Assembly: GCF_003014555.1 (NCBI RefSeq)
Contig: NZ_PYGE01000006.1
Span: 62,001 to 126,000, forward strand
DNA from: Haloactinopolyspora alba
GTDB lineage: Bacteria; Actinomycetota; Actinomycetes; Jiangellales; Jiangellaceae
Length of the DNA stretch: 64,000 bases
Direction of reading: 5' to 3'
In this document: piece by piece, positions 1-64,000 of the stretch
Position numbering within the stretch: the first letter of the stretch is position 1
Layout of the letters: every line of letters begins with the position of its first letter
Notes under the pieces: generated by a model
The model's database searches: none
Told to the model about the DNA's origin: nothing
What the model saw: only the letters and a program-made list of their open reading frames with translations
Position numbers and translations under genes: made by a program

Positions 1-1
1 G

Positions 2-475
2 AGCTGCGGCGACGGGCCGGTCGTCCGCATCGTCACGACGCACCGGCACGCGGACCACTGGCGCGCGCTCGACGACGTCGTCGACGCCACCGGCGCCACC
101 ACGGTCGCGCACGTCGACGACGCGCCGGCCATCGCCGTGCCCACCGCCGAACCGGTGACCGACGGTGAACACGTCCGGTTCGGCAGGTGCGAGCTCGAGG
201 TCGTCCACCTCGTGGGGCACACACCGGGAAGCGTCGCGCTGCTGTACGACGACCCCACCGGTCCGCCTCACCTGTGGACGGGCGACTCGCTGTTCCCGGG
301 TGGCCCCGGCCGGACCACGACGCCGGAGGACTTCACCTCGCTGATGGACGACCTCGAAGCGAAGATCTTCGAGCGCCTCCCGGACGAGACGTGGGTCTAC
401 CCCGGTCACGGCGACGACACCACCCTCGGGCGGGAGCGTCCACAGCTGACGCAGTGGCGTGAGCGCGGCTGGTGA
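2..475 (+). CDS. MBL-fold metal-dependent hydrolase, 5' end cut
   Basis: The reading frame is open from the first bases of the window, so the true start lies upstream; 157 residues are visible. It contains THRHADHW, the H-x-H-x-D-H zinc-binding signature of the metallo-beta-lactamase fold. Further on are GHTPGSVAL (third zinc-ligand histidine region), TGDSLFPGG (bridging aspartate) and VYPGHGDDT (last histidine). This pattern matches glyoxalase-II-like or YcbL-like cytosolic hydrolases. The substrate cannot be told from sequence. The next gene (terC) runs toward it, and the gap holds a cluster of palindromic repeats. Confidence 0.85.
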   Translation, partial: SCGDGPVVRIVTTHRHADHWRALDDVVDATGATTVAHVDDAPAIAVPTAEPVTDGEHVRFGRCELEVVHLVGHTPGSVALLYDDPTGPPHLWTGDSLFPGGPGRTTTPEDFTSLMDDLEAKIFERLPDETWVYPGHGDDTTLGRERPQLTQWRERGW

Positions 476-506
476 CGACGGCCGCTACGTGCGCGACTCC
501 TCATCC

Positions 507-653
507 GTCACCTGATCGTTCGTGCACTGTCGATCAGGTGCTCCGCGCCGGCGCCACCCCCGCCGTGCGCGTCACCTGATCATGTCCAGATGCCGGACGC
601 GAAACGATCAGGTGACGCCGTGCCCGGAAACCCCCCAGCTGTGTCACCTGATC
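507..653. repeat. Cluster of five TCACCTGATC palindromic repeat units
   Basis: Units in alternating orientation lie at 507-518, 531-540, 571-581, 605-616 and 643-653. Two pairs form hairpins: CACCTGATCG with its complement around a 12-nt loop, and GCGTCACCTGATC (569-581) perfectly paired with 606-618. The cluster fills the convergent gap between the hydrolase and terC. The same unit forms a second cluster at 25927-26094, also in a convergent gap. Confidence 0.8.
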
Positions 654-757
654 GTCTTCGTCCTCGCCGCTGCCGAGCTCGAACGCCGGGCACGCGCCGA
701 CGAACCGGCGCGGCGAACCGGTGTGGCGCGACGTCGCGCACCGGTTCGCCGCGACGG

Positions 758-1777
758 TCAGTTCGACTGTTCGGACTCGGTGACGGCGTCGGCGCGACGC
801 TGGTCGTGCCGGCTCTTGAGTAGGCTTGCGACGGTCGTGACCAGCAACGTTCCGACGATGACCGTCAGCGACAGCCAGATCGGCACCTCGGGGACTCCGT
901 GCAGCCCCTCGCCGTTGTTCACGAACGGCAGGTTGTTCTCGTGCAGCGCATGCATGATCAGCTTCACGCCGATGAACGCCAGAATGACCGCGAGTCCCGC
1001 CGACAGGTACACGAGGCGTTCCAGGAGACCGCCGATCAGGAAGTACAGCTGCCGCAACCCCATCAGGGCGAAGATGTTCGCGGTGAAGACGATGAACGCC
1101 TCCTGGGTCAGCCCGAAGATCGCCGGGATGGAGTCGACCGCGAAGAGCAGATCAGCCGAGGCGATGGTCACGAAGACGATCATCATCGGCGTGTAGAGCC
1201 GCTTGCCGTCCACGCGGGTGCGCAGCTTGATGCCGTGGTAGTCGTCGGTCATCGGCAGCATCTTGCGCGCACGCCGGACCACCGCGTTCTCGTACTGCTC
1301 TTCGTGCTCGTCCTCGTGCACCTGCTGGTTCGCCAGCTTGACCGCGGTGTAGACGAGGAAGATGCCGAAGATGTAGAAGACCCACGCGAACTGGTTGATC
1401 GCCACCGCGCCGATCAGGATGAAGATGCCGCGCAACACGATGGCCGTCAGGATGCCGAACATCAGCACCGACTGCTGGTACTTCCGCGGCACCTTGAACT
1501 GGGCCATGATGATGACGAACACGAACAGGTTGTCGACGCTCAGGCTGTACTCGGTGAGCCAACCCGCATAGAACTCGCCGGACGCCTGTCCGCCCGCGGC
1601 CGCCAGCATGGCCACGCCGAACAGCACAGCAAGGCTGACATAGAACGTCACCCACGCCGCGGCCTCCTTCATGGACGGAGCGTGCGGGCGGCGGGTGACG
1701 AGGAGTAGATCGACGGCGAGCAGGAGGGTCAGGACGACGAAGGTTCCGATTTCGAACCAGACGGGAAGATCCAACAC
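758..1777 (-). CDS. TerC family integral membrane protein (probable Mn2+ exporter)
   Basis: A TerC/YkoY-family membrane protein of about 339 residues with some eight or nine hydrophobic segments. It has the family acidic motifs within membrane segments (SLSVDNLFVF and ASADLLFAVDSIPAI), which carry the metal-coordinating aspartates. Family members export Mn2+ or confer tellurite resistance. I chose the GTG at 1777 (VLDLPVWFEIG) because it directly precedes the first membrane segment and follows a GGAGAGG stretch. An in-frame ATG at 1882 would add an arginine-rich stretch that lies inside the probable riboswitch. Manganese control is inferred from that leader. Confidence 0.88.
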   Translation of the reverse strand: MLDLPVWFEIGTFVVLTLLLAVDLLLVTRRPHAPSMKEAAAWVTFYVSLAVLFGVAMLAAAGGQASGEFYAGWLTEYSLSVDNLFVFVIIMAQFKVPRKYQQSVLMFGILTAIVLRGIFILIGAVAINQFAWVFYIFGIFLVYTAVKLANQQVHEDEHEEQYENAVVRRARKMLPMTDDYHGIKLRTRVDGKRLYTPMMIVFVTIASADLLFAVDSIPAIFGLTQEAFIVFTANIFALMGLRQLYFLIGGLLERLVYLSAGLAVILAFIGVKLIMHALHENNLPFVNNGEGLHGVPEVPIWLSLTVIVGTLLVTTVASLLKSRHDQRRADAVTESEQSN

Positions 1778-1799
1778 GGACGCTGATTGTCCTCTCCGG

Positions 1800-1940
1800 T
1801 CGGTGGCAATGGGCAAACGGTCACCGCGACCGGAGGTCTGGTCCGCCCGAGGGTACGGGCCGGAGGCACCGGGTGCCCCCACCAGTCGGGGAGCATCCGT
1901 GATGACGATGCCACCGCGTCGGGATTACTCCCCTCCACGT
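1800..1940 (-). promoter_or_regulatory. Probable yybP-ykoY (Mn2+) riboswitch upstream of terC
   Basis: On the minus strand the leader carries the family hallmarks in order: GGGGAGTAATCCC (about 1933-1921), then CATCGTCATCACGGATG, then an intervening stem, then GACCAGACCTCCGG close to the gene. These match what I recall of the yybP-ykoY consensus (GGGGAGUAG, GUCGUCA and a GAGACCUCCGG-like 3' part). This class senses Mn2+ and often precedes TerC-family exporters. I assigned it by eye, without a covariance model. Confidence 0.7.
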
Positions 1941-2004
1941 CGGTACCAGTATCTCACAACCACCATCGTGGTCAGGAAACTCGCAGGTGAAGCGGTCGCG
2001 ACGA

Positions 2005-4113
2005 TCAGCCGACGCCGGCCTCGTGCATCCCGCGCAGCTCCTTCTTGAGCTCGGAGATCTCGTCCCGCAGCCTGGCCGCGAGCTCGAACTGCAACTCCCC
2101 CGCCGCCGTGTGCATCTGCTCGGTGAGCTGCTGGATGAGCTGGGCGAGATCGGCCGCGGGCATACCCGCCAGTTCGGCGGCGTGCTTTCCGGTCTCGGAC
2201 GTGCTCTTCAACCCCGGCACCGGCGTCTTGCCCCGGCTGGCGGTACGACCCGAGCCGCTCATGAGCTCGTCGGTGTCGGCGTCCTCACGGGCCAGCAGCT
2301 CCGTGATGTCACTGATCTGCTTGCGCAGCGGGGTGGGGTCGAGCCCGTGCTCGGTGTTGTACGCCATCTGCTTCTCGCGGCGCCTGTTCGTCTCGTCGAT
2401 GGCGTTGCGCATCGACGGCGTGATCGTGTCGGCGTACATGTGCACCTGCCCGGACACGTTGCGGGCCGCACGGCCGATGGTCTGGATCAGCGACGTGCCG
2501 GACCGCAGGAACCCTTCCTTGTCCGCGTCGAGGATGCTGACCAGCGACACCTCGGGCAGGTCGAGCCCCTCGCGGAGCAGGTTGATGCCGACCAGCACGT
2601 CGAAGTCACCCAGCCGCAGCTCACGAAGCAGCTCCACACGGCGCAGCGTGTCGACCTCGCTGTGCAGGTAGCGCACCTGCACGCCCTGCTCGAGCAGGTA
2701 GTCGGTGAGGTCTTCGGCCATCTTCTTCGTCAGCGTGGTGACCAGCACCCGCTCGTCACGCTCGGAGCGGGTGCGGATCTCGTGCAGGAGGTCGTCGATC
2801 TGTCCCTTGGTGGACTTCACCACCACCTCGGGGTCGATCAGCCCGGTGGGCCGGATGATCTGCTCGACCACGCCTTCGACCTTGTCCAGCTCGTACGGGC
2901 CCGGTGTGGCCGACAGGTAGACCGTCTGCCCGATGCGCTGCAGGAACTCCTCCCACCGCAGCGGACGGTTGTCCATCGCGCTGGGCAGCCGGAACCCGTG
3001 GTCGACCAGGGTGCGTTTGCGGCTCATGTCGCCCTCGTACATGCCGCCGATCTGCGGGACGGTCACGTGGGACTCGTCGACGACCAGCAGGAAGTCGTCC
3101 GGGAAGTAGTCGAGCAGACAGTTCGGCGCGGACCCCGGCGGGCGGTCGTCCATGTGCCGGGAGTAGTTCTCGATGCCGGAAGTGAACCCGACCTCGCGCA
3201 TCATCTCGATGTCGTAGCTCGTGCGCATGCGCAGCCGCTGCGCCTCGAGCAGCTTGCCCTGCCGCTCGAACTCGGCCAGCCGCTCCTCGAGCTCGGCCTC
3301 GATGCCGTCGATGGCGCGCTGCATGCGTTCGGGACCGGCGACGTAGTGGGTGGCGGGAGCGATGTAGGTCTCGTTCTCGTCACGGACGATCTCGCCGGTG
3401 AGCGGGTGCATGGTGACGATGCGCTCGATCTCGTCACCGAAGAACTCGACCCGGACCGCGAGCTCGTCGTACATCGGGATGATCTCGAGCGTGTCGCCGC
3501 GGACCCGGAAGGTGCCGCGGGTGAGGTTCTGGTCGTTACGCGTGTACTGCACCTCGACCAGGCGGCGGAGCAGCCCTTCGCGGTCCTGCTCGGAGCCGAC
3601 CTTGAGGTGGACCATCCGGTTCAGGTACTCGTCGGCGGAACCGAGACCGTAGATGCACGACACCGTCGCGACCACCACCACGTCGCGCCGTGTCAGCAGC
3701 GACCAGGTGGCGGAGTGCCGCAGCCGTTCGACCTCCTCGTTCACCGAGGAGTCCTTCTCGATGTAGGTGTCGCTCTGCGGAACGTACGCCTCGGGCTGGT
3801 AGTAGTCGTAGTACGAGACGAAGTACTCGACCGCGTTGTTCGGCAGCAACCCGCGGAACTCGTTGGCCAGCTGTGCCGCCAGCGTCTTGTTCGGCGCGAG
3901 CACGAGCGTCGGCCGCTGCAGCCGCTCGATCATCCATGCCGTGGTCGCGCTCTTGCCCGTTCCGGTGGCGCCGAGCAGCACGACGTCCTTCTCGCCCGCG
4001 TTGATGCGCTGTTCGAGCTCGTCGATGGCTGCCGGCTGATCGCCGGACGGATCCCAGTCGCTGACCACCGAGAACGGGGCCACCGTCCGGGTCAGGTCAC
4101 TCGCAGCACGCAT
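2005..4113 (-). CDS. uvrB: UvrABC system protein B
   Basis: A 702-residue DNA helicase-like damage-recognition subunit of nucleotide excision repair. It shows the Walker A motif GATGTGKS, the beta-hairpin region [15 protein letters not shown], the helicase motif DESHV and the C-terminal UVR domain that contacts UvrC ([17 protein letters not shown]). The ATG at 4113 ([14 protein letters not shown]) matches the usual actinobacterial N-terminus; an upstream TTG would add ten unneeded residues. It stands alone, between terC and a MocR gene on the same strand. Confidence 0.98.
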
Positions 4114-4176
4114 ACCGACCACCGTATGCGTCGCCACCGACAACGTCGCACCGTGTTCGCGCCCGGCACCACCACG

Positions 4177-5580
4177 TCACAGGCTCTCGACCACGATCCG
4201 CAGCGCCCGTTCCAGCTGCTCGCGCCGCGCCGGCGCGGCGTAGCCGATCGTGACGCCGGTCAGCTGCGGCGGACCGTCGAAACAGCGGCGTAGCCCCTCC
4301 ACCCGCACGCCCGCGTCCAGTGCCGTCGCGACCAGGCGGTGTTCGGCCTCGGCGTCCGGCAACGGCACGGTCACGTGCGCGCCCGCCCGGTCGCCGCGGA
4401 CCCGCAGCGCCGCACCCGTCAGCCGCTGCACGACGAGCTCGCGCCGGGCGGCCAGCTCACGTCGGACCCGGCGCAGGTGCTTGGCCAGGTCACCGGTCTC
4501 GGCCATGGCGGCCACCACGCGCTGGCCCGCGCCGGGCGGACGCAGCCCCGCCGAGTCGCGCCGGCGCACGACCCACTCGGCCACGTCGGGCGGGGCCACC
4601 ATCCAGCCCGCGCCGAGCGTCGGCGAGATGATCTTGCTGGTGGTTCCCAGCTGGACGACCACGTCCGGCCCGATCGCGGCCAGCAGCGGAAGCGGCGCCA
4701 CGTCGTAGCGCAACTCGCCGTCGTAGTCGTCCTCGATGATCCGGGCGCCGTGCCGGCGCGCCCACTCGACCAGCGCGATCCGTCGTGCCGCCGGCAACCG
4801 TCCGCCAAGCGGGAACTGGTGCGCGGGCGTGCAGTACACGGCGTCGACGTCGACCGGAAGGGCGTCGACGACGATGCCGTCCGCATCGACGGGCGCCGGT
4901 ACGACCCGGGCGCCCGCGGCCCGCAGCGCGGCCACGGCCCGCTGGTACCCGGGCTCCTCCACCGCGACCGTGCACCCGTGCCCGAGGACGGCGCCCAGCT
5001 CCATCGCCGCGGCCGTCGTGCCGGCCGTGGCGAGCACCGAACCGCCGCGGACCGCGAGCCCACGGTGCCTGAGCAGGTGCTCGGCCACCGCCTCCCGGTA
5101 CTGCGGATCCCCGTCCCGGACCGGGACGGAGTCGGGTGAGACGTCGGCGGCACGCCGCCACGCCCGTCGCCACACCGCGGGGAGCAGGCCGTCCGCCCAC
5201 GGGGACCCGACCCCCAGGTTCACCATCTCCCGCCCGCACCGGCCGGGCGCACGGCCGGACGCCACACCGGCACCGGCGCCCGCCTCCGGGTGGTCTGCGG
5301 CGTCGCGCGCGCCCACCGCCCCGGACGCGCCGGGGACGGCCGCCACGAACGTCCCGGCGCCGTGCCGCGCGACGATCCATCCCTCGGCGTAGAGCTGCTC
5401 GTACGCCGCTGCCGTCACCGTGCGGCTGACCAGCAACGACCGCGCCAGCAGCCGGGTGGACGGCAGCCGCTCGCCCACCCGCACCACGCCGTGGGCCGCC
5501 GCGTCGCGGAGCTGGTCGGCGATCTGGCGGGACAGCGGCCGCGGATCGGCGCGGTCGACGGCGACAGGGACCTCGGGCAT
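4177..5580 (-). CDS. MocR/PdxR-type transcriptional regulator (GntR HTH + aminotransferase fold)
   Basis: A 467-residue protein with an N-terminal GntR winged helix (residues about 10-75, including SRQIADQLRDAAA and VSRTVTAAAYEQLYAEG). A type-I PLP aminotransferase-like domain follows, with IIEDDYDGELRYD and the PLP-lysine region LGTTSKIISPTLGAGW. MocR regulators bind PLP and often activate a divergent vitamin B6 or amine metabolism gene while repressing themselves. Here the divergent gene encodes a pyridoxamine-phosphate-oxidase-fold protein, so that gene is the likely target. Confidence 0.9.
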   Translation of the reverse strand: MPEVPVAVDRADPRPLSRQIADQLRDAAAHGVVRVGERLPSTRLLARSLLVSRTVTAAAYEQLYAEGWIVARHGAGTFVAAVPGASGAVGARDAADHPEAGAGAGVASGRAPGRCGREMVNLGVGSPWADGLLPAVWRRAWRRAADVSPDSVPVRDGDPQYREAVAEHLLRHRGLAVRGGSVLATAGTTAAAMELGAVLGHGCTVAVEEPGYQRAVAALRAAGARVVPAPVDADGIVVDALPVDVDAVYCTPAHQFPLGGRLPAARRIALVEWARRHGARIIEDDYDGELRYDVAPLPLLAAIGPDVVVQLGTTSKIISPTLGAGWMVAPPDVAEWVVRRRDSAGLRPPGAGQRVVAAMAETGDLAKHLRRVRRELAARRELVVQRLTGAALRVRGDRAGAHVTVPLPDAEAEHRLVATALDAGVRVEGLRRCFDGPPQLTGVTIGYAAPARREQLERALRIVVESL

Positions 5581-5607
5581 CGGCGGGATGGAAGTGGCCT
5601 TCTCGAA

Positions 5608-5624
5608 TGGACGCAGAGTGGACG
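5608..5624 (+). promoter_or_regulatory. Candidate MocR operator (direct TGGACG repeats)
   Basis: TGGACG occurs at 5608-5613 and 5619-5624, so the copies are 11 bp apart, one helical turn. They lie in the intergenic strip between the divergent MocR gene and its partner. MocR regulators commonly bind direct repeats. Assignment is by position and spacing only. Confidence 0.4.
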
Positions 5625-5661
5625 TTCAATGATGCCACACACGCGGGGCAGGATCGGCGGC

Positions 5662-6351
5662 ATGACGCACACGCCCACATCCGTCAGCACCGGCGCCACG
5701 CCGCTGTCGTCCACGCCCCGGAGCACCGTGCGCCGCGGTCACAAGCGGTCGCGGACCGACCGAGCGGCCCTGTACGACGTCCTCGACTCGTGCCTGATCT
5801 GCCACCTGGGACTGGTCCGCAACGGCGCGCCCGTCGTCCTGCCGACCGTGTACGGGCGCCTGGACGACGTTCTCTACCTGCACGGATCCACCGGCGCCGC
5901 CAGCCTGATCGCCGCGGCGGACGGTGCGCCGGTCAGTGTCGCGGTGACCCGGCTGGACGGGATCGTCTACGCACGGTCGGTCTTCCACCACTCGATGAAC
6001 TACGCCAGCGCCGTCGTGCACGGAACCGCCTCGCCGGTGACCGAGCCGGCCGCGAAACGCGAGGCGCTACGTGTGGTCACCGAGCACGTCGCCCCGGGTT
6101 CGTGGGAGCACGCGCGCCTGCCGACGCGCAAGGAGCTGGCCGCCACCGCCGTGCTCGCGCTGCCGCTGGACGAGGCCTCCGTCAAGCTGCGTTCCGGGCC
6201 GCCGAACGACGACGACCCCGACGTAGCCGGACACGAAGGCTGGGCGGGGGTGCTGCCGCTGCGCCGGCACTGGGACGCGCCGCAACCGTGTCCGCTTCTC
6301 GCCGACGGCACACCGGTACCGCCGCACGTCGCCGGTCGTGACCTGCCCTGA
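5662..6351 (+). CDS. Pyridoxamine 5'-phosphate oxidase-fold flavin/nucleotide-binding protein
   Basis: About 229 residues of the split-barrel flavin-binding family. It reads CLICHLGLVRNGAPVVLPTVYGRLDDVLYLHGSTGA, then VSVAVTRLDGIVYARSVFHHSMNYASAVVHGTA, typical of actinobacterial PNPOx-family proteins paired with MocR regulators. The ATG at 5662 follows AGGATCGGCGGC; another ATG at 5632 is possible. The real substrate is unknown, and F420, FMN or haem-binding relatives share this fold. Divergent from the MocR gene and probably controlled by it. Confidence 0.85.
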   Translation: MTHTPTSVSTGATPLSSTPRSTVRRGHKRSRTDRAALYDVLDSCLICHLGLVRNGAPVVLPTVYGRLDDVLYLHGSTGAASLIAAADGAPVSVAVTRLDGIVYARSVFHHSMNYASAVVHGTASPVTEPAAKREALRVVTEHVAPGSWEHARLPTRKELAATAVLALPLDEASVKLRSGPPNDDDPDVAGHEGWAGVLPLRRHWDAPQPCPLLADGTPVPPHVAGRDLP

Positions 6352-6372
6352 GCCGGGGCAACCGAGGTGATG

Positions 6373-7551
6373 TCACGGCCGCCAGCCGACCCGTTTCGCC
6401 CAGGCGTCCGCCCGCTCGAGCATCGCATTGATCCACGACGTCTTCGCGGCCGCGTACTCGTCGACGGATCCGTACCCTCGCGCAGCCAGGCGGCGCTTCA
6501 GCGCGGCGTACTCGGCGCCGTCGTCCGGCGCGGCGCGCAGCCGGTCACGCAGCAGCAGCGCGTCGCGCCAGGCCGGTGACGACTCCGGCCGGATGTGACA
6601 GTTCACGGCTCGCGCCGGGTCGGCGTTGCACGCCAGCTCTTTGTCCCACGCGCGCCCGTCCCGGCCGACGTCCCACCAGCGGTCCGGCATCCGCACCAAC
6701 CCGGCCGCCGGCAACGCGCCGGCCACCTCGACCGCTGTCGCCAGGTCGGCGACGACGATCTGCAGATCGACGACGTTCTTGGCAGCGAGTCCGGGAACCG
6801 CCGTCGAACCGATGTGATCGACGCGCAGCGCCGACTCTCCCGCCACTCGGAGCACCCGCTGGGCCATGCGGTGCGCGTCATCCGCCCACGACGGGTCCGG
6901 CTCGGCGATCACCACGTGCTCCGGACGCGCCGCACGCACCCCCGCGCGCAGGTTCGCCTCGAACGGCACCACCCGGTCGTGCCACAACCGATCGAGCGTT
7001 TCCACGGTCCGCTCCGGCGGGCCCGAGTTGTCCAGCCAGACGTCGGCCACGGCACGCCGGTCCGCGTCCGTGGCCTGAGCGGCGATGCGGGCACGGACAT
7101 CGGACGCGCTCATGCCGCGGTCGGCGACCAGCCTTCGCACCCGCGTCTCCTCGTCCGCGTGCACGACCAGGACCAGCGGATACGACGGCGCCAACCCGTT
7201 CTCGACCAACAGCGGGATGTCCTCGACCACCACCGCCGCCGGCCCGGCCTCGTCGACCAACTGCTCGCGTCGCCGGTACACCAGCGGGTGCACGATCGCG
7301 TTCAGCGCCCGGCGGCGTTCGTCGTCGTCGAAGACGATCCGGCCGAGCCGCGACCGGTCGAGTGCGCCGTCGGCGTCCAGCACCTCGGTGCCGAACTCCG
7401 CCACGACGGCCTCCAGACCGGCGGTCCCCGGTTCCACCACCTCGCGGGCGATCCGGTCCGCGTCGATCAGCGTCGCGCCCAGCTCGTCCAGACGACCGGC
7501 CACCGTCGACTTGCCCGCGCCGATGCCGCCGGTCAGCCCCACTCGCAACAC
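6373..7551 (-). CDS. coaE: Dephospho-CoA kinase fused to GrpB/UPF0157 domain
   Basis: 392 residues. The N-terminal half (1-200) is CoaE, the last enzyme of CoA synthesis, with the P-loop GGIGAGKST, the DADRIAREVV motif and the lid/base region RIAAQATDADRRAVADVWLDN. Residues about 210-385 form a GrpB/UPF0157 nucleotidyltransferase-like domain (VIAEPDPSWADDAHRMA, VDHIGSTAVPGLAAKNVVDLQIVV). To my knowledge the fusion is normal in actinobacteria, including Mycobacterium, and the role of the second domain is uncertain. Confidence 0.96.
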   Translation of the reverse strand: MLRVGLTGGIGAGKSTVAGRLDELGATLIDADRIAREVVEPGTAGLEAVVAEFGTEVLDADGALDRSRLGRIVFDDDERRRALNAIVHPLVYRRREQLVDEAGPAAVVVEDIPLLVENGLAPSYPLVLVVHADEETRVRRLVADRGMSASDVRARIAAQATDADRRAVADVWLDNSGPPERTVETLDRLWHDRVVPFEANLRAGVRAARPEHVVIAEPDPSWADDAHRMAQRVLRVAGESALRVDHIGSTAVPGLAAKNVVDLQIVVADLATAVEVAGALPAAGLVRMPDRWWDVGRDGRAWDKELACNADPARAVNCHIRPESSPAWRDALLLRDRLRAAPDDGAEYAALKRRLAARGYGSVDEYAAAKTSWINAMLERADAWAKRVGWRP

Positions 7552-7575
7552 CCGACCGACCCTACCGGCCGGTGC

Positions 7576-9555
7576 TCAGCCCGCCCCGGCGACACGGACG
7601 GTCACGAAAACAGGCAGGTGGTCGCTGGCGAGAGTCGGCGGCACGACGACATCCGAGAAGCCGATGTCCGAGGTGCCGAAGATCCAGTCGATCCGGTGGT
7701 CGGGTGCGTTCGACGGCGACGTGTTGACGAGCGGGTCACCTGCCACATCCTGCGCCGACACCAGGCCCGTGCCGTCGAACCACGGCCGGATGTCCGGAGA
7801 GCCGGGCCGGGCGTTGAGGTCGCCGCCGATGAGGCTGCGCTCCCCCGCCCCGAGCCGGCGCCAGGCGTCGAGGACCTGACGCCCCTGCGCCTGACGTGTG
7901 GCGGTCGTGTGGTCCTGATGCTGCAGCTGAGTGGTCCACACGTCGAGTGTCGTCTCTCCCAGCACGACCGTGCTGCCGAGGTAGCCACGCCGCATCGTGC
8001 CGGTGCCCTTGTCCATGACGTCCGACCAGTGGCGGGCGATCGGGTACTCCGACAGCACCACGTTGCCCAACTGGTGATCGGCAGTGGCGCCGTAGACGAC
8101 CTCCGCCCCGAGCCGCCGAGACAGCCAGGCGGCGCCGTCCAGCCCGCCGCCCAACGGCCAACCGCGAGACACCTCCTGCAGCATGGCGATCTGCGCCCCG
8201 CCGGCCTCGAGCACCCGCGCGATGGCTTCCGGATCGAGCCGGCCGTGCCACGAGACGGCACTGTGAATGTTGTACGTCGCGATCCGGACCCGCTCGCCGG
8301 CCGGTGACGGCGCCGGCTCCGGCCAGGTCAGCGTCGACCACAGCGGAACGAGCAGGCCCACCACCGGCGCGAGAACCGCGACTCGCCGCACCACGATCGC
8401 GTCGGGCGACGTCGGGGCACGATCGAGCTCCGGTACGCGCCAGGCCAGGGCTGCGATCATCACCGCTCCGGCCGCCACGAACGCCGGCTGCGGAATGCCC
8501 AGCGGAATCTCGTAGGAGATCTGGTAGGAGAGCAACACGCCGACCAGCGCCAACGATCCGATACCCGCGCCCAGACCCGTACGGACGGATCGAGTCGACG
8601 GACGGGCGGACACCGTCCTCGCACATACCGCCATGACCAGGGCACCGGCACAAGCCTGGCCGGTCACGACACCAATCCACACCGGCACGCCGGTGGCGCC
8701 GGTAGGTCCGGTCAGCGCGGCGGCGACGACGACCAGACCTCCGCCGGCAACCCACCTGCCGATCCCGCGAGCGGCCGGCATGACTGCGGCGGTCGCCAGG
8801 CCCACCAACACGACGGCACCCGCGAACGGGAGGCTGGTCTGCCCGGACGATGCGACGAACGCGGGATTGGCGAGAACGAGAGTCTGCAGGGCGAACAGCG
8901 GACCGGGCAGGGCCGCCAGCGCCACCGAGTCGCCACACCGCGCCTCGGTCGCCGGCGCACGGGGTTCACGGAGCTCCGGCACGATCGACCAGGCCAACAG
9001 GGCCGGCAGTGCGAGCCCGACGATCCAGGCGAACGGCGTCGACTGCCACGCCGCATCCCACGTCGTCAGGGCCACTCGGATTCCGGTGTCGACCGTGAGT
9101 CCGAGAAAGAACGCCGCGGACGCCGCCGTGTCCCCGCTCTCCGTCGATCTGCGAAGCGCCGCCGAGAGGGCCACCAGCCCCACGAGTGTGCCGACGACAG
9201 CCACGGCCACGCCCGGTGTACTTTGCGCCTGCATGATCACGCGGGTGACGGCGAGCCCGCCACCGCCGGCCACCAGCGCCGCACGCGGACCGACCCACCG
9301 ACCGAGAGGTGCTGCCGCCAGCGGAGCGGCGAACATCAGCGGCACGACAACGGCCGCCGTGGTGAAGCCGACGCCGCCGGCGAAGTCGTACAGCAGCGGG
9401 AAGGAGACCCGCATGACCTCCGCCAGGACCACGGTCGTCAGGCAGACTGTCAGCGCCCGACGGCGATGCGTCCCGAGCCGTCCGTTCATCCCCGCCCTGA
9501 TCGCAACGTCACGCACCGGCGCCTCCGATACGGTGTCGGCGGTCACCGCGGCCAC
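7576..9555 (-). CDS. Membrane protein with C-terminal endonuclease/exonuclease/phosphatase domain
   Basis: 659 residues. The N-terminal part (about residues 25-410) consists of many hydrophobic segments. The C-terminal 235 residues form an EEP (DNase I-like) domain: RIATYNIHSA, IAMLQEVSRGW (catalytic Glu), LIGGDLNARPGSPD and the closing ASDHLPVFVTV. Such fusions may act on phospholipid head groups or phosphodiesters outside the membrane; the substrate is unknown. The GTG at 9555 overlaps the upstream gene by 47 bp; the ATG at 9489 (MNGRLGTHRRR), just past that gene's stop, is an equally good start. Confidence 0.8.
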   Translation of the reverse strand: MAAVTADTVSEAPVRDVAIRAGMNGRLGTHRRRALTVCLTTVVLAEVMRVSFPLLYDFAGGVGFTTAAVVVPLMFAAPLAAAPLGRWVGPRAALVAGGGGLAVTRVIMQAQSTPGVAVAVVGTLVGLVALSAALRRSTESGDTAASAAFFLGLTVDTGIRVALTTWDAAWQSTPFAWIVGLALPALLAWSIVPELREPRAPATEARCGDSVALAALPGPLFALQTLVLANPAFVASSGQTSLPFAGAVVLVGLATAAVMPAARGIGRWVAGGGLVVVAAALTGPTGATGVPVWIGVVTGQACAGALVMAVCARTVSARPSTRSVRTGLGAGIGSLALVGVLLSYQISYEIPLGIPQPAFVAAGAVMIAALAWRVPELDRAPTSPDAIVVRRVAVLAPVVGLLVPLWSTLTWPEPAPSPAGERVRIATYNIHSAVSWHGRLDPEAIARVLEAGGAQIAMLQEVSRGWPLGGGLDGAAWLSRRLGAEVVYGATADHQLGNVVLSEYPIARHWSDVMDKGTGTMRRGYLGSTVVLGETTLDVWTTQLQHQDHTTATRQAQGRQVLDAWRRLGAGERSLIGGDLNARPGSPDIRPWFDGTGLVSAQDVAGDPLVNTSPSNAPDHRIDWIFGTSDIGFSDVVVPPTLASDHLPVFVTVRVAGAG

Positions 9556-10279
9556 CGCCCGACGACGTCGAGCGGGCCACCCACGGCCAGGTGATCAACG
9601 CCCAGATCGTCGCGACGAGCACGATCTCGACCAGCACGTACCAGGGCCAAGGACCGAAGAGGTCGAGGATCGACGCCGAATCCGGCTTGGCGTTGAGGAA
9701 GCCGTAGTTGACGTCGGCGATCGAGTTGAACGCGAAGACGACGGCGGCCCACAGCGCCGTCGCCGCAACGGCGATCCGATAGCTCCGCCAGTCCGGTGGG
9801 AGCCCGAGGCCCCAGGTCAGGTAGATCGCGGCCACGACCGTCAGGCCGTGCATGGCCCAATAGAGGATGAACGCGGGGTCCGGGAATCCCGCCCCCAGAT
9901 CAGGTGTGAGTACGGCCTGAGTACTGAGCGTGAGTCCCCAGTAGTACGTCAACGCGATTGCCCATCGCCGGCGGGTGAACAGCGCGTACACCGCCGTCAA
10001 CCACGCCAGGTCGCACAGCTGGATCGGCAGCGAAAGCCCGAGGCTGAACCGGTCCGGCAACTGGAACCAGATCTGCAACGGCAGCGTGGGCAGCAGGAAG
10101 ATCAGTGCGAACGCGACACTCAGGCGATCGGCGGCCGCGCTACCGCGGGACCGGCGGCCACGTCGCACGAGCCACCAGGCAGCCGCGATCAGCAGTGCCA
10201 GCACCACCTGGTGAGAGATGCCGTACGACGAGAAGTCGCCAGTGGCCAACATCCGATCCGTCCGCATCGGCGGCACCAT
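9509..10279 (-). CDS. TIGR02206/YwaF-like membrane protein
   Basis: 256 residues with about six to seven membrane segments, including the LPIQLCDLAWL segment and NYGFLNAKPDSASILDLFGPWPWY. These are characteristic of the YwaF/TIGR02206 family of integral membrane proteins of unknown function. It overlaps the EEP-membrane protein gene downstream on the same strand, which suggests co-transcription. Confidence 0.75.
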   Translation of the reverse strand: MVPPMRTDRMLATGDFSSYGISHQVVLALLIAAAWWLVRRGRRSRGSAAADRLSVAFALIFLLPTLPLQIWFQLPDRFSLGLSLPIQLCDLAWLTAVYALFTRRRWAIALTYYWGLTLSTQAVLTPDLGAGFPDPAFILYWAMHGLTVVAAIYLTWGLGLPPDWRSYRIAVAATALWAAVVFAFNSIADVNYGFLNAKPDSASILDLFGPWPWYVLVEIVLVATIWALITWPWVARSTSSGGGRGDRRHRIGGAGA

Positions 10280-10412
10280 CCCTGGGTTCGCCAGGTTTCG
10301 GCATCCCCATTATGCGCCTCCACCGCCGTGCAAGGTCCAGCGATGCGACCCGCCGAATCGACCACCGAGCCCGATGGACGTCATTCGCGGCGAGTGGCCC
10401 GGCGGAACCCGC

Positions 10413-11123
10413 TCAGGCCTGCGCGGAGGCGGTCGATGAGGGAATGCCGAGCAGGTGCTCGGCCATGGCCAGCAGAACGACCCGTTCGGCCTTCCTCGGC
10501 ACGACACGGTGGGCCAGCGTCACGACATAGGTCCGGATGTCGTCGGCGACGATGAACGACACGTCCTCTTTGTCGCTCAGCAGGAAACCGTCCCGTCCGG
10601 CCACCGACTGCGCCTTGACGGTCGTCCCGGCAGCCTGGGCCGCGTCGACGGTCGAGGTGATCCGGCCCGCCGCCACCTCGGCGTCGACGTAGCCGCTCAC
10701 CGAGAACTCCAGCGGGATGCGCGGCTGTCTGGCGGGCGCGCTGGGCCGGTTGCCCGGGCTGGGCGTGTCCGGCGCACTGCGGACGCCGTAACGACAGGTG
10801 AGCCGGCCGGTACGGCCCGACTCCTCGAGATGGTCGTCGTTGTAGATGCGGCGCGTCTGCCCGCGCATGGGCACCTCGAGGATCTGCGCGACGTCACCGG
10901 CCGTGGCCAGCTCCTCGCACAACTCGGGCACGCCTGTGGTCGACGTGGGCGACGGAGTGGGTTCGGCCACCGCGTCGTCGGTCTCGCCGGAGCCCCGCGA
11001 CGCCGACGACTCCGTGGGGACCACCGGGACTTCGGGCTCGTCGGAGTTCGAGCATCCCGTGAGGGTGAGCGCCACGAACACGACCACCGCGGCGGCTGTG
11101 CGGTCTCGGCTCATCACGCCCAT
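10413..11123 (-). CDS. Lipoprotein, DUF3558-like
   Basis: 236 residues. A signal peptide ends in the lipobox LTGC, so Cys is expected to be lipidated and the protein anchored outside the membrane. A Ser/Thr/Pro/Glu-rich linker follows, then a globular part beginning PELCEELATAGDVAQILEVPM with two or three cysteines (LTCRYGV). This layout resembles the DUF3558 lipoproteins of mycobacteria; the assignment is moderate. Two in-frame ATGs (11123, 11114) are possible starts. Confidence 0.65.
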   Translation of the reverse strand: MGVMSRDRTAAAVVVFVALTLTGCSNSDEPEVPVVPTESSASRGSGETDDAVAEPTPSPTSTTGVPELCEELATAGDVAQILEVPMRGQTRRIYNDDHLEESGRTGRLTCRYGVRSAPDTPSPGNRPSAPARQPRIPLEFSVSGYVDAEVAAGRITSTVDAAQAAGTTVKAQSVAGRDGFLLSDKEDVSFIVADDIRTYVVTLAHRVVPRKAERVVLLAMAEHLLGIPSSTASAQA

Positions 11124-11207
11124 ACGGTAGCGTCCGCCTCGCCCTGATTCAGCGCGCGGACGACCCGTTGCTCAGCATCGTCACCGTCTCGTTGCCGCCC
11201 GGTGACA

Positions 11208-11260
11208 CGCGAGCCGCGGGCGGGGTTGCGCCGATCGGCGCCGTCCCCGCCCGCGGCTCG
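11208..11260. repeat. Large imperfect palindrome between rpsA and lipoprotein gene
   Basis: GCGAGCCGCGGGCGGGG (11208-11224) pairs perfectly with 11244-11260, a 17-bp stem. The 19-nt interior is itself nearly palindromic (GCGCCGATCGGCGC). There is no U-run. It shares its centre, GGTTGCGCCGATCGGCGC, with the palindrome at 11285-11314. It could be a second terminator for rpsA or a repeat-derived element. Confidence 0.6.
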
Positions 11261-11284
11261 CATCTCGCCGACACCCGTACGAAC

Positions 11285-11314
11285 CCTGGGTTGCGCCGAT
11301 CGGCGCAACCCAGG
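11285..11314 (-). terminator. 30-bp perfect palindrome after rpsA (probable terminator)
   Basis: CCTGGGTTGCGCCGA at 11285-11299 is followed directly by its exact complement at 11300-11314. It lies 22 bp beyond the rpsA stop on the minus strand. Actinobacterial terminators often lack a U-tract, so termination is plausible. A gapless 30-bp palindrome would also be a good site for a dimeric protein. Confidence 0.55.
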
Positions 11315-11335
11315 ACCCGGACATGCCGGCTTTGC

Positions 11336-12823
11336 TCAGTCGCCGGTGAGCTTCTCGCGAAGTGCCTGAAGCGCTTCGTCGGAGGCGAGCGTCCCGTTCT
11401 CGGGCTGCTGCTCCTCGGGCGCGGCCGTCGTGAACGAGGACGGGGCCTCGACCTTCGCCTCGCCGTCGGCCTCCTGCGCGGTCTCGATCTGCGACTTGTG
11501 CGCCTCCCAGCGCGCGTGGGCCTCGGCGTACTGCCGCTCCCACTCCTCGCGCTGCTTCTCGTACCCGGGCAGCCAGTCGTTGGTCTCCGGATCGAAGCCC
11601 TCGGGGTACTTGTAGTTGCCCTGGTCGTCGTAGTCGGCCGCCATGCCGTACAGGGTCGGGTCGAAGTGCTCGGACACCTGAGCGGCAGTGTCGCCCTCGT
11701 TCGCCTGCTTCAGCGACAGCGAGATGCGGCGACGCTCGAGGTCGATGTCGATGACCTTGACCATGACGTCCTTGCCGACCGTGACGACCTGCTCGGGCAC
11801 CTCGACGTGGCGCTCGGCCAGCTCGGAGATGTGCACCAGACCCTCGATGCCGTCCTCGACCCGCACGAACGCACCGAACGGCACCAGCTTGGTGACCTTG
11901 CCCGGGACGATCTGGCCGATCTGATGGATGCGGGCGAACTGCTGCCACGGGTCCTCGAGCGTCGCCTTGAGCGAGAGGGAGACCCGCTCGCGGTCCATGT
12001 CGACGTCCAGGACCTCGACCGTGACCTCCTGGCCAACCTCGACCACCTCGGACGGGTGGTCGATGTGCTTCCAGGACAGCTCGGAGACGTGCACCAGGCC
12101 GTCGACGCCGCCGAGGTCGACGAACGCGCCGAAGTTGACGATCGAGGAGACCACGCCGGACCGGATCTGGCCCTTCTGCAGGGTCTGCAGGAAGGTCGAC
12201 CGGACCTCGGACTGGGTCTGCTCGAGCCAGGCGCGGCGGGACAGAACCACGTTGTTGCGGTTCTTGTCCAGCTCTATGATCTTCGCCTCGATCTCGCGGC
12301 CGACGTACGGCTGCAGGTCGCGGACCCTGCGCATCTCGACCAACGAGGCGGGCAGGAAGCCACGCAGCCCGATGTCGAGGATGAGCCCGCCCTTGACGAC
12401 CTCGATGACGGTGCCGGACACGACGCCGTCGGCTTCCTTGACCTCTTCGATCTTGCCCCAGGCGCGCTCGTACTGCGCGCGCTTCTTGGACAGGATCAGC
12501 CGGCCTTCCTTGTCCTCCTTCTGCAGGACGAGGGCCTCGACATCGTCACCGACGGCCACGACCTCGTTGGGATCGACGTCGTGCTTGATGGACAGCTCGC
12601 GCGAGGGGATGACGCCCTCGGTCTTGTAGCCGATGTCGAGCAGGACTTCGTCCCGGTCGACCTTGACGACGGTACCGGAGACGATGTCGCCGTCGTTGAA
12701 GTACTTGATGGTCTCGTCGATCGCGGCGAGGAATGCCTCTTCGGACCCGACGTCATTGACGGCTACCTGCGTCGTCGCGGTGGCTGCCGAAGGGGCCGTC
12801 TCGGCCTCGATGCTGCTCGTCAT
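11336..12823 (-). CDS. rpsA: 30S ribosomal protein S1
   Basis: 495 residues with four S1 RNA-binding repeats (for example GDIVSGTVVKVDRDEVLLDIGYKTEG, then GVVSSIVNFGAFVDLGGVDGLVHVSELSW and GKVTKLVPFGAFVRVEDGIEGLVHISEL). An acidic actinobacterial C-terminal tail ends EALQALREKLTGD. S1 helps load mRNA on the 30S subunit. I chose the ATG at 12823 (MTSSIEAETAPSA), preceded by GGAG; longer upstream reading is not conserved in style. A promoter lies about 170 bp upstream. Confidence 0.98.
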   Translation of the reverse strand: MTSSIEAETAPSAATATTQVAVNDVGSEEAFLAAIDETIKYFNDGDIVSGTVVKVDRDEVLLDIGYKTEGVIPSRELSIKHDVDPNEVVAVGDDVEALVLQKEDKEGRLILSKKRAQYERAWGKIEEVKEADGVVSGTVIEVVKGGLILDIGLRGFLPASLVEMRRVRDLQPYVGREIEAKIIELDKNRNNVVLSRRAWLEQTQSEVRSTFLQTLQKGQIRSGVVSSIVNFGAFVDLGGVDGLVHVSELSWKHIDHPSEVVEVGQEVTVEVLDVDMDRERVSLSLKATLEDPWQQFARIHQIGQIVPGKVTKLVPFGAFVRVEDGIEGLVHISELAERHVEVPEQVVTVGKDVMVKVIDIDLERRRISLSLKQANEGDTAAQVSEHFDPTLYGMAADYDDQGNYKYPEGFDPETNDWLPGYEKQREEWERQYAEAHARWEAHKSQIETAQEADGEAKVEAPSSFTTAAPEEQQPENGTLASDEALQALREKLTGD

Positions 12824-12992
12824 GTGGAAGGGGACTCCGGACAAGGATGTAGGTGTGTTCCGCGCCAGGACCCTTGGATCGCCGTGCCACCGAATCGACC
12901 AGAGACCTGAACAAACCCCTGTGCCGCCCACCGACAGTAACGAGCGCGAGCCTGCTCTGTCCGAGGTTCGCACAGGCCCACAGCGCATCGTT

Positions 12993-13022
12993 AGGCTACC
13001 CGGCCGAGTGGACCAGGGTCAA
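12993..13022 (-). promoter_or_regulatory. Probable rpsA promoter
   Basis: On the minus strand TTGACC (13022-13017) is followed after 18 bp by TAGCCT (12998-12993), a good match to a vegetative sigma promoter. Transcription would begin near 12986 and give a leader of about 160 nt before the rpsA ATG. The rest of the 372-bp gap (12824-13195) shows no gene. Confidence 0.6.
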
Positions 13023-13195
13023 TCGGCGTCAGGTCGCGAGTTGATCACGTCGCGCGGTATGAGTTATGAAATTCCCACTCAGCATCAGCTCCCCGTCCAG
13101 CTGACCCCGTCAACGAACACCGGCCGGACCGAGTTCCGGGACCGGCACGACGACGCGGACGGAAAACGGCTCGTACGGGACGGGCCCGGTCACGC

Positions 13196-14812
13196 TCAGT
13201 AGCGGTACGCGCTTCCCGCGGAGCGGCCGTCCTCGTCGAACTCGTCGAACAGCTCGTCTTCGTTCTCCTCGGGTTCCGCGGTGCCCGCACGGGCACGGCG
13301 GAACCGACGACGCCGCCCGCCGCCGGAGGCGCCGGCGTCCGAACCCTCCGGATCGGCAGTCCCCTGGCCGGCACCGCTCGCGACCGGCTCGGGCTCCGGC
13401 TCGGGTTCAGGCTGCGGCCGCGGATCCGGCTCGGGTTCCGGGCGTGGTTGCGGTGCCGGTTCCGGCCGGGGTTCGGGCCGTGGCACGACGGATCGGTCCG
13501 CCGCGTCATGACCCGGGGCACCGGCAGTCCGCCCGACCGGTCCGGGCTCCTCCTGCGGGCGCGGTTCGGGCTCCGGCTGTGGTTCCGGTTCCGGCCGGGG
13601 CTCGGGCTGAGGCCGCGGCTCCGGCTCGGGTTCCGGGCGCGGTTCGGGCTCCGGCTGCGGTTCGGGCTGAGGCCGCGGCTCCGGCCCGGGTTCGGGCTGA
13701 GGTTCCGGCCGTGGCTGAGGTTCTGGCTCCGGGTGGGGTTCTGGCTCCGGGTGGGGTTCTGGCTCCGGGCGAGGTTCCGGCTCCGGACCCGGGCGAGGAC
13801 CGGGCAACGGATCCGGCACGACGTCGGCGACCGGCCCGGCCGGCGCCGCAGCGCGTCGTCCGGAATAGCGGCGCCGCGACACCAGCAGACCCACCAGCAC
13901 GAACACTCCGCCGGCCGCAAGAAGCGCCACCGGACCGGTGTCACGCACCAGCGTCAGCTCCGCCGCGGTGTCCTCGTACTCGGCGACGTTGTCGGCGACC
14001 TGGCCGTCGGTGTAGGAGATCGTGCCCTGCACGACCGCCGGACCGCGCTCGTCGCCGACACGCAGGAACGATTCCCGCTCGTCGCGCGCGTCGACGATGG
14101 CGCCCGTGCGTGGTTCCACCCAGATGGTGCGCGTGTTGCTGTACACGTGCTCGGCCGTGACCGCGCCGGACCTGTCGAACAGCGCGCCCGGAACCTCGAG
14201 CTCTGCCACGGGCGTCGGGTCGATGCGCTGCACGAAGCGGTAAACCTCCAGACCGCCGCGCTCGTCGACGCCGTCGAACACCATGGGCCGGGTGTCGCGC
14301 AGCCGCGCGTCCCACACGTCGTAGTCGCGCTGCTCGGTCTCGAACGGCAGCTTGAGCACATAGCCGGTGTGATCGAGCGGCTCGGCGTCGTTCTCGTCGT
14401 CCGACTCGGCCACGTACTGGCCGTAACCGCTGACCGCACGCCCGGTGTGCCGGTCGAACGCGACGCGCTCCTGCAGGTACGACAGCACGTTGTCCTCGGT
14501 CGCCGCAGCACCGTCGCCGGCGTCGAAGGTCGTCAGGCTCGTCTCGCGCACGGCGACGTCTCCGGTGCTCGCCTCCGTATCGGGCACCACCCGGCGCTCG
14601 GCGCGCACGTCGGTCGTGCGCTCGTACGGCGCCTGTCTGGTCACCAGGGCGGACCGGTCGAGCACCACGACGTCCCGGCCCACCGACACCCGCTCGCTCG
14701 CCTCGTCCGGGACGACCGCGAGTTGCGGATACGCGTACCACCTGAGCAACGGCGCCAGGACCAGCATCAACACGCCCAGCCCCAGCAGGACCAGACCGAT
14801 CGTGCGCCGCAT
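13196..14812 (-). CDS. DUF3068 envelope protein with long Pro/Glu/Arg repeat tail
   Basis: 538 residues. The ATG at 14812 follows GAGGAAGG and opens an N-terminal membrane anchor ([20 protein letters not shown]). An extracytoplasmic DUF3068 domain follows ([57 protein letters not shown]). A second membrane segment ([18 protein letters not shown]) leads to a cytoplasmic tail of about 220 residues built from PEPEPRP/PQPEP repeats and a basic-acidic end. DUF3068 proteins sit next to arabinan/glycan export genes in mycobacteria (I recall Rv0227c). The tail may be a spacer or scaffold. Divergent from the gene at 15032. Confidence 0.8.
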
Positions 14813-15031
14813 GGGTACCTTCCTCGTCCGTGTCGCGCCCGTCCCGACAGGGTCCAACCACTCAGCGTACGTGTCCGGGCACAGCGCGAAACTACCGCCG
14901 ACGCGGGCGTCGAGGAAGCCGATCCGCCGAAGATCCGCCCCACCAGCGTCCCGTCGATCGCGCTCCCACACGGAGTCGCCTCCTCGTCCGCCGGTTGTCA
15001 CACGTCGTCCGCGGAGCACACCTACCTCGGC

Positions 15032-15661
15032 ATGAACGCCGAGGGTCAACATGGCGACGGCCCGGTCAGGTCCGGCGCCGAGGCGCTGACCGCCACCGGC
15101 GCCGAGGCCCGGGCCATCATCGACGAGACCGCGGGCACGAACCGCTCGACGGTGGAGGAGATCACCCGGACCGCCGTGTCGGAGCTGCCGCGGGACGAAG
15201 CCGCCGTCGTCGAGTCGGCCATCCGCGACATCGCCGGCGACATGGCACGCGTCATGGACGAGCTCGCACAGGACGCTGGCACGGCCTTCGACACACAGGC
15301 GGCCGAGCTCCGGGCACTGATCGACCGGCACTCCGCACCGCGTGACCCACCGGACCACTCGCCCGACCACTCGCCGGACCTGGAGCGGCCACCGGAGGAC
15401 CCGCCCGACAGCGCTGCCGATGCCGACGACGCGCCTGTCCGCCGGCGGCCGAGCAACTGGGAACGCGCACGTCAAGCGTTTCTCAACCACGCAGACGAGA
15501 TCGACGAACTCGTCGACGTCTTCACCGCGACGGCTCCGAAGGTGGACCCGCCGCAGGCACCCGTGGGCTCCGAAGTCGATGATCCGGTGTCCGCCGCGGT
15601 GTTGTCCGCGGCGGTCTTCCTCGAGGCGGCTGGACGATGGACGAAGAAGCGGAAAGGATAG
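15032..15661 (+). CDS. Hypothetical protein, predicted helical
   Basis: About 209 residues from the ATG at 15032 ([15 protein letters not shown]). No family recognised. The first 110 residues are rich in Ala, Glu and Asp with amphipathic helical character ([40 protein letters not shown]). A Pro/Asp-rich low-complexity stretch follows ([20 protein letters not shown]), then a short conserved-looking C-terminus ending [11 protein letters not shown]. There is no signal peptide or membrane segment. Its stop is 6 bp before the next gene, so the two form an operon, transcribed against the surrounding envelope genes. Confidence 0.6.
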
Positions 15662-15667
15662 GACCCG

Positions 15668-16111
15668 ATGGTCGAGACCGATGTGCGCCCCCTGATCCGT
15701 CGCGCCCTCCACGCTGCCGTCGACGCGAACTCTTCGGAACTCGTGGCCGCCATACAGGAGCTCGAGCAGCAGGGATGGCAGCAGAGCGGACCGTTGATCT
15801 TCGAAGCTCTGTTCAATGCGGTCGACCGGCTACCGGCCGACTCGGCTCACGGCCCGGCCGCGGTCGCCGAACGCACGATCGACAGGTTCGACGACTCGGT
15901 CGTCATCTCGACCGACGTTCTGGAGGCCGAGCTCCGGCTCGCGTTCGGCGAGACGGACGCCGCCCGGGAGGTTCCCCGGAATCTCGGTTTGGTGCACTGC
16001 CTGGTGGCTGTGGGCCAGATCGTCCACGAAGGTCATCTCTCCCTGGACCAAGCCACGGTCCACGACCCACCACCCGAGGCGGCGTCGGCGTCACGTCCTC
16101 CGGCGGAGTAG
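15668..16111 (+). CDS. Hypothetical protein, partner of preceding gene
   Basis: 147 residues, preceded by GGATAGGA. No family recognised. It is mostly alpha-helical by eye ([40 protein letters not shown]) with no membrane segment. Its last 21 bp overlap the 3' end of the convergent aftD-like gene. The two-gene operon has no visible functional clue beyond its position inside the envelope locus. Confidence 0.6.
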
Positions 16112-19100
16112 CACCGACTGCCGCGGACCGAGCGTCGCCAGCGCCAGCGCGACCAGCATGAGCACCTGAGCGCCTGCCGAGTGCGCGCCCGGGTCCGGCC
16201 CCGGCCACGGGCGCAGCGCGACCACGGCCCCTGCCGCCAGAGCAGCTCCACCCGCCAGCACCGGCACGACCTCTTCGAGCCGCGACCACCGGCGGGCCGC
16301 GGCACCCACGGCGGCGCCCAGCCCTGCGGCGGCGAGTCCGGCGACCCCGCCGAGCAGTCCCAGTGCCGCGACCGCGGCGGCCGTGCCCGCGATCACCCGG
16401 AGCCCGCCTCCAGCACGGCGGCGCCGTGCACCGTGCCGGCCGCCCGCCCGTGCGCCACCGTGCGCCGGGGCCCACGGCGGCGTCCGCGGGGCCCGCCACC
16501 AGAGCACGGCGATCAGGGTCGCGCCGGCAGCGCCGGTTCCGAGCGCCGCGCGATACGGCGTGTCCGGCCGGTACGTGAGCTCGACGACACCGGCCGCGCC
16601 CGCCGGCAGCACGTAACCCTGGGCCCAGCCGTCCACCCGGACCGGCTCCAGCTCGGTGCCGTCGAGGCTCGCCGTCCAGCCGTCGTTCATGTTCTCGGTG
16701 ACCGTCAGCACGGCCGCGGTGTCCCGTTCCGGCACCGCCACCCGCCGATGGGTCTGCGACCACGCCCGCACGTGCACGTCGAGTGGTTCGGCGGGCTCGG
16801 CCCGGTCCGCGGAGACCGGCCGTACCGTCAACGCCTCCGGGCGTGTCGCCGGGGACGCCGCCAGCGTGATGTCGTGCGTGCCGGGTTCCAGCTCGAACGT
16901 TTCCGCCTCGCCGCAGGAGCGCACGTCGAGGCGGCCGCCGCGCAGCAGGTCGTCGACGGTTCCGCTCAGTTCGGTCGGCATCGTGGCGCCGTCCACCACC
17001 AGGCGAGGTCCGGACCCGCACGCCAGTTCCACCGGTTCGCTGCCGTCCACCGGCTCCCGCAGTTCGTCCGTTCCCAGCACTTCGACCTCGGACGCTCCCG
17101 CGGGCAGCGCCGAACGCAGCCCGAACGCGGTGTCGGTGTCGACGACCTCGTCGAGTTCGAGGAACCGAATCTCGACCCCGGTGGTCTCGACCGGTTCCGG
17201 CAACAGCGCGCGCCCGTCGTCGCCGACGTCGACGGTGTGCCGCTCACCACCCGCTGTCAGCTCCACCCGGCTCGGACGGGACGCGGCGAGCCACCGGCCC
17301 ACGGCGATCCGGACGCCGTCGATGCGGCGTGGTTCGTCCCACGACAGTGCCAGCACGGGCGTCTCGTCGCCGGGTGCTGCCACCCAGCCCGTTCCGCGGT
17401 CGAGGTCGACAGCCGCCTGCGGGCGACCCGGAGGATCGTCGACCGCCCGGGAGCTCGCCTCGGCTCGCAGCGCACCCGCGTCGGGCTCGAGCAGTGTCGT
17501 CAGCGCCGTACCGGGCCGGGGTCGCACGGTGGCCTCGGCGGTGTAGGTGGCCGCGACGCTGGTCTCGGCTCGACGCCTCAGGTCGCCGTTCTCCTCCCCG
17601 ACGCGCTCGAGCTGCGGGGCACAGCGCGATCGCTCGCCGGTGCGCACGCACGCACGGCGAGCACCGTCGGCGGTCGCGAACACCAGCGTCTCCGCCGTGC
17701 CAGGCCCGCCGAGGTCGTCGCCGCGCACCGGAGGCGCCCGCAGCGTCTTCCGCGCGGACAGGCCCGGGACGCGTAGCTCCCGGATTCCGACGCCTGTCGG
17801 CGTGCCGGGCCCCGTCTCGACGGCGCGCACCCGCAGCCGTGACGTGCGTCCGGGCGGGACTTCCAGTTCGTGCACGTCGTCGTCCGGATGCAGGGCGGTT
17901 TCGACGGTGCCCGTGTCGGTCTCGACGGCGACCCGGGTGACCGGTGCGCCCACCGGGCCGTCGTCGACGGGAACCAGTTCGGCCGTGTCGACGGTTCGCG
18001 GCCGCTCGAACTCGATCTCCAGCCACTGGCCCTCGGGATGTCCGTACTCCCCCGACACCCAGCTGGTCGCAGGGTCACCGTCGACGGCCGACCACGGGGA
18101 ATGCTCCGCTCCCCGCGCGAGCGTCGCCAGCGGGTCCGAACCCGACGAGGACGCGGTCACGCCGGCGACACCGTCCACGACGGCGACGGTCTCGCGCGCC
18201 GGGTCGTCGACGGGCAGGAAGTCGCGGACGGCACGGTCGAGTGGTCCGTCGTCGCCGGCTCGCAGCACCTCGGTCTCGTTGTTCCTGGTCGCGCCGAACC
18301 AGACCGCGCGGCGGCGCAGCCCGTCGGTGACCACCGGCACCGGCGACGGGTCGGGCACCGAGGCCCCGTCCCCGGCCACGAACACGGCGCGCTCGTCCAG
18401 CAGTCCGGCGTCGCCGACGGTCAGCAACGACTCGGGCCCGCCGGACATCCGCATGCTGCCGTGCAGCGGGTGGGCCCGCACCCGCAGCTCACGATCAGGA
18501 TCGGCGATCCGGTAGATCTCCACGGCCGGGTACCGCGTGTCGAGACGGGAGTCGACCGCCGTGTCCGCCCGGTCCCTGGGCCCGACGCGAGGGCCGAACG
18601 CGGCCACTCGCTCGGCGCCGGGCAGGTCGGCCAGTGCCTGGTGGACCAGCGAGGCCCGTGGCACGCTCGTTCCCTCGCGCCGCAGATCGTTGCGCACGAC
18701 CAGATGCGCCACGCCCGCCCTGCGCAGCGCCCGGACGACACCGGCGCCGCCCTCCCCCGCGGCCAGCCGGGTCTCGACCGCGTCGAGCAGGCGGATGTTT
18801 CCGGCCGACGACAACGGCACGGAGTCACGCACCGCCCAGCGGCTGTCGGCCAGCGCCTGCACGGGCTCGTCGCGCGGCGAGCCCCACGCGTACTCGGCGA
18901 ACGCACTGCCCGGCACCAGCAACGCCCGGCCCGTCCCGGCGTTCTCGTCGAGCCATGCCGACGCCTCCCGCCAGTGCTGCGGGATGCGCTCGTACGAACC
19001 GGGCTGCGGCAGCCGGCCTGCCAGCGCGGGCACTGCGACACCGGCCAGCACGACGACCGCGAGCCCGGTGGCCAGCACCCGGAACCGCCGGTCCGCGTCC

Positions 19101-20275
19101 ACCCGCGGCAGCATCGCCAACACGTGTGTCAGCCCCAGCACGAGCGGGATACGCAGCACCACGTCGAACTTGTGCACGTTGCGCAGCGGCGCCAACGGCC
19201 CGTCCAGCAACGCCCTGACCTGCTCGGCCAGCGGCGACGCCGCCGAGCCCGCGTATCCGGCGCTCACCAGGGCGAGGCCGGCGACGGCACCGGTCAGCAG
19301 CACCCGGCGCGCCGGCATGTCGAGTCGGGCCAGCCCGGCGAGTCCGAGCGCGGCCACCAGCATCGTGTCCAGGATCAGCACCGGTTCGGACGCCAGCAGC
19401 CAGCCGGCCGGCCACTGCGGCCCGTCGGCTCCGCCGAGGTACGAGAGCCAGTGGTCGCTACCGCGCGCGACCTCCACCAGCGAGGTGTGCTGGGTGGTGT
19501 TCGCCGCCGTCTCGATCCAGTCGAGGAACGGCGGGCTGTACGACCCGAGCAGCAGCAGTGGACCCCACCACCACACCGTGGCCACGAGTGTGCAGCCGAC
19601 CCACCAGGCGGCGAAGCGCAGCCGTCCGCGCCACCGTGGCGCGAGCACCAGCCACAGCCCCGCCGGCACGACGGCCGCCGCCGTGGCCGCCGCGTTGACA
19701 CCACCGATGCACGCGACGGCCAGGGCCGACGCGGCGGCGTTGCGCACCACCGCGCCGCCACCATGCGCCCGGACCAGCGGGACCAGGATCCACGGCGCCA
19801 GGGCCGTCGGCCACGCCTCGATCGACACCGCGCCGAGCGAGACCAGGATCCGTGGCGTCAGCGCGAACGCCATGGCGCCGAGCAGCCGCGTCCACGGCCT
19901 GCCGACACCGAGCTGCGTCGCCAGCCGGAGCATGCCGGCGAAGGCGACCACCATGATCAGCGACCACCACGCCCGCTGGATCACCCATGCCGGCATGGCG
20001 GCCAGCTCGCCGAGCAGATGGAACGGCCCCATCGGGAACAGGTAGCCGTAGGCCTGATTCTGCAGCTGCCCGAACGCCGCCGCGGGCTCCCACAGGTGCA
20101 ACGCCCGGCCCAGGAAGCCGCCGGGGTCCGCCGTCAGGTCGAGCTTCGTGTCCGGCACGATCCGGCCCGGCTGCTGCCGGAACGCGAGAACGACGAGGGC
20201 CGACGCGCACGCCGTCAGCCACAGTCGCCAGGCCGTCACGCTGTGCCGCGCCGGCTCGCTCGGCTCGACCGTCAT
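16091..20275 (-). CDS. AftD-like alpha-(1->3)-arabinofuranosyltransferase (DUF3367)
   Basis: 1394 residues. The N-terminal third is a GT-C type polytopic membrane domain (about 11-13 segments) with the early acidic loop PDTKLDLTADPGGFLGRALHLW, as in DUF3367 proteins. It is followed by a large extracytoplasmic region with discoidin-like beta-sandwich modules (for example WSAVDGDPATSWVSG and AAVDLDRGTGWVAAPG). Near the C-terminus come more membrane segments. AftD adds alpha-1,3 arabinofuranose branches to arabinogalactan and lipoarabinomannan from decaprenyl-phospho-arabinose. The ATG at 20275 overlaps the stop of the methyltransferase gene (ATGA), so the pair is translationally coupled. Confidence 0.9.
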   Translation of the reverse strand: MTVEPSEPARHSVTAWRLWLTACASALVVLAFRQQPGRIVPDTKLDLTADPGGFLGRALHLWEPAAAFGQLQNQAYGYLFPMGPFHLLGELAAMPAWVIQRAWWSLIMVVAFAGMLRLATQLGVGRPWTRLLGAMAFALTPRILVSLGAVSIEAWPTALAPWILVPLVRAHGGGAVVRNAAASALAVACIGGVNAAATAAAVVPAGLWLVLAPRWRGRLRFAAWWVGCTLVATVWWWGPLLLLGSYSPPFLDWIETAANTTQHTSLVEVARGSDHWLSYLGGADGPQWPAGWLLASEPVLILDTMLVAALGLAGLARLDMPARRVLLTGAVAGLALVSAGYAGSAASPLAEQVRALLDGPLAPLRNVHKFDVVLRIPLVLGLTHVLAMLPRVDADRRFRVLATGLAVVVLAGVAVPALAGRLPQPGSYERIPQHWREASAWLDENAGTGRALLVPGSAFAEYAWGSPRDEPVQALADSRWAVRDSVPLSSAGNIRLLDAVETRLAAGEGGAGVVRALRRAGVAHLVVRNDLRREGTSVPRASLVHQALADLPGAERVAAFGPRVGPRDRADTAVDSRLDTRYPAVEIYRIADPDRELRVRAHPLHGSMRMSGGPESLLTVGDAGLLDERAVFVAGDGASVPDPSPVPVVTDGLRRRAVWFGATRNNETEVLRAGDDGPLDRAVRDFLPVDDPARETVAVVDGVAGVTASSSGSDPLATLARGAEHSPWSAVDGDPATSWVSGEYGHPEGQWLEIEFERPRTVDTAELVPVDDGPVGAPVTRVAVETDTGTVETALHPDDDVHELEVPPGRTSRLRVRAVETGPGTPTGVGIRELRVPGLSARKTLRAPPVRGDDLGGPGTAETLVFATADGARRACVRTGERSRCAPQLERVGEENGDLRRRAETSVAATYTAEATVRPRPGTALTTLLEPDAGALRAEASSRAVDDPPGRPQAAVDLDRGTGWVAAPGDETPVLALSWDEPRRIDGVRIAVGRWLAASRPSRVELTAGGERHTVDVGDDGRALLPEPVETTGVEIRFLELDEVVDTDTAFGLRSALPAGASEVEVLGTDELREPVDGSEPVELACGSGPRLVVDGATMPTELSGTVDDLLRGGRLDVRSCGEAETFELEPGTHDITLAASPATRPEALTVRPVSADRAEPAEPLDVHVRAWSQTHRRVAVPERDTAAVLTVTENMNDGWTASLDGTELEPVRVDGWAQGYVLPAGAAGVVELTYRPDTPYRAALGTGAAGATLIAVLWWRAPRTPPWAPAHGGARAGGRHGARRRRAGGGLRVIAGTAAAVAALGLLGGVAGLAAAGLGAAVGAAARRWSRLEEVVPVLAGGAALAAGAVVALRPWPGPDPGAHSAGAQVLMLVALALATLGPRQSVLLRRRT

Positions 20276-21030
20276 CGGCGGCGCATCACCACGGCGAGGT
20301 TCCACGTCACCAGCTCACGCACGCCGGGCACCCGGACGACGGCCGCGGCCCACCAGGGGTGGTACCGGGGAAGGGCGCGGACCAGCTGCCCCCGCGGCGA
20401 CCTGCGGGCCCATGCCAGCGTGTCGCGCACGGTGACCGGGAACAGCGAGCGGCCGTAACGGTTCTTCGGCGGGTGCCCGGTGCGGCGCTCGTACCGGCGC
20501 GCCGCGCGTTCGCCGCCGAGCAGGTGCCACGGCGCCGTCTCGTGCCCGCCCCACGGCGACCACCAGACGGTGAACGACAGGAACACGACCCCGCCGGGAC
20601 GCGTGACCCGCAGCATCTCGTCGGCCATCGCCCAGGGACGCGGCACGTGCTCGAGCACGTTGGACGAGTAGCACACGTCGACGGCGTCGTCGCGGACCGG
20701 CAGCGCCATCCCGCTGCCGACGACGCTGCCCGGTTCCGGTGACCCGCGCGCGGCCAGCTCGCCGACATCGCTGTCGACGGAGACGTAACGCGCTCCGGCG
20801 GCGCGGAACGCCCGGCGGAAGTATCCGGGGCCGCCGCCGACGTCGAGCACAAGAGCATCCGGTAACTCGACAAATTCGGACAATTGGTCAACCGAATCGC
20901 CCGCGAGAATCTCGTAGAAATTGTCCGGATTGCTCTGTTCGGTCAAAAAGGCCGAGAACAACCGGGCCGAGCGGCCCAGGGTCGCACGACTCCGGGAATC
21001 AGGGACCAGCACGCCGGCAAAATACCCCAT
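20272..21030 (-). CDS. Class I SAM-dependent methyltransferase
   Basis: 252 residues with motif I VLDVGGGPGYF, an acidic residue after strand 2 (YVSVDSD), DVCYSSNVLEHVPRPWAM and the post-motif LRVTRPGGVVFLSFTVWWSPWGG. The WWSPWGGHETAPWHLLGG stretch is typical of the mycobacterial Rv0224c-like group, as I recall. Gene order (methyltransferase, glycosyltransferase, membrane protein, AftD) suggests it modifies an envelope glycan or its lipid carrier; the acceptor is unknown. Confidence 0.85.
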   Translation of the reverse strand: MGYFAGVLVPDSRSRATLGRSARLFSAFLTEQSNPDNFYEILAGDSVDQLSEFVELPDALVLDVGGGPGYFRRAFRAAGARYVSVDSDVGELAARGSPEPGSVVGSGMALPVRDDAVDVCYSSNVLEHVPRPWAMADEMLRVTRPGGVVFLSFTVWWSPWGGHETAPWHLLGGERAARRYERRTGHPPKNRYGRSLFPVTVRDTLAWARRSPRGQLVRALPRYHPWWAAAVVRVPGVRELVTWNLAVVMRRR

Positions 21031-21123
21031 TCATGGTCAGCGTTCGTGTCATTCGCACACATCGCCCGAACCGGGTCACTGGCCGCCGGCCGGAGCGACT
21101 GCCGGGGCCGCAGAACCGCCCGG

Positions 21124-22482
21124 TCACGACTGGCGGAAGAACAACGACCACGTCGCCGCACCGATCCCGCGCGCCGCGGCGCCACCTGCGCGCGCCGCCG
21201 CCCCGTGCGGCACCCCGGCCCCGTGCGGCACCCCGGCCCCGTGCGGCACCACCCCGGACGTACCAGGTACGGTCTCGGTCCCCGACCCGATCCCTGTCCC
21301 CGGCCCGCTCCCGGTCCCGGTCCCGGTCCCGCACAGCGTGCCGACGGGACGCGAACGAGCAGCCTCCCGCGTGAGCACCCGCTCCCAGCCTCGTACCGTC
21401 GACTCCCAGGTGAACCCGGCCGCGTGCTGCGCCGCCGCCCTGCCGAGCTCGGCCCTGCGGGCGTCGTCGGCCAGCAGTTCCTCGGTCACCCGCGTCATCC
21501 CCTCGAGATCGTCGGCCAGCACACCGGTCCGCCCGTCCACGATCGACTCGGCGATGCCTCCGGCCGATCGGTAGCCGACCGACGGCAACCCGTGCTGCGC
21601 CGCCTCCACCACGATCAGCCCCCACCCCTCCTTGACGGACGGGGCGAGCAGCAGCCAGCCGCGAGCCAGCTCGTCGTGTTTCGCCCGCTCGTCGACGTAC
21701 CCGTGGAACTCGGTGATGTCGTCGACGCCCAGCTCACCGGCTGTCGCCCGCAGCCGGTCCTCCCACCAGCCGGTGCCGAGCACGCTCACCCGCAGCTGCG
21801 GCCACCTCGTGCGCAGCCGCGCCGCCACGTGCAGCGCATGCTCCACCTGCTTGTGCGGGACAAGCCGCCCGAGGACGCACAGGCGCGGCGTGGCCGAACG
21901 CGACGCCTCGGTCGCCGGCGCGGGCGCCGTGCCGTTGTGCACGACGTCGACACGTGAGCGCTCGACGCCCAGCGTCTCCAGTTCGGCACGGGTGACCTCG
22001 GAAACCGTGACGTAGCGGCAGCGGCGGTACACGCGTGGCGCCAGCCGGGACTCCAGCCACCACCCCAGCCGGGCGAGCAGTGGGCCGTACACCACGCCCC
22101 ACTGCTCGCGGTGCACGTGATGGACCAACACGACCACCGGGCAGCGGGCCACCAGCCGGGTCCAGAACGGCATCCCGTTCTGGACGTCCACGATCACGTC
22201 CGGGCGGCCGAGCCGTCCCGCCGCCAGCATCCGCAGGGCGTGCGCGTAGACGGTGAGCTTCCCGCCGCGCCGGACGACCCGGTATCCGTCCCGGAACTCC
22301 TCCCGCGGCGCTCCCGGATACGACGCGCAGAACACGGTCACGTCGTGCCCGGCGGCGGCCAGACCGGCCGCGACCGTCTCGACGTAGCGTTCCGATCCGC
22401 CGCCCTCCGGGTGCCCGGTGTCGCGCCAGTTCACGATGGTGACCCGCAGCCGACCGGCGGCGACGCCGTTGTCGTCGGGCAT
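21124..22482 (-). CDS. GT4-family glycosyltransferase
   Basis: About 452 residues, GT-B fold. The N-terminal glycine-rich loop is WRDTGHPEGGGSERYVET. The C-terminal nucleotide-sugar site reads LVPHKQVEHALHVA, then FHGYVDERAKHDELARGWLLLAPSVKEGWGLIVVEAAQHGLPSVGY, with the E-x7-E signature of retaining GT4 enzymes. The last 70 residues are Gly/Thr/Ser-rich repeats (GTGTGSGPGTG, then PHGAG three times), encoded by tandem DNA repeats at 21195-21335. This tail is unusual for the family. The ATG at 22482 is preferred over a GTG at 22500. Likely acts on an envelope polysaccharide precursor. Confidence 0.88.
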   Translation of the reverse strand: MPDDNGVAAGRLRVTIVNWRDTGHPEGGGSERYVETVAAGLAAAGHDVTVFCASYPGAPREEFRDGYRVVRRGGKLTVYAHALRMLAAGRLGRPDVIVDVQNGMPFWTRLVARCPVVVLVHHVHREQWGVVYGPLLARLGWWLESRLAPRVYRRCRYVTVSEVTRAELETLGVERSRVDVVHNGTAPAPATEASRSATPRLCVLGRLVPHKQVEHALHVAARLRTRWPQLRVSVLGTGWWEDRLRATAGELGVDDITEFHGYVDERAKHDELARGWLLLAPSVKEGWGLIVVEAAQHGLPSVGYRSAGGIAESIVDGRTGVLADDLEGMTRVTEELLADDARRAELGRAAAQHAAGFTWESTVRGWERVLTREAARSRPVGTLCGTGTGTGSGPGTGIGSGTETVPGTSGVVPHGAGVPHGAGVPHGAAARAGGAAARGIGAATWSLFFRQS

Positions 22483-22505
22483 CGTTCTCGCCGTGGACAC
22501 TCCGG

Positions 22506-22655
22506 TCAGCGCTGGTCGTAGTCGATCAGCTCTTCCTGGCTGACCTCGCCCGCGTCGGACCTCTCGGACTGTGTCACGTTCACCGCCGTCACGACGGTCA
22601 GTCCGGCGAGGACGACACCCACAATGGCGGCGACGACGCCTCCGAAATTGCCCAT
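22506..22655 (-). CDS. Small DUF2613-like membrane protein
   Basis: A 49-residue protein beginning MGNFGGVVAAIVGVVLAGLT, with one membrane segment, then a polar tail rich in Glu/Asp/Gln that ends DYDQR. GAGGGG lies 11 bp upstream of the ATG at 22655. Size, topology and position beside AftD and the glycosyltransferase match the DUF2613 family (the Rv0236A type in mycobacteria, from memory). Function unknown; perhaps a small partner of the neighbouring membrane enzymes. Confidence 0.7.
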   Translation of the reverse strand: MGNFGGVVAAIVGVVLAGLTVVTAVNVTQSERSDAGEVSQEELIDYDQR

Positions 22656-22686
22656 GAAAGTGTGAACCCCTCAGTGACGTAGCTAT

Positions 22687-24522
22687 TCACGACACCGGGG
22701 AGCGTAGTGATCGACGCCGACCCAAGCAGGCGATCCGGACAAGATCCACCGAAGCGCCGACAACAATGACCAAAAAGACGATGTCGGCCAAGACGACCGG
22801 ACGAGCCGATGGAATTTCGGTCCAGGGTTCGACCGTACCGGGAACGCGGTACAGGTCCAGCCGGCCCGTCAGCTCGACCGGTTCGGCACCGGACGTGACG
22901 GCCGTGGGCACCGTTCCCGGGGTGTCCCGGTGCACCGCCACCCAGCCGACACCCGCCGCGGCCAGGCCCGCCAGCGGCTCCGGTCCACGCAGCGCCGCGC
23001 CCACTCGCGCCGCGCGTTCGTCCTCCCCCGGCACGACGGTGCCGCCGACCGGGAGCGTGTCCGGCACGACGGTCTCGATGCGCAGAAAGCGCGGCGCCGG
23101 GTCCAGCACCGTGCGCCCATCGGTCCACGGGAACGAGCGGAACGGCTGGAACGGCAGCACGACCAGGTCACCGTCACCCGGTGTCTGCGCCAGTGCGGTA
23201 CGCACCTGCGACCACTCGGCCGGATACTCCACCGGTGTCAGCCGCCCGGCCGCGCCCCAGGCCAGGTCGGGCAGCGCCGCCACCGGCAGCAGCGCGGCGA
23301 CGATCAGTACCGCCGGCCCCGCCCGGCCGGTGGGTTCCGCCCGCATGGTCGGGGCCGCTCGGGTACCGGTTCTCGCCCGGGTGTCTCCCACGGCCCGGGC
23401 GAGCGCGGCGGCGCCCGACGCCGCGGCCAGCGCCAGCAACGGCGCGTACCAGGCCAGGAACTTCTGCCCGTCCCGGATCAGCCCGCTACCCGGCACGTGT
23501 GTGACCAACCACTGCACGGCCGCCTCTCCGGCCGGCACGGCGCCCGCGATCGCCAGGACGATGCCCGCCGCGGCCAGGCCGCCCAGCGCCATCACCTCGG
23601 CTCGACCGACCCTGCGTGCCAGCTCCCGCAGCCCCGCGGCCGCGAGCACGACGACGACCGCGGACAGCAGCGCCGACGACACCGCCGCCCGGCTGTCGGG
23701 GACCACCGCGGCGTTCCACACGCCGCCGAGAGTCGCCACGCTGCCCGGCAGCCCCCACGGCATGTCGGCGCGGGTCGCGAAAGCCTCGACACCTGCGGCG
23801 TCGGAAACCGCCGAACCCGGCCGGAACACGCCCGGGACCACCCACGGCGCCTGCAACGCCACCGCCGCGAGCACCGGCAGCAACCGCCGGCTGCGCCGCC
23901 TCGTGCCGCCGGGCACCAGCGCCTGCGTCGCGAACAGCACCGTCGCGATGATCCCGCCGGTCGCCGTCACCGAGGCCGCTCCCACCAGCACGACACCGGC
24001 GGCACCGGCGCCGGGCCGCCCGGCGCGCATCCGACGCGCGGCGACCAGCAGCCACGGCAGCGCCGCGTAGGCGATCAGCACCGGCCAGTGGCCCAGAACC
24101 AGCCGCTCGGCGAGGTAGGCGTTCCACCCGTAGACACTGGCGGCCACCAGCCGCGGCCACGGGCTGCGGGACGGCAACGCCGACGCCGCGCCCAGGGCAC
24201 CGCCGACCACGATCGCGCCGAGTACGAGCCGCTGCAACACCGCGCCCGGCACCACCGAGTCGGCCACCGCCACGACCGCGTCCAGCGGCACGGCACGGGG
24301 CAGCGCACTGCTCAGGCCGATCGACGACGGCAACAGCGCCTGGTCGGGCACGGCGACCATGTCGTACGACAGCACGTACCCGGGCGCAGCCAGCGGTGCG
24401 AGCACGAGCAGGCCGAGCAGCACCGACCACAGGGCCGGGCCGACCCGGGAAGATCGAGCACGCCGCACGCGTCCGGCCGCCGGACGCTGATCACCGGCTA
24501 CCGGGGGCCCGGGCGAGCACAT
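22687..24522 (-). CDS. Polytopic membrane protein, GT-C-like
   Basis: About 611 residues with roughly 12 membrane segments, an early YDMVAVPDQALLP loop and GWNAYLAERLVLGHWPVLIAYAALPWL. These match actinobacterial proteins encoded beside AftD and a GT4 enzyme (I recall Rv0226c). A long extracytoplasmic stretch (about 430-580) follows, then a final membrane segment. The GT-C layout suggests use of a polyprenyl-phosphate sugar, but no catalytic residue can be assigned with confidence. Start at the ATG 24522 is tentative; GTG codons lie just upstream. Confidence 0.7.
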   Translation of the reverse strand: MCSPGPPVAGDQRPAAGRVRRARSSRVGPALWSVLLGLLVLAPLAAPGYVLSYDMVAVPDQALLPSSIGLSSALPRAVPLDAVVAVADSVVPGAVLQRLVLGAIVVGGALGAASALPSRSPWPRLVAASVYGWNAYLAERLVLGHWPVLIAYAALPWLLVAARRMRAGRPGAGAAGVVLVGAASVTATGGIIATVLFATQALVPGGTRRRSRRLLPVLAAVALQAPWVVPGVFRPGSAVSDAAGVEAFATRADMPWGLPGSVATLGGVWNAAVVPDSRAAVSSALLSAVVVVLAAAGLRELARRVGRAEVMALGGLAAAGIVLAIAGAVPAGEAAVQWLVTHVPGSGLIRDGQKFLAWYAPLLALAAASGAAALARAVGDTRARTGTRAAPTMRAEPTGRAGPAVLIVAALLPVAALPDLAWGAAGRLTPVEYPAEWSQVRTALAQTPGDGDLVVLPFQPFRSFPWTDGRTVLDPAPRFLRIETVVPDTLPVGGTVVPGEDERAARVGAALRGPEPLAGLAAAGVGWVAVHRDTPGTVPTAVTSGAEPVELTGRLDLYRVPGTVEPWTEIPSARPVVLADIVFLVIVVGASVDLVRIACLGRRRSLRSPVS

Positions 24523-24683
24523 CACGCCGATGATCACCGCTCTCGCGCACGCTTGGCCGCCGACCGGCTGCGAGCATATCCGTCGGCGCGCGCCGGCGCG
24601 GCCCCGTCGGCGGGATCGAACGCACACGCTCGGGCCGGGGAGAGCACGCCGTCGGCCAGGCGCCGGCCTGACAGGATGGTGCG

Positions 24684-25919
24684 ATGGCGCGGCTGGCTCG
24701 GCAGGTCCGGAACGCCGGGCTCGGCGGCCCCGCGGGCGTGCTCGCCGTCGGCACGAGCCTGGCCAACGGGCTCGGCTACGTCCTGACGGTCGTCGGTGCC
24801 CGGCGGCTCGGCCCTGCGGAGTTCGGTGCGTTCAGCGCGCTGCTGGCGCTGATCGTCGTCGGCAACGTCGCCGCGCTGGCGATCCAGGCCACGACGGCCA
24901 GGGCGGTGGCGACCGGACGGCCCGCCGCCCCGCCGGTGCGTGCCGGTCTCGCCGTGGCCATGGTGCTCACCGCGGCTCTCGCGGCCGTGAGTCCGCTGCT
25001 CCGCGAGGGGTTGCATCTTCCGTCCGTGGTGGCGGCGATCGCCGCGGCCGTCGCGATCGGCGGCCTGGCGGTCGCCGCGCCCTCACTGGGGATCGTCCAG
25101 GGGCGTGAGCGTTTCCGGCTGCTGGCCGCGCTGCTCGCGATCCAGGCCGCGCTGCGGGTGGGCGGCGGGCTCGTCGGGATCGCGATCCGGCCCACCGCGA
25201 CCGCCGGACTGATCGGTATCGCTGCCGGGTTCGTCCTCGCCGCCGTCGTGGCCTGGACGGTCGCCCGCCCGGCCGCGGCCGGGGCGCGCTCGCCGGCCCT
25301 GCGCGCGACGCTGTCGTCAGGTGCCTTGCTGTTGGGTTTCGTGGTGTTGACGAACGTCGACGTGATGCTCGCGCGGCACGTCCTGCCGGCGGATGCCAGC
25401 GGCCTGTACGCGGCCGGCTCGATCTTCGCCAAGGTCGTGTTCTGGCTGCCGCAGTTCGTCCCGATGCTGGCCTTCCCGGCCATGACCGACCCGGCCCGAC
25501 GGCGCGGCGCCGTCACGCTGGGTGTCCTCGCGGTCGCCGCCAGCGGCGGCGTTCTGACGTTGCTGGCATGGCTGTTCTCGGACACCGCGGTACTGCTGGT
25601 CGCCGGGGACGACTACGCGGAGCTGGGCCCGTGGGTGCCCGGGTTCGCCGCGCTCGGCGCCCTGTACGCGCTGGCCCACGTGCTCGTCTACGCCCACCTG
25701 GCGCGCGGTGACCGCTGGACCACCGCCGTGCTCTGGACCCTGCTGGTCGGCTATGTCGTGGTGGTCGAGACCACGGCCGCGTCGCTGGCGGACGTCCTCG
25801 TCCCGGGCCTGGTCACGGCCGGCGCCGTCGTCTGCTGGGGGCTGCTGCGCGAACAGGCGGCATTCACCCGGTTCGTCACCCCTGCGCGCCACCGGCACCA
25901 TCACCCCGACCAGAGGTGA
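24684..25919 (+). CDS. Polysaccharide/lipid-linked oligosaccharide flippase (Wzx/MVF type)
   Basis: 411 residues with about 12 membrane segments. Near the N-terminus GTSLANGLGYVLTVVGARRLGPAEFGAFSAL is a typical MOP-superfamily (oligosaccharide flippase) opening. NVDVMLARHVLPADASGLYAAGSIFAKVVFWLPQ is the conserved region of repeat two. AGGATGG precedes the ATG. Divergent from the GT-C-like gene, it probably moves the lipid-linked glycan made by this locus across the membrane. Confidence 0.85.
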   Translation: MARLARQVRNAGLGGPAGVLAVGTSLANGLGYVLTVVGARRLGPAEFGAFSALLALIVVGNVAALAIQATTARAVATGRPAAPPVRAGLAVAMVLTAALAAVSPLLREGLHLPSVVAAIAAAVAIGGLAVAAPSLGIVQGRERFRLLAALLAIQAALRVGGGLVGIAIRPTATAGLIGIAAGFVLAAVVAWTVARPAAAGARSPALRATLSSGALLLGFVVLTNVDVMLARHVLPADASGLYAAGSIFAKVVFWLPQFVPMLAFPAMTDPARRRGAVTLGVLAVAASGGVLTLLAWLFSDTAVLLVAGDDYAELGPWVPGFAALGALYALAHVLVYAHLARGDRWTTAVLWTLLVGYVVVVETTAASLADVLVPGLVTAGAVVCWGLLREQAAFTRFVTPARHRHHHPDQR

Positions 25920-25926
25920 CACCGGC

Positions 25927-26094
25927 GTCACCTGATCGCGAAAATCTCACCTGATCACACTGACAGTGCCGATCAGGTGACGTGAACTGCCCACGGCGGG
26001 CACAGACCGGCACCTGATCACGTCTCACGATCCGGGCCACCGACGATCAGGTGACGGCTGGCCCATCGAGGATGGTGAATGTGTCACCTGATCG
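25927..26094. repeat. Second cluster of TCACCTGATC repeat units (six copies)
   Basis: Units lie at 25927-25938, 25947-25956, 25970-25981, 26011-26020, 26044-26055 and 26084-26094 in both orientations, so several hairpins can form. The cluster fills most of the convergent gap between the flippase and the transglycosylase gene. It has the same core as the cluster at 507-653, about 25 kb away. Confidence 0.8.
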
Positions 26095-26205
26095 ATTCTG
26101 AGCAGCGCCGGGATCCGCGTGGCACCGTACAGAGACACCAGACGCTCAGGACGCGAGCGACCAGTGTTCCGGGCGGCTACGGAGGACACCAACACCTCCG
26201 GCGCG

Positions 26206-27843
26206 TCACTGCCGCCGGTTCACCCGGCCCGCGGTCTGGCGCGTGGTCGGCTCCGCGGTGCGCGGCGCCTCCGGCGACTGCGTCGGGCTGCTCGACGGCT
26301 CAGTGGGCTCGTCGGTCTCCCCGGTCGGCGTCGGTTCGGGTGACTCGTCGCAGGACTCGTCCTCGTTCGGGTCGTCCTGATTCGGGTCGTCCTGATTCGG
26401 GTCGTCCTCGTTCGATCCGTCCTCGCCGGCGGAGCCGTCCTCCAACGGAGCTTCCTGCCCCGATGTCGTGTCCTGGCTCCCGTCCGTATCACCCTCGGTG
26501 CTGTCGTCCGTGCACTCTTCGGGCGTCTCCTCGTCCGGGCTGGTCGGGTCATCCGTGGGCGTCTCGGTCGGCGTCTCCGTCGGTGTCGGCGTCTCCGTCG
26601 GTGTCGGCGTCTCCGTGGGCGTCTCCGTCGGCGACGGCGTCTCCGTCGGCGACGGGGACTTCGTCGGCGACTTTGTCGGTGTCGGCGTCTCCGTGGGCGA
26701 CGGAGACTTCGTCGGCGTCGGGGACTTCGTCGGCGTCGGGGACTTCGTCGGCGACGGGGACTTCGTCGGTGTCTCCGTCGGCGACGGGGACTTCGTCGGC
26801 GGGTCCTCCGTCGGCGAGTTCTCCGGCCCGCTCGGCTCCGGGTCGGGATCCGGCTTGCCGTCGGTATCGCCGGTCGGATCCTGCGACGGCTTCGGCGGGT
26901 TCTCCCCTGGATTTCGACCGTCCGGCCGGCCCGGAGGCTTCGGCGACGACGGATCGTCGGGCGACGGCGGACCGTTCGGCCCGCCGGCCAGGATCGGGTT
27001 GTCGTCACCGGGACCGGGCGCCTCGGTGACGTGCCCGCGACCGGCCTCGTACGTCCGGATCCAGCTCAGCACCGTGGCGACGTAGGAATCAGAGTTGTTG
27101 TAGCGGTACAGCGCGCTCCGCAGCCCGGCTTCGGTACTGAGATCGTCCCCGCCGGCGCACAGGTAGCGCGCCGCCGACACCGTCGCGTCGAACACGTTGT
27201 GCGGGTCGACGAGGCCGTCGCCGGAACCGTCGACGCCGTAGGCCTTCCATGTTCCGGGGATGAACTGCATCGGCCCGACAGCGCGGTCCCAGATCGTGTC
27301 GCCGTCCCACCGTCCGCCGTCGCTGTCGCTGATCGAGGCGAAACCGTTGCCGTCGAGCGCGGGACCGAGGATCCGTGGTCGTGCATCCCCGTCGGCATCG
27401 ACCTGGCCGCCGTTGGCGTGCCCCGACTCGATCTTGCCGATGCCGGCGAGCACCTCCCAGCGGATGCCGCACGCGGGGTCGTCCGCCGAGACCGTCGCGG
27501 CGGCCTGCTGGTACGCGTCGAGCACGATGTCCGGGATGCCGAGACCGGCAGCCGACGTCCCCGACCCGGTCGCCCCGGGAACGTACGAGCCCGGTGCTCC
27601 GCTGGGGTACGGCGACGTCGCCGACGACGACGGCACCTCGACGACCGTGACGGAGGCCTGTTCGTCGTCGAGTGCGACCGACTCGACCGTCACACCGTCG
27701 TCCGCGCCCGTGTGTCCCGAGTCGTCCGACCGCGTCGCCGACACCAACGAGTTCGGACCGGGCAAACCCGCCGCGCCACTCAGCGACAGAATTCCTGAGC
27801 ACGCGACGGCAGCACCGACTGCTCGCAACACAGGGCGCAACAC
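26206..27843 (-). CDS. Secreted lytic transglycosylase with Pro/Thr/Ser repeat tail
   Basis: 545 residues. An N-terminal signal-like hydrophobic segment (AVACSGILSLSGAAGLPG) is followed by a linker. The MltB/SLT_2-type catalytic domain (about 120-265) has LAGIGKIESGHA with the catalytic Glu, AVGPMQFIPGTW, and the C-terminal ALYRYNNSDSYVATVLSW. The remaining 260 residues are low complexity: P/D/G-rich, then PTETPT/SPTKSP tandem repeats, then NEDDPNQDDPNQDDPNED. The tail may span or bind the cell wall. It cleaves peptidoglycan glycan strands. Confidence 0.88.
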   Translation of the reverse strand: MLRPVLRAVGAAVACSGILSLSGAAGLPGPNSLVSATRSDDSGHTGADDGVTVESVALDDEQASVTVVEVPSSSATSPYPSGAPGSYVPGATGSGTSAAGLGIPDIVLDAYQQAAATVSADDPACGIRWEVLAGIGKIESGHANGGQVDADGDARPRILGPALDGNGFASISDSDGGRWDGDTIWDRAVGPMQFIPGTWKAYGVDGSGDGLVDPHNVFDATVSAARYLCAGGDDLSTEAGLRSALYRYNNSDSYVATVLSWIRTYEAGRGHVTEAPGPGDDNPILAGGPNGPPSPDDPSSPKPPGRPDGRNPGENPPKPSQDPTGDTDGKPDPDPEPSGPENSPTEDPPTKSPSPTETPTKSPSPTKSPTPTKSPTPTKSPSPTETPTPTKSPTKSPSPTETPSPTETPTETPTPTETPTPTETPTETPTDDPTSPDEETPEECTDDSTEGDTDGSQDTTSGQEAPLEDGSAGEDGSNEDDPNQDDPNQDDPNEDESCDESPEPTPTGETDEPTEPSSSPTQSPEAPRTAEPTTRQTAGRVNRRQ

Positions 27844-27930
27844 GGGACTCCCGTTCTCACGACGTCCCTATGAGATTCGCATGCGCCGCTACGGCACGCT
27901 ACCCCCGCGAAGCTAAGAAGTCCCTTAAGA

Positions 27931-30621
27931 TCAATGCGCGGCGTCTTGCCACGTTCGCCCGATTCCGGCTGAGACGTCCAACGGCACCCGCAGCGGGTAC
28001 GCGGCTCCCATCTCACGCCGGACCAGAGCCTCCAGATCGTCACGCTCACCCGGGGCGACCTCGAGGACCAGTTCGTCGTGCACCTGCAACAACAGCCGCG
28101 ACGCGCGCCGCTCTTCACGCAGGGCGCGGTCGACGCCGAGCATCGCGACCTTGATGATGTCGGCGGCCGAGCCCTGGATCGGCGCGTTCAGGGCCATCCG
28201 CTCGGCCATCTCTCGACGCTGGCGGTTGTCGCTGGTCAGATCCGGCAGGTAGCGACGGCGGCCCATGATGGTCTCGGTCCAGCCCTCCATACGGGCCCGC
28301 TCGACCACCGCGCTGAGGTAGTCGCGCACACCGCCGAAGGTCTCGAAGTACTCGTCCATCAGCTTCTGGGCCTCGGCCACCTCGATGCCCAGCTGTCGCG
28401 ACAGCCCGTACGACGACAGGCCGTAGGCCAGGCCGTAGTTCATCGCCTTGATCTTGGCGCGCATGGCCGGGGTGACCTCGTCGGCGCCCACCCCGAAGAC
28501 GCGGGACGCGGTGACCGCGTGGAAGTCCATGCCGGACGCGAACGCGTCGATCAGCGCCTCGTCCTCGGACAGGTGCGCCATGATGCGCATCTCGATCTGG
28601 CTGTAGTCGGCGGTCAGCAGCGACTCGTACCCGTCGCCGACGACGAACGCCTCGCGGATGCGCCGGCCCTCGTCGGTACGGATCGGGATGTTCTGCAGGT
28701 TGGGGTCGGTGGACGACAACCGTCCGGTGGCGGCCACGGTCTGCCCGAACGTGGTGTGGATGCGGCCGTCGTCCGCGACCGAGTTCAGCAGCCCCTCGAC
28801 CGTGACCCGCAGCTTGGACACGTCACGGTGGCGCAGCAACGCCTCGAGGAACGGGTGCTGAGTCTTGGCGTACAGGTCCGCGAGCGACTCGGCGTCGGTG
28901 GTGTAGCCGGTCTTGATGCGTTTGGTCTTCGGCATGGCGAGCTCGTCGAACAGCACCGTTTGCAGCTGCTTCGGCGAGCCCAGGTTGACGTCGCGCCGGC
29001 CGATGGCGTCGTAGGCGTCGTCCGCCGCCTGGGCGACGGCGTCGGCGAACGAGGACTCCAGCGAGCGCAGGTGGTCGGTGTCGACGGCGATGCCGATCTG
29101 CTCCATGGACGCGAGCACGCCGACCAGCGGCAGCTCGACCTCGTCGAACAGCCGCCGGCCGCCCTTGTTCGCCAGCTCACCGTCGAGTGAGTGGGCGAGG
29201 TCGAGCACGGCCCGGGCGCGGATGGTCTCGTCGCGGCCGAGCTGCTCTTCGTCGCCGCCGTCCAGGGAGAGCTGCACCGCGGCGTCAGCGGCCTGCGCGC
29301 GCAGTTCGCGGCCCAGGAAACGCAGCACCAGGTCGGCGAGGTCGTACGAGCGCTGCCCCGGCAACGCGAGGAACGCCACGAGCGCGGTGTCGGCCGCGAC
29401 ACCCCGCACGGTCCATCCACGCGCCAGCAGCGCATGCAGCTGTCCCTTGGCGTCGTGGAACACCTTCGGCCGTTCGGCGTCGGCGAGCCAGGCCGCCACG
29501 GCGGCGTCGTCGTCAGGGGTCAGCGACGCCGGCTCGAACCAGCCACCCTCACCGTCGTCGGAGGCCACGGCGACCTCGGTGACCTCACCGGTGCCGCGGC
29601 TCCAGCTGCCGCGGATGGAGACACCCACCCGGTGCCCGGCCGCGGCGTGCTCGGCCAGCCAACCGGCGACCTCGCCCGCGTCGAGCCGTACCGGATCGAT
29701 CTCGAACCCCTCGTCGGCCTCGGGCTCGGCGGACTCCAGCGTCTGGTACAGCCGGTCACGCAGGACGCGGAACTGCAACGCGTCGAACACCTGATGAACC
29801 TGCTCGCGGTCCCAGCTCTGCCGGGCGAGGTCGTCGACGCGGGTGTCGAGCGGGATGTCACGCACGAGCTCGGTGAGCTGGCGGTTGGTCAGCACCTGGC
29901 CGAGGTGCGCGCGCAGCGCGTCGCCCGCCTTGCCCTTGACTTCATCCACCCTGGCCACGAGGTCGTCCAGGGTGCCGAACTGCACCACCCACTTGGCCGC
30001 CGTCTTCTCGCCCACGCCCGCGATGTTCGGGAGATTGTCCGACGGGTCGCCGCGCAGCGCCGCGTAGTCGGGGTACTGCTCCGGCGACAGGCCGTAGCGC
30101 TCGTACACCGCCTCCGGAGTCATCCGGGTCAGATCGGACACGCCCCGCTTCGGGTACAGCACCGTCACCTGGTCGTTCACCAGCTGGAACGCGTCGCGGT
30201 CGCCGGTGCAGATCAACACGTCCAGGCCCTCGGCCTGCGCCTGCTCGGCGAGCGTGGCGATGACGTCGTCGGCCTCGTATCCGTCCTTCTCGAACACCGG
30301 GATGTGCAGCGCCTCGAGCACGTCCTTGATCAGCCCGACCTGGCCCTTGAACTCGTCGGGCGAGCTGGTGCGGTTGGCCTTGTAGTCCGGGAACTTCTCG
30401 CTGCGGAACGTGGCACGCGACACGTCGAAGGCCACCGCGACATGCGTGGGCTCCTCGTCGCGCAGCACGTTGATCAGCATCGACGTGAACCCGTACACGG
30501 CGTTCGTCGTCTGCCCCGTCGTCGTCGAGAAGTTCTCGACCGGCAGCGCGAAGAACGCCCGATAGGCCAGCGAATGACCGTCGAGCAGCAACAGGCGGGA
30601 TGGATGTGCAGGTTCGACCAC
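27931..30621 (-). CDS. polA: DNA polymerase I
   Basis: 896 residues. The 5'-3' exonuclease domain is N-terminal (LLLDGHSLAYRAFFALP, CTGDRDAFQL, LRGDPSDNLPNIAGVGEKTA). The middle 3'-5' exonuclease-like domain lacks an obvious catalytic DxE set, as usual in actinobacteria. Polymerase motifs are TADYSQIEMRIMAHLS, RAKIKAMNYGLAYGLSSYGL and VHDELVLEV. I take the GTG at 30621 (VVEPAHPSRLLLLDGHS) as start, as length then matches relatives. Divergent from a thioesterase gene. Confidence 0.97.
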   Translation of the reverse strand: MVEPAHPSRLLLLDGHSLAYRAFFALPVENFSTTTGQTTNAVYGFTSMLINVLRDEEPTHVAVAFDVSRATFRSEKFPDYKANRTSSPDEFKGQVGLIKDVLEALHIPVFEKDGYEADDVIATLAEQAQAEGLDVLICTGDRDAFQLVNDQVTVLYPKRGVSDLTRMTPEAVYERYGLSPEQYPDYAALRGDPSDNLPNIAGVGEKTAAKWVVQFGTLDDLVARVDEVKGKAGDALRAHLGQVLTNRQLTELVRDIPLDTRVDDLARQSWDREQVHQVFDALQFRVLRDRLYQTLESAEPEADEGFEIDPVRLDAGEVAGWLAEHAAAGHRVGVSIRGSWSRGTGEVTEVAVASDDGEGGWFEPASLTPDDDAAVAAWLADAERPKVFHDAKGQLHALLARGWTVRGVAADTALVAFLALPGQRSYDLADLVLRFLGRELRAQAADAAVQLSLDGGDEEQLGRDETIRARAVLDLAHSLDGELANKGGRRLFDEVELPLVGVLASMEQIGIAVDTDHLRSLESSFADAVAQAADDAYDAIGRRDVNLGSPKQLQTVLFDELAMPKTKRIKTGYTTDAESLADLYAKTQHPFLEALLRHRDVSKLRVTVEGLLNSVADDGRIHTTFGQTVAATGRLSSTDPNLQNIPIRTDEGRRIREAFVVGDGYESLLTADYSQIEMRIMAHLSEDEALIDAFASGMDFHAVTASRVFGVGADEVTPAMRAKIKAMNYGLAYGLSSYGLSRQLGIEVAEAQKLMDEYFETFGGVRDYLSAVVERARMEGWTETIMGRRRYLPDLTSDNRQRREMAERMALNAPIQGSAADIIKVAMLGVDRALREERRASRLLLQVHDELVLEVAPGERDDLEALVRREMGAAYPLRVPLDVSAGIGRTWQDAAH

Positions 30622-30698
30622 GCCGCAAACCCTAGTAGGCCGCACCGACAATGTGACCCGGCCGGCGCGATCCGGCGGTACCGGTATCGTCGGCGACC

Positions 30699-31190
30699 AT
30701 GACCACACGCCCACGGCCCGCCCCCGACCAGGGCGACGGCGGCGACGGCATCGACTTCGACGACCAGCCGTCGGTCCTGGCCAACCTGCCGAAGGCTCCG
30801 CTCGACGACGTCCTCGGCATCGAGTATCTGCACGCGCGGCCGGACCGCGTCGTCGCGCGCATGCCGGTCGCCGGCAACACCCAGCCGGTCGGGCTGCTAC
30901 ACGGTGGCGCCTCGTGTGTGCTCGCCGAGAGCGTCGGGTCCGTCGCGGCCGGGCTGCACGCACTTCCGGACCGGTTCCCCGTCGGCGTCGACATCAACGC
31001 CACTCACCACCGGGGAGTCCGGACCGGCCACGTCACCGCCGTGGCGACGCCGGCGCACCAGGGACGCGGCTCGGCCAGCTACGAGATCGTCATCACCGAC
31101 GACGACGGCCACCGGGTCTGCACCGCACGGCTCACCTGCGTGCTGCGGTCCGCGCCGCAGGAGCCGCCGGCCACCGCCGACGAGCGCTGA
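30699..31190 (+). CDS. Hotdog-fold (PaaI-like) thioesterase
   Basis: 163 residues of the 4-hydroxybenzoyl-CoA thioesterase/PaaI superfamily. The diagnostic GLLHGGASCVLAESVGS helix is present, followed by VGVDINATHHRGVRTGHVTA and RGSASYEIVITDDDGHRVCTARLTC. It is predicted to hydrolyse acyl- or aryl-CoA thioesters; the substrate is open. The ATG start lies in the divergent strip with polA. A DUF554 gene follows within 14 bp. Confidence 0.88.
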   Translation: MTTRPRPAPDQGDGGDGIDFDDQPSVLANLPKAPLDDVLGIEYLHARPDRVVARMPVAGNTQPVGLLHGGASCVLAESVGSVAAGLHALPDRFPVGVDINATHHRGVRTGHVTAVATPAHQGRGSASYEIVITDDDGHRVCTARLTCVLRSAPQEPPATADER

Positions 31191-31203
31191 CCGGAACGCC
31201 ACC

Positions 31204-31941
31204 GTGTTCCGTGGGTTCGGAACGGTCCTGAACGTCGTGACCGTCCTCGCCGGCTCCGGCATCGGCGTCCTGGTCGGCCACCGGCTCCCTCAGCGCACCC
31301 GTGACGTCGTCACCGACGCCCTCGGCCTGGTCACGCTGCTGATCGCCGCGGTGTCCGCGGCAGCGGTCCTGGCCGCCGCGGTCGGCGAGTCCGCGACCGT
31401 CCTCGTCGTTCTGGGCGCCCTGCTGATCGGGGGCATTGCCGGGTCGCTGCTGCGGATCGAGTCACGGCTGGAGGAGTTCGGCGGGGTCCTGCAGCACCGG
31501 CTCGCACGCGACGGGGACGGCGAGGCGCGCCGCCGGTTCATCGAGGGGTTCCTCACCGCGTCCCTGGTCTTCTGTGTGGGCCCGCTGACGATCCTGGGCT
31601 CGCTGTCCGACGGCATGGGCACCGGTTACGAGCAGCTCGCCCTCAAGGCCACCATGGACGGCTTCGCCTCCGTGGCGTTCGCCGCGTCCCTCGGCTGGGG
31701 CGTCATGGCCTCCGCGCTGGCCGTGGGCGTCGTCCAGGGTCTGCTCACGTTGCTGGGCGTCCTGGCCGGCGACGTGTTCGGCGACGCCGCGATCGCGGCG
31801 CTGACCGCGACCGGCGGACTGCTCCTGGTGGGCGTGGCGCTGCGGCTGCTGCGGATGAAACCGCTCCCGGTCGGCGACCTGCTGCCCGCGCTGGTGGTCG
31901 CGCCACTGCTCGTCGTCATCGTCACCGCCTTCAGAACGTGA
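31204..31941 (+). CDS. DUF554 membrane protein
   Basis: 245 residues with about seven membrane segments. The start GTG at 31204 (VFRGFGTVLNVVTVLAGSGIG) gives the usual DUF554 opening. Further family features are FIEGFLTASLVFCVGPLTILGSLSDG and ASVAFAASLGWGVMASAL. DUF554 proteins (YdfK/YqgA type) are of unknown function, perhaps transporters. Only 13 bp separate it from the thioesterase gene, so the two are likely co-transcribed. A palindromic repeat begins 12 bp after the stop. Confidence 0.85.
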   Translation: MFRGFGTVLNVVTVLAGSGIGVLVGHRLPQRTRDVVTDALGLVTLLIAAVSAAAVLAAAVGESATVLVVLGALLIGGIAGSLLRIESRLEEFGGVLQHRLARDGDGEARRRFIEGFLTASLVFCVGPLTILGSLSDGMGTGYEQLALKATMDGFASVAFAASLGWGVMASALAVGVVQGLLTLLGVLAGDVFGDAAIAALTATGGLLLVGVALRLLRMKPLPVGDLLPALVVAPLLVVIVTAFRT

Positions 31942-31953
31942 CGGCGCCTGCGG

Positions 31954-32033
31954 AATGATCACGTTCACCATGGAATTCGATGCGTCACCACCCGTACAGG
32001 CCTCGTGACGCGTGCACAGTCCTGGTGACGCCA
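31954..32033 (+). repeat. Gene-end palindromic repeat, copy A
   Basis: About 80 bp beginning AATGATCACGTTCACCATGG and containing GCGTCAC (31982-31988) paired with GTGACGC (32005-32011), plus a further downstream TGGTGACGC that can pair with GCGTCACCA instead. It matches copy B at about nine positions in ten, and is also close to copy C in inverted orientation. It starts 12 bp after the DUF554 stop. Confidence 0.8.
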
Positions 32034-32156
32034 GCCACCGATGCCACACCGCCGGTCACCACCCGGTACCAATCCGGACACATCGCGCGCCGAACGACGA
32101 CGCGCCGACGTCGTCGGGTTAGGCTCCCGCACCACCACCGTTCCGGAGGAGATCCA

Positions 32157-32300
32157 GTGCCCAGACGCGACCGCAGCACGGCACCGCCGTCCATGGCCGG
32201 ACCGGACGTCTCGTGCACCCGTCCAGCGCTGCTGTGCACTCACCGCGCCCGGTGGGTGATACTCGGGAGCGGAAGGGGGACGAGTCTCCATGGCAGCTGA
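32157..32300 (+). CDS. Possible 47-residue leader peptide before livG
   Basis: A GTG at 32157 sits 6 bp after a strong GGAGGAG. A TAGGCT -10-like hexamer at 32120-32125 lies upstream. The 47-codon frame ends TGA at 32300, overlapping the livG start (ATG 32290) by 11 bp. The peptide contains RPALLC and, later, RWVILG, encoded with GTG-ATA-CTC. ATA is very rare in this genome. A branched-chain run in front of a branched-chain transporter resembles an attenuator leader, but no homolog is known to me. It may instead simply be a translational coupler. Confidence 0.35.
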   Translation: MPRRDRSTAPPSMAGPDVSCTRPALLCTHRARWVILGSGRGTSLHGS

Positions 32301-33312
32301 CACGCGATCCGTCCCGGCGTCCGGGGCGAGACCGGACGTCTTCGGGGACGTGCCGCGGCGCCCGGGCGCTCCCAAGGCGGACGCCATTCTGGTCGCCGAC
32401 CACGTGACCCGCCGCTTCGGCGGTCTCACCGCCGTCGACGTCGACCACCTCGAGGTCCAGCGTGGCGCGATCACCGCACTCATCGGCCCGAACGGTGCCG
32501 GCAAGACCACCCTGTTCAACCTGCTCACCGGATTCGACCGCGCCGACCACGGCACCTGGACGTTCCAGGGCAGGCGCATCTCCGGCCTACCCGCCTACCG
32601 CGTCGCCCGCTCCGGCATGGTCCGCACGTTCCAGCTCACCCGGACGCTCCCCCGGCTGAGCGTGCTCGACAACATGCGTCTCGGCGCCGGGCAGCAACGG
32701 GGCGAGAACGCCTGGCGTGCCCTCGTTCCCGGCATCTGGCGCTCCCAGGAGAACGAGGTCACCGAGCGGGCCGAGCAGTTGCTACGGCGGTTCAACCTGG
32801 ACCGCCTGCGCGACGATCTCGCCGGCACGTTGTCAGGCGGGCAGCGTAAGCTCCTCGAACTGGCGCGGTCGCTGATGGCCGAGCCGACGATGGTCATGCT
32901 CGACGAGCCGATGGCCGGCGTGAACCCCGCGCTCACCCAGTCCCTGCTCGAGCACGTCAAGCAGCTCCGTGACGAAGGGCTGACGGTGCTGTTCGTCGAG
33001 CACGACATGGACATGGTGCGTGACGTGTCCGACTGGGCGGTCGTCATGGCAGAGGGGCACCTCGTCGCCGAGGGACCACCGGCGGACGTCATGGCCGACC
33101 CGGCCGTCATCGACGCCTACCTCGGCGGACACCACGACGCCCCGCGCACCGAGGCCGACGAGCAGGCCCAGCTCGCCGAGGCCGAGAGCGAGATCGAGAC
33201 GGAGCTGTCCGGGCCGGCCCACGACGACGAGGCCGACCGGGACCACGAGGCTGAAGGAGCCGACGACGGGGCAGCCGTCACCACCGACCACGACGAGGAG
33301 GGCACGCGATGA
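32290..33312 (+). CDS. livG: Branched-chain amino-acid type ABC transporter ATP-binding protein LivG
   Basis: 340 residues. Walker A GPNGAGKTT, signature LSGGQRK, Walker B TMVMLDEPMAG and the H-loop FVEHDMDMV are all intact. The LivG-specific loop GMVRTFQLTRTLPRLSVLDN is present. The C-terminal 70 residues are strongly acidic (EAESEIETELSGPAHDDEAD), an extension beyond the usual length of about 255. The gene overlaps livF by 4 bp (ATGA). Substrate class is inferred; related systems also carry amides, urea or aromatic compounds. Confidence 0.93.
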   Translation: MAADTRSVPASGARPDVFGDVPRRPGAPKADAILVADHVTRRFGGLTAVDVDHLEVQRGAITALIGPNGAGKTTLFNLLTGFDRADHGTWTFQGRRISGLPAYRVARSGMVRTFQLTRTLPRLSVLDNMRLGAGQQRGENAWRALVPGIWRSQENEVTERAEQLLRRFNLDRLRDDLAGTLSGGQRKLLELARSLMAEPTMVMLDEPMAGVNPALTQSLLEHVKQLRDEGLTVLFVEHDMDMVRDVSDWAVVMAEGHLVAEGPPADVMADPAVIDAYLGGHHDAPRTEADEQAQLAEAESEIETELSGPAHDDEADRDHEAEGADDGAAVTTDHDEEGTR

Positions 33313-34085
33313 CGGCGCCCGACACCGGAACCCGCGACCGCACGGACCATCTGGCCGGCGCCGAGGACGCCCTGGTGCGGGTGGACGAACTCGTCGCCGG
33401 CTACGTCCCCGGGGTGAACATCCTCGACGGCTGCGACGTCTACATCCGCGACGGTGAGCTCGTCGGCATCATCGGCCCGAACGGCGCCGGCAAGTCCACC
33501 CTGCTCAAGGCACTGTTCGGACTCATCAAGGTGACGTCGGGCACCGTGACCCTGCGCGGCGAGGACATCACCGGGAACAAGCCGAACGACCTCGTCTCCC
33601 GTGGCATCGGCTTCGTCCCGCAGACGAACAACGTCTTCCCGTCGCTGACCATCACCGAGAACCTGCAGATGGGCGCGTTCCAGGCGGCGGGAACCTTCGA
33701 CGAGCGCTTCGAGTTCGTCACGTCACTCTTCCCCGCGCTGGCCGATCGCAGGCAGCAGCGCGCCGGGTCGTTGTCCGGCGGCGAACGGCAGATGGTCGCG
33801 ATGGCCCGCGCACTGATGATGCAGCCGTCCGTCCTGCTGCTCGACGAGCCGTCGGCCGGACTGTCTCCGGCCATGCAGGACGAGGTGTTCATCCGGGCGC
33901 GGCAGATCAACGGCGCCGGCGTCTCGGTCGTCATGGTCGAGCAGAACGCCCGGCGGTGCCTGCAGATCTGCGATCGCGGCTATGTTCTGGACCAGGGGCG
34001 CAACGCCTACACCGGGACCGGCTCGGCGTTGCTGAACGATCCGAAGATCATCGAGTTGTACCTGGGCACGCTCGCCCGGGCCTGA
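33309..34085 (+). CDS. livF: Branched-chain amino-acid type ABC transporter ATP-binding protein LivF
   Basis: 258 residues: Walker A GPNGAGKST, Q-loop region IGFVPQTNNVFPSLTITENL, signature LSGGERQ, Walker B VLLLDEPSAGLSP and MVEQNARRCL. It is the second ATPase of the heteromeric LivFG pair. The start overlaps the livG stop. A hairpin at 34113-34138 follows, so livK probably has its own promoter. Confidence 0.94.
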   Translation: MTAPDTGTRDRTDHLAGAEDALVRVDELVAGYVPGVNILDGCDVYIRDGELVGIIGPNGAGKSTLLKALFGLIKVTSGTVTLRGEDITGNKPNDLVSRGIGFVPQTNNVFPSLTITENLQMGAFQAAGTFDERFEFVTSLFPALADRRQQRAGSLSGGERQMVAMARALMMQPSVLLLDEPSAGLSPAMQDEVFIRARQINGAGVSVVMVEQNARRCLQICDRGYVLDQGRNAYTGTGSALLNDPKIIELYLGTLARA

Positions 34086-34112
34086 TCCGGCGCCACCCTG
34101 GGGTCACCGGCC

Positions 34113-34138
34113 GACCTTGCGATCGACACCGCAAGGTC
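34113..34138 (+). terminator. Hairpin after livF
   Basis: GACCTTGCG (34113-34121) pairs with CGCAAGGTC (34130-34138) across an 8-nt loop, 28 bp after the livF stop. There is no U-tract. It may attenuate read-through into livK. Confidence 0.5.
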
Positions 34139-34162
34139 ACTCCACGATCACATCTGTGCGTC

Positions 34163-34188
34163 ACATACGCCTCACCCGTGGCGTATGT
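34163..34188 (+). promoter_or_regulatory. Inverted repeat upstream of livK (candidate operator)
   Basis: ACATACGCC (34163-34171) and GGCGTATGT (34180-34188) are exact complements separated by 8 bp. The repeat lies 134 bp before the livK start and 24 bp after the livF hairpin. The dyad spacing of about 17 bp centre to centre suits a dimeric repressor or activator. Its regulator is unknown. Confidence 0.45.
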
Positions 34189-34321
34189 CACGTCTGGGTT
34201 GTACTTTTCCTGCGTGCTGGGTCTTCCAGCCATCCGCTGGGGGTTCTGCGTGCGGCTCGCGAACCGTGCCGAACGCACCACTCGCGGCAGTTCACGGTCA
34301 GACGCGAACGAGGAGACAGCG

Positions 34322-35647
34322 ATGCGCCGACCCTTGTTATGGCGTGGGGTAGCCCTCGCCGGTGCCGCGGCACTCACCCTTGGTGCGTGCGGCGACGACG
34401 GTGGCGGGAGCGACGGCACTGCCGAACCCACAGAGGACCAGACCCAGGACACCGGGCAGACCGACGAGCCGCAGGCCGACGTCGACGTCGAGCGGCCCGG
34501 ACGCGACGAAGTGCTGGACCTGGGATACGTACTCCCCGAATCCGGCCCGTTGGCCTTCCTGGGCGCGCCGATGATCACCGGCGCCAACATGGCGCTCGAG
34601 GACATCAACGCCGCCGGCGGCGTGCTCGGCAGCGACGTGACCTTGACGACCGGTGACGAAGCAGGCGACGCCGCACTGGCGCAGCAGGCCGCCGCACGGC
34701 TGATCAACAGCGGTGTCGACGGCGTACTCGGTGCCGCGGCATCGGGGATGTCCCAGGAGATCATCCAGCTGCTGTACGACAACCAGATCGTGCAGTGCTC
34801 GCCGGCCAACACGTCGCCGTCGTTCTCCGAACAGGAGAACAACGGCTTCTACCACCGGACCGTTCCTCCGGACGCCGCGGTCGCGCCCATCATCGCCGAC
34901 ACGGTGGTCGCCGATGGCGCGCAGAACGTCGCCGTCGTCGCACGTGCCGACGACTACGGTGTGGCCCTCGCCGACCTGGTCGAGACGAACGTGCAGAACC
35001 TCGGCGGATCGGTGGCGACACGCGTGGACTACGACCCGAACACGTCGGACTTCTCCGCGGAGGTCTCGCAGATCACCGGGGCGAACCCGGACGCCGTCGT
35101 CATCATCGGCTTCGGCGAGGCTGCGACCCTGATCCGCCAGCTGATCGAGGCGGGAGTGCCGGCGAACGCCATCTACGGCAGCGACGGCCTGTTCGGCCCG
35201 ACCCTCACCCAGGACGTGAACCCGGACGATCCGGGCTTCATCTCCGGGATGAAGGTCATCGGCGCTTCGGGTGGCGAAGAGTTCAACAACCGGCTCAACG
35301 AGCGGCTGCCCGACAACGAGAAGGGCAACCTGATCTACGGTGGGCAGGCTTACGACTGCATGATCATCATGGCGCTGGGAGCCATCGCCGCCGACTCGAC
35401 GGACCCGGTCGACTTCAACGAGACGGTCAACGCCGTCACGAAGGACGGCACCGAGTGCAGCACCTTCGCCAACTGCAGTGAGCTGCTCGCCTCCGGCGAG
35501 GACATCGACTACCAGGGCGTCAGCGGTCCGCTGAACATCCAGGGCACCGACCCGGCCGTCGGGCGCTACGCCATCGCCCAGTTCCAGGACGACGGTTCGC
35601 TCGAGGTCGTCGGCTCCCAGGACGTCGACCTCACCCAACTCGGCTGA
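34322..35647 (+). CDS. livK: Branched-chain amino-acid type ABC transporter substrate-binding lipoprotein
   Basis: 441 residues. The ATG at 34322 follows GAGGAGACAGCG. Signal peptide with lipobox LTLGAC, then an acidic Thr/Gln-rich linker, then a Peripla_BP_6 domain (LGYVLPESGPLAFLGAPMITG, LEDINAAGGVLGSDVTLTTGD, GVLGAAASGMSQEI). It captures ligand outside the membrane for the LivHM/FG channel. A strong terminator follows at 35693-35738. Confidence 0.93.
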   Translation: MRRPLLWRGVALAGAAALTLGACGDDGGGSDGTAEPTEDQTQDTGQTDEPQADVDVERPGRDEVLDLGYVLPESGPLAFLGAPMITGANMALEDINAAGGVLGSDVTLTTGDEAGDAALAQQAAARLINSGVDGVLGAAASGMSQEIIQLLYDNQIVQCSPANTSPSFSEQENNGFYHRTVPPDAAVAPIIADTVVADGAQNVAVVARADDYGVALADLVETNVQNLGGSVATRVDYDPNTSDFSAEVSQITGANPDAVVIIGFGEAATLIRQLIEAGVPANAIYGSDGLFGPTLTQDVNPDDPGFISGMKVIGASGGEEFNNRLNERLPDNEKGNLIYGGQAYDCMIIMALGAIAADSTDPVDFNETVNAVTKDGTECSTFANCSELLASGEDIDYQGVSGPLNIQGTDPAVGRYAIAQFQDDGSLEVVGSQDVDLTQLG

Positions 35648-35692
35648 CGAGCGCGAGCGACGTGGTCGCATCCGAGCGACCGTAGACGCACT

Positions 35693-35738
35693 GTGACGGC
35701 CCGGTACCCGTTCCACCGACGGGCTACCGGGCCGTCAC
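35693..35738 (+). terminator. Strong hairpin terminator after livK
   Basis: GTGACGGCCCGGTA (35693-35706) pairs perfectly with TACCGGGCCGTCAC (35725-35738), a 14-bp GC-rich stem. It ends the livG-livF-livK arm. Palindromic repeat copy B begins 19 bp downstream. Confidence 0.8.
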
Positions 35739-35756
35739 TCGTCTCTGCCGGGGGTA

Positions 35757-35836
35757 AAATGATCACGTTCAGCATGGAATTCCATGCGTCACCACCCCTA
35801 CAGGCCTGGTGACGCGTACGAACGCCTGGTGATGCA
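35757..35836 (+). repeat. Gene-end palindromic repeat, copy B
   Basis: AATGATCACGTTCAGCATGG begins the element; the hairpin GCGTCAC/GTGACGC and the trailing TGGTGATGC follow, as in copy A. It points toward the phosphatase gene and faces copy C at its other side in inverted orientation. Confidence 0.8.
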
Positions 35837-35911
35837 GCCGATCAGCCCCAGCCCGCAGCGGCGTGTCCGACGGACACTGGGGTGCGACGGACGGACACCG
35901 GGGCGCCACCG

Positions 35912-36370
35912 TCATCCGAAGCGAGCGACGTAACGCCGTTGCCAAGGGGCCTCGACAGCGCGCCGCGAGTAGTGTTCGCGCACGTATCCGACCGCCCGGT
36001 CCGCTGGAACGCCGTCCAGGACGGCCAGGCAGGCCAGGGCGGTACCGGTGCGACCGACCCCGCCGTTGCATCCGACCTCGACCCGCTCGGTTCCCGAACG
36101 CGCCCACGCCTCACCTAGCGCGTCCGCCGTTGCCGCGCGATCCCGCGGCAACCAGAAGTCCGGCCAGCGCAGCCAGCGAGCCTCCCACGGGAACTCCGGC
36201 GGCTCCCGACCGAGCAGGTACAGCGCGAACGTCGGCTCCGTTCCGCCCGGAAACCCTTGCCGCAACGCGCGACCGCGTACGAGCCGTCCCGACGGCAGCC
36301 GCATCACGCCGGGGTCGGCCGGATCCCAGAGTCCGGAGTGTCCCGCCGGGCCGTCACCACCCCTGTGCAT
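35912..36370 (-). CDS. Protein-tyrosine/dual-specificity phosphatase-like protein
   Basis: 152 residues with the phosphatase P-loop VEVGCNGGVGRTGTALACLA, the C-x5-R-T signature. Other family features are the upstream WLRWPDFWLPRDRAA and the C-terminal AVEAPWQRRYVARFG. This small group occurs in actinobacteria, often near phosphotransferases. The start ATG at 36370 lies inside repeat copy C, and the first 15 residues look poorly conserved; an in-frame GTG at 36307 and ATG at 36304 are alternatives. The gene is bounded by copies B and C of the palindromic repeat in opposite orientation. Confidence 0.75.
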   Translation of the reverse strand: MHRGGDGPAGHSGLWDPADPGVMRLPSGRLVRGRALRQGFPGGTEPTFALYLLGREPPEFPWEARWLRWPDFWLPRDRAATADALGEAWARSGTERVEVGCNGGVGRTGTALACLAVLDGVPADRAVGYVREHYSRRAVEAPWQRRYVARFG

Positions 36371-36430
36371 GCATCACGAGGCCTGTACGAGTAGTGACGC
36401 AGAGAATTCCATGGTGAACCTGGTCATTCT
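36352..36430 (-). repeat. Gene-end palindromic repeat, copy C (inverted)
   Basis: Read on the minus strand it begins AATGACCAGGTTCACCATGG, continues GCGTCACTACTCGTACAGG, and then GTGATGC and GGTGACGG, matching copies A and B throughout. It starts 20 bp after the livM stop, and its far end contains the start codon of the phosphatase gene. Confidence 0.8.
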
Positions 36431-36450
36431 CGGCTCCGACGAGCCAAAGG

Positions 36451-37443
36451 TCAGCTCGTCAGGGTGATCACGTCTTGTCGGCGACCCATCAGGCCTTGCG
36501 GGCGGAACACCATCAACAGCACCAGCGCCAAGCCCACCGTGGCCAGCACGACCGCGCCGGTCGCGCCGCCGGTCGTCATGAAGCCCGGCAGGTACTCGGC
36601 GTTGGCTGCCTGCCGCAGCGCCGCACTGACGGAGCTGAACAGGAACCAGAACAGTACAGCTCCGACCAGCGGCCCGAACCGCGTGGCGGCGCCGCCCAGG
36701 ATGAGGACGGTATAGGCGAAGAACGTCACCTGCGGCTGGTACGTGTCCGCGTTGACGGTCTGGCCCGCGATCGCGAACATCACCCCGCCCAGGGCTCCGA
36801 TGACGCCGCCGATGACGAGACTCTGCAGCTTGTAGCTGAACACACCCTTGCCGAGCGCACGTGCGACTTCCTCGTCCTCTCGGATGGCCTTGATGACCCT
36901 GCCCCACGGGCTTCGCATCAACAGGATGACCACGACGGTGGCAACCAGCGCGACGCCCCACGTCACCAGCAGCGACCACAGTTGCCCGGACGAATAGCTG
37001 AGACCGCCGATGCCGTAGGTGCCGTTCGGAATGGGGTTCAACGCGTGGAACTCGTCCGCGATCGACTGCAAGCCGAACGGTCCGCCCGTCACCTCTTCGG
37101 CCGAGCCCGAACGCACGATGAGCCGCAGCACCTCGGCGACCGCGATGGTCGTGACGGCGAAATAGTCCGCTCGCAGCCGCAGCGTCGGTATGCCGACGAT
37201 CAGCGCCAGGACGATCGCGCCGAGTATCCCGACGAGCACGCCCACCCACATCGACCATCCGAAGGTCGCCACCGAGATTCCGACCCCGTACGCGCCGACC
37301 AGCATGAACCCCACCTGGCCGAAGTTGAGCAGGCCGGTGAAGCCGTAGTGCATGTTCAGGCCGATGGCGAGCAGGGCGTACGACGCCGCCTGCGGGCCGA
37401 AGCCCGACCGCAGGCCGTTGCCGAGAATCGAGGCCCAGTCCAC
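36451..37443 (-). CDS. livM: Branched-chain amino-acid type ABC permease LivM
   Basis: 330 residues with about eight to nine membrane segments. GLNMHYGFTGLLNFGQVGFMLVGAYGVG is the LivM N-terminal signature, and MRSPWGRVIKAIREDEEVARALGKGVFSYKL is the cytoplasmic EAA-like loop that contacts the ATPase. The GTG at 37443 (VDWASILGNG) follows GGGGAGGA with good spacing, 16 bp after the livH stop. Confidence 0.93.
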   Translation of the reverse strand: MDWASILGNGLRSGFGPQAASYALLAIGLNMHYGFTGLLNFGQVGFMLVGAYGVGISVATFGWSMWVGVLVGILGAIVLALIVGIPTLRLRADYFAVTTIAVAEVLRLIVRSGSAEEVTGGPFGLQSIADEFHALNPIPNGTYGIGGLSYSSGQLWSLLVTWGVALVATVVVILLMRSPWGRVIKAIREDEEVARALGKGVFSYKLQSLVIGGVIGALGGVMFAIAGQTVNADTYQPQVTFFAYTVLILGGAATRFGPLVGAVLFWFLFSSVSAALRQAANAEYLPGFMTTGGATGAVVLATVGLALVLLMVFRPQGLMGRRQDVITLTS

Positions 37444-37459
37444 GTCGCAGTCCTCCCCT

Positions 37460-38851
37460 TCAGCCGATCCGCTCTCGTTGCCCGAGGATGCCCCGCGGGC
37501 GGACGAGCAGGACCACAATCAACGCGAGCAGCGCCCACATGTACTTCAGTTCGGACGGGAACCACAGCACCGACAGCTCGGTCACGAGCCCGATCACCAA
37601 CCCACCGGCCATGGCGCCGTACGCCGTACCGATACCGCCGAGGATCACCGCGGCGAACATCAGCAGCAGCAGTCGGAAGCCCATGAACCAGTCCACGGCG
37701 ACGGCCGATCCGAACAGTACGCCGCCGCTCGCCGCCAGCGCCGCGCCGAGCGTCCACACCACCAGCGTCACCCGGTCCACGTCGATGCCCGACGCGGACG
37801 CGAGCGCCGGGTTGTCGGCGACCGCGCGGATGGCCTTGCCGGTGCGGCTGCGTTGCAGCATGGTCGCGAAGGCGACAAGGATCAGGACCGACAGGCACAT
37901 GATCACGATGTCGCGGGGGGTCAACGAAACCGGGCCGAAGTGCAGCGCCTCCTGCCCGACGTAGTCGCTGTACGTGCGCGGAGAGCCACCGAAGAACAGC
38001 AGCAACAGGTGCCGGATCAGCAGCGAGATGCCGATCGTGATGATCACCAGCTGGAACAGGCCGAATCGTCGTCGTCGCAATGGCAGGAAGATGCCGCGTT
38101 CCAGCCCGGCGCCGAACGCGGCCGTGAGCGCGATGCCGATCGCGGCGGCGCCGATCAGCTGGATCTGCGGATCGTCGACGTTGAAGTACCAGGTCAGCAT
38201 GGCGCCCAGCGCGACCAGCTCGCCGTGCGCGAAGTTGATCAGCCCGGTGGTGCCGAAGATCAGCGACAACCCGACTCCGGCCATGGCGATGATCAGGCCG
38301 AACTTGAGACCGTTGGCCACGGCTCGCGCGATCGCCTGGGCCTGCGCCCGGTCGGCTTCGCCCTCTCCCAGCTGGAAGATCACCGGCCGAGTGCGCCCTT
38401 CGGGAACCTGGACCTCGAGCGGGTTGTTCTCCGGGTCGCGCAGCTCGACACCCTCGGGCAGGGTGCCGGTGTCCAGCTCGACGGTGTAGGTGCCGCCGGT
38501 GGGGACCATGGCCTCCCACTGCCCGCTCGAGTCGGTCTCGGCTTCGGCCACCTCGGCGCCGGAGGCGTCGGTCACGACGATCGTGACGCCTTCGACGGGC
38601 TCGCTCTCGTCGTCGCGCAGGGTGCCGGTCACGCCCTGCTCGGTCGCCTGCTCGCCGCCCTGCGTAGCGTCGTCGCCGGGTGACGGCGTCTCGACGGCGA
38701 CCGCAGCCGGCGCCAGCATGGTGGTCAGCACGATGACGAGACCGAGCACGACGGACCACGCGCGGTACCGGTGTCCGGCGGCATGTCTTGCGTCCCGCGG
38801 TGACAAGAGCAGGCGGATCCTCTGCCCGAACAACACCCGTTTCGCTCCCAT
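37460..38851 (-). CDS. livH: LivH permease with N-terminal extracytoplasmic Ig-like domain
   Basis: 463 residues, against about 290 for ordinary LivH. Residues 1-60 hold a signal segment (SVVLGLVIVLTTMLAPAAVAVE). Residues about 85-165 resemble a carboxypeptidase-regulatory-like beta sandwich (GTLRDDESEPVEGVTIVVTD, SSGQWEAMVPTGGTYTVELD). The LivH permease follows (GLKFGLIIAMAGVGLSLIFGTTGLINFAHGELVALGAM, the EAA-like RSRTGKAIRAVADNPALASASGID). The external domain may dock the binding protein. The ATG at 38851 is preferred over a GTG at 38884. Confidence 0.92.
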   Translation of the reverse strand: MGAKRVLFGQRIRLLLSPRDARHAAGHRYRAWSVVLGLVIVLTTMLAPAAVAVETPSPGDDATQGGEQATEQGVTGTLRDDESEPVEGVTIVVTDASGAEVAEAETDSSGQWEAMVPTGGTYTVELDTGTLPEGVELRDPENNPLEVQVPEGRTRPVIFQLGEGEADRAQAQAIARAVANGLKFGLIIAMAGVGLSLIFGTTGLINFAHGELVALGAMLTWYFNVDDPQIQLIGAAAIGIALTAAFGAGLERGIFLPLRRRRFGLFQLVIITIGISLLIRHLLLLFFGGSPRTYSDYVGQEALHFGPVSLTPRDIVIMCLSVLILVAFATMLQRSRTGKAIRAVADNPALASASGIDVDRVTLVVWTLGAALAASGGVLFGSAVAVDWFMGFRLLLLMFAAVILGGIGTAYGAMAGGLVIGLVTELSVLWFPSELKYMWALLALIVVLLVRPRGILGQRERIG

Positions 38852-39031
38852 CACCGACGGTCTCGTCAACACAGCACGAGGCACTGGCCACAGGCGGTCA
38901 CCCGAGCAGGAGACGAACCACCCGAATCACTCACCCTGACGGAGAAACTTATGCCCCGGGATCGTGGGTATGACAGCAAGCAGCACGAACCAGGATCAGG
39001 TTGTTAGAACTCTGTGACCTGTCCGACCCGT

Positions 39032-40207
39032 CTATTCGCCCGCAAGTGGCTTCCAGCGCCCGCCGCGTAGGACGCGCAGTTCAGCTACCGCCCCGACGCG
39101 GTCGCCGAACTCGTCGAACGACACCTCACCGGTGAGGCCGCTGAAGTCGACGTGCACCAGCTCGCCGGTGCAGCCCTCCCGAGCCGCTGCCGCCGAGCTC
39201 GCCGGGGGCAGACACCGGCCCAGGACGGTCCCGACGGCGGTGCCGGCGTCGTACGCCGCGGCACCGTACTCGCCCGGAGCGGCTCCCTGCTCCGCCTCCA
39301 GTTCGTCGGCCCACCCGTCCGGCGCGACGCCGGCCGTGGGGTCGAGACGTGACGGCAACGCGGTCACGACCCCGTCGGCTGCCTCTCCGGCTCCGGCGAT
39401 GAAGGCGTCGTCGCGTACGGCCTGCGCACCGATCACGTCGACGTCGAGGCCGGCCTTGGCGATCTGCCTGGTGACCTCGGCGGCGACCTTCGACGCTCCG
39501 GCGACGTAGGCCACCTGGGCGCCATCTGCACGCATGTCGTCGACGAGTCCGGCCACGCCACCGGCGCCCACCGCGCCCGCGACGACGACCTCGGCGCCGG
39601 ACTCACGGACCGCCGACGAGAACTCCTGAGCCTCCGTCGGGTCGCCCCCGTCGACCACCGCCACCTTCGTGGCGTCCAGGCCGGACACCGCGTAGCGCGC
39701 GAGAACCTGCGTCGCCGTCGTGTCCGGAACCGCCGTACGGAAGTACGAGTCGTACGGACGTATCGGCTCGCCCCGATCGGCGCCGCGCGTGTGGGTCGGG
39801 TCAACGTCGGCCGGCGAGACGAACAACAGGTCCGCGTCGTCGGCGAGCGGCTGGACCGCCCGGATCGCCTCGGTGGTGAGCCCGCCGACGATGGCGATGC
39901 CGTCACGGTCGATCAGCTCCGTCACCTCGGCCTTGGCCCCCGCGACGTCGGTCTCGTCGATCGGCACCACGTCGACGGTCCAGCCGGAGATGCCGGACGC
40001 GGCGTCGTCGACGGCAGAGCGCACCGCAGCCAGGACGCCGGCGCCGTCGGCGCTCTGCCACCCTTCCTGTGGCACGAGCACGCCGACCGTCGCGGTCTGT
40101 GCACCGGCGTCGTCGTCACCCAGCGCGTCGACCATGCCGCACGACGACGAGACGGCGGCAGCGGCGAGCACCGCGACACCGACGGCTACGCGGCGGATGC
40201 CCCGCAC
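39032..40207 (-). CDS. Second Peripla_BP_6 solute-binding lipoprotein
   Basis: About 391 residues. Signal peptide with lipobox VSSSC, then a type-I periplasmic-binding fold (QTATVGVLVPQEGWQSADGAG, GIAIVGGLTTEAIRAVQPLA, LLFVSPADVDPTHTRG, YAVSGLDATKVAVVDGGDP). It differs from livK in length and sequence, so it may give the Liv permease a second specificity or act as a sensor. The GTG at 40207 lies just after the pdtaR stop; a GTG at 40234 would overlap it. Confidence 0.82.
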   Translation of the reverse strand: MRGIRRVAVGVAVLAAAAVSSSCGMVDALGDDDAGAQTATVGVLVPQEGWQSADGAGVLAAVRSAVDDAASGISGWTVDVVPIDETDVAGAKAEVTELIDRDGIAIVGGLTTEAIRAVQPLADDADLLFVSPADVDPTHTRGADRGEPIRPYDSYFRTAVPDTTATQVLARYAVSGLDATKVAVVDGGDPTEAQEFSSAVRESGAEVVVAGAVGAGGVAGLVDDMRADGAQVAYVAGASKVAAEVTRQIAKAGLDVDVIGAQAVRDDAFIAGAGEAADGVVTALPSRLDPTAGVAPDGWADELEAEQGAAPGEYGAAAYDAGTAVGTVLGRCLPPASSAAAAREGCTGELVHVDFSGLTGEVSFDEFGDRVGAVAELRVLRGGRWKPLAGE

Positions 40208-40208
40208 G

Positions 40209-40829
40209 TCAGCTGTTCGCTCCGTCGTCCTCACTCTCGGCGAGGACGACGTTCGCGACGTCTCGCATCGAGGTCCGTTTGTCCATCGCGGCCTTCTGGA
40301 TCCATCGGAACGCGTCCGGCTCGCTCAGCCCGAACCTCGTCTGCAGCACACCCTTCGCACGGTCGACCAGCTTCCTGGTCTCGAGCCGCTCGTTGAGGTC
40401 GATGACCTCGGTTTCGAGCTGGGCGATCTCTTCGTGGCGGGACAGCGCCATCTCGATGGCCGGAACCAGGTCCGCCTTGGTGAACGGCTTGACGAGGTAG
40501 GCCATGGCGCCGGCCTCACGGGCTCGCTCGACGAGATCACGCTGAGAGAACGCGGTGAGGATCAGGACCGGGGCGATGCGCTGCTCGACGATGCGCGCGG
40601 CCGCCGAGATGCCGTCGAGTACCGGCATCTTGACGTCCATGACGACCAGGTCGGGCCGGTTCTCCTCGGTGAGGCGGACGGCGCTGGCACCATCGGCGGC
40701 CTCACCGACGACTTCGTAGCCCTCCTCCCCCAGCATCTCGATCAGATCCAGGCGGATGAGCGACTCGTCCTCGGCAACGAGCACGCGCCGGGCGGTTGCA
40801 GTTGGCGATGGCGATGGCGAATCGGTCAC
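40209..40829 (-). CDS. pdtaR: Response regulator with ANTAR RNA-binding domain
   Basis: 206 residues. The receiver domain has the phosphorylation Asp in DLVVMDVKMPVLDG and the LTAFSQ/LVKPF switch residues. The C-terminal ANTAR domain has ERLETRKLVDRAKGVLQTRFGLSEPDAFRWIQKAAMDKRTSMRDVA. ANTAR proteins bind paired RNA hairpins and prevent transcription termination. It is the ortholog type of mycobacterial PdtaR (Rv1626), partner of the kinase PdtaS, which is not in this window. The start GTG follows a -10 element by 6 nt, so the mRNA is probably leaderless. Confidence 0.93.
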   Translation of the reverse strand: MTDSPSPSPTATARRVLVAEDESLIRLDLIEMLGEEGYEVVGEAADGASAVRLTEENRPDLVVMDVKMPVLDGISAAARIVEQRIAPVLILTAFSQRDLVERAREAGAMAYLVKPFTKADLVPAIEMALSRHEEIAQLETEVIDLNERLETRKLVDRAKGVLQTRFGLSEPDAFRWIQKAAMDKRTSMRDVANVVLAESEDDGANS

Positions 40830-40835
40830 CGGGAA

Positions 40836-40841
40836 AGCCTA
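40836..40841 (-). promoter_or_regulatory. -10 element of pdtaR (leaderless transcript)
   Basis: TAGGCT on the minus strand ends 6 nt before the GTG start. Transcription would begin at or next to the start codon, a common arrangement in actinobacteria. No clear -35 is seen. Confidence 0.5.
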
Positions 40842-40909
40842 CTCGGAGCATGCAACGAGTGCCGGGTAGGCTAGGGTCGGCGTTGCTTGCGCACGTACGC
40901 GCGGGCCTT

Positions 40910-40986
40910 GGCCCGGTAGGCAAATTGGCAAAGCCGCCGCACTCAAAATGCGGTGTGTGTCGGTTCGAGTCCGACCCGGGCTACCA
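40910..40986 (+). tRNA. tRNA-Leu(CAA), probable phage attachment gene
   Basis: The 77-nt cloverleaf reads: acceptor GGCCCGG/CCGGGCU with a G1-U72 wobble, D-arm GGC/GCC, anticodon stem CCGCA/UGCGG with loop CUCAAAA, five-nt variable loop UGUGU, T-arm GUCGG UUCGAGU CCGAC, discriminator A, encoded CCA. Anticodon CAA reads UUG (Leu). The short variable loop is odd, since bacterial tRNA-Leu is normally class II with a long variable arm. The integrase gene begins downstream, so the 3' half is the likely attachment core. Confidence 0.85.
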
Positions 40987-41062
40987 GCGAGAACACCAGA
41001 ATCCGCACCCATCTCAATGAATGCCAGTGAGCACATAGTGAGCAGGGCTCCCCACGGCAGCC

Positions 41063-42199
41063 CTACGCCGCGTCGTCCTCGACCTCGGCCTCGGCGACCT
41101 TGCTGAGCCGCTGCGCAAGATCGACAACGTCACCGTCGAACAGGTCGGCGTAGACGTTCAGCGTCATGGCCGCGTCCTTGTGGCCGAGCATCTTCTGGAC
41201 GGCGAGCACCGTGGCCCCGCTCGCCACGGCCAGGCTGGCCGCCGTGTGCCGGAGGTCGTACGGCACCAGCGGATCGACGCCGGCCTTCGCCGCCGCCGGC
41301 TTGAATACCTTGCGTGCCCACTCGACGATCCGGAGCCGCATGCCCCGCGGCGAGCGGAACAACGGCTCGTCGGGCGAACGGCCATTGCGATCGTCGAGCA
41401 TGACCCCGAGCTTGTTGGCGACGAACTCGGGCAGGCGGATCGTGCGCCGCTCGTGCGTCTTCGTCGGACCGAGAATCAGCTTGCCGCCGACTGTCGAGTA
41501 CGCCTTGACGACACGAATGGTGCCCTTCTTCCGGTTGAAGTCCCGCTCATTGAATGCGGCCACCTCGCCCGGACGCGGCCCGCAGTAGGCCATCAGGTAG
41601 ATCAGCGCCTCTGTCTCTCGGCCGCGCTCTGGCGTGGGCTCAACGTCCCGCGCCGTCTCGGCGAGCAGGTGCACATCCTCCGCGTCGAGGTATCGGTGCT
41701 CCCGCTCCCTCTCCCTGGCCGGAATCTTCGGCAGCTTGCCCGACCGGTCGCGCACCGGGTTGCGCGGGAGTCGGTCGTCGGCGACGGCCGCATCGATCAT
41801 CCGCACGAACTGCTTGGCCGTGTCGTTTCGAGTCGTGTCGCCGACCGGGCCGCCTTTCGCTCCTTGCATGGTCCGCACCCACTTGACGAAATCTTCGCGT
41901 GCGATGCGCTTGAGCGGCACGCCATCCCAGACCAGTGCGATGCGCTTCTGCCGGTCGTCGTAACCGGCCCTCGTCTTGTCGCTCACCTCGAGCTGGTCCA
42001 GCCACATCGGGTACCACTCGCCCACAGTTATTTTCGCGCGCGCGGGGTCGGTCCAGTCCTGCCTCTTCGCGGACTCCTCTTGCTTTTCTGCCTCGGCCAG
42101 CGCGTCCCGCTTCCGCTTGAACACGGCGGTCGCCTTGAGGTCGCCGTCCACCCTGTACCGTCCGATGTGCCCGCCCGTGCGTGGCTCGGTGTACGCCAT
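41063..42199 (-). CDS. int: Tyrosine recombinase (phage integrase)
   Basis: 378 residues. The N-terminal arm-binding region (GGHIGRYRVDGDLKATAVFKR) is followed by a SAM-like core-binding domain (TVGEWYPMWLDQLEVSDKTRAGYDD). The catalytic domain has Arg in MAYCGPRPGEVAAF, H-x-x-R in YDLRHTAASLAV, LGHKDAAMT and the nucleophile Tyr in LNVYADL. The ATG at 42199 follows AGGAGCGCGAG. It lies next to the tRNA-Leu gene and is separated from xis by a strong terminator and an AT-rich dyad. Confidence 0.96.
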   Translation of the reverse strand: MAYTEPRTGGHIGRYRVDGDLKATAVFKRKRDALAEAEKQEESAKRQDWTDPARAKITVGEWYPMWLDQLEVSDKTRAGYDDRQKRIALVWDGVPLKRIAREDFVKWVRTMQGAKGGPVGDTTRNDTAKQFVRMIDAAVADDRLPRNPVRDRSGKLPKIPAREREREHRYLDAEDVHLLAETARDVEPTPERGRETEALIYLMAYCGPRPGEVAAFNERDFNRKKGTIRVVKAYSTVGGKLILGPTKTHERRTIRLPEFVANKLGVMLDDRNGRSPDEPLFRSPRGMRLRIVEWARKVFKPAAAKAGVDPLVPYDLRHTAASLAVASGATVLAVQKMLGHKDAAMTLNVYADLFDGDVVDLAQRLSKVAEAEVEDDAA

Positions 42200-42253
42200 C
42201 TCGCGCTCCTCTCGTCGCTTCGACTGCCGCCCTGGCGGTCGATTCCTTGACGA

Positions 42254-42270
42254 TATACAGACTTTGTATA
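42254..42270 (-). promoter_or_regulatory. AT-rich dyad at the int promoter
   Basis: TATACA (42254-42259) and TGTATA (42265-42270) are exact inverted halves around 5 bp, in an otherwise GC-rich region 55-71 bp upstream of int. It may contain the int -10 element and an operator, or be an arm-type integrase site. Confidence 0.5.
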
Positions 42271-42272
42271 CA

Positions 42273-42314
42273 CGCAGCCCCACGCCGGGACCATGTCGAT
42301 GGCGTGGGGCTGCG
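42273..42314. terminator. 14-bp stem terminator between xis and int
   Basis: CGCAGCCCCACGCC (42273-42286) pairs perfectly with 42301-42314 across a 14-nt loop. It lies 14 bp after the xis stop on the minus strand and would keep early leftward transcription from reaching int. Confidence 0.7.
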
Positions 42315-42328
42315 TTTCTGTCTCGGCG

Positions 42329-42505
42329 TCAGAGTGACGCGCGGTTCTGCTCAGCCCAGGCGTCGACCTCCGAGAGGCGGTACCTGCGCTTCTGGCCGAC
42401 CTTGTAGCAGGGCAGACCTGCCCGGTCGGCGTGGTTGTAGAGCCAGCTCACCTTCACGTCGAGGTGTTCGGCCACGGCGTGGATGTCGACGTACTTCTCT
42501 CTCAC
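42329..42505 (-). CDS. xis: Excisionase-like helix-turn-helix protein
   Basis: 58 residues starting at GTG 42505, which overlaps the stop of the upstream gene (GTGA). It reads YVDIHAVAEHLDVKVSWLYN, then GLPCYKVGQKRRYRLSEVDAW. This is the MerR/HTH_17 type winged helix of phage excisionases, which bends DNA at the attachment site during excision. Confidence 0.8.
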   Translation of the reverse strand: MREKYVDIHAVAEHLDVKVSWLYNHADRAGLPCYKVGQKRRYRLSEVDAWAEQNRASL

Positions 42506-42792
42506 CAGGCCCCGCCCACGTCCGGCACCTCGATGTCCACCCCGGCCACGGCCTGCGTGAAGCGCTCGTCCACCAGCTCGGCCTCGACCGCGCGCCGGAC
42601 ATGGGGAGCTGCCGCCTCCACGGCGGCCCGCAGCACCGGCAGGTACGTGCTCTTGAGTGAGTACCGCTGGAACGCCTCCAGCTCCTCGTAGGGCGGGATT
42701 TCCGCCTCCAAGCTGGCCTGCGAGTTGTACAGGTCGCGCACGAACTCGTCCAGGATCGTCGTCATGTCCAGCTTCTCGATGATGTTGCTCAC
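42502..42792 (-). CDS. Hypothetical phage protein
   Basis: 96 residues from GTG 42792, overlapping the dNMP kinase stop (GTGA). No family recognised. Acidic and helical (TTILDEFVRDLYNSQASLEA, AAVEAAAPHVRRAVEAELVD). The 4-bp overlaps on both sides show it belongs to one leftward operon with xis. Confidence 0.65.
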   Translation of the reverse strand: MSNIIEKLDMTTILDEFVRDLYNSQASLEAEIPPYEELEAFQRYSLKSTYLPVLRAAVEAAAPHVRRAVEAELVDERFTQAVAGVDIEVPDVGGAW

Positions 42793-43376
42793 TTGATCAG
42801 CTCCCTCTGGGCTTTGAGGAGGGCTCGGGCGATGGCGTCGGCATTGAGGTGCAGCCACTCCAGGTCCCGGCTGTTGTGGATCGTGAAGTTGACGGGCCAG
42901 TCGTCCAGCGCCGTCTCGGAGTCGTGCGTGTCGTCGCTCTCCAGTCCCGGCCGCACGATGCGGACCAGATGACCGAGAAGCTGAACCGCGTCGGCCTCGT
43001 TGGGGAAGCGGACGTCGTCGACCACTACCGGCCCCGGCGTGTCGCCGATCCGCTCCAGCGCGATGCGCAGCCAGAAGTCCTCGTCCAGGTTGCGCACGCC
43101 GACGCCCATGTGCTGGAGCGTGCGACGCACCTCGCGAATCTCCTTGGCCTGCTCCCAGCCGAGCGTGTCCACGATCTCGGACAGTCGGATGGCGTCGAAG
43201 TCGCTGCCCCGTCCGCTGAACTCGACGCCGATAACCGGGTCCAGCTCCAGCGCCGCGTCCTTGAGCGGCCCGGCCAGCGACACCTGAGTGAAACCGTGCT
43301 CCTCGACCAGACGCCGGGCGAACTCACCCTTGCCGCTGCGCTTCTTGCCCGTGAGGCCGATGACGAGGCCGCTCAC
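42789..43376 (-). CDS. Phage deoxynucleoside monophosphate kinase-like protein
   Basis: 195 residues of the P-loop kinase class. Walker A is GLTGKKRSGKGEFARRL, with QVSLAGPLKDAAL, TLGWEQAKEIREVRRTLQHMGVGVRN and VVVDDVRFPNEADAV. The HMG-R-N and DDVRFPNEA elements are typical of phage dNMP kinases, which supply dNDPs for phage replication. It overlaps both neighbours by 4 bp. Confidence 0.85.
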   Translation of the reverse strand: MSGLVIGLTGKKRSGKGEFARRLVEEHGFTQVSLAGPLKDAALELDPVIGVEFSGRGSDFDAIRLSEIVDTLGWEQAKEIREVRRTLQHMGVGVRNLDEDFWLRIALERIGDTPGPVVVDDVRFPNEADAVQLLGHLVRIVRPGLESDDTHDSETALDDWPVNFTIHNSRDLEWLHLNADAIARALLKAQRELIK

Positions 43377-43750
43377 AGGTCACCCACCAGCGGCTCAAGC
43401 TCATCGAAGTCGAGCCCGAGCGCGTCGGCCATCGCGGCCACGGCCTGGGGGCTGGTCGTCGCCACGGCGGACAGGAGCTTCTGTCGCGCCCTCTCCGCGC
43501 GCTGCACCTCGTCGTCCGCGCGAGCCACGGCCATGAGTGCAGCCAGCTCCTGGGTCAGGTCTGCGATGCGCTCCTCGAGGCCCTCTCCGGCGCGCGCCAC
43601 GTGGTGCGGCAGGGCGGGGTCGAACCTGTCGTCATAGTGGTACGCCCGCCCGCGGTCGTTGTCGAGCCTGGCGGCCCGCCTCACCTCGGGCAGGTCCGCC
43701 TCGTAAATGGCCCATACGACCGACCCAAGCGGGGTCGTTTCACTTGTCAC
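43373..43750 (-). CDS. Hypothetical phage protein with coiled-coil segment
   Basis: 125 residues; no family recognised. The N-terminal half is polar with an aromatic patch (DNDRGRAYHYDDRFDPALPHH). The middle is a likely coiled coil (GLEERIADLTQELAALMAVA). Ends by ATGA overlap with the kinase gene. Confidence 0.65.
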   Translation of the reverse strand: MTSETTPLGSVVWAIYEADLPEVRRAARLDNDRGRAYHYDDRFDPALPHHVARAGEGLEERIADLTQELAALMAVARADDEVQRAERARQKLLSAVATTSPQAVAAMADALGLDFDELEPLVGDL

Positions 43751-43976
43751 TGCTCTCTGCCTCCCAGAGTTCGCTGATCGGCACCGGCTTCGCCGGCTCG
43801 CCGCTGTCCCACATCACGACGGCCTCGACGGGCACGTCCTTGTCTTTCGTCGGGAGCCGGAGCCACTCGACGCAGCCCCGACCCTTGGCCTCGTGCTCAA
43901 CTCGCATGCGCGGCCGGTACGGCACGCCGTCGGCGAGGCTCGGCACGGGCGGCGCGTAGTCGACGAGGTCGGTCAT
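43740..43976 (-). CDS. Hypothetical phage protein
   Basis: 78 residues from the ATG at 43976, which overlaps the upstream stop (ATGA). Mostly beta by eye (PYRPRMRVEHEAKGRGCVEW, VPVEAVVMWDSGEPAKPVPI), perhaps a small barrel of the kind seen in phage SH3-like proteins. No function assigned. Confidence 0.65.
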   Translation of the reverse strand: MTDLVDYAPPVPSLADGVPYRPRMRVEHEAKGRGCVEWLRLPTKDKDVPVEAVVMWDSGEPAKPVPISELWEAESSDK

Positions 43977-44350
43977 CCGGCCGGGTCCGTGCAGTCGTGG
44001 CACCCGCCGCCTTCGCAAGTCGCGCAGCGCGGCCAGCCGGCCTCCGTGCGATTCGCCGGGAGGGTGGGCTCGTGCGCACCCACCTCCCGCCACGGAGTCA
44101 CGTACCGGTAGATGGTGCGACAGGTGGCGTAATCCGGCGTTCTGGTCCGGTTGCCCCACAGGTCGTAGTGCTCTAGCTCCACCTGAGTGGCGATCAGTCC
44201 AGCGTCAACGAGGGCCTGGACTCGGCCGCGGGAATCCCCGCACAGCGGACAGCTCATGTCGATCTGGCGCCAAGGGCCGTACCGGTTGCGCCCCTCACGA
44301 CAAGTGCAAGTGCTGAGCAGCTTCACCGCCTGCTCGATACGCTCACTCAC
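43973..44350 (-). CDS. Cys-rich hypothetical phage protein (zinc-binding?)
   Basis: 125 residues with three cysteine pairs: CTC, CPLC near residue 35 and CATCEGGGCHDC at the C-terminus. This suggests one or two zinc knuckles. No family recognised. Overlaps both neighbours by a few bases. Confidence 0.65.
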   Translation of the reverse strand: MSERIEQAVKLLSTCTCREGRNRYGPWRQIDMSCPLCGDSRGRVQALVDAGLIATQVELEHYDLWGNRTRTPDYATCRTIYRYVTPWREVGAHEPTLPANRTEAGWPRCATCEGGGCHDCTDPAG

Positions 44351-44723
44351 CGAGCAGCCCCTTCCGCAGGCGCTGAGCCTCGAGCCAGTACGTCTCGGCA
44401 GTCCCGTTCCGGTACCCCCGCCAGCGGTCGCAGGCGTATATGGGCGGCACTCCCCACGACTCGGCCAGCCCTTCCATGCGCTGGATGTGCTCGGTCAGGC
44501 GCTCACGCCAGCCCGCGTCAACGATCAAGCCCTCGCCGACCTGGAGGTCGATGACGTGGTCGCGCATGTCCTGTAGCTCCTGGCGAGCGCGAGCCGCCTC
44601 CTCGAACCAGAAGTCGCGCTGCTCCGTCAGGTCGTCGACCCGCCGCATCAGGCGGTCCTCCCGCTGCTCGGCTCTCGTCAGGTCCACGGTGAGCTGCATC
44701 GCCTCATCAGTCGCGGGTCTCAC
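44343..44723 (-). CDS. Hypothetical phage protein with coiled coil
   Basis: 126 residues from a GTG at 44723 that shares a base with the upstream TAG stop. The N-terminal half is a long coiled coil (LTRAEQREDRLMRRVDDLTE). The C-terminal half holds GVPPIYACDRWRGYRNGTAETYW. No family recognised. One of the four 13-bp TGYACTAGTGAGA sites covers its start. Confidence 0.6.
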   Translation of the reverse strand: MRPATDEAMQLTVDLTRAEQREDRLMRRVDDLTEQRDFWFEEAARARQELQDMRDHVIDLQVGEGLIVDAGWRERLTEHIQRMEGLAESWGVPPIYACDRWRGYRNGTAETYWLEAQRLRKGLLGE

Positions 44724-44730
44724 TAGTGCA
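44718..44730 (-). promoter_or_regulatory. 13-bp junction site TGCACTAGTGAGA, copy 4
   Basis: On the minus strand TGCACTAGTGAGA spans the TAG stop of one gene and the GTG start of the next. The other copies are at 53108, 54410 and 54887, all in the same orientation. Confidence 0.5.
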
Positions 44731-44971
44731 CTCCGATCGCATTCATGTCGTTGTGCGCGTGCCGAGACTGGCTCGTCAGGTGCCAGCCCTCGCATGCGCC
44801 GCACTCGTAGTAGCGGTTCTCCACGTACAGCCCTCGGCGCGTGCCGTGGGCGTCGGCCTTCCGGCGCCGGCTCGTCTGGCTCCGACCGAGCGCCTTCTCA
44901 GCGTCCCGCTCCGTGGCGAACGACCTCTTGCCGGCCTCGTGGCACCAGGTGGATTCAACTCGACGGCTCAC
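44723..44971 (-). CDS. Small basic phage protein, possible zinc finger
   Basis: 82 residues from GTG 44971. The pattern C-x-x-C-x-x-x-H in YYECGACEGWHLTSQ with an upstream Arg/Lys-rich stretch (GRSQTSRRRKADAHGTRRG) suggests a nucleic-acid-binding zinc ribbon. Similar short proteins occur in many actinophages. Function unknown. Confidence 0.65.
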   Translation of the reverse strand: MSRRVESTWCHEAGKRSFATERDAEKALGRSQTSRRRKADAHGTRRGLYVENRYYECGACEGWHLTSQSRHAHNDMNAIGVH

Positions 44972-44990
44972 GAGGCCGCCCCCTCTCTGT

Positions 44991-45416
44991 TCACGTCGTG
45001 TACTTCTTGCACTTGCAGGTCTTGACCACGCATCCGTTCACCTCCGGGTGCTCGTGCGTGACCTTCGGGTGGTTGCATGCGGCGCACGCTGGATTGGGGT
45101 CGGCGTCCAGTTCTTCGACGGCGCGTTCCCTGTTCGATACGGACCGCACGGGGAACACGCCAACCTCACCGCCGAGCCCCAGCTCACCCGAGTTGATGGC
45201 CTTGAACGCCTCGTTTTCCGACGGCACCGGCCCGTACAGCAGGTTGTTGCCGCCGTTGCGGGACGCCACTACGTACCAGTCACGGTCCAGCAACAGGCGC
45301 ATGGTCGTGGTGACCACCGCCCGGGCCAGCTTCTCGGCGCTCTCGTACGTGTCGTCCTCGAGGACGTCGGTGATGGCCTGGATCTCGTCCTTACGGGCCG
45401 TCAGCCGAACCTTCAC
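44991..45416 (-). CDS. Hypothetical phage protein with C-terminal Cys cluster
   Basis: 141 residues from GTG 45416. The N-terminal part is helical (LTARKDEIQAITDVLEDDTY); the C-terminus holds C-x-x-C (ACAACNHPKVTHEHPEVNGC) and KTCKCKK, a likely zinc site. No family recognised. Overlaps the upstream gene by 26 bp. Confidence 0.65.
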   Translation of the reverse strand: MKVRLTARKDEIQAITDVLEDDTYESAEKLARAVVTTTMRLLLDRDWYVVASRNGGNNLLYGPVPSENEAFKAINSGELGLGGEVGVFPVRSVSNRERAVEELDADPNPACAACNHPKVTHEHPEVNGCVVKTCKCKKYTT

Positions 45417-45612
45417 CAGCGATCACCGCCCTTGCCACCTCTCGAGGTTGAGCCTCTGTTGCCACGGCGTCTGCGTGGGTGCGTAGGAAGATCAAGCTCC
45501 CCTTGATCCCCGGCGCCTGGCCCGGTCGTGGCTTGTCGCGCCACGGCAGGATTGCGTCAACGGCGTCCGGATTGATGAACTGGTCGCCACCCAGATCCAG
45601 AAGCCGGGTCAA
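45391..45612 (-). CDS. Small hypothetical phage protein
   Basis: 73 residues if started at the TTG 45612, which overlaps the upstream stop (TTGA). The sequence DLGGDQFINPDAVDAILPWR then GSLIFLRTHADAVATEAQPR resembles short phage proteins of the kind that read 'the residue/flagellar FlbD-like' but is too short to assign. It overlaps the downstream gene by 26 bp. Confidence 0.5.
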   Translation of the reverse strand: MTRLLDLGGDQFINPDAVDAILPWRDKPRPGQAPGIKGSLIFLRTHADAVATEAQPREVARAVIAGEGSADGP

Positions 45613-46100
45613 CTGCGGGTCACCACCAGTCCGTTGCCCAGGTCCAGGTCCTGGCCGACGACGACCCCCGCGATCTTCTCGATCGGCACGTACGACAGCG
45701 CGGTCAGGAGGTCGCGCTGTGCGGCGCGCCGGTTCAGCTCTCCGGTCAGCTCGCTCAGCGCCCGCAGGTCCTCGTTGATCGTGGCGTCCAGGTGCTGCCA
45801 CTGGAGGACCCGATCGGACATGGCGTGGTACGCCACTTCGAGGTCCTCGTCAGCCATCTCGGGCACGGTCGTGCGCCCCGGCTCGACGGCCGAGGTTGCA
45901 CCCTCGACGTGACGCGGCCCCACCCACTCAAACAGCGGGCCGCGACTACTCGCGCCCTCGACGTAGTACGGCAGGTCATGGTCGCCGGGGTCGACCTTGA
46001 CTACCGTCACCTCGGCGCCGATGTCGAGACCATGCACGACGACGCCGCACTCCTTGTTGTCGACGATGCGGACCTTGTCGCCTACCTTGAACTCAGTCAC
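45609..46100 (-). CDS. Phage protein with N-terminal SH3-like domain
   Basis: 163 residues from GTG 46100 (GTGA overlap upstream). The N-terminal 70 residues form an SH3/KOW-like beta barrel (FKVGDKVRIVDNKECGVVVH, GAEVTVVKVDPGDHDLPYYV). A helical part follows (LEVAYHAMSDRVLQWQHLDA). It shares its opening pattern with the 68-residue gene at 47292 and the 56-residue gene at 54450, so three small proteins of the phage use this barrel. Role unknown. Confidence 0.65.
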   Translation of the reverse strand: MTEFKVGDKVRIVDNKECGVVVHGLDIGAEVTVVKVDPGDHDLPYYVEGASSRGPLFEWVGPRHVEGATSAVEPGRTTVPEMADEDLEVAYHAMSDRVLQWQHLDATINEDLRALSELTGELNRRAAQRDLLTALSYVPIEKIAGVVVGQDLDLGNGLVVTRS

Positions 46101-46732
46101 TGGTCGTTCTCCTTGATCAGTTTCTCGATGATGTGTGCATGAACGGGAGTTAGGTCCCATGCGTCCAGGCCGACGTGGACTTGCAGAGCGCTTCCATGAG
46201 GCGCCCATGACGAGCCAGCCAGGCCGGGATTCCAGTCGGCGTATGCGCCGTGCGCTCGCTGGTCGGTGCGGTGCGTGTGTCCGTGCAGCAGAACGCCGCC
46301 CTCATCGAAAGGGATGCGCCAGTGCCGGAACTGTCGCTCCCGACCATCCCCTGCGCGCTCGCCGGACCACGGAAAGTGGCTCAGCAGGACGTCACGCCCG
46401 GCGAGCTTCACCCGCCCGGCCATGGCCACGTACTCGAAGACGTTGCCGTAGCGAGCCAGCGCCTGCGCCGCGCGCCGGTGCATCGGATGGGCCGCATCGT
46501 GATTGCCCACAATCAGTCGCTTGCGACCGGGCAGCCCATGCAGCAGGTCCAGTGCATAGTCCTCGGCTCCGCACGAAAAGTCGCCGAGCACCCACACGAT
46601 GTCCCTCTCGCCAACCACCGAGGCCCAGCGCTCGCCGATCTCCTTGTCGTGCTCGACGGCACATTCAAACCCTCGCAGGCCGGCGACCTTCTCGTGGCCG
46701 AGGTGCAGGTCGCTGGTGAATAGGTGTCTCAC
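46097..46732 (-). CDS. Calcineurin-like metallophosphoesterase
   Basis: 211 residues with the metallophosphatase motifs in order: SDLHLGHEKV (D-x-H), VWVLGDFSCG (G-D), LIVGNHDAAHP (G-N-H-D), LLSHFPWSG (H) and LLHGHTHRTDQ (G-H-x-H). Phage members hydrolyse phosphodiesters or nucleotides; substrate unknown. GTG/ATG overlaps link it to both neighbours. Confidence 0.9.
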   Translation of the reverse strand: MRHLFTSDLHLGHEKVAGLRGFECAVEHDKEIGERWASVVGERDIVWVLGDFSCGAEDYALDLLHGLPGRKRLIVGNHDAAHPMHRRAAQALARYGNVFEYVAMAGRVKLAGRDVLLSHFPWSGERAGDGRERQFRHWRIPFDEGGVLLHGHTHRTDQRAHGAYADWNPGLAGSSWAPHGSALQVHVGLDAWDLTPVHAHIIEKLIKENDQ

Positions 46733-47295
46733 TCGGCTCTGCTCCTCTCGTAGATATCGGCGATCGCTTGGCGGTCGCCCTCGGTCAGGTGCCCGACCTC
46801 GGTGTAGCCGGTCGGGTGCATCACGGTCGTGCCGTCGCCGTGGCCAAGCCCTGCGGCGTGACCCAGCTCGTGGCGGATCGCAGCGGCCCAGCTCTCCGGC
46901 GTGTGCCGGTACGCCTGGTCGACGTTCAGCCAGATGGTTGCGCTGGCGAACAGCTCGGGGTCGTGCTCCATGCGCTCACCCTTGAACCACGCGCTGTAGC
47001 AGCAGTCCTCGGCCATGCGCGTCACGACCCGCACGACGTTGCCGTGGTGGGTGCAGTCGTCCTTGACGACGAGCCGCACTGGCAGGTCGCGGAAGTCAGC
47101 CGCAGCCTCCCGCACGGGGAACCCAGCGGTCTCGTCTTGTACGCACACCAGCGGAGCCACGCCCGGCCATCGGCCGAGCGATTCCTCGCGGGTCACGCCA
47201 GCGTCGAGCTGCGGCAGGTCACCACCTGCCGCCGACGTCGGCAACAGAACGCCGGCCACCACCAGAGCCACGCCGGCCAGGGTCCTGAGCATCAC
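46729..47295 (-). CDS. Secreted metzincin-type zinc metalloprotease
   Basis: 188 residues. An N-terminal signal peptide (LRTLAGVALVVAGVLLPTSAAGG) is followed by a matrixin-like domain. The zinc site is AAIRHELGHAAGLGHGDG (H-E-x-x-H-x-x-G-x-x-H) with the downstream Met-turn TVMHPTGY. All catalytic residues are present. CVQD, DDCTHHG and EDCCYS may form disulfides outside the cell. An exported protease in a phage early operon is uncommon and could be expressed from the lysogen. Confidence 0.88.
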   Translation of the reverse strand: MMLRTLAGVALVVAGVLLPTSAAGGDLPQLDAGVTREESLGRWPGVAPLVCVQDETAGFPVREAAADFRDLPVRLVVKDDCTHHGNVVRVVTRMAEDCCYSAWFKGERMEHDPELFASATIWLNVDQAYRHTPESWAAAIRHELGHAAGLGHGDGTTVMHPTGYTEVGHLTEGDRQAIADIYERSRAE

Positions 47296-47498
47296 GGCTC
47301 ACCCGCCCTGCGGATGTGGCGCGGGAGCACCCACTGGACGAGGTGATGGCGCGAGGAGCGGTCGATCACCCGAACCTCAGTCCTGTCGACGTCGATCACC
47401 TCGACCAGGGTTCCGACGTCGAGGTAGTGATACGGCTCGTGCTCCTCGAAGTCGTTGGAGACGACCTCGACCTTGTCGCCGATGTTGAACTTGACCAT
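47292..47498 (-). CDS. Small SH3/KOW-like phage protein
   Basis: 68 residues: FNIGDKVEVVSNDFEEHEPY, then VGTLVEVIDVDRTEVRVIDR, a small beta-barrel opening shared with the gene at 45609. The protease gene start overlaps its stop (ATGA). Function unknown. Confidence 0.65.
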   Translation of the reverse strand: MVKFNIGDKVEVVSNDFEEHEPYHYLDVGTLVEVIDVDRTEVRVIDRSSRHHLVQWVLPRHIRRAGEP

Positions 47499-47505
47499 TT
47501 GCTGA

Positions 47506-48132
47506 TCACTCCTCAGTAGTCACGGGCGCCGGGTCGGCGCCCTCGGTGCGGAACTTGGCCGCGAGCCTCTTGCCCGTGGCCAGTGAGCTGTCGATGCGCT
47601 CGGCCAGCACGGCGCCCGTCATGGGTCCGTGGTGCAGCCACGCCTCACGCGCAGCCACCTCGTACGGCGACCGGCTCGGCGGCTCAGGCCCTGGCTCGGG
47701 CGTGGGGTCAGGTGCTGGCTCAGGCTCAGGCACCTGAGCCTTGGCGTCAGCCCGGCTCACCATCTGCGTCAGGTGGAAGCCGAAGCCCAGGACGACGGGC
47801 GGCAGCGCCGCCACGGCCTGGGCCTGCCAGGTGGTCAGCGTCAGCGCGCCGACCGTCACCGGGTGAGCGTGCAAGGCGTTCGCCCACACACTCACCGCGC
47901 CCAGCAGGACCAGCAGGGTCCATGGGTAGGTCGCGGCCCGTCCGGACAGCCGGGTCACCACGCGCGCCGCCAGGATGGCGAAGCCGTCGAGGATCACCGG
48001 CAGTCCAGCGGCCAGCACCGGACCGAGTCCGGCCGCTACGCCGACGTCGTACAGAGCGCGTGCCGACATGGCGATCGCGACCACCAGCATCAGCCGCAGC
48101 GCGTTGCGCTCAAGTCGGCCGGTCGACGGCAT
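47506..48132 (-). CDS. DUF2637 membrane protein
   Basis: 208 residues from the ATG at 48132, preceded by GGAGGACAGTC. Four to five membrane segments (NALRLMLVVAIAMSARALYD, GPVLAAGLPVILDGFAILAA, TYPWTLLVLLGAVSVWANAL) and a Pro/Glu linker lead to a C-terminal winged-helix-like part (HGPMTGAVLAERIDSSLATG). This is the DUF2637 layout common on actinomycete integrative elements and phages, sometimes called Spd-like or transfer-associated. First gene of the leftward integrase-side operon. Confidence 0.8.
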   Translation of the reverse strand: MPSTGRLERNALRLMLVVAIAMSARALYDVGVAAGLGPVLAAGLPVILDGFAILAARVVTRLSGRAATYPWTLLVLLGAVSVWANALHAHPVTVGALTLTTWQAQAVAALPPVVLGFGFHLTQMVSRADAKAQVPEPEPAPDPTPEPGPEPPSRSPYEVAAREAWLHHGPMTGAVLAERIDSSLATGKRLAAKFRTEGADPAPVTTEE

Positions 48133-48182
48133 GACTGTCCTCCTTCGTTGCGAGATGGGAACTGGTGTTCGAAACTGGGTGC

Positions 48183-48470
48183 ATGGGTATGTCAGAGCGG
48201 GGACAACCGCCGCACGTGTTGAAGTGGCAGGCCGTGCTAAACGAGCACTGGCCCGCAGAGCCACGCCGCTTCAAGAACCGAGAGCCGGGGATCGACGTCC
48301 GGGTGCGCGTGGTCTGGGAAGAGGATGGCGAGGAGTTCCTCGCGGGCGTGGCTCGCCGCTGGGGCGACGCCAACGTCTATGTCGAGGTGCGAGACACCAC
48401 CGGGCGTCTCAGCTCAAACGGAGTGTGGGTGAAGCCGATCGACGTCTACCGCATGGGCGACAAGCGGTAG
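48183..48470 (+). CDS. Hypothetical phage protein
   Basis: About 95 residues, divergent from the DUF2637 gene. ATG at 48183 or 48189. HVLKWQAVLNEHWPAEPRRF, then DVRVRVVWEEDGEEFLAGVA and GVWVKPIDVYRMGDKR suggest a small beta-rich protein. No family recognised and no strong ribosome binding site. Confidence 0.55.
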   Translation: MGMSERGQPPHVLKWQAVLNEHWPAEPRRFKNREPGIDVRVRVVWEEDGEEFLAGVARRWGDANVYVEVRDTTGRLSSNGVWVKPIDVYRMGDKR

Positions 48471-48529
48471 GCATGAGCGCGACCCCCTCCCGGCATGGGG
48501 AGAGGGCCGCGTTCGGGGGCAAGTTCAGG

Positions 48530-48625
48530 TCAGCCGAACTCGCCGTCCTTGACGCCAGCGATGAAGGCCGACCACCCCCAAGGCGCAGAGCGTAACGGAC
48601 TCCCCGGACGAATTGGGGTGCGCAA
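48530..48625 (-). pseudogene. Remnant of a DUF397 gene
   Basis: The minus-strand frame ending at 48530 reads SPLRSAPWGWSAFIAGVKDG followed by EFG and a stop. This closely resembles the C-terminus of DUF397 proteins, the small partners of XRE/DUF5753 regulators in Streptomyces and relatives. The upstream half is not recognisable and has no good start. It lies in the 244-bp gap (48471-48714) opposite to the regulator module, so the module may have lost or replaced this partner. Confidence 0.5.
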
Positions 48626-48661
48626 GTTCGTGCAAGTTCCCTTGTGGTCGACGCTCGGCCC

Positions 48662-48677
48662 GTGCAAGATCGGGCAC
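48662..48677 (+). promoter_or_regulatory. Operator candidate O1, GTGCAAGATCGGGCAC
   Basis: A GTGC-N8-GCAC dyad, 37 bp before the start of the 74-residue gene. It matches the site at 50301-50316 at 13 of 16 positions. Further half-sites (GCGCAAGTT, GTGCAAGTT) occur at 48620-48640. Confidence 0.5.
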
Positions 48678-48714
48678 ACACGCAAGTCACGTTCCCCGGA
48701 CCCAGGAGACCATC

Positions 48715-48939
48715 ATGGCCCTGATCAAGCTCGGCAAGGACACGAACTCCCCAGTCAACAACTCCCCGACGGTGTACCTGGACGACGAGACGGACAACTA
48801 CGTGCTCCAGGGGTGGAAGGTCACGGACCCTGAGCGGCTGGCTCAGATGGACATTCCCGAGCATGAGACCGTGATCGAGTTCCCCAAGCGCATGATGCAG
48901 TTCTTCCCGGAGGTGAACGGTGGCGGAGCCGACGTTTGA
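48715..48939 (+). CDS. Small protein of the regulator module
   Basis: 74 residues from the ATG at 48715, preceded by AGGAG. It reads IKLGKDTNSPVNNSPTVYLD, then YVLQGWKVTDPERLAQMDIP and ETVIEFPKRMMQFFPEVNGG. Proteins of this type precede DUF6879 genes in actinomycetes. It overlaps the next gene by 20 bp. Probably a modulator within the module; no biochemical role is known to me. Confidence 0.7.
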   Translation: MALIKLGKDTNSPVNNSPTVYLDDETDNYVLQGWKVTDPERLAQMDIPEHETVIEFPKRMMQFFPEVNGGGADV

Positions 48940-49429
48940 GGAGCTGCTGCACGGCAGCCGCCGTCGCGCCGTGCACCTGGAGATGCGCGACGGATACTCG
49001 CGCAACGACCCGGTCTTCATCGACTGGGCGGCCGGGCAGCCCGTCGACCCTGCCGAGCGCTACCGGCCCTGGCCCGAAATGGTGCGAGAGAACACCGGTC
49101 GCGGCGTCGAGATGCTGCGCGCACGGATCGTGTCGGAACCGATCAGCGAGTACATCCGATTTGAGGGCGAGGTAACCAAGGACCTCAACATCGCCGCAGG
49201 GGAGGACGTGCGCTGGCTACCCAGGCGACGCGCAACCGACCTGACCCTGCCCGGTAACGACTTCTGGCTCTTCGACGACGGCCCAGCCCTGATCAACCAC
49301 TTCGACGGCGAGGGCGACTCCACCGAACACGAGATCATCGACGACCCATCCATCGTGAGCCTACTCGCGTCGGCGTTTGACGCGGTGTGGGAGCGGGCAG
49401 TGCCGCACGCGGAGTACTGGCCGGCGTAG
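48920..49429 (+). CDS. DUF6879 family protein
   Basis: 169 residues from GTG 48920. FEELLHGSRRRAVHLEMRDG, then EMLRARIVSEPISEYIRFEG, EDVRWLPRRRATDLTLPGND and FWLFDDGPALINHFDGEG are characteristic of DUF6879, found beside XRE/DUF5753 regulators. Function unknown. It lies between the 74-residue gene and the regulator. Confidence 0.75.
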   Translation: MAEPTFEELLHGSRRRAVHLEMRDGYSRNDPVFIDWAAGQPVDPAERYRPWPEMVRENTGRGVEMLRARIVSEPISEYIRFEGEVTKDLNIAAGEDVRWLPRRRATDLTLPGNDFWLFDDGPALINHFDGEGDSTEHEIIDDPSIVSLLASAFDAVWERAVPHAEYWPA

Positions 49430-49443
49430 TTCACCGAACCCCA

Positions 49444-50295
49444 TTGCCCTCCCCGTCGTCCAGCGTCCAAGAGGCCAAACGCGCCCTGGGCCGGCGTCTG
49501 CGCGAACTCCGCCAAGACGCCGGCCTCACGGCGCGGGCGCTGGCCGGCATGGCCGGGTGGCACGAGTCGAAGTGCTCTCGCATCGAGCACGGAAAAACGC
49601 CACCATCCGATGCGGACATCCGCGCATGGACGCACCACTGCGGCGTTGAGGACCAGGCCGCCGACCTCATCGCCACGGCACGCGGCATCGAAGGAATGTA
49701 CGTCGAGTGGCGCCGCCTGGAGCGCGCCGGACTCAAGCAGGCCCAAGAGACCGCCTCTCCCCTGTTCGACCGCACCAAGCGGTTCCGCGCCTACTCCTCA
49801 TGGCTGCTCCCGGGGCCACTCCAGACCGAGGGCTACACCCGGTCGATTCTCCAGGCGACCGCCGAGCGTCGGAACCTCGGCCACGACATCGAGGACGCCG
49901 TGGCCGTGCGGATGCAACGGCAGCGAGTTCTACATGAGGGTGACCACCGATTCGCCATCGTCGTCGAGGAATCAACGCTCCGGACGATGATCGGCGGGCC
50001 CGACGTGATGGCGGGCCAGCTCGGCCACCTGCTCTCCGTCGCCTCACTCCCCAGCGTCAGCCTCGGCATCATCCCCAGCACAGCGGACCGCAGCGCGCTG
50101 CACCCGGTCGAAGACTTCTGGATCTTCGACGACACGCAAGTCAACGTCGAACTCGTCTCGGCCTGGCTCACGATCACCCAGCCGGGCGAGATCGCCATGT
50201 ACGCACAGACCTTCGCCGCTCTGGTCGACCTTGCCGTCCACGGCCGTACCGCGCGGTCACTCATCACGGCGGCCATCGACGCCCTCGACGCGTAG
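49444..50295 (+). CDS. XRE-family regulator with DUF5753 effector domain
   Basis: 283 residues if started at TTG 49444 (PSPSSSVQEAKRALGRRLRE). The helix-turn-helix is LRELRQDAGLTARALAGMAG with WHESKCSRIEHGKTPPSDAD. The C-terminal DUF5753 domain includes RFRAYSSWLLPGPLQTEGYT and VRMQRQRVLHEGDHRFAIVV. Such regulators (WhiJ type) bind dyads at their own and neighbouring promoters. In a prophage it is the best candidate for the lysogeny repressor. Two GTGCAAG dyads flank the module. Confidence 0.85.
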   Translation: MPSPSSSVQEAKRALGRRLRELRQDAGLTARALAGMAGWHESKCSRIEHGKTPPSDADIRAWTHHCGVEDQAADLIATARGIEGMYVEWRRLERAGLKQAQETASPLFDRTKRFRAYSSWLLPGPLQTEGYTRSILQATAERRNLGHDIEDAVAVRMQRQRVLHEGDHRFAIVVEESTLRTMIGGPDVMAGQLGHLLSVASLPSVSLGIIPSTADRSALHPVEDFWIFDDTQVNVELVSAWLTITQPGEIAMYAQTFAALVDLAVHGRTARSLITAAIDALDA

Positions 50296-50300
50296 GGCCC

Positions 50301-50316
50301 GTGCAAGTCCGTGCAC
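50301..50316 (+). promoter_or_regulatory. Operator candidate O2, GTGCAAGTCCGTGCAC
   Basis: A GTGCA-N6-TGCAC dyad beginning 6 bp after the regulator stop and ending 37 bp before the next start. It is nearly identical to O1 at 48662-48677, and both lie the same distance (37 bp) upstream of a rightward gene. Confidence 0.5.
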
Positions 50317-50352
50317 ATTCATTGAGCACGGTGACCGGCCGTCCCTAGCGTC

Positions 50353-50778
50353 ATGAGCATGACGACGCCCGCAATGGACACGCCACCAACGACCAATGAC
50401 GGGCCGCGACGCGGAGACGACGCCACGGCCGCGCCGTACGAGTCGCACTATGAGAAGCGCCCGTGTGAGAACTGCGACCGCGTGACCAAGCACCTTGTCA
50501 CCGAGGTCTACGCAGCCGACGGCAGGCGTACCGGCGGGTTCGCCCGGTGCTGGGAGTGCCCTCCCGAGCTGCTCACAGCGTGGTTGGTCAAGAACGGAAT
50601 ACTGCACTCGGTCATCGTCACCGACGACCAGGACGTCACGGTGGCCAACCGGCCACTCGCCTACGGCAACCGAGGTAACGACGCCGCCGACTACGCACTC
50701 ACCGCGCTGGGATTCAAGCGGGTGAGCGACTGGGAGTCAGTCCGCGACGTCGCCACGTGCCGGGTTCAGTGGGTCTGA
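50353..50778 (+). CDS. Hypothetical phage protein with zinc-ribbon-like cysteines
   Basis: 141 residues. RPCENCDRVTKHLVTEVYAA and GGFARCWECPPELLTAWLVK give two C-x-x-C pairs, a likely zinc ribbon. The C-terminal half is a separate small domain (ILHSVIVTDDQDVTVANRPL). No family recognised. It follows operator O2 and runs 42 bp into the convergent gene. Confidence 0.6.
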   Translation: MSMTTPAMDTPPTTNDGPRRGDDATAAPYESHYEKRPCENCDRVTKHLVTEVYAADGRRTGGFARCWECPPELLTAWLVKNGILHSVIVTDDQDVTVANRPLAYGNRGNDAADYALTALGFKRVSDWESVRDVATCRVQWV

Positions 50779-51054
50779 TTGCGACTCCCCCTCGTCACTG
50801 GACAGTTCGTGGATGTAGCGGGCGGCCTCCGAGTGAGTCACCTCGCGCCTGCTGTCACCCGACAGCAGGCAGATGGTGCCCAGCGCGGGTGACCACGCCA
50901 CAATCAGGTCGTCGTGGGCGCTGTCGAGCGCCTGATAGATGCGCACCGCATCCATGCCCGGAATCTCGCCGCCGGGCGCGACGGGCGTCACGCGCAAGCC
51001 ACCCTTGCGGGCCAGGTCGATCAACGCTTGCGCGGCTACGGTCGGCTCGCTCAT
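50737..51054 (-). CDS. Hypothetical phage protein
   Basis: 105 residues; no family recognised. EPTVAAQALIDLARKGGLRV, then DLIVAWSPALGTICLLSGDS suggests an alpha/beta fold. Last gene of the second leftward block; its start overlaps the upstream stop (ATGA). Confidence 0.6.
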   Translation of the reverse strand: MSEPTVAAQALIDLARKGGLRVTPVAPGGEIPGMDAVRIYQALDSAHDDLIVAWSPALGTICLLSGDSRREVTHSEAARYIHELSSDEGESQSDPLNPARGDVAD

Positions 51055-51473
51055 CGGACCTCGCTCCTCTCGTCACGCACGGCGTGCGCCAGCTCGCGGA
51101 GTAGGTCGACGGCGCGGTCGTCGGACTGCGCCCACTCATCACTCAGCGACTCGCACAGGCCGGATGCGTGCTCCTCTCGCTCGGACACCTCGGCCCGCCT
51201 TGCGCTCCACTCGTCATACTCGGCGAGTAGCTGCGAGACCTGCGCGGCGGGCGCGTCATCTCCTCGCAGGTCATTCCAGGCCCCGAACGCGGGCAGTCCT
51301 GGCGCTGCGGTGACGTAGCGGATCTCGCCGTCCGGATCGTCTTCACGGTGCGCCAGCTCCGCAACGGCAGTAGCCGCCTGTTTCGTCTCGGCACGCACCA
51401 CGTACTGATACGGGGCCTCGCCGTCGTCGGCCTCCGAGCCCGTGATTGTCACGGTGAAGTCTCTTGTGTCCAT
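51051..51473 (-). CDS. Hypothetical phage protein
   Basis: 140 residues from the ATG at 51473 with GAGAGGACAAGATC upstream. A beta-rich N-terminus (DFTVTITGSEADDGEAPYQY) is followed by a helical, acidic C-terminus (LLAEYDEWSARRAEVSEREE). No family recognised. Confidence 0.65.
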   Translation of the reverse strand: MDTRDFTVTITGSEADDGEAPYQYVVRAETKQAATAVAELAHREDDPDGEIRYVTAAPGLPAFGAWNDLRGDDAPAAQVSQLLAEYDEWSARRAEVSEREEHASGLCESLSDEWAQSDDRAVDLLRELAHAVRDERSEVR

Positions 51474-51575
51474 GATCTTGTCCTCTCTCGCGTGCGGCTC
51501 TGCCCGAGCGGGCAAGGGAGCACCCGTGCCGTCCCCTCGCGCGGCACGGGTGCTCGGCCAACTCACTCGGTCAGG

Positions 51576-52577
51576 TCAGACGGTGGCCAGCAGGCGCAAC
51601 GTGTCGGCGTCGAGCTTGTCGACGCCTCCGGAGATGGCGCGCTCCATGTTTCGCTCGGCGCGCGACGCGCCCCGCACGGTGCCCATGTGATGGGTGTGCG
51701 TGTTCACCGCCGACAGCACGCCGAACGCGGTGCCGCGCCACGGCGCCACCCGTTCGTCATGGTTGTACAGCCGCCGCAGCTCACCGGCCTTGCGATCCGC
51801 GATGGACTGACCCCGCTTGGAATCACCACCGTCACCGACGTGAGCCGCCAGGAACCGCGACCACTGGTCGTCCGTCACGGTCTGCCGCGTCAGCGCTTCC
51901 ACCTGTTCGGCGAAGTCGTCGGCCACGGCGTGCACGATGCCGAGCGCGTCACGCACGTCACCGATCTTGCGGAGGCTGTTCACCGAGTGCTTGACCTTGA
52001 CCCGGTTCGCGCTCTCACCGAGCGCAGCAGACAGGGTGTTGTCACAGACAACCACTTGCACGCCCGTCTGATAGGTCGTGGCCATTGACCCGTCCATGGA
52101 CGTAGCAGCCGTGAGGAACGGCCGGTACTCCACGCCCTCGGTCTTGAGGGTGTCGGCCATCTCCACCTGCACCCACGCCACGGCCCCACCCTTGAGCAGG
52201 CCAGCAGAGCCGACCGCAAGGTCAGCATCGAGCAGGGTCTCTACGTTGTGCACGAGCCACTCGTCGTACTGGTGGATGCGGTACCCGCTCTTGAAGATGC
52301 CGAGAATCGCGCTCGTGTCGCTGCGCATGATTGCCTTGCGGTCCGGGTCGGTCATCGACAGGACGCCGTCAGGGGTCAGTGCCGACGCCGAGATCTCGCC
52401 CTCGATGGCGGTCCAGTCGAACAGCCGACGCCGAACGTCAGCCACCGGCACGGGTCCGGGGTAATGGTTCGACTCGTCGCCCTGCTCTTCGGCTCGGTAG
52501 TGCCACGCCGTACCCCGCTTGTCGGTGTATCCGATCAGGGTCTGCGTGTTGAGCCACGTGCTGGTCTCTTGCGACAT
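51576..52577 (-). CDS. DUF932/TIGR03299 phage-plasmid-like protein
   Basis: 333 residues from the ATG at 52577, preceded by GGAGAGGAGAAAG. TLIGYTDKRGTAWHYRAEEQ, then LGIFKSGYRIHQYDEWLVHN, LLKGGAVAWVQVEMADTLKT and VVVCDNTLSAALGESANRVK with KVKHSVNSLRKIGDVRDALG are typical of the DUF932 family found on phages and plasmids; function unknown. Its leader carries copy 1 of the two-hairpin RNA motif, ending 22 nt before the ATG. Confidence 0.85.
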   Translation of the reverse strand: MSQETSTWLNTQTLIGYTDKRGTAWHYRAEEQGDESNHYPGPVPVADVRRRLFDWTAIEGEISASALTPDGVLSMTDPDRKAIMRSDTSAILGIFKSGYRIHQYDEWLVHNVETLLDADLAVGSAGLLKGGAVAWVQVEMADTLKTEGVEYRPFLTAATSMDGSMATTYQTGVQVVVCDNTLSAALGESANRVKVKHSVNSLRKIGDVRDALGIVHAVADDFAEQVEALTRQTVTDDQWSRFLAAHVGDGGDSKRGQSIADRKAGELRRLYNHDERVAPWRGTAFGVLSAVNTHTHHMGTVRGASRAERNMERAISGGVDKLDADTLRLLATV

Positions 52578-52598
52578 GGTGACTTTCTCCTCTCCGGT

Positions 52599-52658
52599 GG
52601 CAGGCTCCTCAGGCGTGGCATGCCAAGCCACGCGACCGGGCATGGCCCGGTTTCGCCA
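52599..52658 (-). ncRNA. Two-hairpin leader RNA motif, copy 1
   Basis: 5'-GGCGAAA, then P2 ACCGGGC/GCCCGGT with a 3-nt loop, then P1 GCGTGGC/GCCACGC around loop TTGGCAT, then GCCTGCC-3' (minus strand). It ends 22 nt before the DUF932 ATG, with the ribosome binding site in between. Copies 2 and 3 keep the pairing while changing the stem bases. Confidence 0.7.
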
Positions 52659-52665
52659 GGGGGGG

Positions 52666-52869
52666 TCAGATGGAGTCCAGATAGCGCTCGTAGGCGAGCG
52701 TCAGCGCGGCCGACGCCTCACGCGGGTCAAGGTCGCCAACCAGCACGCGCAGTGCGTCACTCATTCCGCGTAGGTAGGCGCGTCCAACCGGCCTGTAGTC
52801 CTCTCGCTGCTCGGCGTCGGCAGCGTCAGCCAGCGCCCGCACCTGCCACTCGCGGCCCTCGCGGATCAC
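52666..52869 (-). CDS. Small hypothetical phage protein
   Basis: 67 residues from GTG 52869, which overlaps the upstream stop (GTGA). Helical and charged (WQVRALADAADAEQREDYRP, YLRGMSDALRVLVGDLDPRE). No family recognised. Its stop lies 8 bp before the copy 1 RNA motif. Confidence 0.6.
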   Translation of the reverse strand: MIREGREWQVRALADAADAEQREDYRPVGRAYLRGMSDALRVLVGDLDPREASAALTLAYERYLDSI

Positions 52870-53024
52870 CGATCCATCACCAGCCGCGCCGGGGCAGGGT
52901 CGGCCATCTCGAGATTCACGACGACGCGGTCAGTGCTCGTGTTGGTGCACCATGCGGAGTCCTCGCCGCTCGCCGGGCAGGCAGGCAGCACGGCCACCAG
53001 CAAGGCAGTAAGTAGCTCGATCAT
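52866..53024 (-). CDS. Small secreted or anchored phage peptide
   Basis: 52 residues from the ATG at 53024 (IELLTALLVAVLPACPASGE). The N-terminus looks like a short signal peptide; two cysteines (residues 16 and 26) could form a disulfide or, less likely, a lipid anchor. GAGAGGAAG precedes it. Copy 2 of the two-hairpin motif ends 21 nt before the start. Unknown function. Confidence 0.55.
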   Translation of the reverse strand: MIELLTALLVAVLPACPASGEDSAWCTNTSTDRVVVNLEMADPAPARLVMDR

Positions 53025-53044
53025 GGTTCGCTTCCTCTCGTCTC

Positions 53045-53105
53045 GGCAGGCTCGTCAGCCGTGGCATGCCAAGCCACGGGACACACCGCGCGGGTGTGTT
53101 TCGCC
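53045..53105 (-). ncRNA. Two-hairpin leader RNA motif, copy 2
   Basis: Same layout as copy 1 on the minus strand, but P2 is ACACACC/GGTGTGT with a 5-nt loop, and P1 is CCGTGGC/GCCACGG. All P2 pairs except the first A-T are changed or re-paired relative to copy 3, and the outer P1 pair is swapped G-C to C-G. It ends 21 nt before the ATG at 53024. Confidence 0.7.
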
Positions 53106-53107
53106 GC

Positions 53108-53120
53108 TCTCACTAGTGCA
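53108..53120 (-). promoter_or_regulatory. 13-bp junction site TGCACTAGTGAGA, copy 1
   Basis: Lies just after the stop of the 53122 gene and directly before the copy 2 RNA motif. CTAGG precedes it here and at 54410, so the shared string extends to 18 bp. Confidence 0.5.
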
Positions 53121-53121
53121 C

Positions 53122-53664
53122 CTAGGCAGCACGCCATGCCGTCCACGTCACGGCTTGCATTTGCCCGGCAGTTACGCCACCCACGGCGTCCGCCGCACGC
53201 CGATAGGCACGGGCGAACCGGTCGTACATGCCCTTGCGTGCGAGCGCTTGCCGTGCTGCGTCACCGGTCTTGCGGCCGACCGCAATGTCAAAGGCGTGAC
53301 GGTCGATCACGACACCGGCATGAGAGTCAGGCTCGAGAATCGCAAGGTAGAAATTCCTGACCTTGTCGCCGCGCAGCACGGCCAGCGGGTCAGCGCCGGA
53401 CAGAATCGCGTCCGCCTTAGCGACGTTGTCTAGCAACGCGCCGCTCGCATAGCCACGCGCCACGGCGTCGGATGCAAGGGCCTTGTTCCGCCCCCACGGC
53501 ATCCGTGGCGACAGTGCAGCCAGCACGCCGACCGCCGTAGGGACATCATCGGTCAGGGATGCCGCGAACTCATGCGCGTCTCGATACCAGCGCATGCCGT
53601 CGGACCGTTCGGCCGACGTCGCGCGTTCATACACGCGCAAGACATTAGGCGTGGTGGGTCGCAA
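53122..53664 (-). CDS. Uncharacterised actinophage protein (DUF7178-like?)
   Basis: 180 residues if started at TTG 53664, which has GAGAGGA at good spacing (GTA precedes the TTG, so no earlier start is near). Conserved-looking blocks are VGVLAALSPRMPWGRNKALA, KVRNFYLAILEPDSHAGVVI and DRHAFDIAVGRKTG. These match an uncharacterised family of actinophage proteins, DUF7178 from memory. The helix-rich layout with a conserved D-R-H faintly recalls HhH glycosylase folds, but I cannot support an activity. Its leader carries copy 3 of the RNA motif. Confidence 0.7.
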   Translation of the reverse strand: MRPTTPNVLRVYERATSAERSDGMRWYRDAHEFAASLTDDVPTAVGVLAALSPRMPWGRNKALASDAVARGYASGALLDNVAKADAILSGADPLAVLRGDKVRNFYLAILEPDSHAGVVIDRHAFDIAVGRKTGDAARQALARKGMYDRFARAYRRAADAVGGVTAGQMQAVTWTAWRAA

Positions 53665-53687
53665 TACGGTTCCTCTCGGTGTGAATT

Positions 53688-53749
53688 GGCAGGCATCATC
53701 AGGCATGGCATGCCAGGCCATGCGACGGCGCATTGTGCGCCGTTTCGCC
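53688..53749 (-). ncRNA. Two-hairpin leader RNA motif, copy 3
   Basis: P2 here is ACGGCGCA paired with TGCGCCGT (8 bp, 3-nt loop), and P1 is GCATGGC/GCCATGC around loop CTGGCAT, flanked by GGCGAAA and GCCTGCC. The third P1 pair is A-T in place of G-C. It ends 24 nt before the TTG at 53664. Confidence 0.7.
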
Positions 53750-53754
53750 AGCTG

Positions 53755-54360
53755 TCAGGAATGCTTGCGGATCACGTCCAGCAATTCGCGCGCCAGCCCC
53801 GGATCGACGTTGTTGACCTCTAGGTGCATGCGCGAGCCGTCACTATTGGTGATGACCTCCCCGCGCGGACCGTCCTTGCCGAACGTGCCGAACATGGCAG
53901 CGGCTTTGTGGTCGCTTTGCCAATGCGACGGCCGCGAAGGGTTGTCCATGCGCGAAACAAGCGATTCCATCACCGCATCACGCCGCCCTATCGCGTCACG
54001 GTGAGCCGCTAGAGCGGCCTTGCCGCGCGCCATTTCGTCGCGGTACGTCGGCAGAACTCGGCGCACAATCTCTCGCGCCACCGTGGCCGCGCCACGATTC
54101 ATGGCGACGGTGATCGTAGGGCTCTCCAGTCGTGGCGATGCCTGTCGCGCGGCAGCGAGATCATGCACGCCGTAGATCTCGACACGGCCCGGCCGGTTGT
54201 CGGTCAGAATGGCAATGCGCTCACCATTCGGCCCGTACAAGTCGAGTCCCCGATAGCGGATCTCGGCGTCAGCGGACCATGCGCCGTCGGTCAGGCTCGC
54301 CAGCTCACGCGCCACGGCGTGGCCAAGCTCGCGGACCTCTAGGCGCCGTTCGTCGATCAT
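53755..54360 (-). CDS. Hypothetical phage protein
   Basis: 201 residues. EIRYRGLDLYGPNGERIAIL, then VEIYGVHDLAAARQASPRLE, AREIVRRVLPTYRDEMARGK and the C-terminal LEVNNVDPGLARELLDVIRK. A beta-rich first third and a helical remainder; no family recognised. Its 89-bp leader has a GTGCC/GGCAC hairpin and a 13-bp junction site. Confidence 0.7.
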   Translation of the reverse strand: MIDERRLEVRELGHAVARELASLTDGAWSADAEIRYRGLDLYGPNGERIAILTDNRPGRVEIYGVHDLAAARQASPRLESPTITVAMNRGAATVAREIVRRVLPTYRDEMARGKAALAAHRDAIGRRDAVMESLVSRMDNPSRPSHWQSDHKAAAMFGTFGKDGPRGEVITNSDGSRMHLEVNNVDPGLARELLDVIRKHS

Positions 54361-54409
54361 GTCAATTCCCCTCGCTCGATTGAGCGTGCCCGTGTTGGCA
54401 CACTGGAGG

Positions 54410-54422
54410 TCTCACTAGTGCA
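54410..54422 (-). promoter_or_regulatory. 13-bp junction site TGCACTAGTGAGA, copy 2
   Basis: In the gap between the genes at 54450 and 53755. It sits inside a larger GGTCTC/GAGACC inverted repeat (54409-54440) and is preceded by CTAGG as at 53108. Confidence 0.5.
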
Positions 54423-54449
54423 CCTAGCCATGGCGAGACCCCCGGCATG

Positions 54450-54620
54450 TCAACGCGACAGCAGGAGATCAGCAGGGAACTTGCGGACACGCCCGGACCG
54501 GTCCATCAGTACGTGTACGTACTTGCGGCCGATCTTCTGGACGTTGCCGAACTGGTCACCGGACATCCATGCATCCGTCGCAGGGTGAGCTTCCACGCGC
54601 TGCCCGATGGTGAATTCCAT
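54450..54620 (-). CDS. Small SH3-like phage protein
   Basis: 56 residues from the ATG at 54620, preceded by a strong GGAGGT. FTIGQRVEAHPATDAWMSGD, then FGNVQKIGRKYVHVLMDRSG is a small beta barrel opening like those at 47292 and 45609. Function unknown. Confidence 0.7.
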   Translation of the reverse strand: MEFTIGQRVEAHPATDAWMSGDQFGNVQKIGRKYVHVLMDRSGRVRKFPADLLLSR

Positions 54621-54625
54621 GTCTT

Positions 54626-54790
54626 CTACCTCCATTCAGAGAGCCGGGCCACCGGCTCGAATCGCGATTCGATCGAAAACGTGCCGTTGTGCCACTCCTG
54701 CCACTCGACAAGTGCCACGGCTTGGCCGTTGTCGACGTGCGCCGAGTAGCCACGCTTGCGCAGCACTCGCACGGCGTCATGCGCGGTCAT
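54626..54790 (-). CDS. Small hypothetical phage protein
   Basis: 54 residues from the ATG at 54790, with AGAGAGGAACGC upstream. TAHDAVRVLRKRGYSAHVDN, then GQAVALVEWQEWHNGTFSIE is a short alpha/beta protein. No family recognised. Confidence 0.6.
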   Translation of the reverse strand: MTAHDAVRVLRKRGYSAHVDNGQAVALVEWQEWHNGTFSIESRFEPVARLSEWR

Positions 54791-54833
54791 GCGTTCCTCT
54801 CTCTGTCGCACGCACCACGTCGGCGCGTGTCAG

Positions 54834-54903
54834 TGAGTGCCCCGGATTCGAACCGGGCGACCAATGGCCGGACCGTCACACTCTGATCTCACTAGTACAT
54901 TCA
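54834..54903 (-). other. tRNA-like remnant (T-arm and weak acceptor)
   Basis: On the minus strand CCCGG-TTCGAAT-CCGGG (54857-54841) is a perfect T-arm. GCACTCA after it can pair six of seven with TGAATGT at 54903-54897. The D and anticodon arms do not fold convincingly, although a CCG (Arg) triplet sits about where the anticodon would be. It overlaps the stop of the gene at 54901 and contains a 13-bp junction site. Probably a decayed tRNA gene or an imitation. Confidence 0.35.
54887..54899 (-). promoter_or_regulatory. 13-bp junction site TGTACTAGTGAGA, copy 3
   Basis: Just after the stop of the gene at 54901. One substitution (C to T at position 3) from the other three copies; same orientation relative to transcription. 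Confidence 0.45.
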
Positions 54904-55509
54904 TGCCGCGACAGTCGCGAGCTTCCGTCGCGTGGACTCGACAATGTCGGACCACGCGCGATAGCCCGTGCCGTCCCAGTCGCCATAGTGATCGTGCTCC
55001 GAAACCGACTCCCGCAACGCCATTTCGATAACGTTGTGATCTAGGTCGTCAAGCGCGTCATACTCCGCTTCCGACACGTCGTCTCGGTAGCGCAGATCAC
55101 GACGGAAGTCGTGTACCGCGCCGTCCTCTAGGTATGCGCTCTGGTCTTCGTCTTCGAGCTCTGACCAGTCGGTCTCGTCATAGACCGCGTACTGTTCGGC
55201 GAGACCCTGCGCAATCTGACCGATCATGGTTGTGTCGTCCCGGCCCACGAAAGCGAGCCCGTACCCGTCGCAATACGACACCTTGACGAGAATTCCGTTT
55301 TCATCCTCACCACGGATGCCGAAGTCGCGGATTAGCGAACGGTAGTTCGATCGGTCGACGCTGTAACCGTCGAACCATGCACCGTCGTTCGCTTGCCGAA
55401 TGATGGTCAGTGGCACGGTGTGACCCTCGGTTGTGTTGCTCCGGGTGGACACGATCCGCACATAACCGTCGGCAACGTCCTCGCGGCTAGCAAAAACAGT
55501 GTTCAGCAT
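54901..55509 (-). CDS. Acidic hypothetical phage protein
   Basis: 202 residues from the ATG at 55509, preceded by GGAAGGAAAG. FASREDVADGYVRIVSTRSN, then AWFDGYSVDRSNYRSLIRDF and a very acidic stretch (DETDWSELEDEDQSAYLEDG). The net charge suggests a DNA mimic or anti-restriction protein as one option, but no family is recognised. It is the first gene of the leftward early block. Confidence 0.7.
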   Translation of the reverse strand: MLNTVFASREDVADGYVRIVSTRSNTTEGHTVPLTIIRQANDGAWFDGYSVDRSNYRSLIRDFGIRGEDENGILVKVSYCDGYGLAFVGRDDTTMIGQIAQGLAEQYAVYDETDWSELEDEDQSAYLEDGAVHDFRRDLRYRDDVSEAEYDALDDLDHNVIEMALRESVSEHDHYGDWDGTGYRAWSDIVESTRRKLATVAA

Positions 55510-55557
55510 GATCTTTCCTTCCAACCGTGACCGTCGTTCGGCTCGACGATCGACCGC

Positions 55558-55634
55558 GGACGCCTAGGGATTCGCACCCTGTATCGCTATGCCTACCGAT
55601 ACCGAATCGCGGATTATGGGCATTGATTGCGTCC
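55558..55634 (-). other. Three-stem cloverleaf-like structure in early leader
   Basis: GGACGC (55558-55563) pairs with GCGTCC (55629-55634), enclosing GTATCG/CGATAC and AGGG/CCCT stems. The minus-strand transcript would place it about 50 nt upstream of the first early gene. The overall size and closing stem resemble a tRNA, but the anticodon-like loop has ten bases and no D-arm is seen. Confidence 0.35.
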
Positions 55635-56775
55635 GTTTTCTATGGGAACCGTCGGGCTGGGTCATGGCGTTTAGTTCGCGTGCGAAGGTTCGGCCTCTTA
55701 GCCACTCGCGCCATTCGAACTAAGGCGATGTCCCGTTTACTGCGATTGGTCCTCACCGCTCGCAGCCGGTCCGTTGTGAAGTTTGTGTGTTCCCTGCTCC
55801 CCGATGTCCAGCTACCGACCCTGACGAGCGCTAGACCGGAACGGTCCTGCCTGACTCTCGTCTGACCCGTGATCCCCGGCTCTGCCGTGGTGGGTCCGTC
55901 TCGGCTGTTTCGGTGTTGCTGTGGAACTGATGAGAACAGTAGGTCACGGTCCAACTAGTTCGCAACTCCACTTCGGCCGGAAACGGCCCGGATCGGCCGG
56001 TTCTCGAGATCGGCACCTGCTCTGACCAGCGGTGAAGGAATTTCCAAGATTTTTTTGGCTGAGGCTTTGCGTGCCCTCCCCAGCTCCACAGATGATCATG
56101 TTCTGTGCTGGTCAGAACTGTTGTGTCGGTCGGCCGTTCGCTTTATCGCGCTGACCGATGGGCCGTGCGCTAGTTGGACTCGCCTTGGTGGGTTTTCGCT
56201 TACGCGCGCGTGCGCGCGTGTGTCTGCCTCGCTATGGCTCTGCCGTGGTGCGCCTTGACCGGTAGCCCGTGCCCGTGCTGGCCCGGTCCGCTATGGCCGC
56301 TTGCCCGCTTGCTTAGCCCTGGCTGCCTTGCCAGTCGCCTGCCCTAGGCATGCCTCGCCTTGCATGCCTTGCTTGCACTGCTTAGGCATGGCTTACCTTG
56401 TATGCATCTCTATGCGTAGTGACGCATGATCATGCGACGTGCGGAGTCGTCTTGACAACGCGGCCAGGGTGGGGTACATCCCCCGCGCGACGGGGAGGGG
56501 CACCGTTTGTACTCAGTGCCTCCGATTGTGTACGGGTTCCAGAGTCGATTCTGGCGCCTGGCCCGCACCCTCAACCGGTCGACGCGCAGAGGACGGCCGC
56601 ATGAATATGCGGCGACTGCTCCGGGCGGACGAAATCGCCCCGGCCATGCACGGTCGCCAGGAGTCTCCCTTTTACTCTGCCGCTGGCGCTTGCCGGCACC
56701 GGGTGGCGAAGCCATTCCGGGGCCGGTGGGCGTCGGCGAATGAGGGTTGAAGTCCTGGCGTAGGAATAGAGTCTA

Positions 56776-56801
56776 ATGGGCGGGGCGGCAGCCCCGCCCA
56801 T
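56776..56801. terminator. 11-bp GC-rich hairpin
   Basis: ATGGGCGGGGC (56776-56786) pairs perfectly with GCCCCGCCCAT (56791-56801) across GGCA. No gene ends directly before it on either strand, so it may be the end of a non-coding transcript. Confidence 0.5.
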
Positions 56802-56823
56802 ATGTAACAGGGGTAGGTCCTGT

Positions 56824-56840
56824 GGGCGCCGCAGGCGCCC
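56824..56840. other. Second hairpin of the late leader region
   Basis: GGGCGCC/GGCGCCC around GCA, extended by an outer GTCCT/AGGAC pairing (about 56817-56848). It lies 23 bp after the 56776 hairpin. Confidence 0.45.
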
Positions 56841-57100
56841 CAAAGGACAGGCATTGGAAAGCGCCTGGCGAAGGTCTGGACATGCCCTTGGGCACGGCTC
56901 GCCGACGCCTCGACCCGCCAACGCCAGGGCTCTGCGTCTGCTCACATCGCGAGACCTTCCTGGGCGGTGCTCGGCATCATCGCAGCTCAGCACGTGTGTA
57001 ACGGAGGTCACAGGGCGTCCCTTGCAAGTACCCCCGCCCCGGCTCCGCATACACAGAGTGTGAGCAAGGAACAAGAGAGGCTAGAGCCAAGAGCCAAGAG

Positions 57101-57216
57101 CCTTGGTTCTTTGGAATCCAGAGCTAGAGCCTTGCTTCTTTAGAATCCAGAGCTAGAGCCTTGGTTCTTTAGAATCCAGAGCTAGAGCCTTGGTTCTTTA
57201 GAATCCAGGCCTAGAG
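57101..57216 (+). repeat. Four tandem 29-bp repeats
   Basis: Units begin at 57101, 57130, 57159 and 57188, each reading CCTTGGTTCTTTAGAATCCA followed by GAGCTAGAG, with one or two changes per unit. Degenerate GAGCC/CTAGAG half-units lie on both sides (57081-57100, 57208-57226). Perfect periodicity without spacers excludes CRISPR. Candidate iterons, partition site or transcription leader repeats. Confidence 0.85.
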
Positions 57217-57282
57217 CCTAGAGCAAGGCGCACATACCTCCCCGAGTCGACAGCGTGAAATCGCAATACGTCGTCGGGGCAT

Positions 57283-57355
57283 TCTCCGGTAGCTCAATTG
57301 GCAGAGCACCCGGCTGTTACCCGGATGGTTTCAGGTTCAAGTCCTGACTGGAGAG
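57283..57355 (+). tRNA. Phage tRNA-Asn(GTT)
   Basis: Acceptor TCTCCGG/CTGGAGA, D-arm GCTC/GAGC, anticodon loop CTGTTAC, T-arm TCAGG-TTCAAGT-CCTGA, discriminator G as expected for Asn. The lowest anticodon-stem pair is C-A. The 3' end is CAA, so the CCA tail is not encoded. It heads the late gene cluster. Confidence 0.9.
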
Positions 57356-57371
57356 CAATGGAGGTGGATCA

Positions 57372-57686
57372 GTGCCCTGGTCCACCTCCGATAGACGACA
57401 GCGCTTGCCCCGCAACTGGAGACACATAGTTGCCCGCATCCGACGGCGGGACAAGGACCGCTGCCAGGTCCGCCTTGCGGACGGCTCGCAGTGCCCGAAC
57501 TCGTACGGCGCGATCGACCACATCCGAAATGACGACGATCACCGCGACGAGAACCTTCGGGTCATTTGCGACCCGCACCACGCAGAGAAGACCGGCAAGG
57601 AGTCGGCGGCCGGCAGGGCCGCGAACCGGCGAAAGCAGCAGGCGAAGTTCCGACGCACCGAACAACATCCAGGATTGGTGGGCTGA
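57372..57686 (+). CDS. HNH endonuclease
   Basis: 104 residues from GTG 57372 with GGAGGTGGATCA upstream. CQVRLADGSQCPNSYGAIDH, then DHRDENLRVICDPHHAEKTG carries the C-x-x-C-like pair and the H-N-H triad. Small HNH enzymes next to terminase genes help terminase cut and package DNA in many tailed phages. Its stop overlaps the start of the endolysin gene (TGATG). Confidence 0.88.
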   Translation: MPWSTSDRRQRLPRNWRHIVARIRRRDKDRCQVRLADGSQCPNSYGAIDHIRNDDDHRDENLRVICDPHHAEKTGKESAAGRAANRRKQQAKFRRTEQHPGLVG

Positions 57687-58690
57687 TGGCGAACGCCAAG
57701 AAGCTGTCGATGGCCAACACCACGGCCCAGTGGTTCCAGGACAACTTCACCGGCGGCGACATGTCCGACGGCGTGCTCGAGAAGATCCTCCTGCACTCCA
57801 CGGAGACTCGGAGCTGGCCCGGCTACAGCGGCGGCGCCAGCTCGCCGACGCTCACGATCGACCCGTGGGCCTGCGAGGTTCGGCAGCATCACGATCTCGA
57901 CCGCAGCGCCCGCGCCCTGCGCGACCCGTCCTACACCGGCGTCCGCGAGAACCGCGACGGCGTGGTGCAGATCGAGATCATCGGATACTGCGACCCCGGC
58001 CTGGTCGCCGACTACGGCCACGACATCGGCGAGATCCCGGACGACGGGCTCCGGCTCATTGGCCAGGTGCTGGCCGAGATCGCCGTCGAGTGGGACGTCC
58101 CGCTCAAGGCGGCCGAGCGCTGGCTGAGCTACCCGGCCAGTTACGGCGACTCCAGCGTCCGCATGTCCGGCGAGGAATACGACGCCTTCAAGGGCGTCCT
58201 CGGCCACATGCACGCATCGGGGAACACGCACGGCGACCCCGGCGACATCGATATCGACACGATCATGCAGTACGCCCGCGAGTTCGCCGGGCAGGAGGAG
58301 GACGAGTTGACCCCCGAAGACAAGCAGTGGATGGCCGACTGGCACAAGAAGCACCTGGAGCACGACGTGTTGCCGGGCGTGGAGGGGGCCGTGCGGGCTG
58401 GCGTTCTGTCGGCGTTCGAGGACGCCGACGAGCGCAACGGGCCATTCGGGCGCCGGTTCGGGAGCGTCCTGAACAGCCTGTTCGGCCGCCTCATCCGGAG
58501 GCACGTGAAGAAGGCGTGGGGCGCTGCTGCACGCAGAGACTCGCCGTTCGGCCGCCAGATGGGCACGTCGGTCCACCGGGCATCGAACCTCACGGGCGCC
58601 CCGGCGACGCCGGACCAGGTCGAGGCCCTCGTGCGGTCGGCTATGGACGACCTGGCGGCGAGGCTCGCCGCTGAGCGCGACGGCAAGTGA
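57686..58690 (+). CDS. Endolysin with N-acetylmuramoyl-L-alanine amidase (PGRP-like) domain
   Basis: 334 residues. The N-terminal domain (about 1-175) has EKILLHSTETRSWPGYSGGA (first zinc-ligand His), SPTLTIDPWACEVRQHHDLD, VQIEIIGYCDP and GNTHGDPGDIDIDTIMQYAR, matching type-2 amidase/PGRP endolysins of actinophages. The C-terminal half (TPEDKQWMADWHKKHLEHDV, then a basic stretch) is unlike known wall-binding modules. No holin gene is recognised beside it. Confidence 0.8.
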   Translation: MANAKKLSMANTTAQWFQDNFTGGDMSDGVLEKILLHSTETRSWPGYSGGASSPTLTIDPWACEVRQHHDLDRSARALRDPSYTGVRENRDGVVQIEIIGYCDPGLVADYGHDIGEIPDDGLRLIGQVLAEIAVEWDVPLKAAERWLSYPASYGDSSVRMSGEEYDAFKGVLGHMHASGNTHGDPGDIDIDTIMQYAREFAGQEEDELTPEDKQWMADWHKKHLEHDVLPGVEGAVRAGVLSAFEDADERNGPFGRRFGSVLNSLFGRLIRRHVKKAWGAAARRDSPFGRQMGTSVHRASNLTGAPATPDQVEALVRSAMDDLAARLAAERDGK

Positions 58691-58934
58691 CGCGCTGAAC
58701 AGGCTGGTCGCCGAGTGCGGGCAATAGCCCCTCGGTGATCCCCGCGGCGCGGGGTTGAGGCGCCCTCCTCTCCGTCTCCCCCGCGCCGCCATTCTTGCTC
58801 CTGGCGGACCGACCACCCGTTAGAGGAGTGCAACACCTGCGAGGGCTATCCCACCGGAGCGCCTCTGGCCGTGGTGGCCATGCCCAGCCCGGCCCCCTCG
58901 CAGCGCGGACAGGCCCTCGCCGTGGTCCGCACTC
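58691..58934 (+). other. 244-bp gap without a clear gene
   Basis: Between the endolysin and tRNA-Lys. It has a CCCCGCGGCGCGGGG palindrome at about 58740-58755, a possible terminator, and a purine-rich RBS-like TTAGAGGAG at 58820. An open frame that continues through the tRNA is not credible. Nothing else is supported. Confidence 0.5.
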
Positions 58935-59008
58935 GCGTCCGTAGCTCAGTTGGTCAGAGCAGCCGGCTCTTACCCGGCGAGTCCCTGGTTCGAGTCCAGG
59001 CGGGCGTA
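58935..59008 (+). tRNA. Phage tRNA-Lys(CTT)
   Basis: Acceptor GCGTCCG/CGGGCGT (two G-T wobbles), D-arm GCTC/GAGC, anticodon stem GCCGG/CCGGC with loop CTCTTAC, T-arm CCTGG-TTCGAGT-CCAGG, discriminator A. CCA is not encoded. AAG is the dominant Lys codon in these genes, so it may raise decoding of late messages. Confidence 0.9.
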
Positions 59009-59097
59009 CGACGGGCCGGCCGAGGCCCTGCGTCCACGGCGACGACGGGCGGCGCCCCTGGGTCGGCCCTGCCCCATCAACTTCATAGGAGGTCCCT

Positions 59098-60198
59098 GTG
59101 GCACTGCCTGGCGAGGTCGAATACGGCCGCGTGACTGGTCGCTTCCTCCAGGCGGTCGCCGACGGCGCGGACCTGGACAGCAACCCCGACGGGACGCCCG
59201 TCACCGGCTTCGTGACGTTCACGCCGTCGCCTACGTACGTGCGCTACCCCGTAGCCACCCCGGACCCCGCGACGATCGTCCCGCAGGCCATCACCTGCCC
59301 GATCGACCAGGACGGCTACCTGCTCGACGCTCAAGGCAACCAGGGCGTCATGCTCGTGGCCACCGACGACCCCGACGGCAACCCCGTCGACTGGACCTAC
59401 GAGGTCCGGCTCGACTTCGGCGTGCTGATCGATCCGTTCCACATCAATGTCCCCGCGGGTGGCGAGGTCGACCTGACCACGCTGATCCCGGTGTCTGAGA
59501 GCGACGGCGTCCAGACGATCCAGGGGCCGGCTAACGTCCTGTCGATCGGCGACGTGGCGACCAGCGCCCCCGGCACGCCCGCCGCGGTCTCGGTCGAAGG
59601 CGAGACGCCGAACCAGACGCTGAACTTCACCCTCCCGCGCGGGCAGGAAGGCCCGCCCGGCACCGACGGCCGGGACGGCAGCCCCGGCCCGGCGAACGTC
59701 CTGTCCATCGGCACAGTGGCTTCGGGCACCGAGCCGTCGGCCACGATCACCGGCACCTCACCGAGCCAGACGCTGAACCTTGTCTTCGAGAAGGGCGACA
59801 CCGGCGCCACCGGGCCACAGGGACCCGAGGGTCCGGCCGGGCCTGCCGGCGAAGACGGCGCCCCGGCCGAGCGCCCCGTCGTCGACCTCCCGTCGGGGAG
59901 CACTGTCAACGTTGACGCCTCGACGACCGGCCTTGTTGGCCGCGTAACGCTCGCCGTCGACACGACGTTCACCCTCACCACGCCGCCTTCCGACGGCCGC
60001 GAGAGGGTCGTCACGCTGGTCCTCACCCAGGACGCCACTGGCGGGCGCACGATCGCGCTCCCTGCTTCGGTCTTGTGGGCACAGGGTGTCCCGTACACGA
60101 GCGGCGCCCCTGCTGGGGCGGTCGACGTGCTGCACCTGCTCTGGGACGGCGCCGTGTGGATGGCCGCCGTTGGGGCTGTGGGGATGGCGACGGCGTGA
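59098..60198 (+). CDS. Collagen-like phage fibre/minor tail protein
   Basis: 366 residues from GTG 59098 with AGGAGGTCCCT upstream. The N-terminal domain (GEVEYGRVTGRFLQAVADGA, TYEVRLDFGVLIDPFHINVP) resembles tail-fibre attachment modules. Two Gly-x-y collagen-like stretches follow (RGQEGPPGTDGRDGSPGPAN and KGDTGATGPQGPEGPAGPAG), separated by a repeated ANVLSIG unit. The C-terminus is a beta-rich tip (TFTLTTPPSDGRERVVTLVL). Probably a trimeric receptor-binding fibre. Its place before the terminase genes is unusual. Confidence 0.78.
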   Translation: MALPGEVEYGRVTGRFLQAVADGADLDSNPDGTPVTGFVTFTPSPTYVRYPVATPDPATIVPQAITCPIDQDGYLLDAQGNQGVMLVATDDPDGNPVDWTYEVRLDFGVLIDPFHINVPAGGEVDLTTLIPVSESDGVQTIQGPANVLSIGDVATSAPGTPAAVSVEGETPNQTLNFTLPRGQEGPPGTDGRDGSPGPANVLSIGTVASGTEPSATITGTSPSQTLNLVFEKGDTGATGPQGPEGPAGPAGEDGAPAERPVVDLPSGSTVNVDASTTGLVGRVTLAVDTTFTLTTPPSDGRERVVTLVLTQDATGGRTIALPASVLWAQGVPYTSGAPAGAVDVLHLLWDGAVWMAAVGAVGMATA

Positions 60199-60767
60199 GG
60201 GGCCTCTTCGCCGAAGACCGGTTCGAGGCCATTGCCCCGACCCAGGACCTCTTCACGAACATCGCCAGCGGGACTACGCCTCTGAGCAACTACCAGGGCA
60301 CCGAGGTCACCGTCGTTACCTCCTGGTACGCCGCAACCAGGCCCACCGACAAGCCGCACATTCGCCTCGCTGCGGGTGGCTCCACGCTCGGCCCGCGCCT
60401 CCTCCAGGAGTCAGCGCTGGGGGGCATCTACGCCTCCACGGAGAGCGAGGACGCCTTCGGAAACACAATCGCGCAGGTTGATGTCCCGCCGAACTGGAAC
60501 GAGGGTGTCCCTCACGTCATTGCCTCACGGGCGCGGCCGAATGAGGTCGACGTTCGCACAATGCTCGACTACGCAGCAGTGACGTTCGACGGAGCGCCCG
60601 AGTACCTGGTCGAGTCGCTCGAAGTCACGAACCCCACGCCCGTCAACGCCATCGCGATCTATCGGCGCTGGTTGACCGACTGGGAAGTCGTCAACGTCAT
60701 GGCTTATCTGCGCCGTGCCACGACCCCCGAAGGCGTCTACGTGAGGTCGTGGCCAGTCCCGATGTAA
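60195..60767 (+). CDS. Hypothetical phage structural protein
   Basis: 190 residues from GTG 60195, overlapping the fibre stop (GTGA). TEVTVVTSWYAATRPTDKPH, then EYLVESLEVTNPTPVNAIAI and YRRWLTDWEVVNVMAYLRRA. The last part resembles the end of concanavalin-like (LamG) modules, suggesting a fibre-associated, ligand-binding protein. Tentative. Confidence 0.6.
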   Translation: MRGLFAEDRFEAIAPTQDLFTNIASGTTPLSNYQGTEVTVVTSWYAATRPTDKPHIRLAAGGSTLGPRLLQESALGGIYASTESEDAFGNTIAQVDVPPNWNEGVPHVIASRARPNEVDVRTMLDYAAVTFDGAPEYLVESLEVTNPTPVNAIAIYRRWLTDWEVVNVMAYLRRATTPEGVYVRSWPVPM

Positions 60768-60787
60768 GCCCAGAGGAGGTGACCTGC

Positions 60788-61210
60788 ATGCCTGGCCCGA
60801 CACCGAAGCGCTCCGAGGAGCGCCGTCGCCGCAACCAGCCCGAAGGCGTGCAGGTCACCAAGGGCGAGGCCATGCCCGTCACGTGGGACATCGAGCCCGA
60901 CGTGAACTGGCACCCGATCGCGCTCCGGCTGTACGAGAGCGCAGCCACGTCCGGCCAGTCCCGCTACTACCAGGACACCGACTGGGCGCTGCTGTACTCG
61001 CTCTGCGACGACTTGAGCCACTACAAGAACTCGCGCGTCCGGTCCGGGCAGATGCTCCAGTCGATCATGACGGCGCTCCAGAACCTCATGCTCACCGAGG
61101 GCGACCGGCGCCGGCTGCGCCTGGAGCTGGCCGAGCCCGAAGCGCCGACTGAACTCGCCTCCGTCACCGCCATCAACGACGCCCGAGCTGCGCTCGGCGT
61201 GGGCGAGTGA
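60788..61210 (+). CDS. Terminase small subunit
   Basis: 140 residues from the ATG at 60788 with GAGGAGGTGACCTGC upstream. PGPTPKRSEERRRRNQPEGV is the usual basic opening, followed by a helical core (WHPIALRLYESAATSGQSRY, YQDTDWALLYSLCDDLSHYK). It recognises phage DNA for packaging. Overlaps the large subunit by 4 bp. Confidence 0.85.
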   Translation: MPGPTPKRSEERRRRNQPEGVQVTKGEAMPVTWDIEPDVNWHPIALRLYESAATSGQSRYYQDTDWALLYSLCDDLSHYKNSRVRSGQMLQSIMTALQNLMLTEGDRRRLRLELAEPEAPTELASVTAINDARAALGVGE

Positions 61211-62880
61211 CGGGGCCGTTCGGTACCCCGACCCCCGAGCCCATAACCCCGGTCACCCTCGGCCCGACGTGGGAGAAGAACGAAGACGGCTCCTGGCGTC
61301 TGCCCGAGTACACGCTCGGCTGGGAGATTATCGGCTGGGTCGGGCAGTACCTCCGGACGCCCGAGGGCGGCCCGTGGCGATACACGCCGGAACAGATGCG
61401 CTTCATTCTCTGGTGGTACGCCCTCGACGAGCGTGGCGTGTTCGCCTACCGCACCGGCGTGCTCCAGCGCATGAAGGGCTGGGGCAAGGACCCGCTCTTG
61501 GCCACGATGGCCATTGTCGAGTTCGTCGGGCCGAGCCGATTCTCGCACTGGGGGCCTGGCGGCCAGCCGGTCGCGCGGCGCGTCGAGAGCGCCTGGGTCT
61601 CGATCGCCGCCGTTTCGCAGAGCCAGACCCGCAACACCATGCGCCTCCTTCCGTCGCTCATGTCGCCGGAACTGATCGCCGAGTTTGGCATCGACGTCGG
61701 CAAAGAGATCCTGTATGCGGCTGGCGGCCACATGCTCGAGGCGGTTACTTCCAGCTACCGCACGCTGGAGGGGAACCGCACCACTTTCACGATCCTGAAC
61801 GAGACTCACCACTGGGTTTCCGGGGTCGGCGGTCACGACATGATGGACGTGATCGAGGGCAACTCGACGAAGATGAACGCCCGGTGGCTGGCGATCACCA
61901 ACGCGTACATGCCGGGCGAGGACAGCGTCGCCGAACGCCACCGCGACGCCTACGTCCAGGTCGCCGAGGGCCGGGCGGTCGACACGGGCTTCCTGTACGA
62001 CACGCTCGAGGCTCCGGCCGACGCGCCGCTCACGGCAGAGGTCATTCCGCTCGTCCTCCGTGTGGTTCGCGGCGACGCGACCTGGCTGGACATCGAGGCG
62101 ATCACCAAGTCGATCCTCTCGCTGACACAGAGCCTCCAGCGCTCGCGCCGCATGTACTACAACCAGATCGTCGCCGACGAGGACGCGATCTACGGCGAAG
62201 ACCAGATCACGCCGCTGCTCTCGAAGCTCCTGCTCCAGGACGGCGACGAGATCGTGCTCGGCTTCGACGGGTCGAAGTCGCGTGATGCCACTGCACTAGT
62301 GGGACTTCGCTTGAGCGACCGCCTGGTGGTGCCGCTCGGAATCTGGGAGAAGCCGCTCGGCGAAGCCGGCGAGGGCTGGGAGGTCGACACCGAGGTCGTC
62401 GACTCGTTCGTGCATGAGGCGCACAGGCGCTTCCGGGTGCGGGCGTTCTACGCCGACGTCGAGCAGTGGGAGTCGTACATCGACTCCTGGTCTCGGCTGT
62501 ACGGGGAGAGCTACGCCGTGCGCCCGTCAAACAAGTCGGCCATCGGCTGGGACTTCCGCGGCTCGCAGCAGCTCGTCACGCGAGCCCACGAAGCCCTGGT
62601 GTCGAGCATCTTCAACGCCAGCCTGCGCATTGCCCGCAGCGCCAAGCCGCTTCTGGGCGGTCATGGCGACATCGGTGCGACGTTGCGCCGGCACATCCTC
62701 AACGCCCGGCGACGGGTGAACAACTACGGCCTGAGCTTCGGCAAGGAGAGCAAGGACAGCCCGAAGAAGGTCGACGGCTACGCCGCCCTGATGGCCGCAC
62801 ACCAAGCCGAGCACGACTACCACGAGCGCGGCCAGAAGAAGCCCACCGGAAAGCGCGCCGGCCGCGTCCACTTCACGTAG
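61207..62880 (+). CDS. Terminase large subunit
   Basis: 557 residues from GTG 61207. The ATPase half has TGVLQRMKGWGKDPLLATMA (Walker-A-like) and RTTFTILNETHHWVSG (Walker-B-like, Asn-Glu). The nuclease half has EIVLGFDGSKSRDATALVGL, RFRVRAFYADVEQWESYIDS and DGYAALMAAHQAEHDYHERG with the metal-binding aspartates. It powers DNA packaging and cuts concatemers. Confidence 0.93.
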   Translation: MTGPFGTPTPEPITPVTLGPTWEKNEDGSWRLPEYTLGWEIIGWVGQYLRTPEGGPWRYTPEQMRFILWWYALDERGVFAYRTGVLQRMKGWGKDPLLATMAIVEFVGPSRFSHWGPGGQPVARRVESAWVSIAAVSQSQTRNTMRLLPSLMSPELIAEFGIDVGKEILYAAGGHMLEAVTSSYRTLEGNRTTFTILNETHHWVSGVGGHDMMDVIEGNSTKMNARWLAITNAYMPGEDSVAERHRDAYVQVAEGRAVDTGFLYDTLEAPADAPLTAEVIPLVLRVVRGDATWLDIEAITKSILSLTQSLQRSRRMYYNQIVADEDAIYGEDQITPLLSKLLLQDGDEIVLGFDGSKSRDATALVGLRLSDRLVVPLGIWEKPLGEAGEGWEVDTEVVDSFVHEAHRRFRVRAFYADVEQWESYIDSWSRLYGESYAVRPSNKSAIGWDFRGSQQLVTRAHEALVSSIFNASLRIARSAKPLLGGHGDIGATLRRHILNARRRVNNYGLSFGKESKDSPKKVDGYAALMAAHQAEHDYHERGQKKPTGKRAGRVHFT

Positions 62881-62890
62881 GAGGAGCACC

Positions 62891-64000
62891 TTGGATATCG
62901 ATGCGCTCGCCCTGGACGAGGAGTCCGTGCGCGCCCGCGCCGAGGAGCTGCTCTGCATCCTGCATCGCGACCGCGAGGCCCACGACGGGCTAATGGCCTG
63001 TGACCGGTACATCAAGGGCGACCACGACGACCCGTACATGCCGAAGGACGCCACGAAGGAGTACAAGCTCCTCGCCAAGCGGTCGGTCACGAACCTCGTT
63101 CCGCTGGTCATCGCCACGCCGGCGCAGGGCCTGTATGTGGATGGCGTCCGCACGAGCGACCCGGAGAGCGACGAGAACGCCCAGGAATGGGCGGCCTGGC
63201 AGCGCTCCGGCATGGACAAGCGCCAGGGCTCGCTCTACCGCGGCGCCTTCGGCTACGGGCACTCGTTCGTACTCACCGAGGCCGTCGAAGACAACCCGAG
63301 GCAGGGTCGCATGCGCGTCCTGTCGCCGCTGCGGACCGCCGTCGGTTACGACGACCCGGTCAACGACGACGCGCCGCTCGCGGCGATCCACGTCAAGCGC
63401 TGGCCGCGCCACGTAAAGCGGGACGACAAAGAGAGCGAGCAGGAGGGCATCGCCCGCTACTGGGACGAGGTCGACGAGTATGAGGTCCGCTTCAAGTCGT
63501 TCAGCGACATTACCAGCGTGACCAGGGTTGGCCCGCACGGCAACAGCGAGTGCCCGGTTGAGCGGTTCGCCCCGCACGTCGACCTGGACGGGCGCACCAC
63601 GGGCCTTGTCGGCCCGCTGATCCCGCTCCAGGACAGGATCAACCAGACGGTCTTCGACCTCTTGGTGGCCCAGACCTTCGGCTCGTTCAAGGTCCGCTAC
63701 GTGACCGGCATGGAGCCGTCGTACGTGCTCGACCCAGAGACCGGCGAGCCCAAGCTCGACGACAACGGCCAGCCGATCGAGAAGCCCGTTCGCGCTCACC
63801 TGACGCGGTTCATGATGGCCGAGTCGCCGGATTCGCAGTTCGGCGAGCTGGGCGAGACCCCCCTCGACGGCTACATCAGCGCAATCGACATGGGCATCCG
63901 CCACCTGGCCGCCATCGAGCAGATCCCGCCACACCACCTGCTCGGGCAGGTTGCCAACCTCTCGGCTGAGGCGTTGAACGCAGCGGAGACGGCGCTGGCG
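62891..64000 (+). CDS. Portal protein (SPP1 Gp6-like), 3' end cut
   Basis: 370 codons to the window end with no stop. The TTG at 62891 follows GGAGGAGCACC at good spacing, 10 bp after the terminase stop. ACDRYIKGDHDDPYMPKDAT, then LAKRSVTNLVPLVIATPAQG, SLYRGAFGYGHSFVLTEAVE and LVGPLIPLQDRINQTVFDLL, and HLAAIEQIPPHHLLGQVANL are typical of SPP1-type portals, the ring through which DNA enters the capsid. Confidence 0.9.
   Translation, partial: MDIDALALDEESVRARAEELLCILHRDREAHDGLMACDRYIKGDHDDPYMPKDATKEYKLLAKRSVTNLVPLVIATPAQGLYVDGVRTSDPESDENAQEWAAWQRSGMDKRQGSLYRGAFGYGHSFVLTEAVEDNPRQGRMRVLSPLRTAVGYDDPVNDDAPLAAIHVKRWPRHVKRDDKESEQEGIARYWDEVDEYEVRFKSFSDITSVTRVGPHGNSECPVERFAPHVDLDGRTTGLVGPLIPLQDRINQTVFDLLVAQTFGSFKVRYVTGMEPSYVLDPETGEPKLDDNGQPIEKPVRAHLTRFMMAESPDSQFGELGETPLDGYISAIDMGIRHLAAIEQIPPHHLLGQVANLSAEALNAAETALA

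Follow-up and report, generated by a model that had tools for sequence, protein, structure and literature searches.

An array of alternating short units in Jiangellaceae, probably a copy of a non-autonomous mobile element

Between two converging genes of Haloactinopolyspora alba lie six short units that together are probably one copy of a mobile, non-autonomous element found in Jiangellaceae, the working part of which would be a putative protein-binding platform. Whole arrays of this kind recur as copies, and are missing at orthologous places in relatives. In the window (the whole stretch of 64,000 nucleotides that was analysed), the array treated here, locus 2, comprises six TCACCTGATC units at 25928-26093, in orientation ++-+-+, and a second copy of the element, locus 1, is also present. 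The features are as follows.

24684..25919, + strand: flippase-like gene upstream of the array (so named in the preliminary description; without Pfam match)
25928..26093, + strand: whole array of locus 2 (U1-U6, canonical orientation ++-+-+; unit matches and model R1)
25928..25937, + strand: U1, the optional direct unit, 19 bp upstream of U2 (unit match)
25947..25956, + strand: U2 (unit match)
25971..25980, - strand: U3, convergent, 24 bp from U2 (unit match)
26010..26019, + strand: U4, GCACCTGATC, one mismatch (unit match)
26020..26044, + strand: inner module, the U4-U5 spacer (family consensus about RTSTCCANNATGYGGAC..GAAAY)
26045..26054, - strand: U5 (unit match)
26084..26093, + strand: U6 (unit match)
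26206..27843, - strand: SLT-domain (transglycosylase) gene converging on the array (PF13406, E 4.5e-9)
508..653, + strand: locus 1, second copy of the element, with units at 508+, 532-, 572+, 606- and 644+ (unit matches and model R1)

The unit search confirmed what the preliminary description had reported, namely six units in both orientations between converging flippase and transglycosylase genes, one of the units being mismatched. U1 starts 8 bp past the stop codon of the flippase-like gene, and 112 bp separate the end of U6 from the stop of the SLT-domain gene. The window contains 14 unit sites with at most one mismatch, versus 3.28 expected and a maximum of 9 in shuffled sequences (n = 100), and 11 of these 14 fall within the two arrays. 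The flippase-like protein has relatives of 68-69% identity in Jiangella asiatica and J. anatolica. Near the C-terminus of the SLT-domain protein lies a long repetitive stretch of low complexity (window 26206-26700), and the relatives of this protein in the congener G001 and in Jiangella have C-terminal repeats that, by eye, are similar yet different.

It had also been claimed that the order and spacing of the units differ between the two loci. This is not the case: start-to-start distances are 24/40/34/38 in locus 1 and, from U2 on, 24/39/35/39 in locus 2, with the order +-+-+ in both, so that locus 2 differs in layout solely by the optional extra direct unit 19 bp upstream. A covariance model, R1, matches both arrays over their full length, with 110.9 bits for locus 1 and 104.7 bits for locus 2 (25947-26093); it was built from 34 arrays, both window arrays among them (38 sequences were prepared, L038, L039, L058 and L071 being left out of the alignment). 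The related statement that the arrays are not a simple duplication holds in part. The spacers differ, and a recent duplication is thereby excluded, but the two arrays are copies of one modular element and were not assembled independently.

This layout is general. The genome of origin (G000, 5.5 Mb) contains 282 exact units, 152 on one strand and 130 on the other, and not a single occurrence of the word read backwards; unit pairs with 21-30 bp between them number 52, versus 0 for the reversed control. Nearly all of the 50 clusters (two units or more) found in the window and in 56 other opened stretches follow one layout. Among the 288 units compared, the core CACCTGATC is almost invariant, a G precedes the 10-mer in 251 and a purine follows it in 275, although the clusters were found via near matches, which favours apparent invariance of core and flanks. 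Neighbouring units are spaced by 24 (n = 40) or 34-35 bp (n = 49; 4 others) when convergent, by 38-39 (n = 73) or 48-50 bp (n = 16; 4 others) when divergent, and by 19 bp (n = 47; 5 others) when direct. Zero, one or two optional direct units stand upstream in 5, 27 and 7 of the 39 full G000 arrays, respectively. Order and spacing are the same in 154 full arrays of five genomes (G000, G008, G013, G014 and G021) belonging to three Jiangellaceae genera.

The distances fall into discrete classes. Over these 154 arrays, U3 and U4 are separated, start to start on a 9-bp core, by 39-41 bp in 101 cases, 49-51 bp in 46 and 57-60 bp in 7, and no array has a distance of 42-48 or 52-56 bp, when 30-61 bp were allowed. 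The alternatives thus differ by about one helical turn. The simplest cause of such phased distances would be a protein complex whose sites must all lie on one face of the DNA; the direct spacing of 19 bp does not correspond to full turns. Part of the class pattern reflects descent, since the nearest-neighbour array belongs to the same distance class in 28 of 39 cases, versus 20.5 expected. In G000, spacers of the long U3-U4 class are no more alike than those of the short class.

Between G000 copies, units U2 to U6 are 99-100% identical. The spacers other than U4-U5 are 36-41% identical, versus 28-29% for shuffled letters (36% versus 29% for U3-U4), and only the U4-U5 spacer, at 60%, has a clear consensus, around TCCANNATGYGGAC; with all spacers included, shuffled letters give 26-29%. 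Outside G000, units are 89-100% and spacers 39-77% identical, bearing in mind that units with more than 2 mismatches in 9 positions were not accepted as matches, so that part of the unit variation is cut off.

Among 22 genomes of the family, 14 match R1 at E 0.01. The matches, which include many arrays matched on both strands, number 144 in G008, 129 in G000, 111 in G014, 88 in G021, 79 in G013, 40 in G011 and 19 in G015, and are fewer in G007 (15), G018 (12), G006 (5), G020 and G016 (3 each), and G019 and G003 (2 each). At the same threshold, no match was found in the congener G001, nor in G002, G004, G005, G009, G010, G012 and G017. When 197 genomes drawn from the class were searched at E 1e-5, all 9 matching genomes were Jiangellaceae; the filters of this search were stricter, and the weak matches of G003 and G019 did not pass them. 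BLAST of the array against plasmid and phage collections gave no match. A viral origin was considered, as 11 IMG/VR stretches contain one convergent unit pair, and was rejected: the best of them by R1, L372, reaches 33.4 bits versus 104.7 and 110.9 for the window arrays, and its match is a different, GATCGATC-rich iteron-like block. That block (L372:13329-13530, on a phage-like contig) is made of GTGATCGATCAGGTGATCGATCAC palindromes, which are unrelated iteron-like repeats. Searching the literature for the 10-mer word returned, among the matches listed, papers apparently unrelated by title, and no description of the element was found in the open-licence literature on Jiangellaceae or actinobacterial repeats, MITEs and REPINs, or subterminal transposase sites. 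The element is apparently undescribed so far, and was seen here only in one small actinobacterial family.

How do the arrays disperse? Comparing them across the genome and its relatives, as the preliminary description had proposed, shows that arrays move whole and that orthologous gaps are not identical. Gain or loss is already visible at the window loci. The gap between the flippase-like and SLT-domain genes is without exact unit in G001, J. asiatica and J. anatolica, and in G001 both genes are kept while the array is absent; at locus 1, no array stands in the corresponding gap of G014, and in G001 the two genes are separated by other sequence. The two window copies are therefore gains in this lineage, or were lost elsewhere.

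Other genomes provide further cases. In G013, about 14 copies stand at 78-88%, and when 12 arrays of this genome were aligned with their flanks, likeness was limited, by eye, to the array and about 10 bases around it. A four-unit copy of G021, L160, has 13 further copies (88-96% over 111-167 bp), and its insertion is missing from G017 and G018, where the orthologous sites are empty and the flanks have 92-95% identity. Clean absence of the array was also found for L145 in G017 and G018, and for L147 in G018, the inserted segments exceeding the array by 30-46 bp per side. For ten array sites of G021, 22 counterpart stretches were taken from G017, G018 or G019, and none of them contains an exact unit; a looser pattern matched once in L287, once in L355 and once in L339, outside the gap. 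Some copies did not arise by insertion of the element, however, since the near-identical G021 copies L157/L159 and L156/L158 are segment duplications with gene flanks. In L157/L159, the duplicated segment runs from the last part of one gene through the array into the first part of the following gene, the two being read as pyrD/pyrF-like.

The L160 insertion, which belongs to a G021 subfamily, may have been moved by another system. Nine fetched G021 copies (L221-L225, L227, L228, L233 and L238) share a longer left flank, and several copies, most clearly L225, L227 and L233, have imperfect inverted repeats of about 20 bp at both ends, so that, in this subfamily, the array may be the cargo of a travelling MITE. 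The G021 element concerned is MITE-like, about 290 bp long, and carries the array inside; its inverted ends, around AGGGTGTGTCTCCCGGGTC, are clear in several copies. Terminal inverted repeats are thus present in part of this subfamily, as in the G008 pairs described below, and none were seen in the single arrays of G000 and G013; in single arrays, both end units have the same orientation.

In G008, 149 matches were located, many arrays again being counted on both strands, and many of the matches form head-to-head pairs a few hundred bases apart. The opened loci of this genome hold 62 full arrays (65 under a looser rule), and 28 inverted pairs of 441-1466 bp could be delimited. In 14 of the 20 loci opened, a pair is flanked by two called genes that converge on it, and U1 points toward a gene 3' end in 55 of 63 cases, at a median distance of 11 bp. 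The two arms are often nearly identical by eye, and the pair of L310 (583 bp) matches that of L314 (584 bp) with 97.5% identity over 611 bp, which indicates that the inverted pair recurs as one unit; at L330, G012 has an empty site. With such pairs, the array looks like a transposon end. Pair middles are mostly without called genes, and what lies between the distant arrays of L320 and L322 are ordinary genes for enzymes, transporters and one regulator. The two inverted arrays of L321 enclose a CsbD-family gene (984-1181), which may have been captured as cargo or may belong to the host.

The mechanism that we propose is the following. A DNA platform of 145-190 bp would offer six (roughly four to eight) sites of 9-10 bp to one DNA-binding protein, probably a transposase, which would bind them as a complex, with the sites on the same face of the DNA. 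As suggested by the inverted pairs of G008, the complex would pair two array ends and move the segment between them, and single arrays such as those of the window would be one-ended or derived forms. Some copies would have been kept for long, the complex or its 3' position being useful or harmless to the host. In keeping with this account, arrays stand mostly behind genes, usually shortly after a stop codon, and U1 is directed at a gene 3' end in 124 of the 152 arrays for which a neighbouring gene was called. Against this mobile-end account, no transposase was found among the called ORFs of the 20 G008 loci, nor by Pfam on 14 proteins from L319-L322 (two short L322 ORFs were left out), and the loci opened contained no autonomous copy. 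The shared orientation of both end units in single arrays and the extra length of the L145 and L147 insertions also count against it, and the polarity is partial, as U6 likewise faces a gene 3' end in 101 of 150 cases. By eye, the sites inspected had no clear target-site duplication; match ends overlap by 9 bp (L160, G018) and by 23-24 bp (L145, G017 and G018), and could be imperfect duplications.

Several known systems share part of these properties. MITEs are short, non-coding, multi-copy insertions. The array is like them in being non-coding, multi-copy and missing at orthologous places in relatives, and part of the G021 subfamily adds terminal inverted repeats of about 20 bp, but single arrays typically lack such repeats at their ends, and no parent insertion sequence was identified for the array. 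hAT elements are eukaryotic, and encode a transposase. Their subterminal repeats resemble the array as many short sites of variable orientation for one oligomeric transposase (PMC6188088), whereas the variable spacing and orientation of their sites differ from the fixed layout of the array.

IS607-family ends (IS1535) consist of multiple 9-bp motifs, helically phased, that nucleate a multi-dimer transposase filament; the filament captures the second end, and there is no target-site duplication (PMC6188088). Multiple short motifs at an end and helical phase recall the array, with its spacing classes about one turn apart. In that account (PMC6188088), the IS607 motifs are direct repeats and two proteins are encoded between the ends, unlike the array, whose units alternate in orientation and which has no linked coding gene in the loci opened. 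The array also differs by its copy number, tens per genome.

REP, BIME and REPIN sequences (GTAG and CGTC superfamilies) are, according to PMC3733652 and PMC2817692, of high copy number and mostly downstream of genes, as the arrays are; alternating orientation, paired units and some species-specific families are further likenesses to REP and BIME (PMC3733652). REP units, however, are 20-40 bp palindromes with a tag (PMC3733652), when the array unit is a non-palindromic word of 9-10 bp (n = 288), and the fixed six-site layout with fixed spacer lengths has no equivalent in REP or BIME. None of the 288 units has a GTAG tag. The base two positions before the unit is C in 118 of 288, T in 95, G in 62 and A in 13, and CGTC is not a constant tag, since the C is found in those 118 only. 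It is possible, as a tentative proposal, that the arrays represent a kind of bacterial transposon with ends made of alternating, helically phased six-site arrays, moving in pairs (G008) or as solo ends (G000, G013), placed directly behind stop codons, and in places retained by the host over very long times as a 3' boundary element.

Alternatively, the array may belong to the host altogether. A chromosomal protein would bind it at the 3' end of genes as a roadblock, insulator or nucleoid anchor, host selection would keep the arrays, and spread would account only for their arrival; we regard this as rather unlikely. The position of the arrays speaks in its favour. Of 50 array rows of G000 (48 elements, L043 and L054 being entered twice), none is inside a gene called by the codon-score caller, and 23 lie between convergent, 23 between co-directional and 4 between divergent genes. 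Moreover, the G000 units are intact while the spacers are nearly unrecognisable.

Sites shared across genera are also in line with host selection, and are not predicted by pure mobility, as their units are mostly intact. An array directly follows icd (isocitrate dehydrogenase gene), in the same orientation, in G000, G013 and G014; the cimA-like/ilvE-like gap has an array in G000, G021 and G014; and clpB is followed by one in G000 and G014. At these three sites, the spacers are not recognisably alike. For the G000 shared sites, gene families of the neighbours were obtained by Pfam, and gene names are interpretation. Chance seems an unlikely cause of this sharing. In the pyrD/pyrF gap, an array is common within genus group g3, with a different layout. 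A further candidate, map, was rejected as a shared site, because L144 of G021 and L177 of G014 are in neighbouring, not identical, gaps; the argument for long retention is unaffected, as it is carried by the icd and cimA/ilvE sites. The majority of compared sites are nevertheless not common between genomes, which argues against a host element, with the restriction that 20 loci of G013, 20 of G021, 18 of G014 and 2 of G008 were compared, fewer than the genomes hold, so that site sharing is a lower bound. The bursts of copies and the recurring paired forms also count against it, and the array is not essential, as 8 of the 22 family genomes, the congener included, are without match.

If our reading of the arrays as probable mobile elements is right, the family carries ready-made multi-site protein platforms of fixed geometry, and a new kind of element end. 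The arrays would also allow one to ask, in a natural experiment, if repeats behind genes are selfish passengers or serve as working boundaries, because close species carry, lack or swap repeats at the same gaps.

The array could also act in the transcript, as an RNA hairpin element (a terminator, or REP/BIME-like stem-loops). Arrays stand at 3' ends, as REPs do, and the transcript of alternating inverted units folds strongly (-83.7 kcal/mol, z -4.98); yet the strong fold follows from the perfect inversion of the units, and is not independent evidence. Covariation is absent from the pairing columns of the 34 G000 arrays, where 92.2% of the cells are paired versus 92.1% after shuffling, and the position adjoining the unit is unpaired in 20 of 34 arrays. 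For U2-U3 in G008, the matching combination CACC/GGTG is found in 31 of 62 arrays, versus about 23 under independence, an excess that could be due to descent, but the non-complementary combinations CGCC/GATG (15 of 62) and CACC/GATG (6 of 62) are frequent as well. No terminator-like site was found in 25850-26260, and no Rfam family matched at its gathering score in 16 loci (94415 bases), the window stretch giving weak microRNA matches only, far below their gathering scores. Steps of one helical turn are not expected from RNA loops either. With no Rfam match at gathering score and no covariation, a structured RNA was rejected, and a role in the transcript appears improbable.

That 10-bp units disperse or originate individually, which is close to the reading of the preliminary description, is the most improbable: isolated exact units do occur (L079-L086, without cluster), and the extra 19-bp direct units come and go singly, but order and spacing are fixed genome-wide, recent-burst copies share spacers across the entire array, and recent copies, inserted segments and the G008 pair all consist of whole arrays.

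A different repeat, unrelated to the array, is abundant in some Jiangellaceae. This hairpin (TTGCAATGAGCACC...) is an inverted repeat of TTGCAATGAGCACCNATACGCA and its complement, and has 143 sites in G017, 91 in G015, 64 in G018 and 0 in G000 (at most 2 mismatches), with examples in L271, L272, L276, L277, L283, L284 and L285. Of the 9 stretches of G017 that correspond to array sites of G021, 4 contain an arm of it. In close relatives, and as part of the tentative proposal of a transposon kind made above, the hairpin may occupy the same gaps instead of the array, as if the two families competed for, or replaced each other in, one role.

Follow-up and report, generated by a model that had tools for sequence, protein, structure and literature searches.

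Predicted type II hammerhead ribozymes at three successive gene boundaries of a prophage operon in Haloactinopolyspora alba

We analysed a 64-kb stretch of the Haloactinopolyspora alba genome (the window) and found that three elements on its minus strand are almost certainly type II hammerhead ribozymes, as judged from their sequence. An earlier note had described them as a two-hairpin RNA motif; the three elements and their pairings were found where and as it described them, and its view that they represent an RNA structure that is under selection and covaries, is sense to the genes and belongs to the leaders of three transcription units of the prophage, held up. Its statement that no described family matches did not, as the elements belong to Rfam RF02276, the type II hammerhead of Perreault et al. 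2011 (PMC3088659), with a complete core (GAA, CUGANGA and UC at the cleavage site). What it called P1 and P2 are stems I and III, respectively, and the GGC/GCC ends form the open stem II. With such a core, self-cleavage becomes the leading candidate role and would take the place of the RNase processing or protein binding proposed before.

The RF02276 model matched all three elements in a search of 1,251 bases. Copy 2 passed the cut-off of 37 bits (38.4 bits, match 53041-53106, E 5.8e-6), copy 3 was just below it (36.8 bits, 53684-53750, E 1.5e-5) and copy 1 was below it as well (28.0 bits, 52595-52658, E 0.0032). When the full window was scanned, copies 2 and 3 alone passed E = 0.1, so copy 1 needs a smaller search space or a closer model. 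A covariance model of 24 phage hammerheads, from which the window sequences were excluded (R2), scored copy 2 at 57.8 bits (E 1.6e-13), copy 1 at 57.7 bits (E 1.7e-13) and copy 3 at 49.6 bits (E 2.9e-11) over the whole 64 kb. The same model found no fourth copy in the 64-kb window; its next-best match (21.7 bits, 25162-25235) lies inside a predicted coding region and was judged a chance hit. Searching the whole host genome with another model (R1) returned only the three strong copies. The other matches in the genome were weak; one of them, L003, was rejected as a fourth copy because its Rfam score was 25.6 bits, the structural parser did not accept it and R1 missed it. Rfam revealed no other hammerhead type in the 64-kb window. 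Neither was there any indication of a riboswitch or aptazyme, since no conserved sequence was found outside the minimal hammerhead with its tail, nor any other credible Rfam match. The folding energy of the elements is mildly unusual (z between -1.7 and -2.2), and the signal resides in the conserved core, not in the folding energy. Similar hairpins can be folded from the plus strand; this reading was rejected, as both the genes and the hammerhead core belong to the minus strand.

Each copy is minimal (about 58 nt) and has the order GGC (stem II), GAA, stem III hairpin (A...U), C17, stem I hairpin, CTGA(G/C/T)GA and GCC. Stem II (GGC/GCC) is open, has 3 bp and lies at the element ends, while stem I (7 bp with a 7-nt loop) and stem III (7-8 bp) are both closed by loops. 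Stem III is formed by ACCGGGC/GCCCGGT in copy 1, ACACACC/GGTGTGT in copy 2 and ACGGCGCA/TGCGCCGT in copy 3, and stem I by GCGTGGC/GCCACGC, CCGTGGC/GCCACGG and GCATGGC/GCCATGC, respectively. The core is complete in all three, with GAAA accompanied by CTGAGGA (copy 1), CTGACGA (copy 2) or CTGATGA (copy 3). In every copy GUC closes stem III and represents the expected cleavage site, the cut being predicted after C17. At N7, a free position of the core, copy 1 carries a G, which is rare (3 of 301 distinct homologues among the matches listed). In copy 3 a single T is inserted before GCC and separates A9 from stem II, and a one-base insertion at this site is present in 48 of 301 distinct homologues among the matches listed; the minimum-energy fold of this copy differs from the hammerhead.

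In all three copies, GGCA of loop I can pair with a TGCC tail directly 3′ of stem II, and judging by the letters this is the pseudoknot described for type II hammerheads. The majority of type II hammerheads have such a loop I/tail contact, and in one metagenome-derived representative it is required for fast cleavage (PMC3088659). The earlier note had suggested that a palindrome in stem P1 could let the loops of two RNAs kiss; the palindrome and the conserved 3′ end are better understood as the two halves of this contact, an intramolecular arrangement supported across homologues. Among the matches listed, at least four Watson-Crick pairs can form in 56% of 301 distinct copies, compared with 24% when tails are permuted (highest permutation 29%). 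A UA/AU exchange was observed at column pair 39-58 of the homologue alignment (A1), which belongs to the pseudoknot, and other phages have different loop sequences with matching tails.

The three copies occupy successive boundaries of minus-strand genes. The gene at 53755..54360 (-) has no hammerhead of its own and its stop codon lies 5 nt before copy 3, which is transcribed first (53692..53749, -; predicted cut 53724 (C17)/53723). The TGCC tail of copy 3 (53688..53691, -) pairs with loop I CTGGCAT, with five Watson-Crick pairs possible counting TGCCA, and it is followed by a gene for a DUF7178 protein (53122..53664, -; PF23802, 3.8e-53) with a TTG start. This gene has phage homologues, some of which are annotated as 'DNA glycosylase'. 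Copy 2 (53049..53105, -; predicted cut 53080 (C17)/53079) comes next, its tail (53045..53048, -) making four Watson-Crick pairs with loop I TTGGCAT. It precedes a small ORF of 52 aa (52866..53024, -; translation MIELLTALLV...VMDR) and a second one of 67 aa (52666..52869, -). Copy 1 (52603..52657, -; predicted cut 52634 (C17)/52633) has its tail at 52599..52602 (-), where five pairs with loop I TTGGCAT are possible counting TGCCA, and is followed by a DUF932 gene (51576..52577, -; PF06067, 2.2e-37; phrog_1221, 2e-85). The distance from tail to start codon is 21 nt for copy 1 (ATG 52577), 20 nt for copy 2 (ATG 53024) and 23 nt for copy 3 (TTG 53664), which corresponds to 25, 24 and 27 nt from stem II. 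The gap between the upstream stop codon and the ribozyme is 16 nt for copy 2 and 8 nt for copy 1.

The window contains the left part of the prophage. A tyrosine integrase (41063..42283, -; PF00589, 7.2e-18; phrog_1) adjoins tRNA-Leu (40910-40986), a terminase is found at 61207-62880, and excisionase-like and regulator genes are also present. IMG/VR holds a provirus with identical sequence here, in a record of 51,746 bases whose start maps, by arithmetic, to about position 41060 of the window. Intergenic DNA of the prophage also contains a repeat, TCTCACTAGTGCACCTAG, exact at 53108-53125 and 54410-54427 and partial at 44718-44735 and 54888-54899 (0.03 expected by chance). Hammerhead copy 2 and the DUF7178 gene have one copy of it between them. 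Its appearance is that of an operator or promoter element.

The prediction of the earlier note that a model search would yield further covarying copies was borne out by many of them. A pattern search of viral contigs demanded only the core and stem II and not the pairing of stems I and III; both stems nevertheless form in 123 of 155 pattern matches among those listed, compared with 0.24% after shuffling of the hairpin letters. The structural parser recovered at least 355 hammerheads, at least 301 of them distinct. As the parser demands the stems, stem covariation on alignment A1 is partly given by construction, while neither the pattern test nor the pseudoknot test has this limitation. Two or more hammerheads, up to a maximum of eleven, occur in 60 of 116 loci among the matches listed, and copies in both orientations were not found, all hammerheads being on one strand in 60 of 60 multi-copy loci among the matches listed. 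A Shine-Dalgarno sequence with a start codon follows within 6-70 nt in 235 of 294 copies among the matches listed (median 24, quartiles 22-26); for random positions the figure is 21%, and for the antisense side 14%. Within the host's class, 4 of 297 genomes, the host among them, have a match at E <= 0.001, and two of the three non-host genomes have strong ones (46.5 and 44.8 bits), both directly before a start codon. We found no support for selection towards stem diversification within arrays (identity within loci 0.50 for stem III and 0.50 for stem I). On a 45-kb IMG/VR contig (L112), the type II hammerheads identified by the parser number eleven within 5 kb (2228-7189, about one per 450 nt). 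Only three of them reach E 0.01 with the Rfam model, and no similar record was found among named phages.

The best named arrays are those of the Arquatrovirinae Streptomyces phages R4, Hank144, Janus, TrvxScott, Spernnie and Caelum. Eight to eleven Rfam matches per genome were obtained for R4, Hank144, Janus and TrvxScott, and the records of these four phages contain no ribozyme annotation. The laboratory phage R4 has nine RF02276 matches, all above the cut-off and all on the minus strand, in the part of the genome from 41.8 to 49.5 kb; they are located at gene boundaries, mostly about 25 nt 5′ of a start codon. In four annotated Streptomyces phages the median gap is 16 nt from the upstream stop codon to the ribozyme and 25 nt from the ribozyme to the start, so that there is just enough room for a ribozyme between one ribosome that terminates and another that initiates. 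A hammerhead precedes the DUF7178 gene in all four Streptomyces phages examined and in none of four examined phages of other hosts (Microbacterium, Mycobacterium, Rhodococcus), and we therefore rejected a DUF7178-specific association. None of the DUF932 homologues examined has a hammerhead either, so the ribozyme is dispensable for these genes. In R4 and TrvxScott (e.g. R4 gp76 and gp81) some annotated starts lie inside or 5′ of a hammerhead. Since the hammerhead would remove the called 5′ end, start calls in these phages need correction; translation probably begins instead at the codon with a Shine-Dalgarno sequence, about 25 nt 3′ of the ribozyme. Repeated leaders of other kinds were also encountered. 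Rhodococcus phage Trogglehumper has CACTCACCGAATCAAGGGAGACACACGACATG and close variants, which are not hammerheads, before several of the consecutive genes 115-119, and Microbacterium phage RobsFeet has a TTAGGCTCTAGGTATAAGCC-like repeat before successive genes (about 5700-5735 and 5945-5975), possibly a promoter or start-associated sequence.

We propose that the three ribozymes act within one minus-strand prophage operon. Within the transcript each would fold so that its loop I contacts its TGCC tail, and would self-cleave 3′ of C17, at the junction of stems III and I. Cleavage in the cell appears very probable to us, given the intact core, the pseudoknot, the published cleavage of a triple array and the chemistry of hammerheads. 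As the type II cut falls between two closed hairpins, both products would receive a hairpin end. The stem III hairpin, carrying a 2′,3′-cyclic phosphate, would form the end of the upstream mRNA, and the downstream mRNA would begin with the stem I hairpin and a 5′-OH, its ribosome-binding site and start codon following 24-27 nt after stem II. The polycistronic transcript could thus be turned into single-gene or short mRNAs with structured ends resisting 5′ and 3′ exonucleases, and the level and translation of each unit would be set separately. Given the spacing, the ribosome-binding site is not part of the ribozyme, which makes its unmasking by cleavage less likely than segmentation. That segmentation and end protection are the selected benefit is less certain than cleavage itself, and for the account as a whole (hammerheads, cleavage and this benefit) we put the chances only somewhat above even. 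Loop III has no catalytic role, and among the perfect tetraloop hairpins of stem III, 61 of 107 have GNRA or UNCG loops, compared with a calculated value of about 5% for random tetraloops; the median hairpin energy is -12.4 kcal/mol for stem III and -11.5 kcal/mol for stem I. Such stable tetraloops would favour protected ends, which is support but not proof, and they could serve only fast folding.

Self-cleavage might instead be a regulated switch, whose speed is set by upstream translation, by Mg2+, or by a small molecule or a protein that binds RNA, and which shifts expression between lysogeny and induction. The elements do sit at the ribosome-binding site of each unit, and with a median gap of 16 nt after the upstream stop a terminating ribosome could hinder folding. 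We nevertheless regard a switch as unlikely, because the elements are minimal, about 58 nt, and have no extra conserved aptamer-like sequence near the core. Somewhat less likely still is cleavage with another aim, for example to hide 5′ ends from nucleases or defence systems of the host; segmentation would then be a by-product. The presence of hammerheads near anti-restriction genes, namely ardA (PMC3088659) and an OCR-like antirestriction gene in R4, would fit this idea, but ribozymes of R4-type phages precede many unrelated genes, so no single gene accounts for them.

Two further explanations do without a function of the RNA. The copies in the window have loop I and most of stem I in common and probably go back to one ancestor, as would be expected of duplicated, non-functional or selfish leftovers retained by recent descent alone. 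Their stem III sequences, however, are wholly different and still form pairs in every copy, none of the three has lost its core, and the placement is tight across at least hundreds of copies, so we consider this very improbable. A DNA-binding site on the palindrome TGGCATGCCA, with RNA folding incidental, would explain why all three copies contain it. Yet the palindrome is accounted for by loop I and the first pairs of stem I, other phages have other loops with matching tails, and together with the hammerhead core this leaves a DNA site scarcely credible.

The kind of hammerhead and its clustering in prophages are already known. A 2011 paper described clusters that flank genes of prophages (PMC3088659), and a review of 2017 lists the role of prokaryotic hammerheads among open questions (PMC6155905). 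As to a link with aminoglycosides, one paper notes no more than their binding to a hammerhead (PMC9239200). New here are the many phages with one ribozyme per gene boundary, and R4 with nine. We found no paper on such one-per-gene arrays, or on R4 as a test system, in the open-access literature, though one may exist. R4 infects S. coelicolor A3(2), and its nine above-cut-off, single-strand copies at gene boundaries make the purpose of phage hammerheads genetically testable with catalytic-dead mutants. Tentatively, and with less confidence than we would need to favour it, the Arquatrovirinae and some other phages may rely on hammerheads, one at each gene boundary, as a general system that cuts early operons without protein and gives individually stabilised mRNAs. 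If so, a whole genome region would be expressed through ribozyme-made 5′ ends, and the prophage in the window would be a three-copy version.

Compared with known systems, the three elements share with RF02276 (Hammerhead_II) the open stem II, the closed stems I and III, the GAA and CUGANGA core, the NUH site, the pseudoknot of loop I with the 3′ tail and the clusters of copies flanking prophage genes. Nothing essential differs, only the G at N7 of copy 1 and the extra base before stem II of copy 3. The ardA array of Agrobacterium tumefaciens likewise has three hammerheads at successive gene boundaries and self-cleaves in E. coli (PMC3088659); its host belongs to another phylum and its genes are different, and cleavage was seen there, whereas here it is predicted from sequence. 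The arrays of Arquatrovirinae resemble the window in being type II, on the sense strand only and about 25 nt before start codons, and Janus and TrvxScott share the hammerhead before the DUF7178 gene, but they comprise eight to eleven Rfam matches per genome, compared with three in the prophage of the window.
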